Source of the DNA: a virus
Strand: one strand, 5' to 3'
DNA length: 34,530 nt
IMG/VR virus record: IMGVR_UViG_3300047440_000258
Span: 1 to 34,530 of that record
Part shown: piece by piece, positions 1 to 34,530 of the stretch
Position numbering within the stretch: position 1 is the first letter of the stretch
Layout of the letters: the number at the start of each line of letters is the position of its first letter
Position numbers and translations under genes: made by a program
Notes under the pieces: model-generated
What the model was told of the DNA's origin: nothing
The model's input: the letters and a program-made list of their open reading frames with translations, nothing else
Database searches by the model: none

Positions 1-1
1 C

Positions 2-1042
2 ACCCACAAGATCATGAACATAGCCGTGATACGTGGGACGCTCTACATGCTTACGCGGGACCCTGCGGGACGGCTTCATTCCACCGTCAATAATGGCACA
101 ACCGAACCCGCCGGCTGGACCGTTACCGAAGTGGCTACCATGTGCGGCTCGCTCTCTACGTTCGGGCTTACCGTATCGCAGGCCGATGATGACACCGGCG
201 CGGGCGGGGAACAGTGGTTCTCCTGGGCATCGCAAACCGGGGCGCGCATCTTCGGCGGGGACCAGCCCTGGAAGATCACGCAGGAGATCCAGGTCCCCGG
301 CGCGCATCAGTTCGGGTGGTCCGATATCATGCTCGACGCGGCCCCCTCTATTTGGGCGCTGAACGATCCCACGCAGCGGCGGATTTACTACGGCCTGCCA
401 TGCGGCGAGGTGGGCTCTCCCGCTCTCCCTGCGTCGGCCCCCACGGTCATCTTTGTGCTCGATTATAAGGATCTGGACACGGCTTACGAGATCGCGCAGG
501 CGTCTCCCTACCGTTCCTCTGGGCGTGCGATGCAGGCTCCATACACGGCGCGCAAGTGGACCCAGTGGCACAGGCCGATGAACAGCGCGGCCATCATGGT
601 GCGCTCCTCGGGGAGTCCAGAGACGAACTTGCAGGTTCCCGTGTTCATGGGCGGGAATGGTCTTGCGCCGAATACCGCCGCGGGATTCGGGAACTGCTAC
701 ACGCTGGCATCCCAGTGCTCCGATGACGACTACGGCCAGTTCTTTCCCGACTACACCACGTACTTTTGGGCGAATCACGAGCTGGAGGCCGCATTGGGAC
801 TCGGAGGTCAGCGCAAGCTCCTACAGTTCTTCCAGTTTGTGGCGCAGATTCCGCAGGAGTCTCCCTCGACTACGGGCCATGTGCTGGTGACGATCTATCG
901 CAATAGCCTGGCGAATCCGTGGCCCATTTCGTTCAACAGGAACCTCAAGCACGATCAGGAATTTGATATTGAGACACCGGGCGGCAATCCCGAGGCGCAG
1001 CGCTTCGCTATCCGCTTCCAGTGGTTTCCGGGGGCCATATGA
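2..1042 (+). CDS. Tail-associated virion protein, 3' part (5' truncated by window)
   Basis: The frame is open to the first base of the window. The first in-frame ATG (14) has no recognisable ribosome binding site, so the gene very probably starts upstream and only its C-terminal part is here. The protein has no signal peptide and no obvious membrane segment. It is rich in Trp, Tyr, Pro and Gly with short beta-type stretches (for example IFGGDQPWKIT and RRIYYGLP). This pattern fits a beta-propeller or nozzle-type tail protein such as P22 gp10 or T7 gp12, but that is inference; no diagnostic motif is present. The stop overlaps the next ATG as ATGA, placing it in the late virion operon. Confidence 0.6.
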   Translation, partial: THKIMNIAVIRGTLYMLTRDPAGRLHSTVNNGTTEPAGWTVTEVATMCGSLSTFGLTVSQADDDTGAGGEQWFSWASQTGARIFGGDQPWKITQEIQVPGAHQFGWSDIMLDAAPSIWALNDPTQRRIYYGLPCGEVGSPALPASAPTVIFVLDYKDLDTAYEIAQASPYRSSGRAMQAPYTARKWTQWHRPMNSAAIMVRSSGSPETNLQVPVFMGGNGLAPNTAAGFGNCYTLASQCSDDDYGQFFPDYTTYFWANHELEAALGLGGQRKLLQFFQFVAQIPQESPSTTGHVLVTIYRNSLANPWPISFNRNLKHDQEFDIETPGGNPEAQRFAIRFQWFPGAI

Positions 1043-3792
1043 GCTTCCCCGTTATTGACGCTCCCATCCTGATCGATGTATCGGGTGCTGGTCATGCTTC
1101 GCGGCAATCCGGGAGTGAAGTCAATCCCATGGGTCCGTTCCTGAACGGGACGGATCTCTATGTTGCTTTCGCCAACACCACGGATTCTTCTGTCAGGATC
1201 TTCAAGAGTACGGATCGAGGCGATACCTGGACTCTTGAGGATGACGGCGGATCTCCCGATGCGGGCAGCGTAGACCCTCATAGCCTGAATGTCTTCTATG
1301 ACGACAGCGCCAAGATCATCTACGTTTCCTATCTAATTACTGGAGTCGATAGGAAATTAGTGGCGTTCGACACGAATACGGACACCTACGCTGCTCCGAT
1401 TAGCTGGGGTTTTGCGTCAACCATCTTTTTTGAGCGCACCGCTGTCCTGATCCGCCAACTAAGCGGAGTATTTCAGCTTTTCTATTCGGATAACTCTAGC
1501 GGCAATATCAATTACATCACGCTCACGGGCACAACCCCATCCGGCCCTACGATGTTGGTGAATTTGGCGGGGGCCAAGCGGGACGTCGATTGCGGTATCC
1601 AGGACGCGAGCGGGGCAATCCACATTAGTTACGGCGCAGATCCGGGGACTCGTTTCTATATCCGTGTATCGTCTGGATTGGCGGTCACTGACGGGCCTAC
1701 TTCGTTCGGGGCCAATGATGGCTTCCGCGCCGATGTCCTGATTACATCCACGAACCAGTTGGTCTTTGCATGGACGGACTTCTCTACCATCCTGGTAGAG
1801 ATCAGCCCATCGTTAACCACCCCGTCATTCACTAAGTACACGGTTGCCACCAACGGCACGGGCGGAGACTTTAATTATGCCTCTCTTGCTGAGGATGTAG
1901 ACGGGAACCTGCTGGCATTCTGGGCTTACGTAAGCAGTGGAGACGGCATCGATGAGATTGACTCAAGCACCTTTGACGGCGTATCTACGTGGTCTGCTCC
2001 TGTCCTGTTCTATGACGAGATAACCAATCCTCCTGCCGATAGCGCTCCTTTCCAGTTCGTTCATACCGGAGAGGTCCTACAATTGGCTGACGGTACGTGG
2101 CTGTATATCACAGCCATGGAGACGGTGAGCCCTACTGGATGTACGGGTTTTGCCCTCCGCATCCCCGCTGCTCCCGTTACTCCGCAAACCCTGACCCTGC
2201 ATAAGACCGTGCAAGGAGGTCCCGCCGCGCCTTCAGATTTTACGCTCATTGCGACGGGCGGTAGCCCCGAAACGGAGTTCAGCGGTCCAGGGCCGGTAGT
2301 AGGACCCGTGGATGTGAATCCCGGCGTCTTCGAGTTATCCGAGATCGCTCCGGGGGGTGCCACGTGGAACAGCGAAACCGGGACTTGGGACAACAATAAC
2401 AATACCTGGGATGGCGGAGACTATACCCCTGTTTGGGATTGCGCCGGCGCACCGATGCCTACGCCTACTAGCGTCTTGGTATCTCCTGGTGGCGGTGGCC
2501 CTATTCCGCTCGGGGTAACGCAGGTTCCCGACGCAGATCCTACGTTTCAGCCGCTCCTGTCGAATGGTCCTTTTGAGTTTGAGATCGGCGGGTTTCTCTA
2601 CCAAGTGCTCTGGAACTCAGGCAACCGCTTGGGTATGTTCCGTCGGCAAGCCACGGTAGGCGGAACATTCACTGAGGTTGATCCTACGAATGCGCCCACG
2701 GGGATATCTGGTTACGGTAGGGCCACCAGCAGAGACACAAAGATATCCGTTTGCTATATGCTGCCGGGAAATACCACCGCGCAGATGATAGAGTTCGACG
2801 CCGTGGCGGGAACATGGGGCACGCCATCGGCGGCTGTCACGCTGCCTGCCGTCACCAACCTGTTTTGCTGGGTCAGACGATCTGACGATACCGATGTGTT
2901 CGTAGGGGCGTGGGCATCCGCGTGGTACTACATCACCAATACGGCGGGAGTATGGGGCGCGGTAACGAACCTGTTTGCGCATTTGGGAACTGTCCTTGGT
3001 GGGGTGATCGACGCTAACGATACGATCTGGTTCATGGTCAACTACGATTTCGGCGCTGACCTGACATCCGTGGGCCTGTATCCGCTGTCATCCACCTACG
3101 TCCTTGGTGCGGCCATCGCCAACCGGAATCTGATCTTCCAAGGCCCTCCGTTTCCGTATCGCTTTTACCCCGACGTGGCCTTATACGGGACGAATGCCAT
3201 CGCCTTCGCTTACTCGACGGCGGTAGCGCCTACGGATAACTGCCAACTGAAGGTGGACATTATCCGCCCTCTGTCTGCGCCCGTGCTGACCAGCTTCCTG
3301 GTTATCATCTCTCCCGCTGGGTCGCAGTCCTACCTGCTGAAGTTGAAAGACGATGGTTCTGGCGTTCTCAATCTGTTCTACGTTCACGAAACCACCACGC
3401 CCACGAATCAGGTTCTCCAGACGCACTGGGATGATCCCTTCAATTGGACGGCCCCCACGGTGTTCTACGATCCGGCCACTGCGCCGCCGGATCACGGCTC
3501 CGCCTCGCAGCAGATCAGTTCGCTTGACCCGGTTCCAGTATCGGGCTGGGCGGTTGGCGCTGGCATGCAGACCGATCAGCCTACGGAGATTACCACTGCG
3601 GAGATTGTCCAGGAATCCTCGGGCGGGGGACCCGTAGACGTGGTATGCACGGTGACGAATTTCTTCCAGGGCCCTCCTCCCGGACCTCCGGGTCCTGGAG
3701 AATCGAATCCTGTGGGATGCTTTGAGTTGCTGAGGCTTGACGTTACCTTGATGCCTGCGCGCCATCTACCAGTGAGGGGATCGACACGATGA
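1039..3792 (+). CDS. Large virion protein with two beta-propeller-like regions and a split Ig-like domain
   Basis: The protein has 917 residues. The ATG at 1039 overlaps the upstream stop as ATGA and is preferred to an in-frame GTG at 1021. Residues 57-64 (STDRGDTW) are a textbook Asp-box (BNR) hairpin of sialidase-type propellers; the first ~380 residues read as repeated four-stranded blades. Residues ~384-470 begin a SpaA/DUF5979-like Ig-type domain (LTLHKTVQGG...DFTLIATGG). A second propeller-like region follows, and the strand that normally closes this domain type (VVCTVTN) appears only at ~868, before a Gly/Pro-rich stalk. A role as receptor-binding or carbohydrate-contacting tail protein is inferred. 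No sialidase catalytic residues could be assigned, so enzymatic activity is not claimed. Confidence 0.7.
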   Translation: MSFPVIDAPILIDVSGAGHASRQSGSEVNPMGPFLNGTDLYVAFANTTDSSVRIFKSTDRGDTWTLEDDGGSPDAGSVDPHSLNVFYDDSAKIIYVSYLITGVDRKLVAFDTNTDTYAAPISWGFASTIFFERTAVLIRQLSGVFQLFYSDNSSGNINYITLTGTTPSGPTMLVNLAGAKRDVDCGIQDASGAIHISYGADPGTRFYIRVSSGLAVTDGPTSFGANDGFRADVLITSTNQLVFAWTDFSTILVEISPSLTTPSFTKYTVATNGTGGDFNYASLAEDVDGNLLAFWAYVSSGDGIDEIDSSTFDGVSTWSAPVLFYDEITNPPADSAPFQFVHTGEVLQLADGTWLYITAMETVSPTGCTGFALRIPAAPVTPQTLTLHKTVQGGPAAPSDFTLIATGGSPETEFSGPGPVVGPVDVNPGVFELSEIAPGGATWNSETGTWDNNNNTWDGGDYTPVWDCAGAPMPTPTSVLVSPGGGGPIPLGVTQVPDADPTFQPLLSNGPFEFEIGGFLYQVLWNSGNRLGMFRRQATVGGTFTEVDPTNAPTGISGYGRATSRDTKISVCYMLPGNTTAQMIEFDAVAGTWGTPSAAVTLPAVTNLFCWVRRSDDTDVFVGAWASAWYYITNTAGVWGAVTNLFAHLGTVLGGVIDANDTIWFMVNYDFGADLTSVGLYPLSSTYVLGAAIANRNLIFQGPPFPYRFYPDVALYGTNAIAFAYSTAVAPTDNCQLKVDIIRPLSAPVLTSFLVIISPAGSQSYLLKLKDDGSGVLNLFYVHETTTPTNQVLQTHWDDPFNWTAPTVFYDPATAPPDHGSASQQISSLDPVPVSGWAVGAGMQTDQPTEITTAEIVQESSGGGPVDVVCTVTNFFQGPPPGPPGPGESNPVGCFELLRLDVTLMPARHLPVRGSTR

Positions 3793-4445
3793 AACGCTTA
3801 CTATTTCTGCTCGCTTTGGCGGCTCCAGGATTTGCGCAGTGCGCCATCACGGTGATTCCAGGGACGCAGGTTATTTCGGCCAGCCGCACGGTCATCAATA
3901 CCAACTTCGCCAGTCTCAATACCTGCAAACCGCAGCGGTTCAGCGGTTCCACATTGCCGGGAAACATTACGGGCTCCCTGCGCGGGGACTTCTACCAGAA
4001 CACCACGGCGGGAGACACCTACCAATGCTTCGCGGCGGGGCCCTGCACGGCGGTAGCGGCGGGGAACTGGGTCAAGCTGAACGGAACCGGAGGCGGCACG
4101 GGGACGGTTACCGTGGTCAGTTCCGGCAGCCTCACCAGTACGGCCCTGATGACCGGAGGAGGAGCGCAAACTGCTCAGACGCCGAGCGCCACCGCAACGA
4201 TGGATTCGAGCGGGAATATCTCAACGCCGGGGACTATCCAGACAGGCGTAGGTTCCTCCAATCCTGGATACCTGCAACTGAACCGCACCACGGTATCGGC
4301 GCTCCCTACGTGCAACTCCGGGGCCGAGGGTGCGCGCATGTCGGTGAATGACGCCACAGCTACCACGTTCGCCTCGATTGTGGTTGGCGGAGGATCGAAC
4401 CATGTCCCGGTTTACTGCAACGGGACCAACTGGGTTATCGGGTAA
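3789..4445 (+). CDS. Exported fibre-like protein with Sec signal peptide
   Basis: The 218-residue protein starts with a classical Sec signal peptide: two basic residues, a Leu-rich core and A-Q at the likely cleavage site ([17 protein letters not shown]). The mature part is Gly/Thr/Ser-rich with tail-fibre phrasing (GTVTVVSSGSLTSTAL), a putative chain-end domain (VPVYCNGTNWVIG) and cysteines at intervals that could form disulfides. The ATG overlaps the preceding stop as ATGA; its own stop shares a base with the next ATG. The fold resembles short tail-fibre tips. A signal peptide is unexpected for a virion protein assembled in the cytoplasm, so it may instead act outside the membrane (adhesin, decoy or exclusion factor). 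Function is inferred. Confidence 0.75.
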   Translation: MKRLLFLLALAAPGFAQCAITVIPGTQVISASRTVINTNFASLNTCKPQRFSGSTLPGNITGSLRGDFYQNTTAGDTYQCFAAGPCTAVAAGNWVKLNGTGGGTGTVTVVSSGSLTSTALMTGGGAQTAQTPSATATMDSSGNISTPGTIQTGVGSSNPGYLQLNRTTVSALPTCNSGAEGARMSVNDATATTFASIVVGGGSNHVPVYCNGTNWVIG

Positions 4446-5083
4446 TGCCGCTCCAAATAAAAGAACTTTCGTTTCTTAAGGGCGTAGATCACTGGACGCC
4501 CGATCTCGGGGCGAAGCTCGCGGAAATGATGCTGTCCATACAGCAGGCTCACAACAACATCGAGGCGCAGGTAAACGGCAACTCCACCGGAGGCCCGCCG
4601 CCGCCTCCCAAGGTGGATGCGATAAAGGTCACGGGGCAGAATGGGTTCCTGCATGTGGCAATTCAGCACGATGCCACGTTCTATCGGGGCGTGAAATATT
4701 ACGCCGAGCATGCGGATAATCCGCAGTTCACCAATCCGCACCCGGTCTATATGGGCGACGTGCGCAACATCAGCATCCCGGTAGGCCCTGGACCCCGTTA
4801 CATTCGCGCCTACGCCGCATATAGTAGTTCGCATCCAGGGGAACCCGTTTATCATGGCAGCATGGCACAACCGATTGCGGTAGATCCGGGGGGATCAGGA
4901 CCGGCATTGCTGCCACCGCAGGGATCGGGAACCGGGCAACCAGGAGTAGGATTACAAGGACCGGGTACGGCCCCATTCAGGCCGGTCAATGGACTCCCGC
5001 CGCTGCGGACGGCTCAGATATTGAGTGATGCGCTATCTAAGAGCGGCATAGCCGCCATTGTGAGGAAGCAGATAAAGAAGTAG
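4445..5083 (+). CDS. Virion-cluster protein with fibronectin-III-like domain
   Basis: Residues ~55-135 look like one fibronectin-type-III-like beta sandwich (IKVTGQNGFLHVAI...GVKYYAEHAD...RYIRAYAAYSSS). A Gly/Pro/Gln-rich linker follows, then a basic amphipathic C-terminal helix (ALSKSGIAAIVRKQIKK). The N-terminal ~40 residues are helical and could mediate trimerisation. There is no signal peptide, unlike the gene before it. It starts on the last base of the upstream stop (TAATG). FN3-type modules are common on phage tail and decoration proteins, where they contact carbohydrate; that role is inferred from context. Confidence 0.65.
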   Translation: MPLQIKELSFLKGVDHWTPDLGAKLAEMMLSIQQAHNNIEAQVNGNSTGGPPPPPKVDAIKVTGQNGFLHVAIQHDATFYRGVKYYAEHADNPQFTNPHPVYMGDVRNISIPVGPGPRYIRAYAAYSSSHPGEPVYHGSMAQPIAVDPGGSGPALLPPQGSGTGQPGVGLQGPGTAPFRPVNGLPPLRTAQILSDALSKSGIAAIVRKQIKK

Positions 5084-5091
5084 GATAAACC

Positions 5092-5502
5092 ATGGCGAAC
5101 AGTACACTTAGCCTGACTGGATTGTTGACGTTCCTGGACCCGGATTCGGGGGTTACGCCTGCCGTGGGCATGGGGGCCAACACGCCGCTCACATTCCAGG
5201 GTGCGGCGCACGAGTTCACCGAGAATCTATTCTTGGTTCCAACAACGGTAGGTGGCGTTGCGCTGCCGCTGGGCGCGGTATCATCTCCCGCTGACGCCAT
5301 TTTCATTAATCGGGACTCTACGAACTTTATAACGCTCTACGATGCAGTGAACGGCAATCCACTGATCCAACTGGACCCTGGAAAGCCCAATATGTTCACC
5401 TTCGCGCCGGGGATTGTTGCGCCCGCGGTGAAAGCGGATACAGCGCCGTGCCGGTTGCAGTACTTTATCGTTGACCGGGGGGATGTAAGCCCCGCGCCAT
5501 GA
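5092..5502 (+). CDS. Small beta-rich virion-cluster protein
   Basis: This 136-residue protein was not matched to a family. It has no membrane segment or signal peptide, is low in charge and rich in Gly/Pro/Thr/Val, and looks like a single beta sandwich (FINRDSTNFITLYDAVNG, LQYFIVDRGD). It is preceded by TAGGA at a usable distance from the ATG, and its stop overlaps the next start as ATGA. Size, composition and position suit a minor structural or decoration protein. It has the same character as the product of 9322-9720, with which it may share a role. Confidence 0.6.
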   Translation: MANSTLSLTGLLTFLDPDSGVTPAVGMGANTPLTFQGAAHEFTENLFLVPTTVGGVALPLGAVSSPADAIFINRDSTNFITLYDAVNGNPLIQLDPGKPNMFTFAPGIVAPAVKADTAPCRLQYFIVDRGDVSPAP

Positions 5503-5888
5503 GGTTCAGGCCGTTGATAGATTCCGATGTTCCGGTACTGCGCGAGATGTTCGAGCGGAGCGGTTTTGAATATACGCTGCCGGATCTTCGGGGACCGCTG
5601 ATGGAATCGGTGATCGTCGTGGCCGATGAGAACGATCAGCCGGTAGCAGCGGCAGCGGCGGAGCGGATTGTGCAGTTGTTTTTGTTCATCAAGGAGGATG
5701 AGCACCCAGCGGCAAAGCTACATTGGATCAAGATGTTGCATGAAGGACTCGCTACGGAACTAAGAACAAAAGGCTATCATAGTTGCGATGCGTTCTTGCC
5801 GCCGCAGGTAGAAAAGAGCTTTGGTCGGAGGCTTATGCGTAACTTCGGGTGGGTGCGTAATTGGAATAGTTTCGCGAGGCATTTCTAA
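5499..5888 (+). CDS. GNAT-like N-acetyltransferase fold protein
   Basis: The 129-residue protein opens with the beta1-alpha1 pattern typical of GNAT enzymes (MRFRPLIDSDVPVLREMFERSG). A strand resembling beta4 follows (VIVVADENDQPVAAAAA), then a helix before a Cys-containing strand (GYHSCDAFLPP) and a C-terminal region typical of the family (FGRRLMRNFGWVRNW). The acetyl-CoA loop (Q/RxxGxG/A) is not clear, so it may be degenerate or bind another ligand. Small GNAT-like genes are known inside phage structural clusters, where targets are mostly unknown. ATGA overlap with the upstream gene; the next gene starts directly after its stop. Confidence 0.6.
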   Translation: MRFRPLIDSDVPVLREMFERSGFEYTLPDLRGPLMESVIVVADENDQPVAAAAAERIVQLFLFIKEDEHPAAKLHWIKMLHEGLATELRTKGYHSCDAFLPPQVEKSFGRRLMRNFGWVRNWNSFARHF

Positions 5889-6443
5889 ATGGCGCGCGGA
5901 TCAGATCAGGCCAATGCCCAAGCCAACACGTCCGTAGGGCAGAACAACACTCTCTTTCAGGGAGGGCAGGGCGTCTATAACACCCTCGCGCCGCAGCTAG
6001 AGGCGCAGGCCGCTAACCCCCAAGGCTTCGGCGCTGAGAATCTGGCGCGTATCAATACTGCGAATCAGCAGTCGGCGGGCGGAAGCGAGGCGGCAGCAGT
6101 AGGCCAAGGGGCACTCGAAGATTCGCGCACGCGCAACGCAGGCGGTTCCGGGATGGCGCTAGCGAAAGCGGCGCGCATGGCGGGCAAGAATCTCTCCGAT
6201 GCTACGCTTCAGACCAACCTTGCGAATGAATCACTCAAGGAACAGCAGCGCAGTAGGGCTCAGGGCGAACTTGGTAGCCTCTACGGAACCAATGTGCAGG
6301 GCGCGAATACGGCGGCTGAGAATGTGGCGCGAAACGTAGAAGCCAACGCCAAGCAGGAGGATGCAAGTTGGGGTTGGGCCAAAAATATCCTTGCGCCTGC
6401 GCTTGGGGCTGCTAGTAGAACTGCATCCTTTGGGGCATTATAA
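5889..6443 (+). CDS. Ala/Gln/Asn-rich internal-type virion protein
   Basis: The 184-residue protein is strongly enriched in Ala, Gln, Asn and Gly, with long helical stretches (SDATLQTNLANESLKEQQRSRAQGELG) and a C-terminal hydrophobic segment (NILAPALGAASRTASFGAL). Composition, lack of Cys and position ahead of two larger proteins of the same character recall the small internal or ejection proteins of podoviruses (P22 gp7, T7 gp14 type), which form the DNA-delivery conduit. This is inference from composition and order, not from a motif. GAGG lies upstream of the ATG at 5889. Confidence 0.6.
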   Translation: MARGSDQANAQANTSVGQNNTLFQGGQGVYNTLAPQLEAQAANPQGFGAENLARINTANQQSAGGSEAAAVGQGALEDSRTRNAGGSGMALAKAARMAGKNLSDATLQTNLANESLKEQQRSRAQGELGSLYGTNVQGANTAAENVARNVEANAKQEDASWGWAKNILAPALGAASRTASFGAL

Positions 6444-8114
6444 ATGGGCGCATTCTCAATCCCGCTATCGACGCGCACGCAGGGGCAGACCAACCCTATC
6501 CTCGACAATATTGATGCGTGGCACGCAGACCCGTCTACGCCGCTTCATCCCATGTCGATAGAGGCGCTGAAGCGCGCCGGTGCTCCGGTTGGCGCTAGTG
6601 AGGGAGATCAACCCACGCAGCGCATATCGAGCCCGCCGCAGAACGCTCCCGGAGCTATCCCTATGGGCGAGCCCACAGCGGCAGCGCCTACCACGGCACC
6701 AATCGCCGCTCCAGCGCGTGCGCCGATTACGCCAGTGCCGCTATCGCAGGCGGGGCAGGCAGACCAAGCCGAAGTGGAGCGTCTACGCAGGCCACCACCT
6801 AGCAATCCGGCTTTGGTCCACACGAAGGAGAACACGGGAGCGTCGGGAATCAACCAGATCCATAGCCCGTGGGCGCGCATTCCCTTGCAGATCGCGGAAG
6901 CTATCGGCACCGGCTTTGCTCCGGGGCTCACGAGTGCCATTCCCGGCACGCAGTTGCACCATAACGTACTAGTGAACCAAGCAGAAGGCGCGGTGACGCA
7001 GCAGCAGAAGCAGCGGGCCGATCAGGAAGCGGCGCAAACAGCGGCAGCTACACAGGGGCACGTAGGGGCGCAGGCCGACTTGGCCGAGGCCCAAGCACAA
7101 GCGTTGGGCGAGGAAAGCAGAAAGAATACGATGGACGTTGGCCCCGGTCATGGGGTTTGGAATCTCAAGGAACACAAGTGGGATGTTGAGCCCACTTCCA
7201 TCGACGGGAAGAACGTAACCGAGGTTGATCCAGAGTTCGGGGCTATGATGCATATTATCCCGACGAAGGACGGAAGATACCTTGCCCCCAATGCCGTCTT
7301 GGGAGAAATGCTCAAAGCCAAGACTCAGCCCAAGACGCTGATTGAAAAGGCAATGGCGGATCACCCCGAATGGGGGGCTGAAGAACTCCAGCAATTCCTG
7401 GCGAAGCAGCCCAAGGAATCGCAATTGAGCGCCGATGACGAGGCCATTATTAAAAGCGTCGGGGGAGATCCTCGGGTAGATATCCGCGATCAGCCTATCG
7501 ATGTAGTGAATAAGTTCCTCGCCAAGAAGAAAGAGCGTGTGCAGACTCCGCCCACGCCCCCAATAGTCTTAGTGCCCAATGAGCAGGGAATGATGGTTCC
7601 CACTCAGGCTAAACTTGGAGTCCCGTTGCCAGCCAACTTCGGCACTATATCGGGAACCGGCGGAGCTAACGCCAAAGCTGCCGAAGGACAGGCTAGCGCA
7701 AAGGCCGCATTAGATTACGCCACAAGCTATATGGCAAGCGGTAAATATACCGGCCCCGGCGATGAAGCCCTTATGGAAAAGTACTTCGAGCTTGCTAAGC
7801 CCAGTACTGGATTCCGCATGAGCCAGCCGCAGATTGACATGCTCATGAGGGCGAGAAGCTGGATGGGAAGCGTAGAAGGAATAGCCTATCACGCCAAGAG
7901 CGGTCAGTGGTTCCCGCCCCAGCAGCGTCAAGAGATCGTAGATACGATGACGAACTTGGGAACGGCCAAGGGAATCAAGCCTCCGCAGGCTGGCGGCGGG
8001 GGTGGAGCGCAATCCGGTCCTTCCGTGGGAACCATCGAAAATACCTCGCAGGGTAACTTCAGATTCAAGGGTGGAGACCCCAAGCAGCAGGCAAACTGGG
8101 AGAAGGTTCCATGA
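6444..8114 (+). CDS. Large internal/ejection-type virion protein
   Basis: The 556-residue protein has a Pro/Ala-rich disordered N-terminus (residues ~40-115), a hydrophobic patch (~125-170), an Ala/Gln-rich coiled-coil stretch (GAVTQQQKQRADQEAAQTAAATQGHVGAQADLAEAQ, quoted only in part: ADLAEAQAQALG) around 180-215, and a mixed alpha/beta C-terminal half. No enzymatic motif was recognised. With its neighbours it forms a three-gene block resembling podoviral ejection proteins. It ends in ATGA overlap with the next gene. An alternative is a scaffolding or tail-assembly factor. Confidence 0.6.
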   Translation: MGAFSIPLSTRTQGQTNPILDNIDAWHADPSTPLHPMSIEALKRAGAPVGASEGDQPTQRISSPPQNAPGAIPMGEPTAAAPTTAPIAAPARAPITPVPLSQAGQADQAEVERLRRPPPSNPALVHTKENTGASGINQIHSPWARIPLQIAEAIGTGFAPGLTSAIPGTQLHHNVLVNQAEGAVTQQQKQRADQEAAQTAAATQGHVGAQADLAEAQAQALGEESRKNTMDVGPGHGVWNLKEHKWDVEPTSIDGKNVTEVDPEFGAMMHIIPTKDGRYLAPNAVLGEMLKAKTQPKTLIEKAMADHPEWGAEELQQFLAKQPKESQLSADDEAIIKSVGGDPRVDIRDQPIDVVNKFLAKKKERVQTPPTPPIVLVPNEQGMMVPTQAKLGVPLPANFGTISGTGGANAKAAEGQASAKAALDYATSYMASGKYTGPGDEALMEKYFELAKPSTGFRMSQPQIDMLMRARSWMGSVEGIAYHAKSGQWFPPQQRQEIVDTMTNLGTAKGIKPPQAGGGGGAQSGPSVGTIENTSQGNFRFKGGDPKQQANWEKVP

Positions 8115-9322
8115 GTTCCCCCACACAGATGCCGTGGGAGAAATACTCCCAGCCGCAGCAAAAAGAGCAGATGCCGTGGGAGAAATACGGAGATGCTGGC
8201 GGCGCGCCCGCTAAAACTCCATCCGAGCCATTCTCTTTAGGGGGAGTTGGCCGAGCATTTGCGGAACAGGGGAAGGGTATAGCCAAGCAACTAGGCCGCG
8301 ATGCCTACGGCATAGGGAAAACCATCATATCCCCCATGGGCATACCCGATCCTGCATGGGCCTCTCTTGACGCTAGGGTGCAATCCGCCACGGAGCCAGT
8401 CAATACTAATCAACGCATCGGTGGCTATCTAGGCACCGCCGGAGAGATGGCGATTCCATTCCCCGGAGGAAAGGCGAAAGCAGCTGAAGGACTTGCGCCA
8501 GTAGCGGAGAGGATGTATCAGGGTGCGCTGAGGCCACGCCCCAGCATGGGGGTTGCTGCTGCCAAGGGCCTCGTGCAAACGGGACTGAAAGAAGGCATCC
8601 CGGTAAGCGAGGGCGGCGTCAATAAGCTCGGCGGTATCGTGCATGGACTCAATGAGCAGATCGGACAGAAGATAGGGGCGTCCACTGCCGAGATTGATCC
8701 ACGCAATGTGGCGCGTTCTATCGATGCCGTTCATCCATCCTTTGCCAATCAGGTGAATCCGCAAGCGGACGTGAACACTCTCGGCAGGGTCCGAGGAGAA
8801 TATCTCGGCAAGCATACGCAGCAGATCCCATTCACTAGGGTAGAACCGGGGATGGAGGAGGAGGCTGGCCGATTAGTTCCGGTGGGTAAGGGAACCACCC
8901 CCCTAATCCGCAGCATCTCTCCCGCCGAAGCGCAGGCTGAGAAAGTAGCAACGTATCGGCAGCTCTCCGGTAAGTACGGCGGGGAATTAAGCAGTGCCGA
9001 CATTGAAGGACAGAAGGCACTAGCTAGCGGACTGCGCAGGGAAATTGGCTCTGCCGTACCTGAAGTCCATCCCCTGAATGCCCGAGAGGGGAAACTACTG
9101 GAGCTTCAGGGTCCGCTAGAGCGGGCCACTGTTCGCGGGGGAAATGCCGAGACGGTGCCGATTGGCGGAACTGCTGTATCTATCTTGCGTAAGGTTCTAG
9201 ATAATCCAAACCTAAAATCCCGCACGGCCCTCGGGCTGAATAGAATATCAAGCGTCCCCGTCAATCGAGGAATTATCGGCACCGGGATCAAAGCAAATCG
9301 CATAGTAAGGGAGGCAGACTAA
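8111..9322 (+). CDS. Ejection-type virion protein with duplicated PWEKY motif
   Basis: The N-terminus carries two copies of QMPWEKY (residues ~6-12 and ~20-26), encoded by an exact 21-bp direct repeat. A short PWEKY-type motif near the N-terminus is, from memory, a recurrent feature of large phage internal proteins and may act as a docking peptide. The remaining ~370 residues are mixed helical with a basic C-terminus; no catalytic motif was identified. The ATG overlaps the upstream stop as ATGA, and the stop shares a base with the next ATG. Function in DNA delivery is inferred from position. Confidence 0.6.
   Translation: MSSPTQMPWEKYSQPQQKEQMPWEKYGDAGGAPAKTPSEPFSLGGVGRAFAEQGKGIAKQLGRDAYGIGKTIISPMGIPDPAWASLDARVQSATEPVNTNQRIGGYLGTAGEMAIPFPGGKAKAAEGLAPVAERMYQGALRPRPSMGVAAAKGLVQTGLKEGIPVSEGGVNKLGGIVHGLNEQIGQKIGASTAEIDPRNVARSIDAVHPSFANQVNPQADVNTLGRVRGEYLGKHTQQIPFTRVEPGMEEEAGRLVPVGKGTTPLIRSISPAEAQAEKVATYRQLSGKYGGELSSADIEGQKALASGLRREIGSAVPEVHPLNAREGKLLELQGPLERATVRGGNAETVPIGGTAVSILRKVLDNPNLKSRTALGLNRISSVPVNRGIIGTGIKANRIVREAD
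8126..8188 (+). repeat. Two 21-bp direct repeats encoding QMPWEKY
   Basis: Identical 21-bp blocks at 8126-8146 and 8168-8188 are offset by 42 bp, so the reading frame and a 14-residue period are kept. Exact identity at the DNA level suggests a recent duplication or selection on the peptide plus little drift. Confidence 0.9.
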
Positions 9323-9720
9323 TGCCATTGTACGGAACACCACAAGCGGGATCGAACACCACCGATCTAGGGAAGAATCTATCCGCCATCTGCGTAGGCG
9401 ATACTTACGTGCTGTTCGATGGCACGGAGACGCCCGAGGAGGGCGAAACTTCAATAGCGATGGCGCGCGCTACGCAGGGATCGAGCGATAACGGTATTTC
9501 CTTCTTTGCCGGCGGCATCCCTGGAGACATGATCCTCGGCATCCAAGCCGCGAATCAAGATATCGATGCGGATTACGTGACGCTTGCGCAGATGGACGGA
9601 GCGAATGGACCCACGGCGGCGTATACCGATATCGGGCGCGCTCCATTCTGGCGGGCCATTATCCTAGTGGGGTCAAGCGCCAGCCCCGCCGTTATGCCGA
9701 GGGTGACGGTAGAGCGATGA
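9322..9720 (+). CDS. Small beta-rich virion-cluster protein
   Basis: This 132-residue protein was not matched to a family. It is beta-rich with low charge and contains several Gly-Asp turns ([44 protein letters not shown]). There is no signal peptide or membrane segment. A strong ribosome binding site (AGGGAGG) precedes the start, and its end overlaps the following fibre gene as ATGA. Likely a decoration or fibre-connector protein by context. Confidence 0.6.
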
Positions 9721-11216
9721 GGCTACTATTTCTATTGGCTTTGCCCGCTGCGCTGTTTGCGCAGAATCCTAACCCGTGCCAGCAGATCCGCAACCAGGCC
9801 AAATCCGGGCAGGTTCTTAGTGCCGCCGCCAATGGCGCTACGCCGCCCTGCCAGTGGATCACCGGTGGCGGGGGCGGGGGAAGCGGAACAGTTACGAATA
9901 TCGCCACGGCTTCTCCTATCTCTGGCGGTCCAATCACCACAACCGGCACGATCTCATGCCCTACCTGCGTGGTTGGTCCCGCCTCGGTTACCTCGGGGCA
10001 CATCGCCACGTTCAATGGAACCACGGGTAAGCTCATCCAGGATGGCGGCGCAGTCCCAACCGGCACAGTTACGAGCATCACGGCAAGCAGTCCGTTGACG
10101 GGCGGAGTTATCACTACCAGCGGGAGTATCGGATGCCAGGCCGCAAGCGGTTCGCAAGCAGGATGCCTGAGTTCTGCGGATTGGACTACATTCAATAATA
10201 AGGGCAGCGGAACAGTAACCAGCATCGCCACTACCTCACCATTAGGAGGTGGGACGATTACAGGAACCGGGACGCTTACCTGCACAACCTGCGTCGTGGC
10301 GTCATCTCCCGGAGTGGGGATTGCTCACTTTGCGGGAAGCACGCAAACAGTGACCAGTTCCGCCGTTAACTTGGCCGGTGCGGACGTAACCGGGAATCTT
10401 CCGGTAACTAACCTCAATAGCGGCACTTCGGCATCATCTTCCACTTTCTGGCGTGGGGATGGAACTTGGGCCGCACCTAGCGGGGGTGGCGCTAATATCA
10501 CGTCCGGGGCGTTCTCCAGCCTTCCGGGAACCTGTACCCATACCAGCACGCAGAGCGATTTGTATTATTTCACTGACTCCTGGTGGATTGATGGGGTATG
10601 TACGGCGACGAACGTGTTTAGCTACTGGGGTCAATATGGAGCCGGAACCCCAGCTGACTCGATCAGCAACTGGACCGGGGTGAATCTGGTTAACAGCCAC
10701 CTGACCTGCACAAATTCTACTGGGGTTACGCATTGCAACATAACCCAAAATGGCGGAAGTCTAAACTGGGGCATGTATAACAAGAACGTCCCGTCCACCC
10801 CATTCATTATAGATATTTTATGGCGGGCGTATGAGGCTCCGATAAATAGTATCACCACTGGAATCTACTTCTATGACGGGACGAAGTTGATGGGGATTGA
10901 GTGGCTCTCGCAATCAAATAATACCCAACTCCGGGTAGAAAAAATCACCAACGTAACGACGGACAGTGGTACCGCTGGGGCGTTGCAGGCGCTGTCTTAC
11001 GTGGGTCCAACCATTGGTGGTATGTGTGGGCGACTCGCGGATGATGGCGCAACGCTAACTTTTGCCTATGCCCTCGATTGCCGCACCTTCACGACCATAT
11101 TTTCAGAAGCAGTGGGAACCTTTATTACCCCTACCAAGTATGGCTTTGGCGGATTGAACTCAGACAGCACGACGAATACAGCCGAGATGTGGATTCCGAT
11201 GATTAATGTCCACTAG
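9717..11216 (+). CDS. Exported tail-fibre-like protein with GTVTSI repeats
   Basis: The 499-residue protein begins with a Sec signal peptide ([16 protein letters not shown]). Next come a short Cys-containing module (NPCQQI...PPCQWITGG), a poly-Gly linker and three tail-fibre repeats of the pattern SGTVTSI-x-SP-x-GG-x-IT-x-TG-x-C, separated by the common phage-fibre phrase [10 protein letters not shown]. The C-terminal ~230 residues form a distinct globular beta domain rich in Trp/Tyr, probably the ligand-binding tip. Cysteines occur in pairs (CPTC, CTTC), compatible with disulfides after export. The N-terminal module is paralogous to that of 11460-12347, while the tips differ. Whether it ends on the virion or outside the cell is not decided by sequence. 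Confidence 0.8.
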
Positions 11217-11232
11217 CATGGAGATCAGCCGC

Positions 11233-11463
11233 ATGAGACTAGCTATAATCCTTCTGGCTCTCCCCCTTCTGGCTGAAGATGCCAAAGCTCCCGAGATCAG
11301 CACGCAGCAGCAGCTCGATTACCGCCGCGCTCAAGTGAATCTACTGAACGCACAGGCCGAGTATCGGGATGTGGTTACATCCATGGAAAAAACGTGCGTC
11401 CCGAGGCCCGTGATTACGGATGCCAAGGGCGATCCCGTGTGCAGTAAAGAGGTGCCTAAATGA
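11233..11463 (+). CDS. Small exported helical protein (spanin-like candidate)
   Basis: The start at 11233 is chosen because GGAG lies 9 nt upstream and the encoded N-terminus is then a short signal sequence (MRLAIILLALPLLAEDA); ATGs at 11206 and 11218 would bury it. The mature ~60 residues form one charged amphipathic helix (LDYRRAQVNLLNAQAEYRDV) followed by a Cys/Pro tail with two cysteines. Size and layout recall small periplasmic phage proteins such as outer-membrane spanin subunits, but there is no lipobox. It could equally be a periplasmic chaperone or anchor for the exported fibres on either side. It ends in ATGA overlap with the next gene. Confidence 0.6.
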   Translation: MRLAIILLALPLLAEDAKAPEISTQQQLDYRRAQVNLLNAQAEYRDVVTSMEKTCVPRPVITDAKGDPVCSKEVPK

Positions 11464-12347
11464 AATCTATCCTGGTTCTTCTGATTGCCTGCGCAGGACT
11501 GGTCCTAGCGCAGAATCCATCCCCCTGCCTGAATATCGTGAACACGGCTGGAGCGGGGCAGGTATTGAGTGCAGTGAATGGCGGCACTACCACCCCTCCA
11601 TGTAAGTGGATCACCGGAGGCGGCGGAGGGGGCAGCGGCACCGTAACCAGTATTGCTACTACTTTGCCAATTCAGGGCGGAACGATTCACACTACGGGAA
11701 CGATCAGTTGCCGCACGGCTACCACTGCGGTATCGGGTTGCCTAAGCGCGGCGGACTGGAACACGTTCAACAATAAAGGCGCTGGGACAGTAACCAGCCT
11801 CACGGCTACATCGCCCATCGTGGTCACGCCCACTCCGACTACCACCACGGGAGTTATATCGTGCCCTACGTGTACTCCCACGGCCTTTATAGACCACCAG
11901 GACCCCACGGGGGACATTTCCATGACTGGATCGGATGTGGTCATTTACTCCACGTCCATACCGGGCGGAACGATGGGCGCCGGGAAATGTCTATCGGCCA
12001 CAATCTGGCACCTGACCAATGCCGCTGGGACCGCCACGGATTACAAGCTCACCTATGGGGCAACGTCTTATACTCTGTTGGCCGCAAACGCCGGGGTGGG
12101 CGTATCAACGTACTGGTTCCTTCGGCTCTGCAACAACGTGGGCGTCACAAATGCGCAGACACTCTACGATCCATACATCGCGTACAACGTCGGCCCGCTT
12201 GGGGTATTCGTCTCTGCTAGTGGTATGGCTCCCGTTACGGGGACTTTTGCGGTAGACTCCACGGCTACACAGACCCTCGCATTCAAGGCCAACTCTGCCG
12301 GTAGCACCGTCAAGGGCTACGAGTGGCGCGTGACGGTGGATAGATGA
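11460..12347 (+). CDS. Exported tail-fibre-like protein, paralogue of 9717-11216
   Basis: The 295-residue protein has a Sec signal peptide (MKSILVLLIACAGLVLAQ) followed by the same module as the upstream fibre gene (SPCLNI...[13 protein letters not shown]), two GTVTS-type repeats and the LSAADWNTFNNK phrase. The C-terminal ~160 residues are a beta-sandwich-like domain unlike the tip of the paralogue (ATIWHLTNAAGTATDYKLTYG, YEWRVTVDR). It overlaps both neighbours by ATGA. Two fibres sharing a base but with different tips suggest a branched or modular adhesion system; the receptor is unknown. Confidence 0.8.
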   Translation: MKSILVLLIACAGLVLAQNPSPCLNIVNTAGAGQVLSAVNGGTTTPPCKWITGGGGGGSGTVTSIATTLPIQGGTIHTTGTISCRTATTAVSGCLSAADWNTFNNKGAGTVTSLTATSPIVVTPTPTTTTGVISCPTCTPTAFIDHQDPTGDISMTGSDVVIYSTSIPGGTMGAGKCLSATIWHLTNAAGTATDYKLTYGATSYTLLAANAGVGVSTYWFLRLCNNVGVTNAQTLYDPYIAYNVGPLGVFVSASGMAPVTGTFAVDSTATQTLAFKANSAGSTVKGYEWRVTVDR

Positions 12348-14158
12348 AAGCTCTATTATTTATCCTGGCGCTGCCGCTGCTTGCTGCTCCCTATCCTCAT
12401 GTGCGCTATTTAGACTTTAATGGACCTTACACGCTCATCGCTGGACAGCGGACCTTCTTCTATTTCAAGCCACTCTATGCTGGAGACTTCACCTGTGTTG
12501 CGGCTACAGATGTTTGCACGATCACGGGTGGAACCTATACGCCCGTCAATGGTGATATAGGGACCACGGATTCTACGGGGACGCTGCCTGGTGGGTTGTA
12601 CACTAAGATCCAAATATTTTGGCCTCCTTATGCGATCTGTAACGCTTCCGGCGCCACGTTCCAGTTCAAGCAGAACGATTGCTCGGGAGCATTGGTGGAC
12701 ATCACTAGCGTAGGGAGCGGAACGCATACATTCAATCTCTATCACGGCAATGGGATGGCGAATATCTATCTCGATTCCGCTCCCACCGGATGGCCTGGTG
12801 GTTCTACTATCGAGTGGCGCACGGCGGGAGGCGGCGCTGCCTGTAACACCCCGGCTCCTACGTCCTCAGGCAAGCCCTACAGCATCGGCGGTGGCGATGC
12901 GAACGACGGGTATATGTGCCTACTTCTTACGGTTCCATCGAATGCGACTCCCGGTACAGGTACGAGCAGTATGACCTGGTGCCAGACTGATGCAAGCGTG
13001 AACTGTCATACTTTCACCTGGAATTATGAGGTGGTCAGCATTACTCCTTTTAGTCCTACCCCGCCTTCTAGTTTTAGCGCTATTCCAGGACTGTCTACTT
13101 GGGTAAGTACAATGACGGCGACGAACGGCATGGGGGTGAGTGATAACGGAGCGGGACCGTCTGACTATGTTACGCCATTAAGCGCTCCAACTCAGGACTT
13201 CACCAGTTGCCCAGAGTTCACGATCTGCCTCTATGATGGAGGACTTACGTTTTACAACATCGCCCAGTACATCAGCAACAGTCAGTACAACAACGGCGGA
13301 ACGTATATCAGCAACTTCATGAAAACGTACTACGTGAACACCAATGGCAACCTCCCGCAGTACAAGGTTCAATACGAGGGCCTAAGTAGGGCCACGCAGG
13401 TTACGGGAGATCCAAGTTATCGCGCGGCGGCTAACCTTCTGCAAAATAGCGCCTATGTAGAGTTCGGGGCTAGGCCCACCATCGGCTATGACCGGGAAAT
13501 GGCCTATGCCCTTAGTACCGATGTGGAGTTGTTCAAGTACGCAGGCATCACTAACACGTATTGGGCCGACATGCGGGATACGCTCTATGGGTTCCTGCTG
13601 CGCTATACCGAAACAAGCTCAGCGAACCGCGCAGATTCCCAAGGCTTCTATATGGGCCTGATGCTAAAGTCCATCATTCAGGACTACCAGGTGAGTCACG
13701 ACCCCCGCATCGGCTATGTAGTTAAACGAGCGCTCGATAGATTGCAGGCTACCTACAACACAGGCACACATACGATGATGTATGCACTGGGGGTTGATGG
13801 AGGGCCATGGTGCTCCAGCAACATTCTGTGGTTTATAAACGATCCCTACTTCAACTGCCAGGTTAACGTGGGTCAGAAGTTGCAGGATTTAGTCTCGCCC
13901 GCCTTTGCTTGGTATTACGCAGCCACGGGAGATACCACCTACAGAGACGCTGGAGACGATTGGTTCCAGCATGCGCTTGATGCTGGGCTTTATACGGGGA
14001 AAGAATCAGGCCAGATTTACTACTGGAGTTTTCAGTATCCGGCATGGCGTAGCGGAGCCATCTCAATCAATCAGTGGTATGGCGATCCAGGAAGCACTAG
14101 CTCCAGCAGCGTCATCACCGGACAGGTTACGATAAGCGGGAGCGCATCCATTCAATGA
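12344..14158 (+). CDS. Exported depolymerase-like protein with helical toroid-type C-terminal domain
   Basis: The 604-residue protein has a signal peptide (MKALLFILALPLLAAPYP) and an N-terminal ~245-residue beta-rich half with several Cys pairs. A linker (FSPTPPSSFSAIPG) leads to a C-terminal ~340-residue helical half with repeated hairpins (DPSYRAAANLLQNSAYVEFG, EMAYALSTDVELFKYAG, LVSPAFAWYYAATGDTTYRD). The helical half looks like an (alpha/alpha)6 toroid as in polysaccharide lyases and glycoside hydrolases, with aromatic residues suited to sugar binding. No catalytic residues can be assigned with certainty. A capsule- or exopolysaccharide-degrading role is inferred from architecture and the fibre neighbours. 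Confidence 0.65.
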   Translation: MKALLFILALPLLAAPYPHVRYLDFNGPYTLIAGQRTFFYFKPLYAGDFTCVAATDVCTITGGTYTPVNGDIGTTDSTGTLPGGLYTKIQIFWPPYAICNASGATFQFKQNDCSGALVDITSVGSGTHTFNLYHGNGMANIYLDSAPTGWPGGSTIEWRTAGGGAACNTPAPTSSGKPYSIGGGDANDGYMCLLLTVPSNATPGTGTSSMTWCQTDASVNCHTFTWNYEVVSITPFSPTPPSSFSAIPGLSTWVSTMTATNGMGVSDNGAGPSDYVTPLSAPTQDFTSCPEFTICLYDGGLTFYNIAQYISNSQYNNGGTYISNFMKTYYVNTNGNLPQYKVQYEGLSRATQVTGDPSYRAAANLLQNSAYVEFGARPTIGYDREMAYALSTDVELFKYAGITNTYWADMRDTLYGFLLRYTETSSANRADSQGFYMGLMLKSIIQDYQVSHDPRIGYVVKRALDRLQATYNTGTHTMMYALGVDGGPWCSSNILWFINDPYFNCQVNVGQKLQDLVSPAFAWYYAATGDTTYRDAGDDWFQHALDAGLYTGKESGQIYYWSFQYPAWRSGAISINQWYGDPGSTSSSSVITGQVTISGSASIQ

Positions 14159-14547
14159 TCTCACCTACGCAACTTCCAGGGAATCTGGGAACCCTGGATT
14201 GGAGCAGTTGGACCCGAGGACTAGCTACTGCCTTCATAGGCGGCGGGGCCGGGGCCGTATCCGCTGGCTTTGGGACGATGGTGGTAGACCCCAAAGACTT
14301 TAACGTCTACACCGGCAAGATGTATATGGTCATGCTGGTGTGTTTCGCCTTCAGTGGCACCATGGCGATGATGCAGTTCCTGCATACGAAGCCCATCCCG
14401 GACCTGATCCAGACCGAAACCACCGTGAAGCGCATCGAGGTGGAGGCCACGCGGGAACATGCTGCGCCACCGGCCCAAACCATCACGACGGTTAAGGAAA
14501 CTAAGATAACCTCAAGTCCGCCCGATACTCCCAAGGAGGGAGGGTAA
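14155..14547 (+). CDS. Holin-like membrane protein with two TM segments
   Basis: The 130-residue protein has a Gly/Ala-rich hydrophobic segment at ~23-45 (GLATAFIGGGAGAVSAGFGT), a short DPKDF loop, and a second segment at ~56-75 (MYMVMLVCFAFSGTMAMMQF). A long charged C-terminal tail (TVKRIEVEATREHAAPPAQ) follows. The layout matches many phage holin-like proteins, and it lies two genes before a peptidoglycan enzyme. It overlaps the depolymerase-like gene by ATGA. The role in timing membrane permeabilisation is inferred from topology and position. Confidence 0.65.
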   Translation: MISPTQLPGNLGTLDWSSWTRGLATAFIGGGAGAVSAGFGTMVVDPKDFNVYTGKMYMVMLVCFAFSGTMAMMQFLHTKPIPDLIQTETTVKRIEVEATREHAAPPAQTITTVKETKITSSPPDTPKEGG

Positions 14548-14548
14548 T

Positions 14549-14743
14549 ATGGAACAGTTAATCCCGCTTCTGATAGACATCCTGGTGATCGGCATCCTGG
14601 GTTGGGCTATGTATGTGATCTGCACGAAGTTCCTGGCGAGCTTCCCGCCCGCCCTGTGGATCTGCGGCGTGATCCTGCTGATACTCGTGATCGCCATGTT
14701 CACCGGCAGCGTGCCGACACCGTGGCATCTTCATTCACGTTGA
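14549..14743 (+). CDS. Small two-TM membrane protein, holin/Thivi_2564-like
   Basis: The 64-residue protein is almost entirely two hydrophobic helices (residues ~6-27 and ~33-52) with a short Pro-containing turn and a small C-terminal tail. The pattern resembles the Thivi_2564 family of small membrane proteins and class II holins. It has one of the strongest ribosome binding sites in the window (AAGGAGGGAGGG just upstream), implying high expression. Its stop overlaps the lysin start as TGATG, so holin and lysin synthesis are probably coupled. Confidence 0.65.
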   Translation: MEQLIPLLIDILVIGILGWAMYVICTKFLASFPPALWICGVILLILVIAMFTGSVPTPWHLHSR

Positions 14744-15144
14744 TGCCCTGGATCTACGAACAGGCAACTGGCAAGCTGTGGCGCAATGGCGAGGTGGTGG
14801 CGTTCGGCTACTCTGGATGCGGCGAGGGGAAGAATAACTGCGAGGCACAGGAGCAACACAATGTCGGGCCTATTCCCGTCGGTAGCTATATCATTGGACC
14901 TCCAAGAGACATCAACGGCGGACCCCATGGACCATACGTGTTACCGCTCGTTCCTGACCCAGGCAATCAAATGTTCGGACGATCCGGCTTTCTCATCCAT
15001 GGAGACAGCATCCACGAACCCGGTACTGCCAGCGAAGGCTGCGTCATAATGCCGCGCGATATCCGCACTGCGATATGGGCCAGCGGAGACTTACACTTAG
15101 AAGTAATTGCCAACATAGGAGAATCGAATGGACCCGCAATTTAG
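14743..15144 (+). CDS. L,D-transpeptidase-fold peptidoglycan enzyme (Tlde1/DUF2778-like), probable endolysin
   Basis: The 133-residue product starts at the ATG within TGATG (14743). Key motifs are the GPIPVGSY strand (42-49), H86-G87-D88 and S97-E98-G99-C100, giving the HGD...SxGC signature of the YkuD-like catalytic site with C100 as nucleophile. DUF2778/Tlde1-type proteins use this site to act on peptidoglycan stem peptides and are best known as type VI effectors. Its place directly after two small membrane proteins makes it the best endolysin candidate; no lysozyme or amidase gene is seen nearby. It lacks a signal peptide, so it would depend on a holin for release. Confidence 0.75.
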   Translation: MPWIYEQATGKLWRNGEVVAFGYSGCGEGKNNCEAQEQHNVGPIPVGSYIIGPPRDINGGPHGPYVLPLVPDPGNQMFGRSGFLIHGDSIHEPGTASEGCVIMPRDIRTAIWASGDLHLEVIANIGESNGPAI

Positions 15145-15457
15145 AAGCATCGTTCAGCAGTACCTGACGAGTTATATCGCACCCTCCACCGCCACGGCAG
15201 GATCGGGACGCGAAGGAGGGTTCTCGGGCAACACGCCGCCCATTACCCCCACCGTGTTCAACGAACGGCTGCGGCAGGAAACCGTGGCGTTCAAGCCGAA
15301 CGGCTGGATGCTCGACGCGCAGGAGCAGGAAGACTTGCTGGCGTTGGCCGACAAGATCTACAGCTCCTACTATGCGGATTGGACTACTATTCCGCTCGCT
15401 GGCGATGCATCTCCCGAAGTCGTGGCATGGCAAAAGGCTGCGCGAGGCGGCGCATGA
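15128..15457 (+). CDS. Small phage protein of unknown function
   Basis: This 109-residue protein is not recognised. An N-terminal helix (FRSIVQQYLTSYIAPS) is followed by a Gly/Pro-rich stretch and an acidic C-terminal helical part (LDAQEQEDLLALADKIYSSYYADW). There is no membrane segment or cysteine. It starts inside the lysin gene (17-nt overlap) behind GGAG, and its stop overlaps the next start as ATGA. Its position in the lysis cassette suggests a lysis-accessory or late structural role, not evident from the protein itself. Confidence 0.6.
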   Translation: MDPQFRSIVQQYLTSYIAPSTATAGSGREGGFSGNTPPITPTVFNERLRQETVAFKPNGWMLDAQEQEDLLALADKIYSSYYADWTTIPLAGDASPEVVAWQKAARGGA

Positions 15458-15855
15458 ATTTCTTCTCCGTCCTCAAGAAGATTGGTCAAGTTGCTCTGGG
15501 CATAGAGCACGTAGCGGTTCCCATCATTGAGATTGCGGACCCGGCGCTGGCTCCCGTTCTGTCGCGCATAGACAACTGGGTTACCCGCATCTCAACCGGC
15601 GTTGTCACTGTTGAGGCGCAGGTAGCGCAGGCCAAGGCGGGCGGTCTCAAGGCATCCTCGGTGGTGGCTGACGCGCAGAACGCCCTGGCGGATCTCAATA
15701 GCGGCCTAGCCTTAGTGGGTAAGACCGTTCAGTACGATCCCACCGAACTCCAGAAGGTGGTTGACGCATTCGCGGCGGCTTACAACCAAGCGGCCACATT
15801 CAAGCAGGGCTGGAAGATCGTCGATCTGCCCGTAGCGCCTCCACCCACCGCATGA
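15454..15855 (+). CDS. Helical late-operon protein with membrane-active N-terminus
   Basis: The ATG at 15454 overlaps the upstream stop (ATGA) and is preferred to an in-frame start at 15379. The 133-residue product starts with an amphipathic, partly hydrophobic segment (MNFFSVLKKIGQVALGIEH) and continues as Ala-rich helices with regular heptad-like spacing (VVADAQNALADLNSGLALVG). A Pro-rich end follows. It was not matched to a family; layouts like this occur in small lysis-region proteins that associate with the membrane. Its stop overlaps a 34-codon gene. Confidence 0.6.
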   Translation: MNFFSVLKKIGQVALGIEHVAVPIIEIADPALAPVLSRIDNWVTRISTGVVTVEAQVAQAKAGGLKASSVVADAQNALADLNSGLALVGKTVQYDPTELQKVVDAFAAAYNQAATFKQGWKIVDLPVAPPPTA

Positions 15856-15956
15856 GATTCAAGCCAGCCATGTACGTGCGCGCACTCGAAGCCTTCACGC
15901 GAGGGCCGCTCTGGTACTATCGCCTGATTCGCCAACTGCTCAGGGAGGAAAACTAA
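15852..15956 (+). CDS. 34-residue basic micro-protein
   Basis: A short frame coupled at both ends: its ATG overlaps the previous stop (ATGA) and its TAA directly abuts the next ATG. Its 3' end supplies that gene's AGGGAGGA ribosome binding site. The product is basic and aromatic (MRFKPAMYVRALEAFTRG, then WYYRLIRQLLREEN) and could form one amphipathic helix. Coupling on both sides is the main evidence that it is translated; function unknown. Confidence 0.5.
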   Translation: MRFKPAMYVRALEAFTRGPLWYYRLIRQLLREEN

Positions 15957-16157
15957 ATGGTCCAGCATCGCGGATCGCCCCGACAGGATTTCACGTTAGT
16001 TCCGGTTTGGCGTAACGCTCATTCAGGAGCAACCCCGAATCCTGGAAACACCGCCGTCTCTCTGTCTTCTTTCCGCAATCTCCCGCACTACAGCGGGCGC
16101 TCTTTTCCCCTAGGTGGTGGCTTTGAGCTAATGCTGAAGGATCTGAGTATATCATGA
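15957..16157 (+). CDS. Small hypothetical phage protein
   Basis: A 66-residue polar protein rich in Arg, Ser, Pro and Asn without membrane segment, cysteine or recognisable motif. The start at 15957 has a very good ribosome binding site (AGGGAGGA) in the upstream micro-gene, and the stop overlaps the next ATG by ATGA. It could also be mainly a translational spacer, but codon phase is intact. Confidence 0.5.
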   Translation: MVQHRGSPRQDFTLVPVWRNAHSGATPNPGNTAVSLSSFRNLPHYSGRSFPLGGGFELMLKDLSIS

Positions 16158-16534
16158 ACCGCCTCGCCTGGGCGTTCCTGGCCGCCTGCCTCGTACTCGG
16201 TGCAGCGCAGACCATCCAGCTATCGCAGATCGTCAGCAAGCCATATCCCGGCGTGATGGTTAATACCGGCTCAGGATGGGTGCAGGCCGCGATGGATTCC
16301 ACGCTGGTGATACTGGTATCCGGGCCGGGGCAGTATATCCTGCATGCCACCGGTGGGGGCAGTTCTACCCCGATACCGCCGCCCCTGCCCATCACCGTTA
16401 CCCCGGATGGCGGCATAGCCGTAAAGAGCCTGAGCACTACCGGCACAGGGGCCAGCAAGGTAATACTGGTGAAGCCAGATGGAACTAGCTGTACGCTGGC
16501 GGTGGGTGCCGCTGGAAACGTGACATGTCAGTAG
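16154..16534 (+). CDS. Small exported protein with Sec signal peptide
   Basis: The 126-residue protein begins with a signal peptide (MNRLAWAFLAACLVLGAAQ). A small beta-rich domain follows (SQIVSKPYPGVMVNTGSGWVQ...GPGQYILHATGGG), then a Pro-rich hinge (STPIPPPLPITVTPDGG) and a C-terminal stretch with two cysteines. The last part (SCTLAVGAAGNVTCQ) resembles the Cys-containing ends of the exported fibre genes. It is the last of the exported proteins in the late operon, lying beyond the lysin. Function unknown. Confidence 0.65.
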   Translation: MNRLAWAFLAACLVLGAAQTIQLSQIVSKPYPGVMVNTGSGWVQAAMDSTLVILVSGPGQYILHATGGGSSTPIPPPLPITVTPDGGIAVKSLSTTGTGASKVILVKPDGTSCTLAVGAAGNVTCQ

Positions 16535-16956
16535 CGGGAGCAGCCACGGCGGTAGACCGGAGGCAAGGGGTGATTGTACACCATCAGACGGTGGATGAAA
16601 TAGCTGCAAAAATCGACTTCAGCCTATGCGATGCCTGCGGGCTGCTGAGACTGAGAGATCAGGACACTATGGAAGATGACCTGCCGCGTGACGTGGTAGC
16701 TGCGTTGATTGCCCAAGTTCGGCAAGACATTGGCAGACTCACACAGGAGCACCGGCACGCCGTCAGTACTATCGAGGAGCGCGTAGACGAAATTTCTAAG
16801 GAATTGAGAACTCTTCAAAGAGCCTCAGATACAGCCGATGGGCAGAAGCAGGGAGTAAGGCTGACGCTGGGCGTGATCGTGACCCTGAGCACCCTGCTCG
16901 GCGGGTTCATCGCTTGGGTTCTGTCGCACATTCCTTGGACGAATCAGAAGCCGTAG
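16525..16956 (+). CDS. Coiled-coil protein with C-terminal TM anchor (XhlA/holin-accessory-like)
   Basis: The 143-residue protein has a polar N-terminus with two Cys (SLCDACG), a long coiled coil at ~58-105 (VRQDIGRLTQEHRHAVSTIE...ISKELRTLQRA) and one hydrophobic helix at ~114-133, ending in a short tail. This coil-plus-anchor layout is that of XhlA-type and other holin-accessory proteins. It starts within the preceding gene (10-nt overlap) and is the last plus-strand late gene; its 3' end overlaps the converging minus-strand gene by 50 bp. The lysis-accessory role is inferred. Confidence 0.6.
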   Translation: MSVAGAATAVDRRQGVIVHHQTVDEIAAKIDFSLCDACGLLRLRDQDTMEDDLPRDVVAALIAQVRQDIGRLTQEHRHAVSTIEERVDEISKELRTLQRASDTADGQKQGVRLTLGVIVTLSTLLGGFIAWVLSHIPWTNQKP

Positions 16957-17128
16957 CTCCCCGCTCTGCCTGCGCTGCTGCGTCCGCTGCGTCGGCGTAT
17001 TGTTTGCACGCGCATCCATCTTCACCGCATTCCGAGACTCCGCTTGCTCTATGCCAGTGCATCCCGCGTTCATGTCCGCAAGCGCAGAGAGTAGCCAGAA
17101 ATTCCCAGGTGCGTTCCATATCCGTCAT
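16907..17128 (-). CDS. Small Cys/His-rich zinc-binding-type protein
   Basis: The start at 17128 overlaps the stop of the upstream gene as ATGA and gives 73 residues. Six cysteines and two histidines lie in a compact block (LCACGHERGMHWHRASGVSE, then CGEDGCACKQY), consistent with binding one or two zinc ions. An Ala-rich tail follows. The family was not identified; similar CxCGH...GCxC micro-proteins are frequent in phage early regions. It is the last gene of this minus-strand operon. Confidence 0.65.
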   Translation of the reverse strand: MTDMERTWEFLATLCACGHERGMHWHRASGVSECGEDGCACKQYADAADAAAQAERGATASDSSKECATEPKR

Positions 17129-17754
17129 ACGCGCCCCCGTTCTAACCACGCGGCAAGATCGCGCAGTTTGTGCTGCGATCCACGGGGAAGCACGCGCTGC
17201 GGATCGTACCCCGTTCGCGCAAGTCCGACGCCATCAGCGATCTCTCGCAACTCCTGCGGGCTTACGGGGCACACGTCGTCTGGTGGTGGTTCATCGCGCA
17301 CATGTTCGACAGCGTGGCCGTCTTTGGGTACGTTCCATTTGCGGGCGAAGTTCTTAGCCTGCTTCGCGTTCAGGTGATCGAGGATGGTGCGCGGATCGCC
17401 TCCGTGCCGCCAGAAGCCATCCATCGCCAGCATCGTTAAATCGATCCATTCTTCCAGATCGTGAGGCTTTCCCAGAACCTCATCCAGTTCCTTGCGGATG
17501 TGCTCCACGATGCCCTGCGTCCGCGTGCCATGCCCGAAAGTCTGCGCGGACCATTTCGACTGACGAACGAAATACTCAACGAATCCATCCGCGCGTGGCT
17601 CTGCCGCTTCCTCCTGCCCACCCCGTTGTGATTCGCGGAAGTGTACGCACCACGTCGCGTGTGGCCCTTCGTGGCGTACCGCCGCCTCCGATGCCACCAC
17701 GTTGCACCAGGGACATGCGGCCTTGGCGAGCTTCGGGTTAGTCTGCTGCGGCAT
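17125..17754 (-). CDS. DUF550 (MazG-like dATP/dGTP pyrophosphohydrolase-type) protein
   Basis: Of 209 residues, the first ~40 hold a Cys/His cluster (CPWCNVV...HATWCVHF) that may bind zinc. Residues ~58-150 match the DUF550 pattern: FVRQSKWSAQTFG, then HIRKELDEV, then EEWIDLTMLAMDG, ending NFARKW. The acidic residues E89, E92, E101, E102, D105 and D112 are placed like the metal ligands of all-alpha NTP pyrophosphohydrolases. The family is annotated as dATP/dGTP diphosphohydrolase; in phages such enzymes may adjust host nucleotide pools. A GGAGG site lies upstream at good spacing, within a 31-codon gene. Confidence 0.75.
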   Translation of the reverse strand: MPQQTNPKLAKAACPWCNVVASEAAVRHEGPHATWCVHFRESQRGGQEEAAEPRADGFVEYFVRQSKWSAQTFGHGTRTQGIVEHIRKELDEVLGKPHDLEEWIDLTMLAMDGFWRHGGDPRTILDHLNAKQAKNFARKWNVPKDGHAVEHVRDEPPPDDVCPVSPQELREIADGVGLARTGYDPQRVLPRGSQHKLRDLAAWLERGRV

Positions 17755-17850
17755 TTAACGCCTCCAAAATGCTACGACAAGTGTGCGTACCGCTACTCCA
17801 ATTAATAACCCAGAAATCCAGGCACACCATAGTCGTTCATTCGTGCTCAT
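17755..17850 (-). CDS. 31-residue single-TM micro-protein
   Basis: A complete frame whose ATG overlaps the upstream stop as ATGA and whose 3' end (GGAGGCGTTAA) provides the ribosome binding site of the DUF550 gene. The peptide (MSTNERLWCAW..., then ISGLLIGVAVRTLVVAFWRR) is one hydrophobic helix with a basic C-terminal end. Translation is supported by the coupling; a role as membrane micro-protein is inferred. Confidence 0.55.
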   Translation of the reverse strand: MSTNERLWCAWISGLLIGVAVRTLVVAFWRR

Positions 17851-18254
17851 TGTTTTTGTCTCTCGCCTCCCTCGCCCGCTGCGTTACCTCCGGCGTGCAG
17901 TTCGGATAGTTCCTTGAACCAGTGAAGATCCTTGACTTGCAGAACTCCGTCCGGGGATTTCCAGTCTCGCAAAGAGGCGATCAGCCCGAGCAGATCATCG
18001 TGCTTCCGCATCCAGCGGGTTTCGTTATCCAGCGTCAACTGTTGGAGTTTTTGTGCGCTCTCTCGCCGCTCCTGAAGGTTCTTGATCTTGGTCAACGCTT
18101 GCCCTAAAGCCGTGTATTGATTCTCCAGCAGATCCCGATCCTTAGGCGCGAGTGCTTTAAATGCATCGCTGCCGGGATCAAAGCAAAACTCTTTCAGCTT
18201 GGCGAGCGTAATTCGCTCCCAATCCGAAACCTCATCTTGATCGTGCTTGCCCAT
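17847..18254 (-). CDS. Helical/coiled-coil hypothetical protein
   Basis: The start at 18254 is chosen for its AGGAGA ribosome binding site at ~8 nt; a longer frame to 18359 would begin with a spurious basic stretch read inside the upstream gene. The 135-residue product is charged and helical with a probable coiled coil at ~45-90 (LENQYTALGQALTKIKNLQ), followed by WMRKHDDLLGLIASL. No cysteines or membrane segments. It overlaps the XRE gene by 23 nt and may partner with it, but this is only positional. Confidence 0.65.
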   Translation of the reverse strand: MGKHDQDEVSDWERITLAKLKEFCFDPGSDAFKALAPKDRDLLENQYTALGQALTKIKNLQERRESAQKLQQLTLDNETRWMRKHDDLLGLIASLRDWKSPDGVLQVKDLHWFKELSELHAGGNAAGEGGERQKQ

Positions 18255-18645
18255 TTTCCGTCTCCTTTGCGCTCTCCGGTTGGGGCGGCGTCTCGTCGAT
18301 AAAGCTAGACACGTTGAAATCATCAGGGCTAAAGTCGTCAGACCACTTCCGTAGTTCACTGAATGGTACGAATTTAACCGTCAAGGCGATATCAAAAGCC
18401 GATGCAATCCGTCGCAGCGTCTCTAGGTTAAACTTAGTCGCGCCGGGGCTTTCCATCAGGGCTATGCGGGGCTGACGCATCCCGCAGCGTTCTGCCAACT
18501 GTGCCTGCGTCCAACCTCGCGCCTCCCTCAATGCACGAATCTGAAATGGCAATCCAATGCTGATTTGGGAGGACACGAAGGCATCCCGATACTCCTTGTC
18601 ACCATGCTCCCGCGCCTGCCCAGCAGTGCGATCCTCGTTGGTCAT
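18232..18645 (-). CDS. XRE-family helix-turn-helix regulator
   Basis: The 137-residue protein has an XRE/Cro HTH at ~33-90: the recognition region reads LREARGWTQAQLAERCGMRQ, then PRIALMESPG and LETLRRIASAFDIALTVKFV. The FVPFSELRKW ending recurs in small phage and host HigA/XRE-like regulators. An AGGAGG site lies 9 nt before the ATG. It has no protease or integrase neighbour, so a role in lysogeny is not implied. A reasonable inference is that it represses one of the palindromic operators in this window, possibly the one at 22997-23020. Confidence 0.8.
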   Translation of the reverse strand: MTNEDRTAGQAREHGDKEYRDAFVSSQISIGLPFQIRALREARGWTQAQLAERCGMRQPRIALMESPGATKFNLETLRRIASAFDIALTVKFVPFSELRKWSDDFSPDDFNVSSFIDETPPQPESAKETENGQARSR

Positions 18646-18672
18646 TTGCGCTTCCTCCTAGTAGGGAGCACG

Positions 18673-18840
18673 TCAGTCTCGCTTCGATTCCACGTATGCT
18701 GCGGTAACTTCAGCCTGAACGTCTTCCAGCGTCACTCCTGGATACAAGAACGCTTCGAGGGCGTAATCGTAAACGCGATTTAACTTATCGCGCCTTGGAT
18801 CACGCAGCGGGCGCACGGGCGCGGGTGTTGTGTTGCTCAT
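18673..18840 (-). CDS. 55-residue hypothetical protein
   Basis: The ATG overlaps the stop of the upstream 34-codon gene as ATGA. The peptide is soluble and looks like a small helical unit (PLRDPRRDKLNRVYDYALEA, later VTLEDVQAEVTAAYVESKRD). No motif was recognised. Coupled start, sensible composition and absence of a competing frame support it. Confidence 0.55.
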   Translation of the reverse strand: MSNTTPAPVRPLRDPRRDKLNRVYDYALEAFLYPGVTLEDVQAEVTAAYVESKRD

Positions 18841-18941
18841 CGCTTTTCAATCTTTCCGCAGTATACGCAGCGCGTGGGTACATACATCCGATATGGCGTC
18901 CAAATGTGCCATCCGAGCCAGCAACGCATTATTTTTAACAT
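18837..18941 (-). CDS. 34-residue zinc-ribbon-like micro-protein
   Basis: The peptide is Trp-rich at its start (MRCWLGWHIWTPYRM) and ends in a Cys pair (RCVYCGKIEKR). It resembles the many short phage proteins with a CWLGWH...CxxCGK pattern, which are thought to bind zinc; the assignment is from memory of such peptides. It has a GGGGAGGGG ribosome binding site upstream, and its stop overlaps the next start as ATGA. Confidence 0.6.
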   Translation of the reverse strand: MLKIMRCWLGWHIWTPYRMYVPTRCVYCGKIEKR

Positions 18942-18944
18942 CAC

Positions 18945-19095
18945 CCTACCCCTCCCCACGCCCAGTTCCGCCAGCATAAAGAACCGTCTCCAGCCTCAAT
19001 AGCTTGGCGATGTTGCACAGCAGCGAGATTTTCCACCATCTGCCGATAAACTTTAGTTTCAAGTGAGCCTCCCACATACCTACCCCTCCCCACGC
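18945..19095 (-). repeat. 17-bp repeat: duplicated gene end plus ribosome binding site
   Basis: The same 17 bp occur at 18945-18961 and 19079-19095. On the minus strand each copy reads through a C-terminal RGEG, the TAG stop and a GGGGAGGGG site serving the following gene. It looks like a copied translation-initiation unit that links consecutive micro-genes. Confidence 0.8.
18946..19077 (-). CDS. 43-residue basic aromatic micro-protein
   Basis: The ATG lies 6-8 nt after GGGGAGGGG and 2 nt after the upstream stop. The peptide (MWEAHLKLKFIGRWWKISLL, then CNIAKLLRLETVLYAGG) is basic, aromatic and amphipathic, the type that lies on membranes. It is preferred to an overlapping 63-residue frame on the same strand, which lacks a ribosome binding site. 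Its end carries the duplicated stop-plus-binding-site block. Function unknown. Confidence 0.55.
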   Translation of the reverse strand: MWEAHLKLKFIGRWWKISLLCNIAKLLRLETVLYAGGTGRGEG

Positions 19096-19358
19096 TCGCT
19101 AGATTGTGCTGCTGGCTGCTCCAGTGCGGCATTAGCCTTGCGCCAGATTAGCGTCAAGGCTTGTTCGTCGTCCTCAGCGACTTGCGCCTCTCCACACGCT
19201 GCGGCACGTATCCATTGCAGCGCCGCGCGCAGCGCGTCACGTTCGTTGAGTAGGGCAGCTACCCGCTGGGCTTCCTCGATGAGTGGAAACTGCCCCAATG
19301 GATGGCCGTTCTCGCAAAGCAAGTCACTCTTAACGCCTCCAACGGTCCAGTTGCTCAC
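19080..19358 (-). CDS. Hypothetical early protein
   Basis: The 92-residue protein begins with a short beta-type stretch (MSNWTVGGVKSDLLCENGHP) and continues with an Ala/Leu/Arg-rich helical part (IEEAQRVAALLNERDALRAA) and a low-complexity end. The first part resembles small phage proteins carrying an ENGHPL-type motif; no function is known. Start and stop are both tightly coupled to neighbours (ATGA upstream, 2-nt gap downstream). Confidence 0.6.
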   Translation of the reverse strand: MSNWTVGGVKSDLLCENGHPLGQFPLIEEAQRVAALLNERDALRAALQWIRAAACGEAQVAEDDEQALTLIWRKANAALEQPAAQSSERGEG

Positions 19359-19831
19359 ATCCCCTCCTTTGGCTCCCCACGCAGCGCGGCGCGAAGGGCC
19401 TCATATGCCGTGAACCACACGATATCTTGCTCATCTCCCAGAGACATCAGATACCGCGCAGCGCTCTCCACGGCCCGCAAATACTCGATCAAGTCCAGGC
19501 ACTCCGGGAGTGCGGTGCGGGCGGCTGCGATGAACGCAGCATCTTCATCCTTGCGAATGCCGCCCTCTTCGTAGTCCCACTGTCCCGCGATTAAACCAGC
19601 CTCAGCGTCGTCTTGGCCGGTATACGGGCGATCCTGATGAACTTCGCGGTAGTCATCCCAACCGTGGTGACCGTACTCGCATTGGCCTTGGCCGTGCGGG
19701 AAATGCGGCAAAATACACTTGATCGTCGGCGAACCTTTCCGCCACGGCCCCGGCGTCGCCCGCTCGCACAGCTCCCGCAACTTCACGGTGTCCACCGGCT
19801 CACGCTTGGGCGCGGATGCGTCGGTGCTCAT
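19355..19831 (-). CDS. Ead/Ea22-like phage early protein
   Basis: The start at 19831 overlaps the upstream stop (ATGA) and gives 158 residues. The protein carries the family phrases LRELCERATPGPW near the N-terminus and DAAFIAAARTALPECLDLI in the middle, as in Ead/Ea22-like proteins of lambdoid and other phages. A His/Gly/Asp-rich insert (FPHGQGQCEYGHHGWDDY) lies between them. These proteins are encoded in early regions; their molecular role is not established. Low sequence complexity argues against an enzyme. Confidence 0.7.
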   Translation of the reverse strand: MSTDASAPKREPVDTVKLRELCERATPGPWRKGSPTIKCILPHFPHGQGQCEYGHHGWDDYREVHQDRPYTGQDDAEAGLIAGQWDYEEGGIRKDEDAAFIAAARTALPECLDLIEYLRAVESAARYLMSLGDEQDIVWFTAYEALRAALRGEPKEGM

Positions 19832-20094
19832 TTGGGGTTCCAATCCTCCGCGAATCTCGCGGCGACTACGGTTTCCATTTGTTCAGCGGTGATGTACTGG
19901 CCCGCGTATTCCTTGTCGCATTTATCGCGGATCTGATCTTCTAGCCATCGCGGGCACTCAGATGGCAGAACCAGCGAGCTATTCAGTTCCGCGAACGTGT
20001 GCGGCCCTGGATGCCCCGCCCGCAGAACGCAGCGAACTATTGGCTCAAGATGATAAGCGGCGGGCGCGGATGCGGGGATGGGTGGTTGGCTCAT
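19828..20094 (-). CDS. Hypothetical early protein
   Basis: The ATG at 20094 overlaps the upstream stop (ATGA); the product has 88 residues. After a Pro/Ala-rich start it has C-x7-HPGPH (CVLRAGHPGPHTF), a phrase common in small phage proteins with possible metal binding. A helical acidic C-terminal half follows (WLEDQIRDKCDKEYAGQY, AEQMETVVAARFAEDW). Family not identified. Confidence 0.6.
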   Translation of the reverse strand: MSQPPIPASAPAAYHLEPIVRCVLRAGHPGPHTFAELNSSLVLPSECPRWLEDQIRDKCDKEYAGQYITAEQMETVVAARFAEDWNPK

Positions 20095-20498
20095 CGCGGC
20101 TCCGTTTTTATCTGCGCTTCTACCCATGTCCGCATTCGCTTCCAGCGATGCTCGGGAGTCTCGCCATATCCCCCGCCTTCGTCGTTCTCGTAAACGATTT
20201 CCTGGGCGAGCTGGTGCGCGATATCGAAAGCAGCCGCTACCGATTCATGATCCTCCGGATCAATATCCTGCATGTTGATAGCGCGTGCCTTGCCTAGAGC
20301 GCCCAAAGCGCACACCTCGCCTTCGGGAGTCTCAAGTTCTTGCACTGTCAGCGACTTATCCGGCATCGCTTCCAGTGCCGCCAGCAGATCACGCAGCAGC
20401 TTCTGACCCCGAGCGCCACGGATAGCGGATGCTACCTGCCCGCGCCATCGAATGAGTGCCCACTCGTCCAAACAGTCGCTATATCCAGATCGACTCAT
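20091..20498 (-). CDS. Conserved phage hypothetical protein
   Basis: The 135-residue protein has a pattern I recognise from many temperate and lytic phages: MSRSGYSDCLDEWALIRWRG, an RGQKLLRDLLAALEAMPDK helix, then EVCALGALGKARAINM and a C-terminal ETPEHRWKRMRTWV. Function is unknown. It is soluble and mostly helical. An AGGAGG site inside an 18-nt leader, identical to the leader of the gene upstream, precedes it. Confidence 0.7.
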   Translation of the reverse strand: MSRSGYSDCLDEWALIRWRGQVASAIRGARGQKLLRDLLAALEAMPDKSLTVQELETPEGEVCALGALGKARAINMQDIDPEDHESVAAAFDIAHQLAQEIVYENDEGGGYGETPEHRWKRMRTWVEAQIKTEPR

Positions 20499-20505
20499 TT
20501 TGTAC

Positions 20506-20753
20506 CTATCCCTCCTGCCCCTTATCGCTTCCCCAGTGCGGCTGTGTCGTCATCGTCAACTCCCGCGAATAAAGCCCGTATGAGGTTGTCGGTCATCTCG
20601 CCTTCATGTTTTTTCTCGAAAGATTTAACCGCCTCGGATAGCCTTCCGAGGTTGTCAGGGGTTGCGCGCCACACAACGCTCCGCGCCACAGTGATTACCC
20701 GCTTTGTCTCCACGTCCAAATCAGCTAATCGCATGCTATCCCTCCTGCCCCTT
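20506..20753 (-). repeat. Duplicated 18-nt translation leader (20506-20523 and 20736-20753)
   Basis: On the minus strand both copies read AAGGGGCAGGAGGGATAG and place AGGAGG before the starts at 20498 and 20734. The upstream copy also supplies the C-terminal codons and stop of the 36-codon gene. Repeated leaders suggest duplication of an initiation unit. Confidence 0.85.
20522..20734 (-). CDS. Hypothetical early protein
   Basis: The start at 20734 follows AGGAGGGAT at suitable spacing and gives 70 residues; a longer frame to 20788 would lie inside the previous gene. The protein is acidic and helical (DVETKRVITVARSVVWRA, LSEAVKSFEKKHEGEM) with an Asp-rich end (GVDDDDTAAL). No family recognised. 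Confidence 0.6.
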   Translation of the reverse strand: MRLADLDVETKRVITVARSVVWRATPDNLGRLSEAVKSFEKKHEGEMTDNLIRALFAGVDDDDTAALGKR

Positions 20754-20846
20754 GCTAGATCCCGATAGCCAGCCCCGCTTCTGCGCAAATTCGCCAGCCC
20801 AGCCCCAGCAGGCGAGCACGATCAGGGCAACGCCGAGGGCCATCAT
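20736..20846 (-). CDS. 36-residue membrane micro-protein
   Basis: ATG overlaps the Bet stop as ATGA. The peptide has one hydrophobic helix (MMALGVALIVLACWGWAG) and a basic, Gly-rich tail. Its last codons contain the AGGAGG site of the next gene, so translation of the two is linked. Confidence 0.55.
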   Translation of the reverse strand: MMALGVALIVLACWGWAGEFAQKRGWLSGSSKGQEG

Positions 20847-22099
20847 GCCGCACCGCCTAGCGCCTTCAGGTCATGCCGTAGCGCCTCTAGTGGCTCGCTG
20901 GACAAATTCAGTACGTCATCGATGGATTCGCAGCCATGGTATCCCAGTAGGCCCTTGAACTTGCCCCCATATACGGATTCGGCTAATTCCATCTCGGCCC
21001 GCAGTTTCTTCTCCTCGATGATGCGCTTATGGAGCATGCCCATGTTCTTATAAATCTCGCGGCCCTTGTCGCGCGTCTCGATATCCTTGCTCGACTCGTA
21101 GCCGTAAGCCTTGAGGGTCTGATAGTATACCGAGTCATCGCCCGTAGCGGTCCGCAGCATCTCCTTCATGTTGGTCATGCCCTTGCGGATCTCGATGGAG
21201 TCGGCAGTGATCGGCGCTCGTTTTTTCGTTGGCGGCTTCGCCACTTGCTTTAGTACCGCATCCGTCTCCGCTACAGTAGCGGCGTGCCGCATCTCGATAG
21301 AAGTAATGGGGGATTTCACGGTTCGTTCCGCCTGCACGGGCAAATGTGCAGCGTCTATCCCCAAATTCGTTTGCGGCGGCTCATCCAGCATCTTAGCCGT
21401 CTCTACGATCAGCGCCTTATGCTGCTCGCTGGCCGTGCGCACGTCGGACTTCGCGGGGGCAACGTAAGGAGTAAGTCCATGTTCGGAAAGGATGGCTTTC
21501 TGCGCTTCTTTGGCTTCGTGTTGCTCGCTGGGTAGCTCCTCCTTGGTATAAAGGCCGCTCAACTCACGCGGGAAGGCACGGCGCAGAGCGAGGGATTCGG
21601 CGCACTTGGCAAGTTGGTTGGCTGGCATCTTAGACCACATGGAATTGGGCCGCTTCTCGTTGCCTTGTCCTGCCGTCTGTACATATTCGTCGTAGAGTGC
21701 CACCGCCCACAGCGGGGCCGTGAAGTCATGGCGCAGGATACCTACCCTGGCAGCTATCGGCGGCTCCTGGGCCGTCCAAACGTCTTTCCACTGCCCATCC
21801 TGGCCGCACCACTCGGGGCCAAGTTGACCGGCGTACTTGCCTGCACGCTCCGCGATCACCCGAAACCCATCGATGGTAGTCTCTGGTTTGCGCGTCACCA
21901 CCCATTGGCCGTTTACCTGGGAGCGCCGCTCGCTCAGGTAAATCTGGCGGGCGAACGGATCAAGCCCCGTGCGCTGGCAGTATTGCAGGAACATAGCCAG
22001 TTCATCGTTAGTGGTGCCCTTGGGGGCCACCTGAGACTTGATGATGTCTACCTGCTCCTGGGAGAACTGCGGCACGGCCATCAATGCGTTACTGCTCAT
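20843..22099 (-). CDS. bet: Bet/Redβ-type single-strand annealing recombinase with long C-terminal extension
   Basis: The first ~200 residues match the phage recombination protein Bet (RecT/Redβ superfamily): FLQYCQRTGLDPFARQIYLS, TTIDGFRVIAERAGKYAG, then WSKMPANQLAKCAESLALRR and AFPRELSGLYTKEE. Such proteins coat single strands and anneal them at replication forks. At 418 residues it is longer than the ~260-340 usual for the family; the extra C-terminal half (~residue 215 on) is helical and charged and may bind SSB or other replication proteins. No exonuclease of the Exo/RecE/YqaJ type is visible next to it. ATGA overlaps at both ends. Confidence 0.9.
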   Translation of the reverse strand: MSSNALMAVPQFSQEQVDIIKSQVAPKGTTNDELAMFLQYCQRTGLDPFARQIYLSERRSQVNGQWVVTRKPETTIDGFRVIAERAGKYAGQLGPEWCGQDGQWKDVWTAQEPPIAARVGILRHDFTAPLWAVALYDEYVQTAGQGNEKRPNSMWSKMPANQLAKCAESLALRRAFPRELSGLYTKEELPSEQHEAKEAQKAILSEHGLTPYVAPAKSDVRTASEQHKALIVETAKMLDEPPQTNLGIDAAHLPVQAERTVKSPITSIEMRHAATVAETDAVLKQVAKPPTKKRAPITADSIEIRKGMTNMKEMLRTATGDDSVYYQTLKAYGYESSKDIETRDKGREIYKNMGMLHKRIIEEKKLRAEMELAESVYGGKFKGLLGYHGCESIDDVLNLSSEPLEALRHDLKALGGAA

Positions 22100-22530
22100 G
22101 AATCCTCTCGTGCGCGAATGCTGATTCCGCCGTAGTAGCCATTGTGATTGTTGTAGCTGACCACCGTAAATGTTCCCTTGGTGGTTTTGACCTTAAGAAA
22201 TGCTGTTTCCTTGACCTCGTAATCGCTAGTCTCTATCGGCGCTGGCCCTTCGGCAACCTCAGCACCCTTTAGCTTGCTCCCGATATAGGGGGCAAGATCA
22301 TCGTCAGTATGCATATAGCGAGATTCACAGCAGGAGCGCGCATCGTCCAGAAGGAGCATCTTCGATCCATCATCGAACGTGAATCGCAACGCACCATCCC
22401 CGCCGTTGGCTTCGGGGTCCAGTACTAACGCCGCGATCTTCTTACCGATACACGCCTGAAACGCCTTAACGGACTCCTCATTGCCGCCAAGCAGAGAAAT
22501 CATGGCCCCAACGCCCAAATCCTTACTCAT
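22096..22530 (-). CDS. DUF7448-like protein
   Basis: The start at 22530 is 5 nt from GGAGG, and the product has 144 residues. The phrases LLLDDARSCCESRYMHTDDD, FLKVKTTKGTFTVVSYNNHN and GYYGGISI match, from memory, a widespread phage domain annotated DUF7448, with invariant Cys and His residues but no known activity. Its stop overlaps the Bet start, so it may have a role in DNA metabolism; that is positional inference. Confidence 0.7.
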   Translation of the reverse strand: MSKDLGVGAMISLLGGNEESVKAFQACIGKKIAALVLDPEANGGDGALRFTFDDGSKMLLLDDARSCCESRYMHTDDDLAPYIGSKLKGAEVAEGPAPIETSDYEVKETAFLKVKTTKGTFTVVSYNNHNGYYGGISIRAREDS

Positions 22531-22684
22531 CATCCCCTCCTGAAAAAATGGGCGCGCCCAATGGCAGTAGAACACGCCCCTGTTCGTCCTTCGTCACTAA
22601 AACCGTGACCACGTCCAGCATGAGGTTAATCTGCTGGTTGTACCGCTCCTGCTCTTTGAGCATCGCCTGCATCTCGGGGCTCAT
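22523..22684 (-). CDS. 53-residue helical micro-protein
   Basis: ATG overlaps the upstream stop as ATGA. The peptide has a helical first half (MSPEMQAMLKEQERYNQQIN, LMLDVVTVLVTKDEQG) and ends in an acidic tail; its 3' part contains the GGAGG site of the DUF7448-like gene. No family recognised. Confidence 0.55.
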   Translation of the reverse strand: MSPEMQAMLKEQERYNQQINLMLDVVTVLVTKDEQGRVLLPLGAPIFSGGDDE

Positions 22685-22974
22685 GTCAACCTCATCGCAT
22701 CCCGCACCTTATCGCGGATGGGTTGCTTCACATCGGCAGGCCAGCTTCCATAAGCCGGATCGCCGTAGTAGCAGCGGTTGTGGTAATACTCCTCGCTCAT
22801 GGCGTAGCCCAGCGCTTCCCCATCGGCAATCTCATCTTCTGAATACCCCGCCGCAAGGTATTCATTCCGGTAGCTGTACTGGCGATTCCAGCGCCACGCA
22901 ACTACGGCGATACGTTGTTCGCTGGTGGCAGCGGTAGCGATGGTTGCAAACGTTGGGGTGGTGGTTGTTGCCAT
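22681..22974 (-). CDS. First gene of the leftward early operon, unknown function
   Basis: The 97-residue protein has a Thr/Ala-rich N-terminus and a Tyr/Trp-rich core (VAWRWNRQYSYRNEYLAAGY, YAMSEEYYHNRCYYGDPAYG). No membrane segment. Its ATG lies 5 nt after a -10 box and no ribosome binding site exists, so translation should start at or next to the mRNA 5' end. As first gene after the early promoter it could be a host-takeover protein; family not identified. Confidence 0.65.
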   Translation of the reverse strand: MATTTTPTFATIATAATSEQRIAVVAWRWNRQYSYRNEYLAAGYSEDEIADGEALGYAMSEEYYHNRCYYGDPAYGSWPADVKQPIRDKVRDAMRLT

Positions 22975-22979
22975 GCCTA

Positions 22980-23008
22980 AGGATAGCCCAGTTCAGATAG
23001 TTTGTCAA
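22980..23008 (-). promoter_or_regulatory. Sigma70-type early promoter, leftward, leaderless
   Basis: Minus strand: perfect TTGACA (23008-23003), 17-nt spacer, TATCCT (22985-22980), then only 5 nt to the ATG at 22974. The expected transcription start falls on or beside the start codon. The -35 lies inside the palindromic operator. Confidence 0.8.
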
Positions 23009-23020
23009 ACTATTTGACAA
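22997..23020. promoter_or_regulatory. Palindromic operator shared by two divergent promoters
   Basis: Two overlapping perfect palindromes: ATAGTTTGTCAAACTAT (22997-23013, 8+1+8) and TTGTCAAACTATTTGACAA (23002-23020, arms of 8 around CTA). Both -35 boxes lie in the arms, so one bound dimer could block both early operons. The repressor is unknown; the XRE protein at 18232-18645 is one candidate. Confidence 0.75.
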
Positions 23021-23042
23021 GTTAATTTGTTTCACGTATAGT
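23014..23042 (+). promoter_or_regulatory. Sigma70-type early promoter, rightward, leaderless
   Basis: Perfect TTGACA (23014-23019), 17-nt spacer, TATAGT (23037-23042), then 6 nt to the ATG at 23049. This is the best consensus promoter in the window and also predicts a leaderless mRNA. Confidence 0.85.
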
Positions 23043-23048
23043 TACGGT

Positions 23049-23174
23049 ATGGCAAAACCCAAGGTTGGCCGTCCCGCAAAGATGACGCCATGCCCTTATT
23101 GTGACAAGCCGTTCAAAAGCCGGGAGTACTCTACTCATGTGATGCGTTGCCCTAAGCGGAAGGTGGCCGCATGA
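23049..23174 (+). CDS. 41-residue zinc-finger micro-protein, first gene of rightward early operon
   Basis: The peptide has a Lys/Arg-rich start (MAKPKVGRPAKM) and one finger with C15, C18, H30 and C34 (CPYCDKPF...STHVMRC), then a basic tail. This fits a small DNA- or protein-binding zinc finger. It is the first gene behind a strong promoter with no ribosome binding site, and its stop overlaps the next ATG as ATGA. It could be a regulator of the divergent operons or of host transcription; inference only. Confidence 0.7.
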   Translation: MAKPKVGRPAKMTPCPYCDKPFKSREYSTHVMRCPKRKVAA

Positions 23175-23362
23175 CGGATAGGCTCACGCTAAGCGAGAAG
23201 GCGGCAAGGCACTCCAACTACTTTAACTATGGGGCTGCCGAGAAGTTACTAAAGATGCAAGATAGGCCCGGTGAGGTTCGGGACGAAATTAGGGGTCGCC
23301 TTGAGTGGGCCTACAAGTGCGGCTACCGCAAGGCGAAGGCAGAGGCGAAGAAATCCGCATGA
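23171..23362 (+). CDS. Small basic helical early protein
   Basis: The 63-residue protein is Lys/Arg/Ala-rich with two helices (AARHSNYFNYGAAEKLLKMQ and VRDEIRGRLEWAYKCGYRKA). No motif recognised. ATGA overlaps at both ends. Confidence 0.6.
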   Translation: MTDRLTLSEKAARHSNYFNYGAAEKLLKMQDRPGEVRDEIRGRLEWAYKCGYRKAKAEAKKSA

Positions 23363-23496
23363 AGGCATTCCCCGTCGATCACCTCTTACCGCGCAGTCGC
23401 TGCCAGTCGCTTAAGCTGCTTCTGACGCCGCAGCCGCCCCGCTTACCATGGTTCGTGAGGACGCTAGGATGGCTGGAGCGTGCGCTATGGCTGTGA
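23359..23496 (+). CDS. 45-residue micro-protein
   Basis: The ATG overlaps the upstream stop (ATGA). The peptide is basic and Leu/Pro-rich (MKAFPVDHLLPRSRCQSLKL, then PRLPWFVRTLGWLERALWL) with a hydrophobic, Trp-rich end that could touch the membrane. Coupling is the main evidence; it overlaps the next start by 10 nt. Confidence 0.45.
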   Translation: MKAFPVDHLLPRSRCQSLKLLLTPQPPRLPWFVRTLGWLERALWL

Positions 23497-23666
23497 AGAA
23501 ACCAGCGGCGAAGGATATTCAACTTATCGGGCTGACCCGCGAAGAACTCGTTTGGTGCGCCACGGCTCTCGACAAGGTAGATCTAAGCATGGCTGGAGTT
23601 TCGCCTGCCGCCCAAGAGCTTTTAAAGATTAAGCTATTGAATCGTGCTCGGGAGGCTGGCCGCTAA
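23487..23666 (+). CDS. 59-residue hypothetical early protein
   Basis: The ATG at 23487 follows GGAG at a fair distance and is preferred to an in-frame GTG-region start at 23448. The product is a compact helical unit (LIGLTREELVWCATALDKVD, SPAAQELLKIKLLNRAREAG). Its last base is shared with the next ATG. No family recognised. Confidence 0.55.
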   Translation: MAVKKPAAKDIQLIGLTREELVWCATALDKVDLSMAGVSPAAQELLKIKLLNRAREAGR

Positions 23667-24013
23667 TGCCCGCAACAGTGCGCATCCCTGCGAAGCGCTC
23701 GAAGTACGGCAGCCGCATCACAGAATATGGGGGCCGAAAATTCCATAGCGCGGCGGAAGCGAGGCAGGCGGCGGAGTTAGACTTGCTACTGAAGTGCAAG
23801 CAGATCGTATCCTGGGATGCGCAGGTTCCCATGCCGATCCGCGTCAACGGAGTCTATATTTGTACACTGATCCTGGATTTTGGCGTTCACGAAACCCGCG
23901 GGAAGTTCTACTATATTGAAACCAAGGGATTCGAGACGGCTATCTACAGGCTCAAGATGAAGCTATTGCGGGCCACATATCCAAACATCGATGTCCGCGT
24001 GGTGAAAGTCTGA
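23666..24013 (+). CDS. DUF1064 PDDEXK-type nuclease-like protein
   Basis: The 115-residue protein has the DUF1064 order: SKYGSRITEYGGRKFHSAAEARQA (read in parts), ILDFGVHETRGKFYYIETKGFE and YRLKMKLLRATYP. The candidate catalytic residues are E33 in SAAEAR, D in LILDFGV and E/K in IETKG, i.e. a PDDEXK-like E-D-ExK arrangement. Family members lie in phage replication modules and are thought to be structure-specific or resolvase-like nucleases; activity for this one is inferred. Confidence 0.75.
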   Translation: MPATVRIPAKRSKYGSRITEYGGRKFHSAAEARQAAELDLLLKCKQIVSWDAQVPMPIRVNGVYICTLILDFGVHETRGKFYYIETKGFETAIYRLKMKLLRATYPNIDVRVVKV

Positions 24014-24225
24014 TGTGGACTCCTAAGAAACTAGCGCATCTGGAGGCGATGCGGAACCCGTCGCCTAAGCCCCGCAAGCGATGGCAATACGTGTCGCGCT
24101 TGGGCAAGCACCGGCTGATACCACTCGAAGGCGAGTCTGTATGGAGCATGACGCCATCGGAGGCAACCTGGCGGCGCATCAGCGATATGCTCGATAAGTG
24201 GAACCGGGAGCACGGGCGCGTATGA
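24013..24225 (+). CDS. 70-residue basic hypothetical protein
   Basis: Rich in Arg, Lys, Trp and Pro (MWTPKKLAHLEAMRNPSP, RKRWQYVSRLGKHRLIPLEG) with a C-terminal helix (ATWRRISDMLDKWNREHG). Start shares a base with the DUF1064 stop (TGATG). Composition suggests nucleic-acid contact; family not identified. Confidence 0.55.
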   Translation: MWTPKKLAHLEAMRNPSPKPRKRWQYVSRLGKHRLIPLEGESVWSMTPSEATWRRISDMLDKWNREHGRV

Positions 24226-24407
24226 TCGTACTCTGCCGCATTTGCCAGCTACGGCGCGTTTACGGGCGTTTTCAGGACTGCCTAGCCTGCCGCATGGATC
24301 AGCGCGATCAGGACAACCAGGAGCGCCGTAGGCGTCAGGAAGTAGCCATTAGGCGGCTATCGGTGGGATACGACTATCAGGAGGGAGCAAATGGCCACCA
24401 AGATTAG
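24222..24407 (+). CDS. 61-residue zinc-ribbon-like protein
   Basis: Starts at the ATG overlapping the upstream stop (ATGA). Two Cys pairs (CRIC at ~5-8 and CLAC at ~20-23) form a short ribbon, followed by a highly charged helix (DQRDQDNQERRRRQEVAIR). A DNA- or RNA-binding adaptor is plausible. Its 3' end carries the AGGAGGGAG site for the next gene. Confidence 0.6.
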   Translation: MIVLCRICQLRRVYGRFQDCLACRMDQRDQDNQERRRRQEVAIRRLSVGYDYQEGANGHQD

Positions 24408-24594
24408 CGAGGTGATAGAGGCGTTGCTGGAGATCCAGAATATCCACGGCGATCTGCCGGTGTTGGCCTTGGATGAGAACCATTACGACAAAGATGAGGA
24501 TACTGGATTTAGCGATTACGAATGGCAGCCCGCCGAGGTCAAAATAGGCAAGTGGTATATGGCGATGGTGGTCAGGATTGGAGCAATCACATGA
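24391..24594 (+). CDS. Small acidic conserved phage protein
   Basis: The 67-residue protein has the layout ISEVIEALLEIQNIHGDLPV followed by acidic turns and a strand-rich end, which I recognise as a frequent small phage protein of unknown function (helix-then-HGDLPV pattern). Very good ribosome binding site. Overlaps the next start by ATGA. Confidence 0.65.
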   Translation: MATKISEVIEALLEIQNIHGDLPVLALDENHYDKDEDTGFSDYEWQPAEVKIGKWYMAMVVRIGAIT

Positions 24595-24866
24595 GCGAGC
24601 CATTTGACGTTCCCGAGAAGCGCTGTAAGCGCGGCCACGTAATACCACTCAATGGCGCGGTGGTGGGCCATGAGAAGGATGTCTTCGGAGCGATCCATCC
24701 AGTAGTCCTTAAGAATCCTAGGCTTATCTGCGAGGAATGCGCCCATATCGACAGCGGGGGCGAGACGCTCGAAGGAATGAGGCATCGCCCGGTCAAGGGC
24801 AAGCGGCTAGAGAAGCTGGGGCAAGAGAGCTTCCTGAATACGGTACCGGCGAAATTTATCAGCTGA
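24591..24866 (+). CDS. Hypothetical protein with CxxGH and CxxC motifs
   Basis: Start at 24591 (ATGA with the upstream stop), 91 residues. Cys/His residues C12, H16, C48 and C51 (KRCKRGHVIP, LICEECAHID) suggest a single zinc site. The C-terminal part is basic. It shares a base with the methyltransferase start. Role unknown. Confidence 0.6.
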   Translation: MSEPFDVPEKRCKRGHVIPLNGAVVGHEKDVFGAIHPVVLKNPRLICEECAHIDSGGETLEGMRHRPVKGKRLEKLGQESFLNTVPAKFIS

Positions 24867-25597
24867 TGCGGAAGCCTTTGGCGATTGACCTATTCTGCGG
24901 CTTGGGTGGCTGGACCGAGGGCCTTTTAGCCGAAGGCTATGACGTGGTGGGATTCGATATAGAGCGCCATGTGTACGGGGATCAAAAGTATCCAGCCCAG
25001 TTAGTTCTTCAGGACGTACTGACGCTACACGGATCGCAGTTTAAAACGGCTGCGCTGATTGTGGCTAGCCCTCCCTGTCAGGCTTACTCTTATCGAGCAA
25101 TGCCTTGGAAGAAGGCCAAGGCCCTACCCCCTCCAGATAATTCCCTGTTTGAAGCATGTTTCCGCATTGCTGGTGAGGCTGGAGTGCCACTGGTGGTGGA
25201 GAACGTCAAGGGGGCTCAGAAGTGGGTAGGGCGCGCCAAGGCCCACTATGGAAGTTTCTACCTATGGGGCGATGTCGAGTCCGTGGGTTCTTCAATAATC
25301 GCCGGCGAGTTTAGGTTTGGGCAAGCGCTTAAAAAAGGGCAGGCCGTGAAAGTACCTGGGATGAATTGGAGCGGATCAGACAAGCCTGGGTATGTGGCGC
25401 AAGCGTTCAATGGTACGGCAGTGAAGAACCATGCTCACGGCGGCGGTTGGTTTCACGAGAATAGAGATCATCCCCTTAGGGCCACTTCAAGCGGATCATT
25501 GGCGCGCAGAATGGCAAGCGCGAACGTGGCTAAAATCCCTTTCCCTCTATCAAGTTACATAGCTAGATCGTTCAGGCATCGTAAATTTATTTCGTGA
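24866..25597 (+). CDS. C5-cytosine DNA methyltransferase
   Basis: The ATG within TGATG at 24866 gives 243 residues, preferred to a longer frame from 24737. Motif I is FCGLGG (10-15), motif IV is SPPCQ with catalytic C71, motif VI is ENV (112-114), and the C-terminal motif X-like helix is SSYIARSF (~229-236). It transfers a methyl group from SAM to cytosine C5. It is shorter than typical host enzymes (target-recognition region reduced), like many phage copies that protect DNA from host restriction. No cognate restriction enzyme is adjacent. Sequence specificity cannot be read from the protein. Confidence 0.9.
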   Translation: MRKPLAIDLFCGLGGWTEGLLAEGYDVVGFDIERHVYGDQKYPAQLVLQDVLTLHGSQFKTAALIVASPPCQAYSYRAMPWKKAKALPPPDNSLFEACFRIAGEAGVPLVVENVKGAQKWVGRAKAHYGSFYLWGDVESVGSSIIAGEFRFGQALKKGQAVKVPGMNWSGSDKPGYVAQAFNGTAVKNHAHGGGWFHENRDHPLRATSSGSLARRMASANVAKIPFPLSSYIARSFRHRKFIS

Positions 25598-26170
25598 AAT
25601 AGTGGAACTGGCGCGGCGGTGATCGCGTACCGAGTCCCGAGGCGGAGAGCCTTGGGGCGGCAACTGGTGAGACACGGTGATTGAAACAGTATCATGCAGC
25701 GGATGCCAACGATGCCCGGTGGGACTATCCTGCCGCCAGTTTTTGTGTTATGATGGTTCTGCCTACCAAGGCACTCAGTTCCGGGGCACCCGCGGGGGCC
25801 AGCCGTAAAAAGCTCCACCGCGCCAGTGCCCCAACTCGAATACCTTGCTGGCCGAGTTGGAACCTGAGTGCGACGCATTCAACAACCCGAGACAGTATTG
25901 GGCACGAGGGCGATCCCTGGCGTGCTGGTTTCCCATTACACAGGTAGAGCTTCAACGAAACCAACTAGTTGCACCAAGATAGGCTCGGAGGAGTGGGGAC
26001 CGTCCTGCCAGACACAGGCGTCATCACCTGGATTTAAGCATTCAGGTTAAAGAGTGAGCGCCCTGCTTGGAATTGGGACCTGGGCAGGGAGAACCCAAAC
26101 TATCTAGTGCTTTGGAGTAGTCTTCTGACAGAAGCAGTTTAAGGCCAAACCCCTTAGACCAAGGGCAAAG
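25598..26170 (+). ncRNA. Candidate large structured non-coding RNA upstream of HNH endonuclease gene
   Basis: About 570 nt without a credible reading frame in an otherwise gapless operon. Pairings seen directly: 25635-25643 with 25649-25657; 25656-25662 with 25731-25737; 25771-25782 with 25859-25871 (one bulge); 25783-25788 with 25827-25832; 25833-25838 with 25853-25858; 25902-25910 with 25915-25925; 26026-26030 with 26043-26047; 26061-26066 with 26084-26089; 26122-26126 with 26130-26134. Three of these join with no free bases as a three-way junction. An alternative long stem is 25607-25616 with 25818-25827. A ribozyme/intron remnant or a large phage RNA of the ROOL/GOLLD kind are possible; class undecided. 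Confidence 0.6.
26151..26165 (+). promoter_or_regulatory. Hairpin sequestering the HNH ribosome binding site
   Basis: CCCTT (26151-26155) pairs with AAGGG (26161-26165) around AGACC. AAGGG is the only Shine-Dalgarno-like sequence for the GTG start at 26172, so the hairpin would hide it. Phage T4 homing endonuclease genes use similar hairpins to limit translation. Confidence 0.5.
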
Positions 26171-26171
26171 T

Positions 26172-26726
26172 GTGAACAAAAAAATCCTAGATCGAGAAAA
26201 CAGAAAATTGTTCGATCCGGCGTTCACGAAGTTTTATGGACGCGCTTGGGAACCGCGCGACAGGAAGAGAAACCCACAGACGCTCGCTCGACGCATTGCT
26301 TTGAAGTTGGATTTATCGACGGCCAATCTCACCAAGAAACGCGCGCGTGCAATACTGCTGGATTTCGTTGGGCATATGCCACTGGTTGAAGCGCCTAGGG
26401 TTGTAGTCGTTAAGACCAAGCAGGCGAAACCCCAGAAGCTCACCCCGCGAATAGTAAAACAGAAGCCGAATGGCCGTAAGCCTAACGCCTTCTACGATTC
26501 GAGGGAATGGTTCGCGCTTCGCTATCAAGTCCTGAAATTGTACAAAGCTTGTTGCCAGTGCTGCGGCAGATCACGCCGAGATGGAATCATAATTCACGTC
26601 GATCATATCAAGCCGCGTCACGACTACCCTGAGCTTGAATTAGAACTTAGCAACCTGCAAGTTCTTTGTAATGAATGCAATCTAGGTAAATCGAACGTAG
26701 ACAATACAGACTGGAGAACCGCATGA
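26172..26726 (+). CDS. HNH endonuclease
   Basis: GTG start, 184 residues. The C-terminal part is a complete HNH unit: zinc cysteines around C127-C131, H142-V-D-H145, then NLQVLCNECN (161-170) with C166/C169 and K173, i.e. the CxxC...HVDHxKP...N...CxxCNxxK pattern. The first ~100 residues are basic and helical and may bind DNA; FYDSREWFALRYQVL precedes the catalytic part, as is usual. It is more A/T-rich in its codons than the flanking genes, suggesting acquisition. The stop overlaps the next ATG (ATGA). A free-standing homing endonuclease is the best reading; a packaging-associated HNH nuclease is less likely this far from the terminase. Confidence 0.85.
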   Translation: MNKKILDRENRKLFDPAFTKFYGRAWEPRDRKRNPQTLARRIALKLDLSTANLTKKRARAILLDFVGHMPLVEAPRVVVVKTKQAKPQKLTPRIVKQKPNGRKPNAFYDSREWFALRYQVLKLYKACCQCCGRSRRDGIIIHVDHIKPRHDYPELELELSNLQVLCNECNLGKSNVDNTDWRTA

Positions 26727-27370
26727 CCCGCTGCCCGCATTGTGGCAAATCGCTAGAAGTTAAGCAAATAACTGGGATTATTGGACTTAGCGAAGTGGAA
26801 GAGTGGTTCTGTCGTGAATTTTGGCCGCTGTTTCCACGCAAGGTTGGCAAATATGCGGCGCTCAAAGCCTGGAAGAAAGCAGCGACTAGCGAGAATTCAA
26901 AAGACGCGATTATGGCGGGCTTAAAGGCGCAACTACCGAGGATGCAATCACTTAGCAAGGAATTCATCCCTCACGCGTCGACATGGCTCAACGGGCGCAG
27001 ATGGGAGGATGAGCGTCCAGCGTCCAGCGAACGTCCAGCGAACGTCCAGCGAAAAATCGCCTGCCAACTATGCGGGGATGCGGGGACCATTAGCAGCTTC
27101 CCCGATGCGGATACGATGGTGCTTGCGCCCTGCTCCTGCGCGCGTGGTGCGCTTCCAGGGCTGATGGTGGGCGTCTACAGGGTATCGACGGGCGAGCGCT
27201 TAGGCGATGCGCCAGTGCAGTGTTCCCTCTGTGCCGATACGGGGATTATGCGAGCATCTGAGTGCATCATTGCAGGATTACGGGTAGATGCCCGCCTAGA
27301 GCGCTGCTCTTGCGCTCGCGGGCAGTTGCCGGGGCTCGTGATACCCCAGGCGGAGGAGACGCCCTTCTAG
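26723..27370 (+). CDS. Replication-initiator/helicase-loader-like protein with zinc motifs
   Basis: Of 215 residues, the N-terminus has a zinc knuckle (CPHCGKSL). Residues ~27-95 hold a pattern typical of phage replication proteins: WFCREFWPLFPRKVGKYAAL, KAWKKA, then IPHASTWLNGRRWEDE. After a linker (ERPASSERPA) there are two related Cys modules, CQLCGDAGTI...CSCARG and CSLCADTGIM...CSCARG, probably a DnaJ-type double zinc finger. A loader or origin-binding role is inferred. The linker is encoded by 11-bp repeats that could be iterons. It ends the rightward early operon; its TAG overlaps the TAG of the converging gene. Confidence 0.7.
   Translation: MTRCPHCGKSLEVKQITGIIGLSEVEEWFCREFWPLFPRKVGKYAALKAWKKAATSENSKDAIMAGLKAQLPRMQSLSKEFIPHASTWLNGRRWEDERPASSERPANVQRKIACQLCGDAGTISSFPDADTMVLAPCSCARGALPGLMVGVYRVSTGERLGDAPVQCSLCADTGIMRASECIIAGLRVDARLERCSCARGQLPGLVIPQAEETPF
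27014..27053 (+). repeat. Four CGTCCAG repeats (iteron-like) inside the replication gene
   Basis: CGTCCAG starts at 27014, 27021, 27032 and 27043; the last two intervals are 11 bp, close to one helical turn (unit CGTCCAGCGAA). An A-rich stretch follows at once (GAAAAATC). Not a multiple of three, so the repeats are not explained by peptide repetition. Confidence 0.75.
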
Positions 27371-27474
27371 CGCGTTCTATGCTTGCGCGGTTTAAGCTGT
27401 ATGATCCAGGCTATGGCGCTGACGGATAGGGAGCAGAGGCCGGCGCGGAACAGCAGGAGGCCGATTTCATTCAT
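27367..27474 (-). CDS. 35-residue single-TM micro-protein
   Basis: ATG overlaps the stop of a 24-codon frame (ATGA). The peptide is one hydrophobic helix (MNEIGLLLFRAGLCSLSVSA, then IAWIIQ) with a basic tail (KPRKHRTR). Last gene of the third early operon; its stop overlaps the stop of the converging replication gene. Evidence is coupling and topology. Confidence 0.45.
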   Translation of the reverse strand: MNEIGLLLFRAGLCSLSVSAIAWIIQLKPRKHRTR

Positions 27475-27545
27475 GACGGTTCTTCCCAATCTGACGGTAG
27501 TGGGCGAACCGTGATCGCCATGTTGCTGATGATGTTGGTTTCCAT
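27471..27545 (-). CDS. 24-residue possible leader peptide
   Basis: Short frame behind AGGAGG (spacing about 12 nt, long), ending in ATGA overlap with the 35-codon gene. Peptide: METNIISNMAITVRPLPSDW plus four residues. It may be a translated coupler and not a functional protein; an upstream extension in the same frame is also open. Confidence 0.3.
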   Translation of the reverse strand: METNIISNMAITVRPLPSDWEEPS

Positions 27546-27571
27546 GGTGTTATCTTGCCTCCTGATTCTGT

Positions 27572-27736
27572 CTATAATCCGTGCGTGTGATCCATACCGA
27601 GCCGCTTGCACGCTTCGTAAGCGGCGGCGGTCTTGGCTTCGTATTCCCGCTGATTCTGTATCGATGTTCTAGGATTGTTCCTTAGCGGAAATCTTCGCTC
27701 TATCGCGTATGCGCTTGGGGATGGTTCCCGCTTCAT
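27572..27736 (-). CDS. 54-residue possible micro-protein
   Basis: ATG lies inside the preceding gene (68-nt overlap). The second half looks protein-like (NQREYEAKTAAAYEACKRLG), the first half basic and low in structure. No good ribosome binding site. It fills an otherwise empty gap in the minus-strand operon, but support is weak. Confidence 0.3.
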   Translation of the reverse strand: MKREPSPSAYAIERRFPLRNNPRTSIQNQREYEAKTAAAYEACKRLGMDHTHGL

Positions 27737-27920
27737 CGCAAACGTGGTTTCTCTTGAACGCGCGCGCTTTGCTCATCTTTCCGCACGCGCATTTCTCCAC
27801 GGGTTGCCGTTTCCTGGGCTTCCCGCGCGCTGCAAGGCCACCGAGGGAGCCAACTGCGGCTAGATCACCCTTAGCGGCGCGCAAGCGGCCTAGCGCTACT
27901 GCTGCTTCGTTTTTAGGCAT
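27669..27920 (-). CDS. Small zinc-binding-type protein with KNEAAVALGR tag
   Basis: Start at 27920, behind AGGAAGG. The 83-residue product begins with MPKNEAAVALGR, followed by a Gly/Ala-rich basic stretch and a zinc-type cluster (EKCACGKMSKARAFKRNHVC). The first 12 residues match the start of the gene upstream, whose rest is different. The K-N-x-AAVALGR motif is known to me from small phage and bacterial proteins of unknown function. Confidence 0.6.
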   Translation of the reverse strand: MPKNEAAVALGRLRAAKGDLAAVGSLGGLAARGKPRKRQPVEKCACGKMSKARAFKRNHVCDEAGTIPKRIRDRAKISAKEQS

Positions 27921-28092
27921 CACCTTCCTCATAGTCGATTACGGCGCTAGTGACGCAATCGCCGCACTTTACGCCGATACGTTTCATACGCTCAAAGTCC
28001 GCATCGGGGATATTGCCTAAATGCACCCACAGCCCACAAGAGCAACACCTTAACTTGCGGCCTAGGGCGACGGCGGCGGGGTTTTTGGTCAT
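27913..28092 (-). CDS. Small zinc-binding-type protein with KNPAAVALGR tag
   Basis: Start at 28092 overlaps the upstream stop (ATGA), 59 residues. MTKNPAAVALGRK is followed by two Cys pairs (CCSC and CGDC) typical of a zinc ribbon, and an acidic end (VIDYEEGDA). Paralogous N-terminus to the next gene, pointing to a shared docking or DNA-contact tag. Confidence 0.65.
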   Translation of the reverse strand: MTKNPAAVALGRKLRCCSCGLWVHLGNIPDADFERMKRIGVKCGDCVTSAVIDYEEGDA

Positions 28093-28337
28093 TTGGTCCA
28101 GCCTCCCGCTGATCTGCGAGTGACGAGCCCGTATAGCTCCGGGAAGGCTTTTATCCACCCGCGCGCTTCGGCTTCAGAAGAGCATTCCCTAAAGCCGCCG
28201 TCTTTGTCTTCAATCGCCCAATCTGCTGGGGGATTATCGCATCGTCGATCTAGGTTCTCGCGGCGATGAATCCAGACTTTGGCGTCAGTGGACCATTCTG
28301 GCACGTCGCCTGCGCCGCACAATTTGCAGTTATTCAT
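28089..28337 (-). CDS. Small CxxC protein of unknown function
   Basis: 82 residues with a zinc-type start (MNNCKLCGAG), a Trp-containing middle (DVPEWSTDAKVWIHRRENLD), another Cys and an end typical of small alpha/beta domains (SEAEARGWIKAFPELYGLV). Coupled by ATGA on both sides. No family recognised. Confidence 0.6.
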   Translation of the reverse strand: MNNCKLCGAGDVPEWSTDAKVWIHRRENLDRRCDNPPADWAIEDKDGGFRECSSEAEARGWIKAFPELYGLVTRRSAGGWTK

Positions 28338-28471
28338 GCGAGCCTCATCTGCCGATACAGGTGCCCAGCTGCACGCCTGAGGATATGCGCACCTTCCCAG
28401 TTCAGCGTGGCTTCGCAGAGCTTCGCTAGGGTCAGGCAGAGTTCGCGGCCCGGACCGTTGTAGGTAATCAT
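28334..28471 (-). CDS. 45-residue helical micro-protein
   Basis: Overlaps both neighbours by ATGA. The peptide (MITYNGPGRELCLTLAKLCE, then ATLNWEGAHILRRAAGHLYR) is basic and helical. The coupling at both ends is good evidence that it is expressed; function unknown. Confidence 0.55.
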   Translation of the reverse strand: MITYNGPGRELCLTLAKLCEATLNWEGAHILRRAAGHLYRQMRLA

Positions 28472-28668
28472 TGCGACACTTTGTCCCAAGTCAGGCAAAG
28501 CAGGTAGTTTTTGGCATGTGCCAAGCGCTTGCTGGCGTCTTCAGAAAAGCGATCACCGGATGTCTCCATCCAAGCTTTGTGCAGGATGCGAATAGCAGCA
28601 TCGTTCGCGACGCTCCATTCGCGCTTGGCTTGCAGCCACTCGAACGTGCTCATGTTTTGTGTGCTCAT
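28468..28668 (-). CDS. 66-residue hypothetical protein
   Basis: Start taken at 28668, just after the stop of the upstream gene; a second Met at 28653 is possible and neither has a strong ribosome binding site. Helical and charged (STFEWLQAKREWSVANDAAI, ASKRLAHAKNYLLCLTWD). No family recognised. A longer frame to 28818 is rejected because it reads through the upstream gene in another phase. Confidence 0.55.
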   Translation of the reverse strand: MSTQNMSTFEWLQAKREWSVANDAAIRILHKAWMETSGDRFSEDASKRLAHAKNYLLCLTWDKVSQ

Positions 28669-28672
28669 GGGG

Positions 28673-28849
28673 TTATAGCTCGAACTTACGAAGCTGGATC
28701 GGTCCAAAGATATTCGGAATCTCAGTGACTCCGCGAGACAGAAGCTCATCAACGATCTCATTGGCGGCGCGTTTCGCGTTCGCGCCAAAGATGCCGAATG
28801 ACGCTTTCTGAAGCTCAAGATACTCTTTCATCAAAGATGGTGTGCTCAT
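28673..28849 (-). CDS. 58-residue hypothetical protein
   Basis: AGGAGA lies 6 nt before the ATG, the best ribosome binding site of this operon. The peptide starts MSTPSLMKEYLELQKASFGI and continues GANAKRAANEIVDELLSRGV, ending in a strand-like segment with IFGPIQLRKFEL. Soluble, helical; family not identified. Confidence 0.6.
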   Translation of the reverse strand: MSTPSLMKEYLELQKASFGIFGANAKRAANEIVDELLSRGVTEIPNIFGPIQLRKFEL

Positions 28850-28859
28850 GGGTCTCCTG

Positions 28860-29009
28860 TTAGGCTGCTACTTCTGATTCATCATCGTCAGCATCAGAGC
28901 ATTCATCGCACAAGCAGTCAATATGCGTGCAACCAATGCCGTAGCAAAGATGGTCACGATCACAAACCGGGCAAGTGTGAATATGCGATGCGCTGTAGAT
29001 GTTTTCCAT
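28860..29009 (-). CDS. 49-residue Cys-rich zinc micro-protein, first gene of third early operon
   Basis: Six cysteines and several histidines form two possible zinc knuckles (HTCPVCDRDHLC, then GIGCTHIDCLCDEC), followed by an acidic tail (SDADDDESE). The ATG is 6 nt after a -10 box with no ribosome binding site, so it should be translated from a leaderless mRNA, like the first genes at 22974 and 23049. Confidence 0.65.
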   Translation of the reverse strand: MENIYSASHIHTCPVCDRDHLCYGIGCTHIDCLCDECSDADDDESEVAA

Positions 29010-29015
29010 AACCCA

Positions 29016-29045
29016 ATCTTACAGCAGCGGTGGTCTAGATGTCAA
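29016..29045 (-). promoter_or_regulatory. Sigma70-type promoter, leftward, leaderless
   Basis: Minus strand: perfect TTGACA (29045-29040), 18-nt spacer, TAAGAT (29021-29016), then 6 nt to the ATG at 29009. Same geometry as the two promoters near 23000, but no palindrome over the -35. Confidence 0.7.
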
Positions 29046-29053
29046 GGACTAAT

Positions 29054-29084
29054 TTGCAACTATTTTCGCTGACGATGGTAAACT
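29054..29084 (+). promoter_or_regulatory. Weak candidate promoter for the small terminase gene
   Basis: TTGCAA (29054-29059), 19-nt spacer, TAAACT (29079-29084), then 7 nt to the ATG at 29092. Spacing and -10 are poor, but the gene has no ribosome binding site, which fits a leaderless start. Confidence 0.35.
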
Positions 29085-29091
29085 TCGATTG

Positions 29092-29598
29092 ATGCAGCCT
29101 GGCAGACCTTCGAGTTATACCGATGAAATCGCGGATCTCGTTTGTAATGAGATCTCTAGAGGCGAATCTCTTCGCAAGATTTGCTCCGATCCAGGCTTGC
29201 CTTGCAAGGAAACTGTGCTTCATTGGCTCGTAAACCGTCCAGATTTCTTCGCCAGGTACGCGCGCGCAAGGCAGGCTCAGGCCGAAGTCATGGATGAGCG
29301 AATCATGGAAACAGCCGAACGCTGCGTGTCTGGCGAGCTAGACCCGCACGCGGCTAAGGTTGCAATAGGCGCATACCAATGGCGCGCGGCTAAGCTCGCG
29401 CCCAAGGTCTACGGCGACGCGATGCAGCTGCGCCATGCTGACGCTGACGGCAATAAGATGACCGTTGAGGTAACGCGCGTTGCGCCTCGCGCACAGCGCG
29501 TAATAGATGTTACGCCAGCAGCAGCCGGCGCCCGCCGGCGCCTGCCGGCAGCAGACGACGGGGTGGCAGGGGGTATAGCGTCCGAAGGCGCCGACTGA
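29092..29598 (+). CDS. Terminase small subunit
   Basis: The 168-residue protein has the layout of Sf6/T7-type small terminases of the GRPSxYT family: MQPGRPSSYTDEIADLVCNE, then an HTH (GESLRKICSDPGLPCKETVL, HWL), then the ARARQAQAEVMDERI helix pair. The C-terminal region is Arg/Ala-rich and less ordered. It recognises the packaging start site and regulates the large subunit. It is separated from the large terminase gene by ~1.7 kb, unusually far. TTG at 29089 is an alternative start; ATG is preferred. Confidence 0.85.
   Translation: MQPGRPSSYTDEIADLVCNEISRGESLRKICSDPGLPCKETVLHWLVNRPDFFARYARARQAQAEVMDERIMETAERCVSGELDPHAAKVAIGAYQWRAAKLAPKVYGDAMQLRHADADGNKMTVEVTRVAPRAQRVIDVTPAAAGARRRLPAADDGVAGGIASEGAD
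29524..29553 (+). repeat. Three 10-bp GC-rich repeats at the end of the small terminase gene
   Basis: GCCGGCGCCC, GCCGGCGCCT and GCCGGCAGCA follow one another from 29524. Each contains the GCCGGC palindrome, so strong local pairing is expected. Packaging sites lie within small terminase genes in several phages. Confidence 0.7.
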
Positions 29599-29612
29599 GA
29601 GAGGGTACCCGT

Positions 29613-29729
29613 TCTGGGCTCAGGTATCAGGTTCTACTAGTAGAGGATCGCGGTTTCTACTAGTAGAAGTAGGGGGGGGGTACCCATTACAAAAATAATC
29701 TTGAATTGCTAGCTGGTACAACTTGTACC
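29613..29729. repeat. Cluster of five palindromes downstream of the small terminase gene
   Basis: GGGTACCC at 29613-29620 and 29678-29685; TCTACTAGTAGA at 29633-29644 and TTCTACTAGTAGAA at 29655-29668 (centres 23 bp apart, about two helical turns); GGTACAACTTGTACC at 29715-29729 (7+1+7). A run of nine G (29672-29680) lies at the second GGGTACCC. No gene covers 29599-29881. The arrangement suits a protein-binding array such as a packaging site, origin or late control region. Confidence 0.8.
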
Positions 29730-29881
29730 CGTACACTTGGAGTAGCGGTAAGGAAACCGGGGATCGCCGCAGGCGCAAGGAAAGACACTACCCCCTCCGT
29801 AGGTTCCCCCAAGCGCTGCGATGCATTCCCGACTCCGTGCGAGGGTTAGAATTGCGCGAACTAGTCGCCTATCGCCCTGGA

Positions 29882-30238
29882 CTAGGCTCTTTCGTCCACG
29901 ATGGCCCGCTCCCCGGCGTCCGGGTCTTGCGGGATCGTGCGGTTTGTGTTGGTCAGGGTGCCCCCTGAGCCCAAGCGCTCACGTTCTTCTCGTTGGAGAA
30001 GGTTTCGGAACTTGGGACTTAATTCCAATTGGGCGTCGAGCTTCGCTCTAGATGCCATGATGTCGTTTATGATCTTGGCGAGGCGCTTTCCCATAATGGG
30101 CTGGCCATTTCGCATGATCGTCTTAGCGTGCGAGGTGTTCGGTGGATAGGTAGGAGTAAGGCCACGCCTGCGTGCCGATGTTTCCGGCGTTGGCGTCTTT
30201 ACTTCCGGGCCACCGTGATATGAGGGTTTTTGCCTCAC
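29882..30238 (-). CDS. Hypothetical protein, single minus-strand gene inside the packaging module
   Basis: GTG start at 30238 with AGGA about 8 nt upstream; 118 residues. Polar N-terminus, then a helical, charged core (MGKRLAKIINDIMASRAKLD, KFRNLLQREERERLG) and an acidic end. No family recognised. Frames on the opposite strand here have improbable composition (Arg/Ser- and Cys/Trp-rich), so this is the best candidate, but it stands alone and could be non-coding. Confidence 0.4.
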   Translation of the reverse strand: MRQKPSYHGGPEVKTPTPETSARRRGLTPTYPPNTSHAKTIMRNGQPIMGKRLAKIINDIMASRAKLDAQLELSPKFRNLLQREERERLGSGGTLTNTNRTIPQDPDAGERAIVDERA

Positions 30239-30263
30239 CGCGAACTTCCTGATCTTTCCAGGT

Positions 30264-30290
30264 GGGGTGCCGCTCTTAGACGGACACCCC
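30264..30290. other. Strong hairpin between divergent genes
   Basis: GGGGTG (30264-30269) pairs with CACCCC (30285-30290), and the next CCG (30270-30272) pairs with CGG (30281-30283) around an 8-nt loop. No U-run follows on either strand, so it is not a typical terminator; in the leftward leader it could act as an attenuator or stability element. Confidence 0.5.
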
Positions 30291-30308
30291 GTTCGTGGAA
30301 AGATAAAT

Positions 30309-30322
30309 CCAGTATATACTGG
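30309..30322. promoter_or_regulatory. 14-bp perfect palindrome, likely operator/promoter element
   Basis: CCAGTATATACTGG contains TATACT, a good -10, on both strands and lies 8 nt before the GTG of the next gene. A symmetric, divergently acting promoter or operator is plausible; no good -35 is present on either side. Confidence 0.5.
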
Positions 30323-30330
30323 TCCGTCAA

Positions 30331-30525
30331 GTGGATCGCTACCGCTTCATCCTCGGGGCTATTATGGTGTTCTCGATCCTCGCCCTCGCTGGGGCCATCG
30401 CCTTAGGACACGTAGAGGAAAAGACTAGCTTTGGGCTCGGAGCAGTGAAATTAGCCCTCGATTTCAGTGAATGGGCCTTCCGTAACCGCAAGGAAAATGA
30501 GGGGGATAAGCCCAATGGCGGATGA
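30331..30525 (+). CDS. Small single-TM protein
   Basis: GTG start, 64 residues, with a hydrophobic helix at ~7-27 (ILGAIMVFSILALAGAIALG) and a charged C-terminal tail (FRNRKENEGDKPNGG). No ribosome binding site; the TATACT at 30315 may place the mRNA start close to the GTG. First gene of the rightward run leading to the large terminase. Function unknown. Confidence 0.55.
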   Translation: MDRYRFILGAIMVFSILALAGAIALGHVEEKTSFGLGAVKLALDFSEWAFRNRKENEGDKPNGG

Positions 30526-30679
30526 CGCCGCCCAGGAGTGCCGTATCCTGGTCAGCACCTACCTGCGCTACGCCCTGGAGAACGCCAAATCCGCCCTGAC
30601 GCTCATGAATGAACCCGCTACCGATGAGGCCGCTTACAACTTCGTGGTAGAAACCCTCGCCCGTATGAGCGTAGAATGA
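30515..30679 (+). CDS. 54-residue helical protein
   Basis: Start at 30515 behind GAGGGGG, overlapping the previous gene by 11 nt; a longer frame to 30467 would lie inside that gene. Almost all helical (MADDAAQECRILVSTYLRYA, ENAKSALTLMNEPATDEAAY). No family recognised. Confidence 0.55.
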   Translation: MADDAAQECRILVSTYLRYALENAKSALTLMNEPATDEAAYNFVVETLARMSVE

Positions 30680-30689
30680 AGAAGAATTA

Positions 30690-31154
30690 ATGTTAAATCT
30701 AACTGCTGCCGTCTTAAAAGAAGCCCACCGCCGCGAAACTGCGGTGCGTTCCCAGTACGGCAAACTGCGCGACGACTCCCATTCTATCGGCATGGAAGGA
30801 GAATACCTGTTCTCTACGGTCTTTGACCTCCCCATGAACCTGGATCGCAAAGATCAGGGCGATGGCGGCATAGACTTCTGGCTTCCCACCAGCCTCGGGA
30901 CCTTCCCCGTGGATGTGAAGACCGCCACCCATGCCCCGCCTTGGCTCCTGGTTGAGGTAGCCGACTGTGATCCCATGACCATCTATGTCCTGGCGAGCTT
31001 CATCAAAGGGAAAACCAAACTAGAAGGCTGGCAGTGGGGTAAGTTCGTAGCCAAAGGCGAACAGGGCGTGTTCACCAAGGACGGCCCCTATGATTATCGC
31101 CTCCTGCCCAATGAATTGCGGGATATCTTCGATCTCGTGCTGGCTAAAATATGA
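30690..31154 (+). CDS. PDDEXK-fold nuclease-like protein
   Basis: The 154-residue protein carries the order GMEGEYLFSTVF (E36, E38), DGGIDFWLP (D58-D62) and PVDVKTA (D75-V-K77), i.e. a PD-(D/E)XK nuclease core with E, D and DxK ligands. Lack of a target-recognition domain and its place just before the large terminase suggest a packaging- or recombination-linked nuclease (Holliday-junction or end-processing type), not a restriction enzyme. Family name not certain. Confidence 0.65.
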   Translation: MLNLTAAVLKEAHRRETAVRSQYGKLRDDSHSIGMEGEYLFSTVFDLPMNLDRKDQGDGGIDFWLPTSLGTFPVDVKTATHAPPWLLVEVADCDPMTIYVLASFIKGKTKLEGWQWGKFVAKGEQGVFTKDGPYDYRLLPNELRDIFDLVLAKI

Positions 31155-31327
31155 ACGCACTTTGGATGTCGCATGCTGAGTGGAAAGCGCGGGAACTGAA
31201 TCGTCTCTTTTGGGAGCAGGGGTTAACTGGCAAACGCGGACAAATCACGGCGGAAACAGTGAAACACGGAGAGAAGCAATTCCCGCTTGAGCCCATCACT
31301 CCTATCGAGGAAGAAATACCAGAGTGA
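31151..31327 (+). CDS. 58-residue hypothetical protein
   Basis: ATGA overlap with the nuclease gene and GTGA overlap with the large terminase gene. The peptide (MNALWMSHAEWKARELNRLF, WEQGLTGKRGQITAETVKHG) is basic, then acidic and Pro-rich at the end, which contains the AGGAAG site of the terminase. Function unknown. Confidence 0.55.
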   Translation: MNALWMSHAEWKARELNRLFWEQGLTGKRGQITAETVKHGEKQFPLEPITPIEEEIPE

Positions 31328-32970
31328 AAATCCACCTCCAGCCTAAGCAGGAGACGCTGTACGATCTCCTCACCACCACCGGCAAGGATGCAGCCACCAT
31401 CATAGGGTTCGGAGGGGCCAAGGGCGGCGGTAAATCCGCAGGCTCCGATAACTGCGCACTCCTGCTCGCCGCCGAACTGGGCAATCAGTACCCCGGCCTC
31501 CAGATCACCATCATCCGCCGCGTCTTCAACGATCTCAAGTCCAATCACATCGACAAGATCCTGGGGGCCTATCCCGAACTGATGGAGAACTACACTGAAA
31601 AGGACGGACTGAAGCTCAAGAACGGCTCGCGTATCGTCTTCGCCTACGCCGAAACCCCCGGCGATGTCGAGCGCAAGTTTCGCGGCGGCTTCGAGTCCCC
31701 CTTTATCTTCGTGGACGAAGCCCAGCAGTTCGCAGAACGCGAGCTTCAGGATATGGAAATGGCCGCGCGCTGGACCCGCACCGATAAAGGACTCCCTCCC
31801 GGCTTCTGCAAATTGGTGCTCCTGTTCAACCCCGGCGGCAAAAGCTCGGAATACCTGAAGCGCATCTTTTGGACCAAACACTACAAGGGAAAGGAGCAGC
31901 CGTCGAATTATGCTTTCCTTCATGTATTCGGTTGGGATAACTTCGAGTGGTTTCGAGGACAAGTGGAGATCGAGGAAGACGACTTCTATGGCCTGGACTC
32001 GGATTCTCGCTTTCAACTCTTCGTCACCGAAACCTCCGAAGGAAGAAAATATGACGCTTTCCCTGATGCGATCCGGTCAGGTTATCTCCTTGGAAACTTC
32101 GATTCCTTTGAGGGGCAGTACTTCGCCGGGGCGTGGGACGAAACCCTCTGCACCCTCACCAAAGCGCAAATCGAAGCGATAGTCAAACCCTGGTGGGTCC
32201 GCTGGATGGCCCAGGACTGGGGCTTCGGAGATCACGCCTCCCATGGCTGGTATGTCTCCGGCAAACTGTCCCCTTCTGAGTGGATCAAGCACTTTGGCGG
32301 GCATACCGACTACGCCATGGATATCGTCATCCGCTACCGCGAGCACGTCATCCAGAACCGCGCCGAAGCGGATATGGCTACCGACGTAGTCGCCATGACC
32401 CCGCAGCACGAGCGAGCCACCGTCAAGCGCTTCTTCATGTCCCAGGACGGCTTCGGCCAGAGGGCGAAACAAGCCGGGGGCCACACGGTAGGCGAACAGT
32501 GGATGCGCATCATGCGCCGCTACGAGATGCCCGCCCCCGAAACGGCGGATCAGAACCGCAAAATGGGCTGGCGCTTCATGTACAACCTCCTGCGGCAAGC
32601 GAACCTGGTAGGCTCGAACATCTCAGAGGAACGCGCCAAGCAAGGCCCCGCGTTCTTCGTCTCCCAGGAATGTCCCGAGGCTATCGCCGCCATCCCCGCC
32701 GCCCAGCGCGATCCCATCGATCCCGACGATGTCGAGCGCGTGGCCGGGGCCCTCTGGGAAGACGTGACGGATGAAATCCGCTACGGCCTGCACTCGTTCC
32801 TGAACCCGCAATCGAAGGCTCCGCGTGACGTGAGGGCAAAAGAGTTGTATGATTCTATCCAGATGCAGGACCCCGCTGACGAGATGACCGCCCGCGCCAT
32901 GGCCATGAAACTGTTCAAGCAGGGCGAACACACCACCCAGCGCGTAGGAAGGATGCCGAGGTGGAGATGA
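31324..32970 (+). CDS. Terminase large subunit
   Basis: GTG start within GTGA, 548 residues. Walker A is GGAKGGGKS (30-38), Walker B is FIFVDE (D131, E132), and the coupling motif is LLFNP (N169). The C-terminal nuclease domain starts at about residue 295 with AQDWGFGDH, followed by further acidic residues (ATDVVAM). It is the ATP-driven motor that cuts and pumps DNA into the prohead. Long and typical of the Terminase_6/_3 type. Start preferred because GTG overlaps the upstream stop and AGGAAG lies upstream. Confidence 0.92.
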   Translation: MKIHLQPKQETLYDLLTTTGKDAATIIGFGGAKGGGKSAGSDNCALLLAAELGNQYPGLQITIIRRVFNDLKSNHIDKILGAYPELMENYTEKDGLKLKNGSRIVFAYAETPGDVERKFRGGFESPFIFVDEAQQFAERELQDMEMAARWTRTDKGLPPGFCKLVLLFNPGGKSSEYLKRIFWTKHYKGKEQPSNYAFLHVFGWDNFEWFRGQVEIEEDDFYGLDSDSRFQLFVTETSEGRKYDAFPDAIRSGYLLGNFDSFEGQYFAGAWDETLCTLTKAQIEAIVKPWWVRWMAQDWGFGDHASHGWYVSGKLSPSEWIKHFGGHTDYAMDIVIRYREHVIQNRAEADMATDVVAMTPQHERATVKRFFMSQDGFGQRAKQAGGHTVGEQWMRIMRRYEMPAPETADQNRKMGWRFMYNLLRQANLVGSNISEERAKQGPAFFVSQECPEAIAAIPAAQRDPIDPDDVERVAGALWEDVTDEIRYGLHSFLNPQSKAPRDVRAKELYDSIQMQDPADEMTARAMAMKLFKQGEHTTQRVGRMPRWR

Positions 32971-33182
32971 TGATTCACTCGAAAGACTACACCGAGAACG
33001 GAGAGTTGGTCTTGGTGGATTCCTCCGGGGAGTATTTTAGGCGCGTTCCAGCTACGTATGATATTGGTGGAACTTTCGGAGAACGAGGCATTACCCAAGG
33101 CTATAAATTTGAGAAGTTTACGCCCGCACCATCGCGTTCTTTGATGCGAGTGATTGAAGCTGAAGAGGAAACCCTGCCATGA
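32967..33182 (+). CDS. Small hypothetical protein
   Basis: ATG at 32967 overlaps the terminase stop (ATGA); 71 residues (or 70 from the next Met). Mixed alpha/beta (MMIHSKDYTENGELVLVDSS, EYFRRVPATYDIGGTFGERG). Not recognised; lies between the terminase and capsid genes. Confidence 0.55.
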   Translation: MMIHSKDYTENGELVLVDSSGEYFRRVPATYDIGGTFGERGITQGYKFEKFTPAPSRSLMRVIEAEEETLP

Positions 33183-33514
33183 ACTGGCTTCGCGCACGCC
33201 TGCGTCAATGGCTGGAGGGGGAACTTCCCGCAGCTTCTATCTGGAATCGCCTTGTGGCTTTTGAGAATGATGCTTCCCTTCGTCTTGTCAACCTGGATGA
33301 TCGCGCCAATTTTCTCAAAGAGCGCAATCGACTCGCCTGGGATCGCATCGTAGCCATCGAGCAGCTGCATAGCGAGATCTCAAAGAAGCAGGCGCATCTG
33401 GACGCCGTGCTCATCGAAGTGCGCCAGTTGCGGGAGCTGCTTCAGGACCCTAGGCGTACCCCCGTCATTGCCAAAACCTTTCACCAGTACCGCGCATTAA
33501 TGGAGCAAGACTGA
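33179..33514 (+). CDS. Coiled-coil protein
   Basis: The 111-residue protein is highly charged; residues ~45-95 form a long coiled coil (FLKERNRLAWDRIVAIEQLH, SEISKKQAHLDAVLIEVRQL). No membrane segment. Could be a scaffolding-type or packaging-associated protein; placed by context only. ATGA upstream, shared base downstream. Confidence 0.6.
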   Translation: MNWLRARLRQWLEGELPAASIWNRLVAFENDASLRLVNLDDRANFLKERNRLAWDRIVAIEQLHSEISKKQAHLDAVLIEVRQLRELLQDPRRTPVIAKTFHQYRALMEQD

Positions 33515-33735
33515 TGCAGCCCGAATTTTTAGGCGAGTTGATAGAACGCATGGGCGGCCCCTTTCCTATGGGGGTTCCATCCACCGTTGAAGAATTACGC
33601 GCGATAGTGGCATTGAATGTCATGCGAGAGCGCGAGCGCTGCGCGTTGATCGCGGAGCACTATCACGATGATGCGCCGGATCAGCCCGGATGTTGCTGGA
33701 AAGAAATTGCGCAAGAGATACGCAAGGGAGAATGA
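33514..33735 (+). CDS. Small phage protein with RERERCA-type helix
   Basis: 73 residues. The phrase VMRERERCALIAEHYHDD and the Cys pair before KEIAQEIRKGE form a pattern I have seen in many small phage proteins; function not known. Shares a base with the upstream stop (TGATG). A conserved Cys/His arrangement may bind metal. Confidence 0.6.
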   Translation: MQPEFLGELIERMGGPFPMGVPSTVEELRAIVALNVMRERERCALIAEHYHDDAPDQPGCCWKEIAQEIRKGE

Positions 33736-33737
33736 CC

Positions 33738-34103
33738 ATGGCATTCGACTCGAAGGGAAAATATCATATGTCGCCCCATCACGCTAAGATGGCCGACAAG
33801 CCCGCCAAGGAACCGCAGCCCGAAAAGGGCGAACAGGTGGCTACGGAAACCTCGGGCGAGGAAGGACCCGGCGAAATGCTCCAGGCACTCCACGAGAAGA
33901 TGGGCGGCAAGCACATGCACGTTCACGCGCACGACGCGGGCGTGACCACGCACCATGTAGGCGAAGACGGTATGGTGGAAGGACCCCACGAACACACCTC
34001 GATGGAGGAAGCCGCCTCGCACATCCATCAGGTGATGAGCGACGGCATGGACGAGCACCAGCCCATGGACAAGACGCATGCGACTTCAATGGCGGGATAC
34101 TAA
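33738..34103 (+). CDS. His/Met-rich protein with GKYHMSPHHAK tag
   Basis: Start at 33738, 8 nt after GGGAG; an ATG at 33732 is too close to it. The 121-residue product begins MAFDSKGKYHMSPHHAK, then a disordered Lys/Pro/Glu-rich stretch. A His/Met/Asp-rich segment follows (GGKHMHVHAHDAGVTTHHVG, GPHEHTSMEEAASHIHQVMS) that could bind transition metals. The N-terminal tag recurs in the next gene. Its place between terminase and the expected capsid genes suggests a scaffold or capsid-interior protein. Confidence 0.6.
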   Translation: MAFDSKGKYHMSPHHAKMADKPAKEPQPEKGEQVATETSGEEGPGEMLQALHEKMGGKHMHVHAHDAGVTTHHVGEDGMVEGPHEHTSMEEAASHIHQVMSDGMDEHQPMDKTHATSMAGY

Positions 34104-34530
34104 TGCCACTCGATAAAGCCGGGAAGTACCACATGAATCCGCACCACGCCAAAAGCGCGGATGCTCAGGCATCGAAGCCCGGAACGGAACCGCAGCCAGG
34201 ACCCGATGGTATGTCGGGCGGTGCCAATGGCGGCAAGGATCTGAGCGCCGGTATCCCCACTCCTAAGATGGCCCCGCCCCCAGCAAGTCTGGAATCACCC
34301 GCCTCGGTTCCCGCGTCCTCTCCACAGTCCGCTCCGCCCATGGCGCATACCGGCGCACCCGCATCTCCAGGTGGAGGCTTACAGCATCCGGCGCACGAAG
34401 CCGCCGATCAGATGCACGATCACATGGCCTCCATGGACCCGTCGGACCTGATGGACATGAAGACCAAGCTCGAATCGATTCTACAGGAGATCACGGATCT
34501 TCTCGGCTCAGGCGCAACAGAATCCCAGGG
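34103..34530 (+). CDS. Disordered protein with GKYHMNPHHAK tag (3' truncated by window)
   Basis: The ATG shares a base with the upstream stop (TAATG); the frame is open to the window end, so only 142 residues are seen. It starts with MPLDKAGKYHMNPHHAK, paralogous to the upstream gene, followed by a long Pro/Ala/Ser/Gly-rich disordered region and a helical end (PSDLMDMKTKLESILQEITD). Such layouts suit a scaffolding protein. The downstream part is outside the window. Confidence 0.6.
   Translation, partial: MPLDKAGKYHMNPHHAKSADAQASKPGTEPQPGPDGMSGGANGGKDLSAGIPTPKMAPPPASLESPASVPASSPQSAPPMAHTGAPASPGGGLQHPAHEAADQMHDHMASMDPSDLMDMKTKLESILQEITDLLGSGATESQ

Follow-up and report, generated by a model that had tools for sequence, protein, structure and literature searches.

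What occupies the roughly 570 nt of non-coding DNA that separate a methyltransferase gene from an HNH endonuclease gene in an otherwise compact viral operon? The locus is part of a contig of 34,530 nt (IMG/VR record IMGVR_UViG_3300047440_000258), analyzed here over its full length and referred to as the window, and a first-pass annotation had seen no credible gene in the gap and proposed instead a candidate for a large, highly structured RNA, one option being a new class linked to a mobile HNH gene. A hidden gene can be rejected on the codon log-likelihoods, which are negative for each of the six frames of the gap (-0.13 to -0.25 per codon, versus +0.03 to +0.23 for genes); a period-3 pattern in G+C was looked for and is absent, and the open reading frames inside the gap have no match in PHROGs. 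The upstream methyltransferase is complete, as its relatives align up to residue 280 of 286, and the structure prediction for the HNH protein is of low confidence in the N-terminal half. Note that the next reading frame, at 26723-27370, encodes a replication-initiation-like protein that matches PHROG 270 over residues 174-259 only, a short zinc-ribbon-like start replacing the usual N-terminal domain, and that in a further non-coding stretch a palindrome-bearing word, TTCTACTAGTAGA, occurs twice (29632-29644 and 29655-29667), possibly as operator sites.

Searches with the gap sequence yielded no relative in phage records or among the loci we fetched, and its exact DNA pattern is absent from the viral contigs. 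Relatives of the methyltransferase carry no gap sequence similar to that of the window, and relatives of the terminase do not cover the gap. The Rfam covariance search proposed by the annotation returned no family for the gap, and the whole window gave no match at gathering score and chance matches only at E values up to 10. The candidates that had been named, ROOL, GOLLD, HEARO and group I or group II introns, are thus matched by no covariance model, and a search for tRNA and tmRNA genes in the window found none.

The pairings themselves are all present in the sequence, and the observation as a whole is confirmed. In the closed three-way junction, the stem is formed by 25771-25778 with 25864-25871 and 25779-25782 with 25859-25862, with one bulged C at 25863, and the inner helices by 25783-25789 with 25826-25832 and 25833-25838 with 25853-25858; the 10-bp long-range pairing of 25607-25616 with 25818-25827 was likewise found. 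The 101 nt of the junction fold at -51.3 kcal/mol, a value that none of 200 shuffles reached (-34.8 +/- 3.3), and in a position-corrected test, to which each shuffled gap contributed its best 101-nt stretch, 1 of 200 equaled it. The fold of the entire 573-nt gap is moderately unusual (z -2.03 on the plus strand, -0.73 on the minus strand), and the 3' part alone lies near its shuffles (z -1.13).

Table 1. Features of the locus, in window coordinates.
Feature	Position	Strand	Remarks
C5 cytosine methyltransferase ORF	24737..25597	+	Pfam DNA_methylase; probable start near 24866; end overlaps helix a
Helix a, 5' strand GGCATCGT	25575..25582	+	crossing helix of the pseudoknot; 8 perfect pairs with 25709-25716
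Helix b, 5' strand GGAACTGGCG, terminator hairpin	25604..25613	+	pairs with 25734-25743; alternative 10-bp partner 25818-25827
Helix c, 5' strand AGTCCCG	25633..25639	+	pairs with 25720-25726; competes with local hairpin 25634-25658
Helix a, 3' strand ACGATGCC	25709..25716	+	partner of 25575-25582
Helix c, 3' strand TGGGACT	25720..25726	+	partner of 25633-25639
Helix b, 3' strand and T-run CGCCAGTTTTT: predicted terminator	25734..25744	+	T-run 25740-25744
3' RNA domain, extent uncertain	25745..26171	+	non-coding; position like 3' domains of relatives; GGCTC 25982-25986
Closed three-way junction of the 3' domain	25771..25871	+	MFE -51.3, z -5.07
HNH endonuclease gene, 184 aa	26172..26726	+	Pfam HNH E 4e-10; PHROG 144 E 4e-20

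The annotation had let the element start at 25598, and while its description of the gap as non-coding stands, this boundary does not, as the element begins at about 25575, with helix a falling within the last codons of the methyltransferase gene. Helices b and c together make up a long hairpin that is crossed by helix a and ends in T5 (Table 1). A scan for this combination of pseudoknot and terminator over both strands of the 34.5-kb window found exactly one site, the one in this gap, with a score of 59.5 that was reached by 0 of 100 shuffles. This score is among the lower ones of all matches, and helices b and c are split by 19 and 7 unpaired bases in the window, while they stack tightly in most relatives. 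No recognizable sigma-70 promoter precedes helix a in the window (best 7/12), and the RNA, if made, may originate from upstream transcription or from a host-specific promoter. As the long-range pairing of 25607-25616 with 25818-25827 competes with the terminator helix, it could form only in read-through RNA.

The same architecture recurs in other phages and backs the claim that a large structured RNA lies close to the HNH gene. Relatives of the HNH protein in phages and viral contigs often have 300-700 nt of gene-free DNA directly upstream, as in Sulfitobacter phage phiGT1, Xanthomonas phage Kintu, Vibrio phage 2.095.A and many IMG/VR contigs, and on the stretches upstream of HNH relatives Rfam gave nothing at gathering score save for the locus L106. 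The topology sought was a-b-c-a'-c'-b' and then a T-run, where helix a lies towards the 5' end and a loop separates c from a'; in the recurring form, b and c are joined in a single long terminator hairpin, and pairing of its loop with helix a makes an H-type pseudoknot. From locus to locus the letters are almost wholly different and the topology is alike, and this recurrence with unrelated letters suggests a poorly known, fast-changing kind of viral RNA. A literature search found no description of this architecture, an absence that is no proof.

Our script detects the topology in about 25 loci, each with 0 of 100 dinucleotide shuffles at that score. Across both strands of 905 kb of viral loci it returned 48 matches, some of them doubled at adjoining T-runs, and most lie on the plus strand ahead of an HNH or similar gene. 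Among 63 independent viral HNH clusters, 13 have the pseudoknot upstream on the plus strand and 50 are without an upstream pseudoknot, versus 2 in the upstream minus, 1 in the downstream plus and 0 in the downstream minus controls; since the rules and threshold of the script were set after examples had been seen, these counts represent an enrichment, not an unbiased test. HNH relatives in bacterial genomes showed the topology in 0 of 69 loci, a control whose mix of HNH relatives differs from that of the viral set. Outside HNH loci, pseudoknot matches form a background of a few per megabase. Two Stenotrophomonas relatives of Kintu extend the range of downstream genes: in L143 the pseudoknot stands directly before a DUF559/REase-like gene, and in L142 it precedes an HD-domain gene, a case seen by eye only and unscored by the script. 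The link to DUF559 is anecdotal, as no more than one of the 48 loci of DUF559 relatives (L232) has a pseudoknot ahead of the gene.

The helices of the pseudoknot covary in Vibrio phages. In five Vibrio phages with aligned flanks, 96.8% of the cells are paired, on a structure derived from one of them, and six pairs are changed on both sides, three of these in the crossing helix a; none of 500 shuffles matched this, and slid versions pair at 32-56%. In the set L077, L078, L093 and L096, two pairs in helix a are compensated, a result matched by 66 of 500 shuffles. Most loci also have a sigma-70 promoter (TTGCAN or TTGACA, 16-18 nt, TATAAT or near) whose end lies 3-27 nt ahead of helix a, and promoter scores of most relatives are 8-11 out of 12. 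The L057 stretch is matched by 313 Vibrio phage records and, among the matches listed, most cover only its first 42-53 nt or so, the promoter. Positions 1742-1790 of L057 and their equivalents represent a near-constant promoter, about 42 nt long and shared by hundreds of Vibrio phages, and very different non-coding cassettes and genes follow behind it, like at a cassette exchange site. Note also that L081 and L082 have a 3' RNA and HNH gene in common and terminators that differ in sequence, have the same shape and are enclosed by TCAGGC/GCCTGA, which suggests, from comparison of the two loci, that the pseudoknot module was exchanged.

Behind the pseudoknot many loci contain a second structured RNA, of several types that have no sequence in common. 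One well-supported type is the 3' domain of the L057 type, from Vibrio phage 2.095.A, where 19 of 57 pairs show compensatory changes among six distinct sequences and 97.6% are paired versus at most 45% in slid controls; the 57-pair alignment was fitted to the model, whereas the first model, with 12 compensated pairs, was built by RNAalifold before any such fitting. A covariance model of this type finds a remote homologue in L080 (E 7e-7), again between the pseudoknot and the HNH gene. In L106, positions 2093-2214 match the Rfam orphan family RF02932, 'Betaproteobacteria-1' (106.8 bits), as the 3' domain between the pseudoknotted terminator and the HNH gene, which provides a phage context for this family; the 3' domain of the window is without a match to the RF02932 model. 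In the V. breoganii phages 1.242.O and 1.240.O, the L057-type domain directly follows a tRNA-Arg and the HNH gene is absent, and phage 1.226.O has a pseudoknot at the place of the tRNA-Arg. The same 3' RNA is seen after tRNA-Arg in L146 and L147 (1097-1471 in both) and after a pseudoknot in L148 (1025-1420), so that, judged from these loci, tRNA and pseudoknot seem to be interchangeable 5' neighbors of the 3' RNA. In L063 a tRNA-Gln (1763-1838) lies directly behind the pseudoknotted terminator, followed by another structured stretch with GGCTCC and then the HNH gene. In L094, at about 1930-2060, a tRNA-like T-arm CTGGTTCGAGTCCAG is found in a long closing helix behind the pseudoknot, a region in which ARAGORN calls no tRNA.

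For the 3' domain of the window, no homologue was detected in phage records, in the fetched loci, by pattern in viral contigs or with covariance models, and the models R1 and R2 of the Vibrio (L057-type) 3' domain gave nothing above chance on the window with filters off. Its GGCTC lies 237 nt after the T-run, compared to 243 in L057, and TGGCTCC is enriched in the 3' domains of the loci (7 of 20, P about 0.005 by shuffling). The spacing of GGCTC weakly supports a kinship with the domains of relatives, and from position we infer that the window domain would be their equivalent. A long GAGC/GGCTC helix, at first taken as conserved, was dropped.

The annotation's phrase 'linked to a mobile HNH gene' is borne out in that the cassette often stands upstream of an HNH gene; an obligatory link is contradicted, and the earlier interpretation as a whole is partly supported. 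The RNA of Vibrio phage 1.177.O is 98.2% identical to that of 2.095.A over 508 nt, with flanking shared DNA at 92-94%, and has no HNH gene. In other Vibrio phages the corresponding position is taken by a D12 or an N6/N4 methyltransferase, by a T5orf172 protein or by a calcineurin-like phosphoesterase. Because related cassettes occur with other genes or without HNH, the HNH gene is, on this comparative evidence, a frequent neighbor of the RNA cassette and not its obligate partner.

No function is known for ROOL, GOLLD and other large structured RNAs of phages. ROOL and GOLLD were found near tRNA islands, and GOLLD consists of one conserved and one variable half, sometimes with a tRNA in the linker (PMC12286853). 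The present element resembles them as a large structured phage RNA whose relatives adjoin tRNA-Arg or tRNA-Gln; it differs in that the window matches neither covariance model and holds no tRNA, and in that what is conserved, a promoter-proximal pseudoknotted terminator, is defined by its topology alone. We favor, at about even confidence, the reading that a non-coding RNA locus of the phage fills the gap, that it occupies the niche of GOLLD and ROOL, and that its pseudoknotted terminator gates read-through. The locus would span about 600 nt in two domains, a 5' domain of approximately 25575-25744 and a second structured domain at 25771-26170. In the H-type pseudoknot of the 5' domain, the hairpin of b and c, ending in a U-run, would act as an intrinsic terminator, its loop pairing with helix a near the 5' end of the RNA. 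From the order of promoter, pseudoknotted U-run hairpin, second RNA and gene it would follow that many transcripts stop at the U-run after the pseudoknot, as short RNAs, and that a fraction reads on to carry the second domain and, less often, the HNH message. Since the 3' domain is retained without the gene and beside a tRNA, it would most likely be a structured phage RNA that acts independently and in trans; the pseudoknotted terminator would set the output of this domain and of the downstream gene, and the HNH gene would be a hitch-hiking, free-standing nuclease of the homing type.

A rather doubtful but serious alternative is that the element is a cis-acting leader of the nuclease gene, working by attenuation or by a hidden ribosome binding site and having no independent RNA function, in which terminator and structured stretch would limit expression of a potentially harmful DNA enzyme. 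It gains from L074, L078, L124 and L143, where the pseudoknot stands directly before the gene, and from the genes behind the pseudoknot, which are mostly DNA enzymes (HNH, T5orf172, REase-like, methyltransferases). Terminators and RNA structures surround the free-standing T4 homing endonuclease genes mobE, segF and segB, with intrinsic terminators at mobE and segF, and other T4 endonuclease genes hide their ribosome binding site (PMC2988022). The likeness is in such elements around phage nuclease genes; the T4 structures are simple hairpins, however, whereas here a pseudoknot and a second RNA domain are kept without the nuclease in relatives. A mere leader is also hard to reconcile with 1.177.O, which retains the RNA at 98% without an HNH gene, and with the compensated pairs of the L057-type 3' domain beside tRNA-Arg where such a gene is absent. 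That the gap is a non-functional spacer with chance pairings, its pseudoknot an expected false positive, we regard as improbable: the case is one sequence only, with an overall z of about -2, weak 3' domain energy, no promoter and a background of a few matches per megabase, but against it stand the position-corrected junction test (1/200), a pseudoknot (0/100) that is unique in the window and exactly where relatives predict, and the presence of 570 non-coding nt in an operon that is compact elsewhere.

HEARO RNA, the omega RNA of IsrB and IscB, is a structured RNA directly upstream of an HNH-domain protein, an arrangement shared by the window. A partner or guide of the HNH nuclease in a HEARO/IsrB-like ribonucleoprotein, or an RNA antitoxin for the nuclease, would explain why the RNA recurs directly upstream of HNH genes in many phages, and gene order is similar in HEARO and in type III toxin-antitoxin RNAs. 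This reading is nevertheless very improbable. A HEARO/IscB-type guide was rejected, as there is no Rfam match and the 184-aa protein carries an HNH domain only, without RuvC or another known RNA-binding domain; an RNA-guided HNH is made still less likely by the loci in which the RNA stands without HNH or beside other enzymes and by the 50 of 63 HNH clusters that lack it, and a type III system by 1.177.O, which has the RNA without the gene. Hardly credible, finally, is a degenerate or unrecognized self-splicing intron, in spite of HNH being a usual intron-encoded nuclease and of a P7/J8-7-like stretch, GUAGAGCUUC ... CCAAGAUAGGCUC (about 25943-25986), that can be read by eye: RF00028 gives nothing at E 10 in window or gap, the group II models likewise, the upstream gene is complete and not an interrupted exon, and the RNAs of relatives start with their own promoter. 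A GAGC similar to the group I core-like one sits in a local covarying hairpin in the Vibrio relatives. The gap resembles what we take to be the 5' end of a group II intron, an identity rejected as it has no Rfam match and leaves too little room before HNH.

Beyond the single locus, we tentatively consider it possible that one phage RNA class is defined by topology (promoter, a-b-c-a'-c'-b'-U-run) with exchangeable 3' domains, which would include RF02932, the L057 type, tRNA-containing types and the window type, and that its cassettes, present in many phages, act in trans during infection. The locus type is small, shows a clear promoter and a predicted terminator in cultured Vibrio phages, occurs whether or not the nuclease is present and swaps parts with a tRNA gene, so that the function of a structured phage RNA becomes testable by deletion. 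It also illustrates that RNAs which keep their topology but change their letters escape RNA searches based on sequence.
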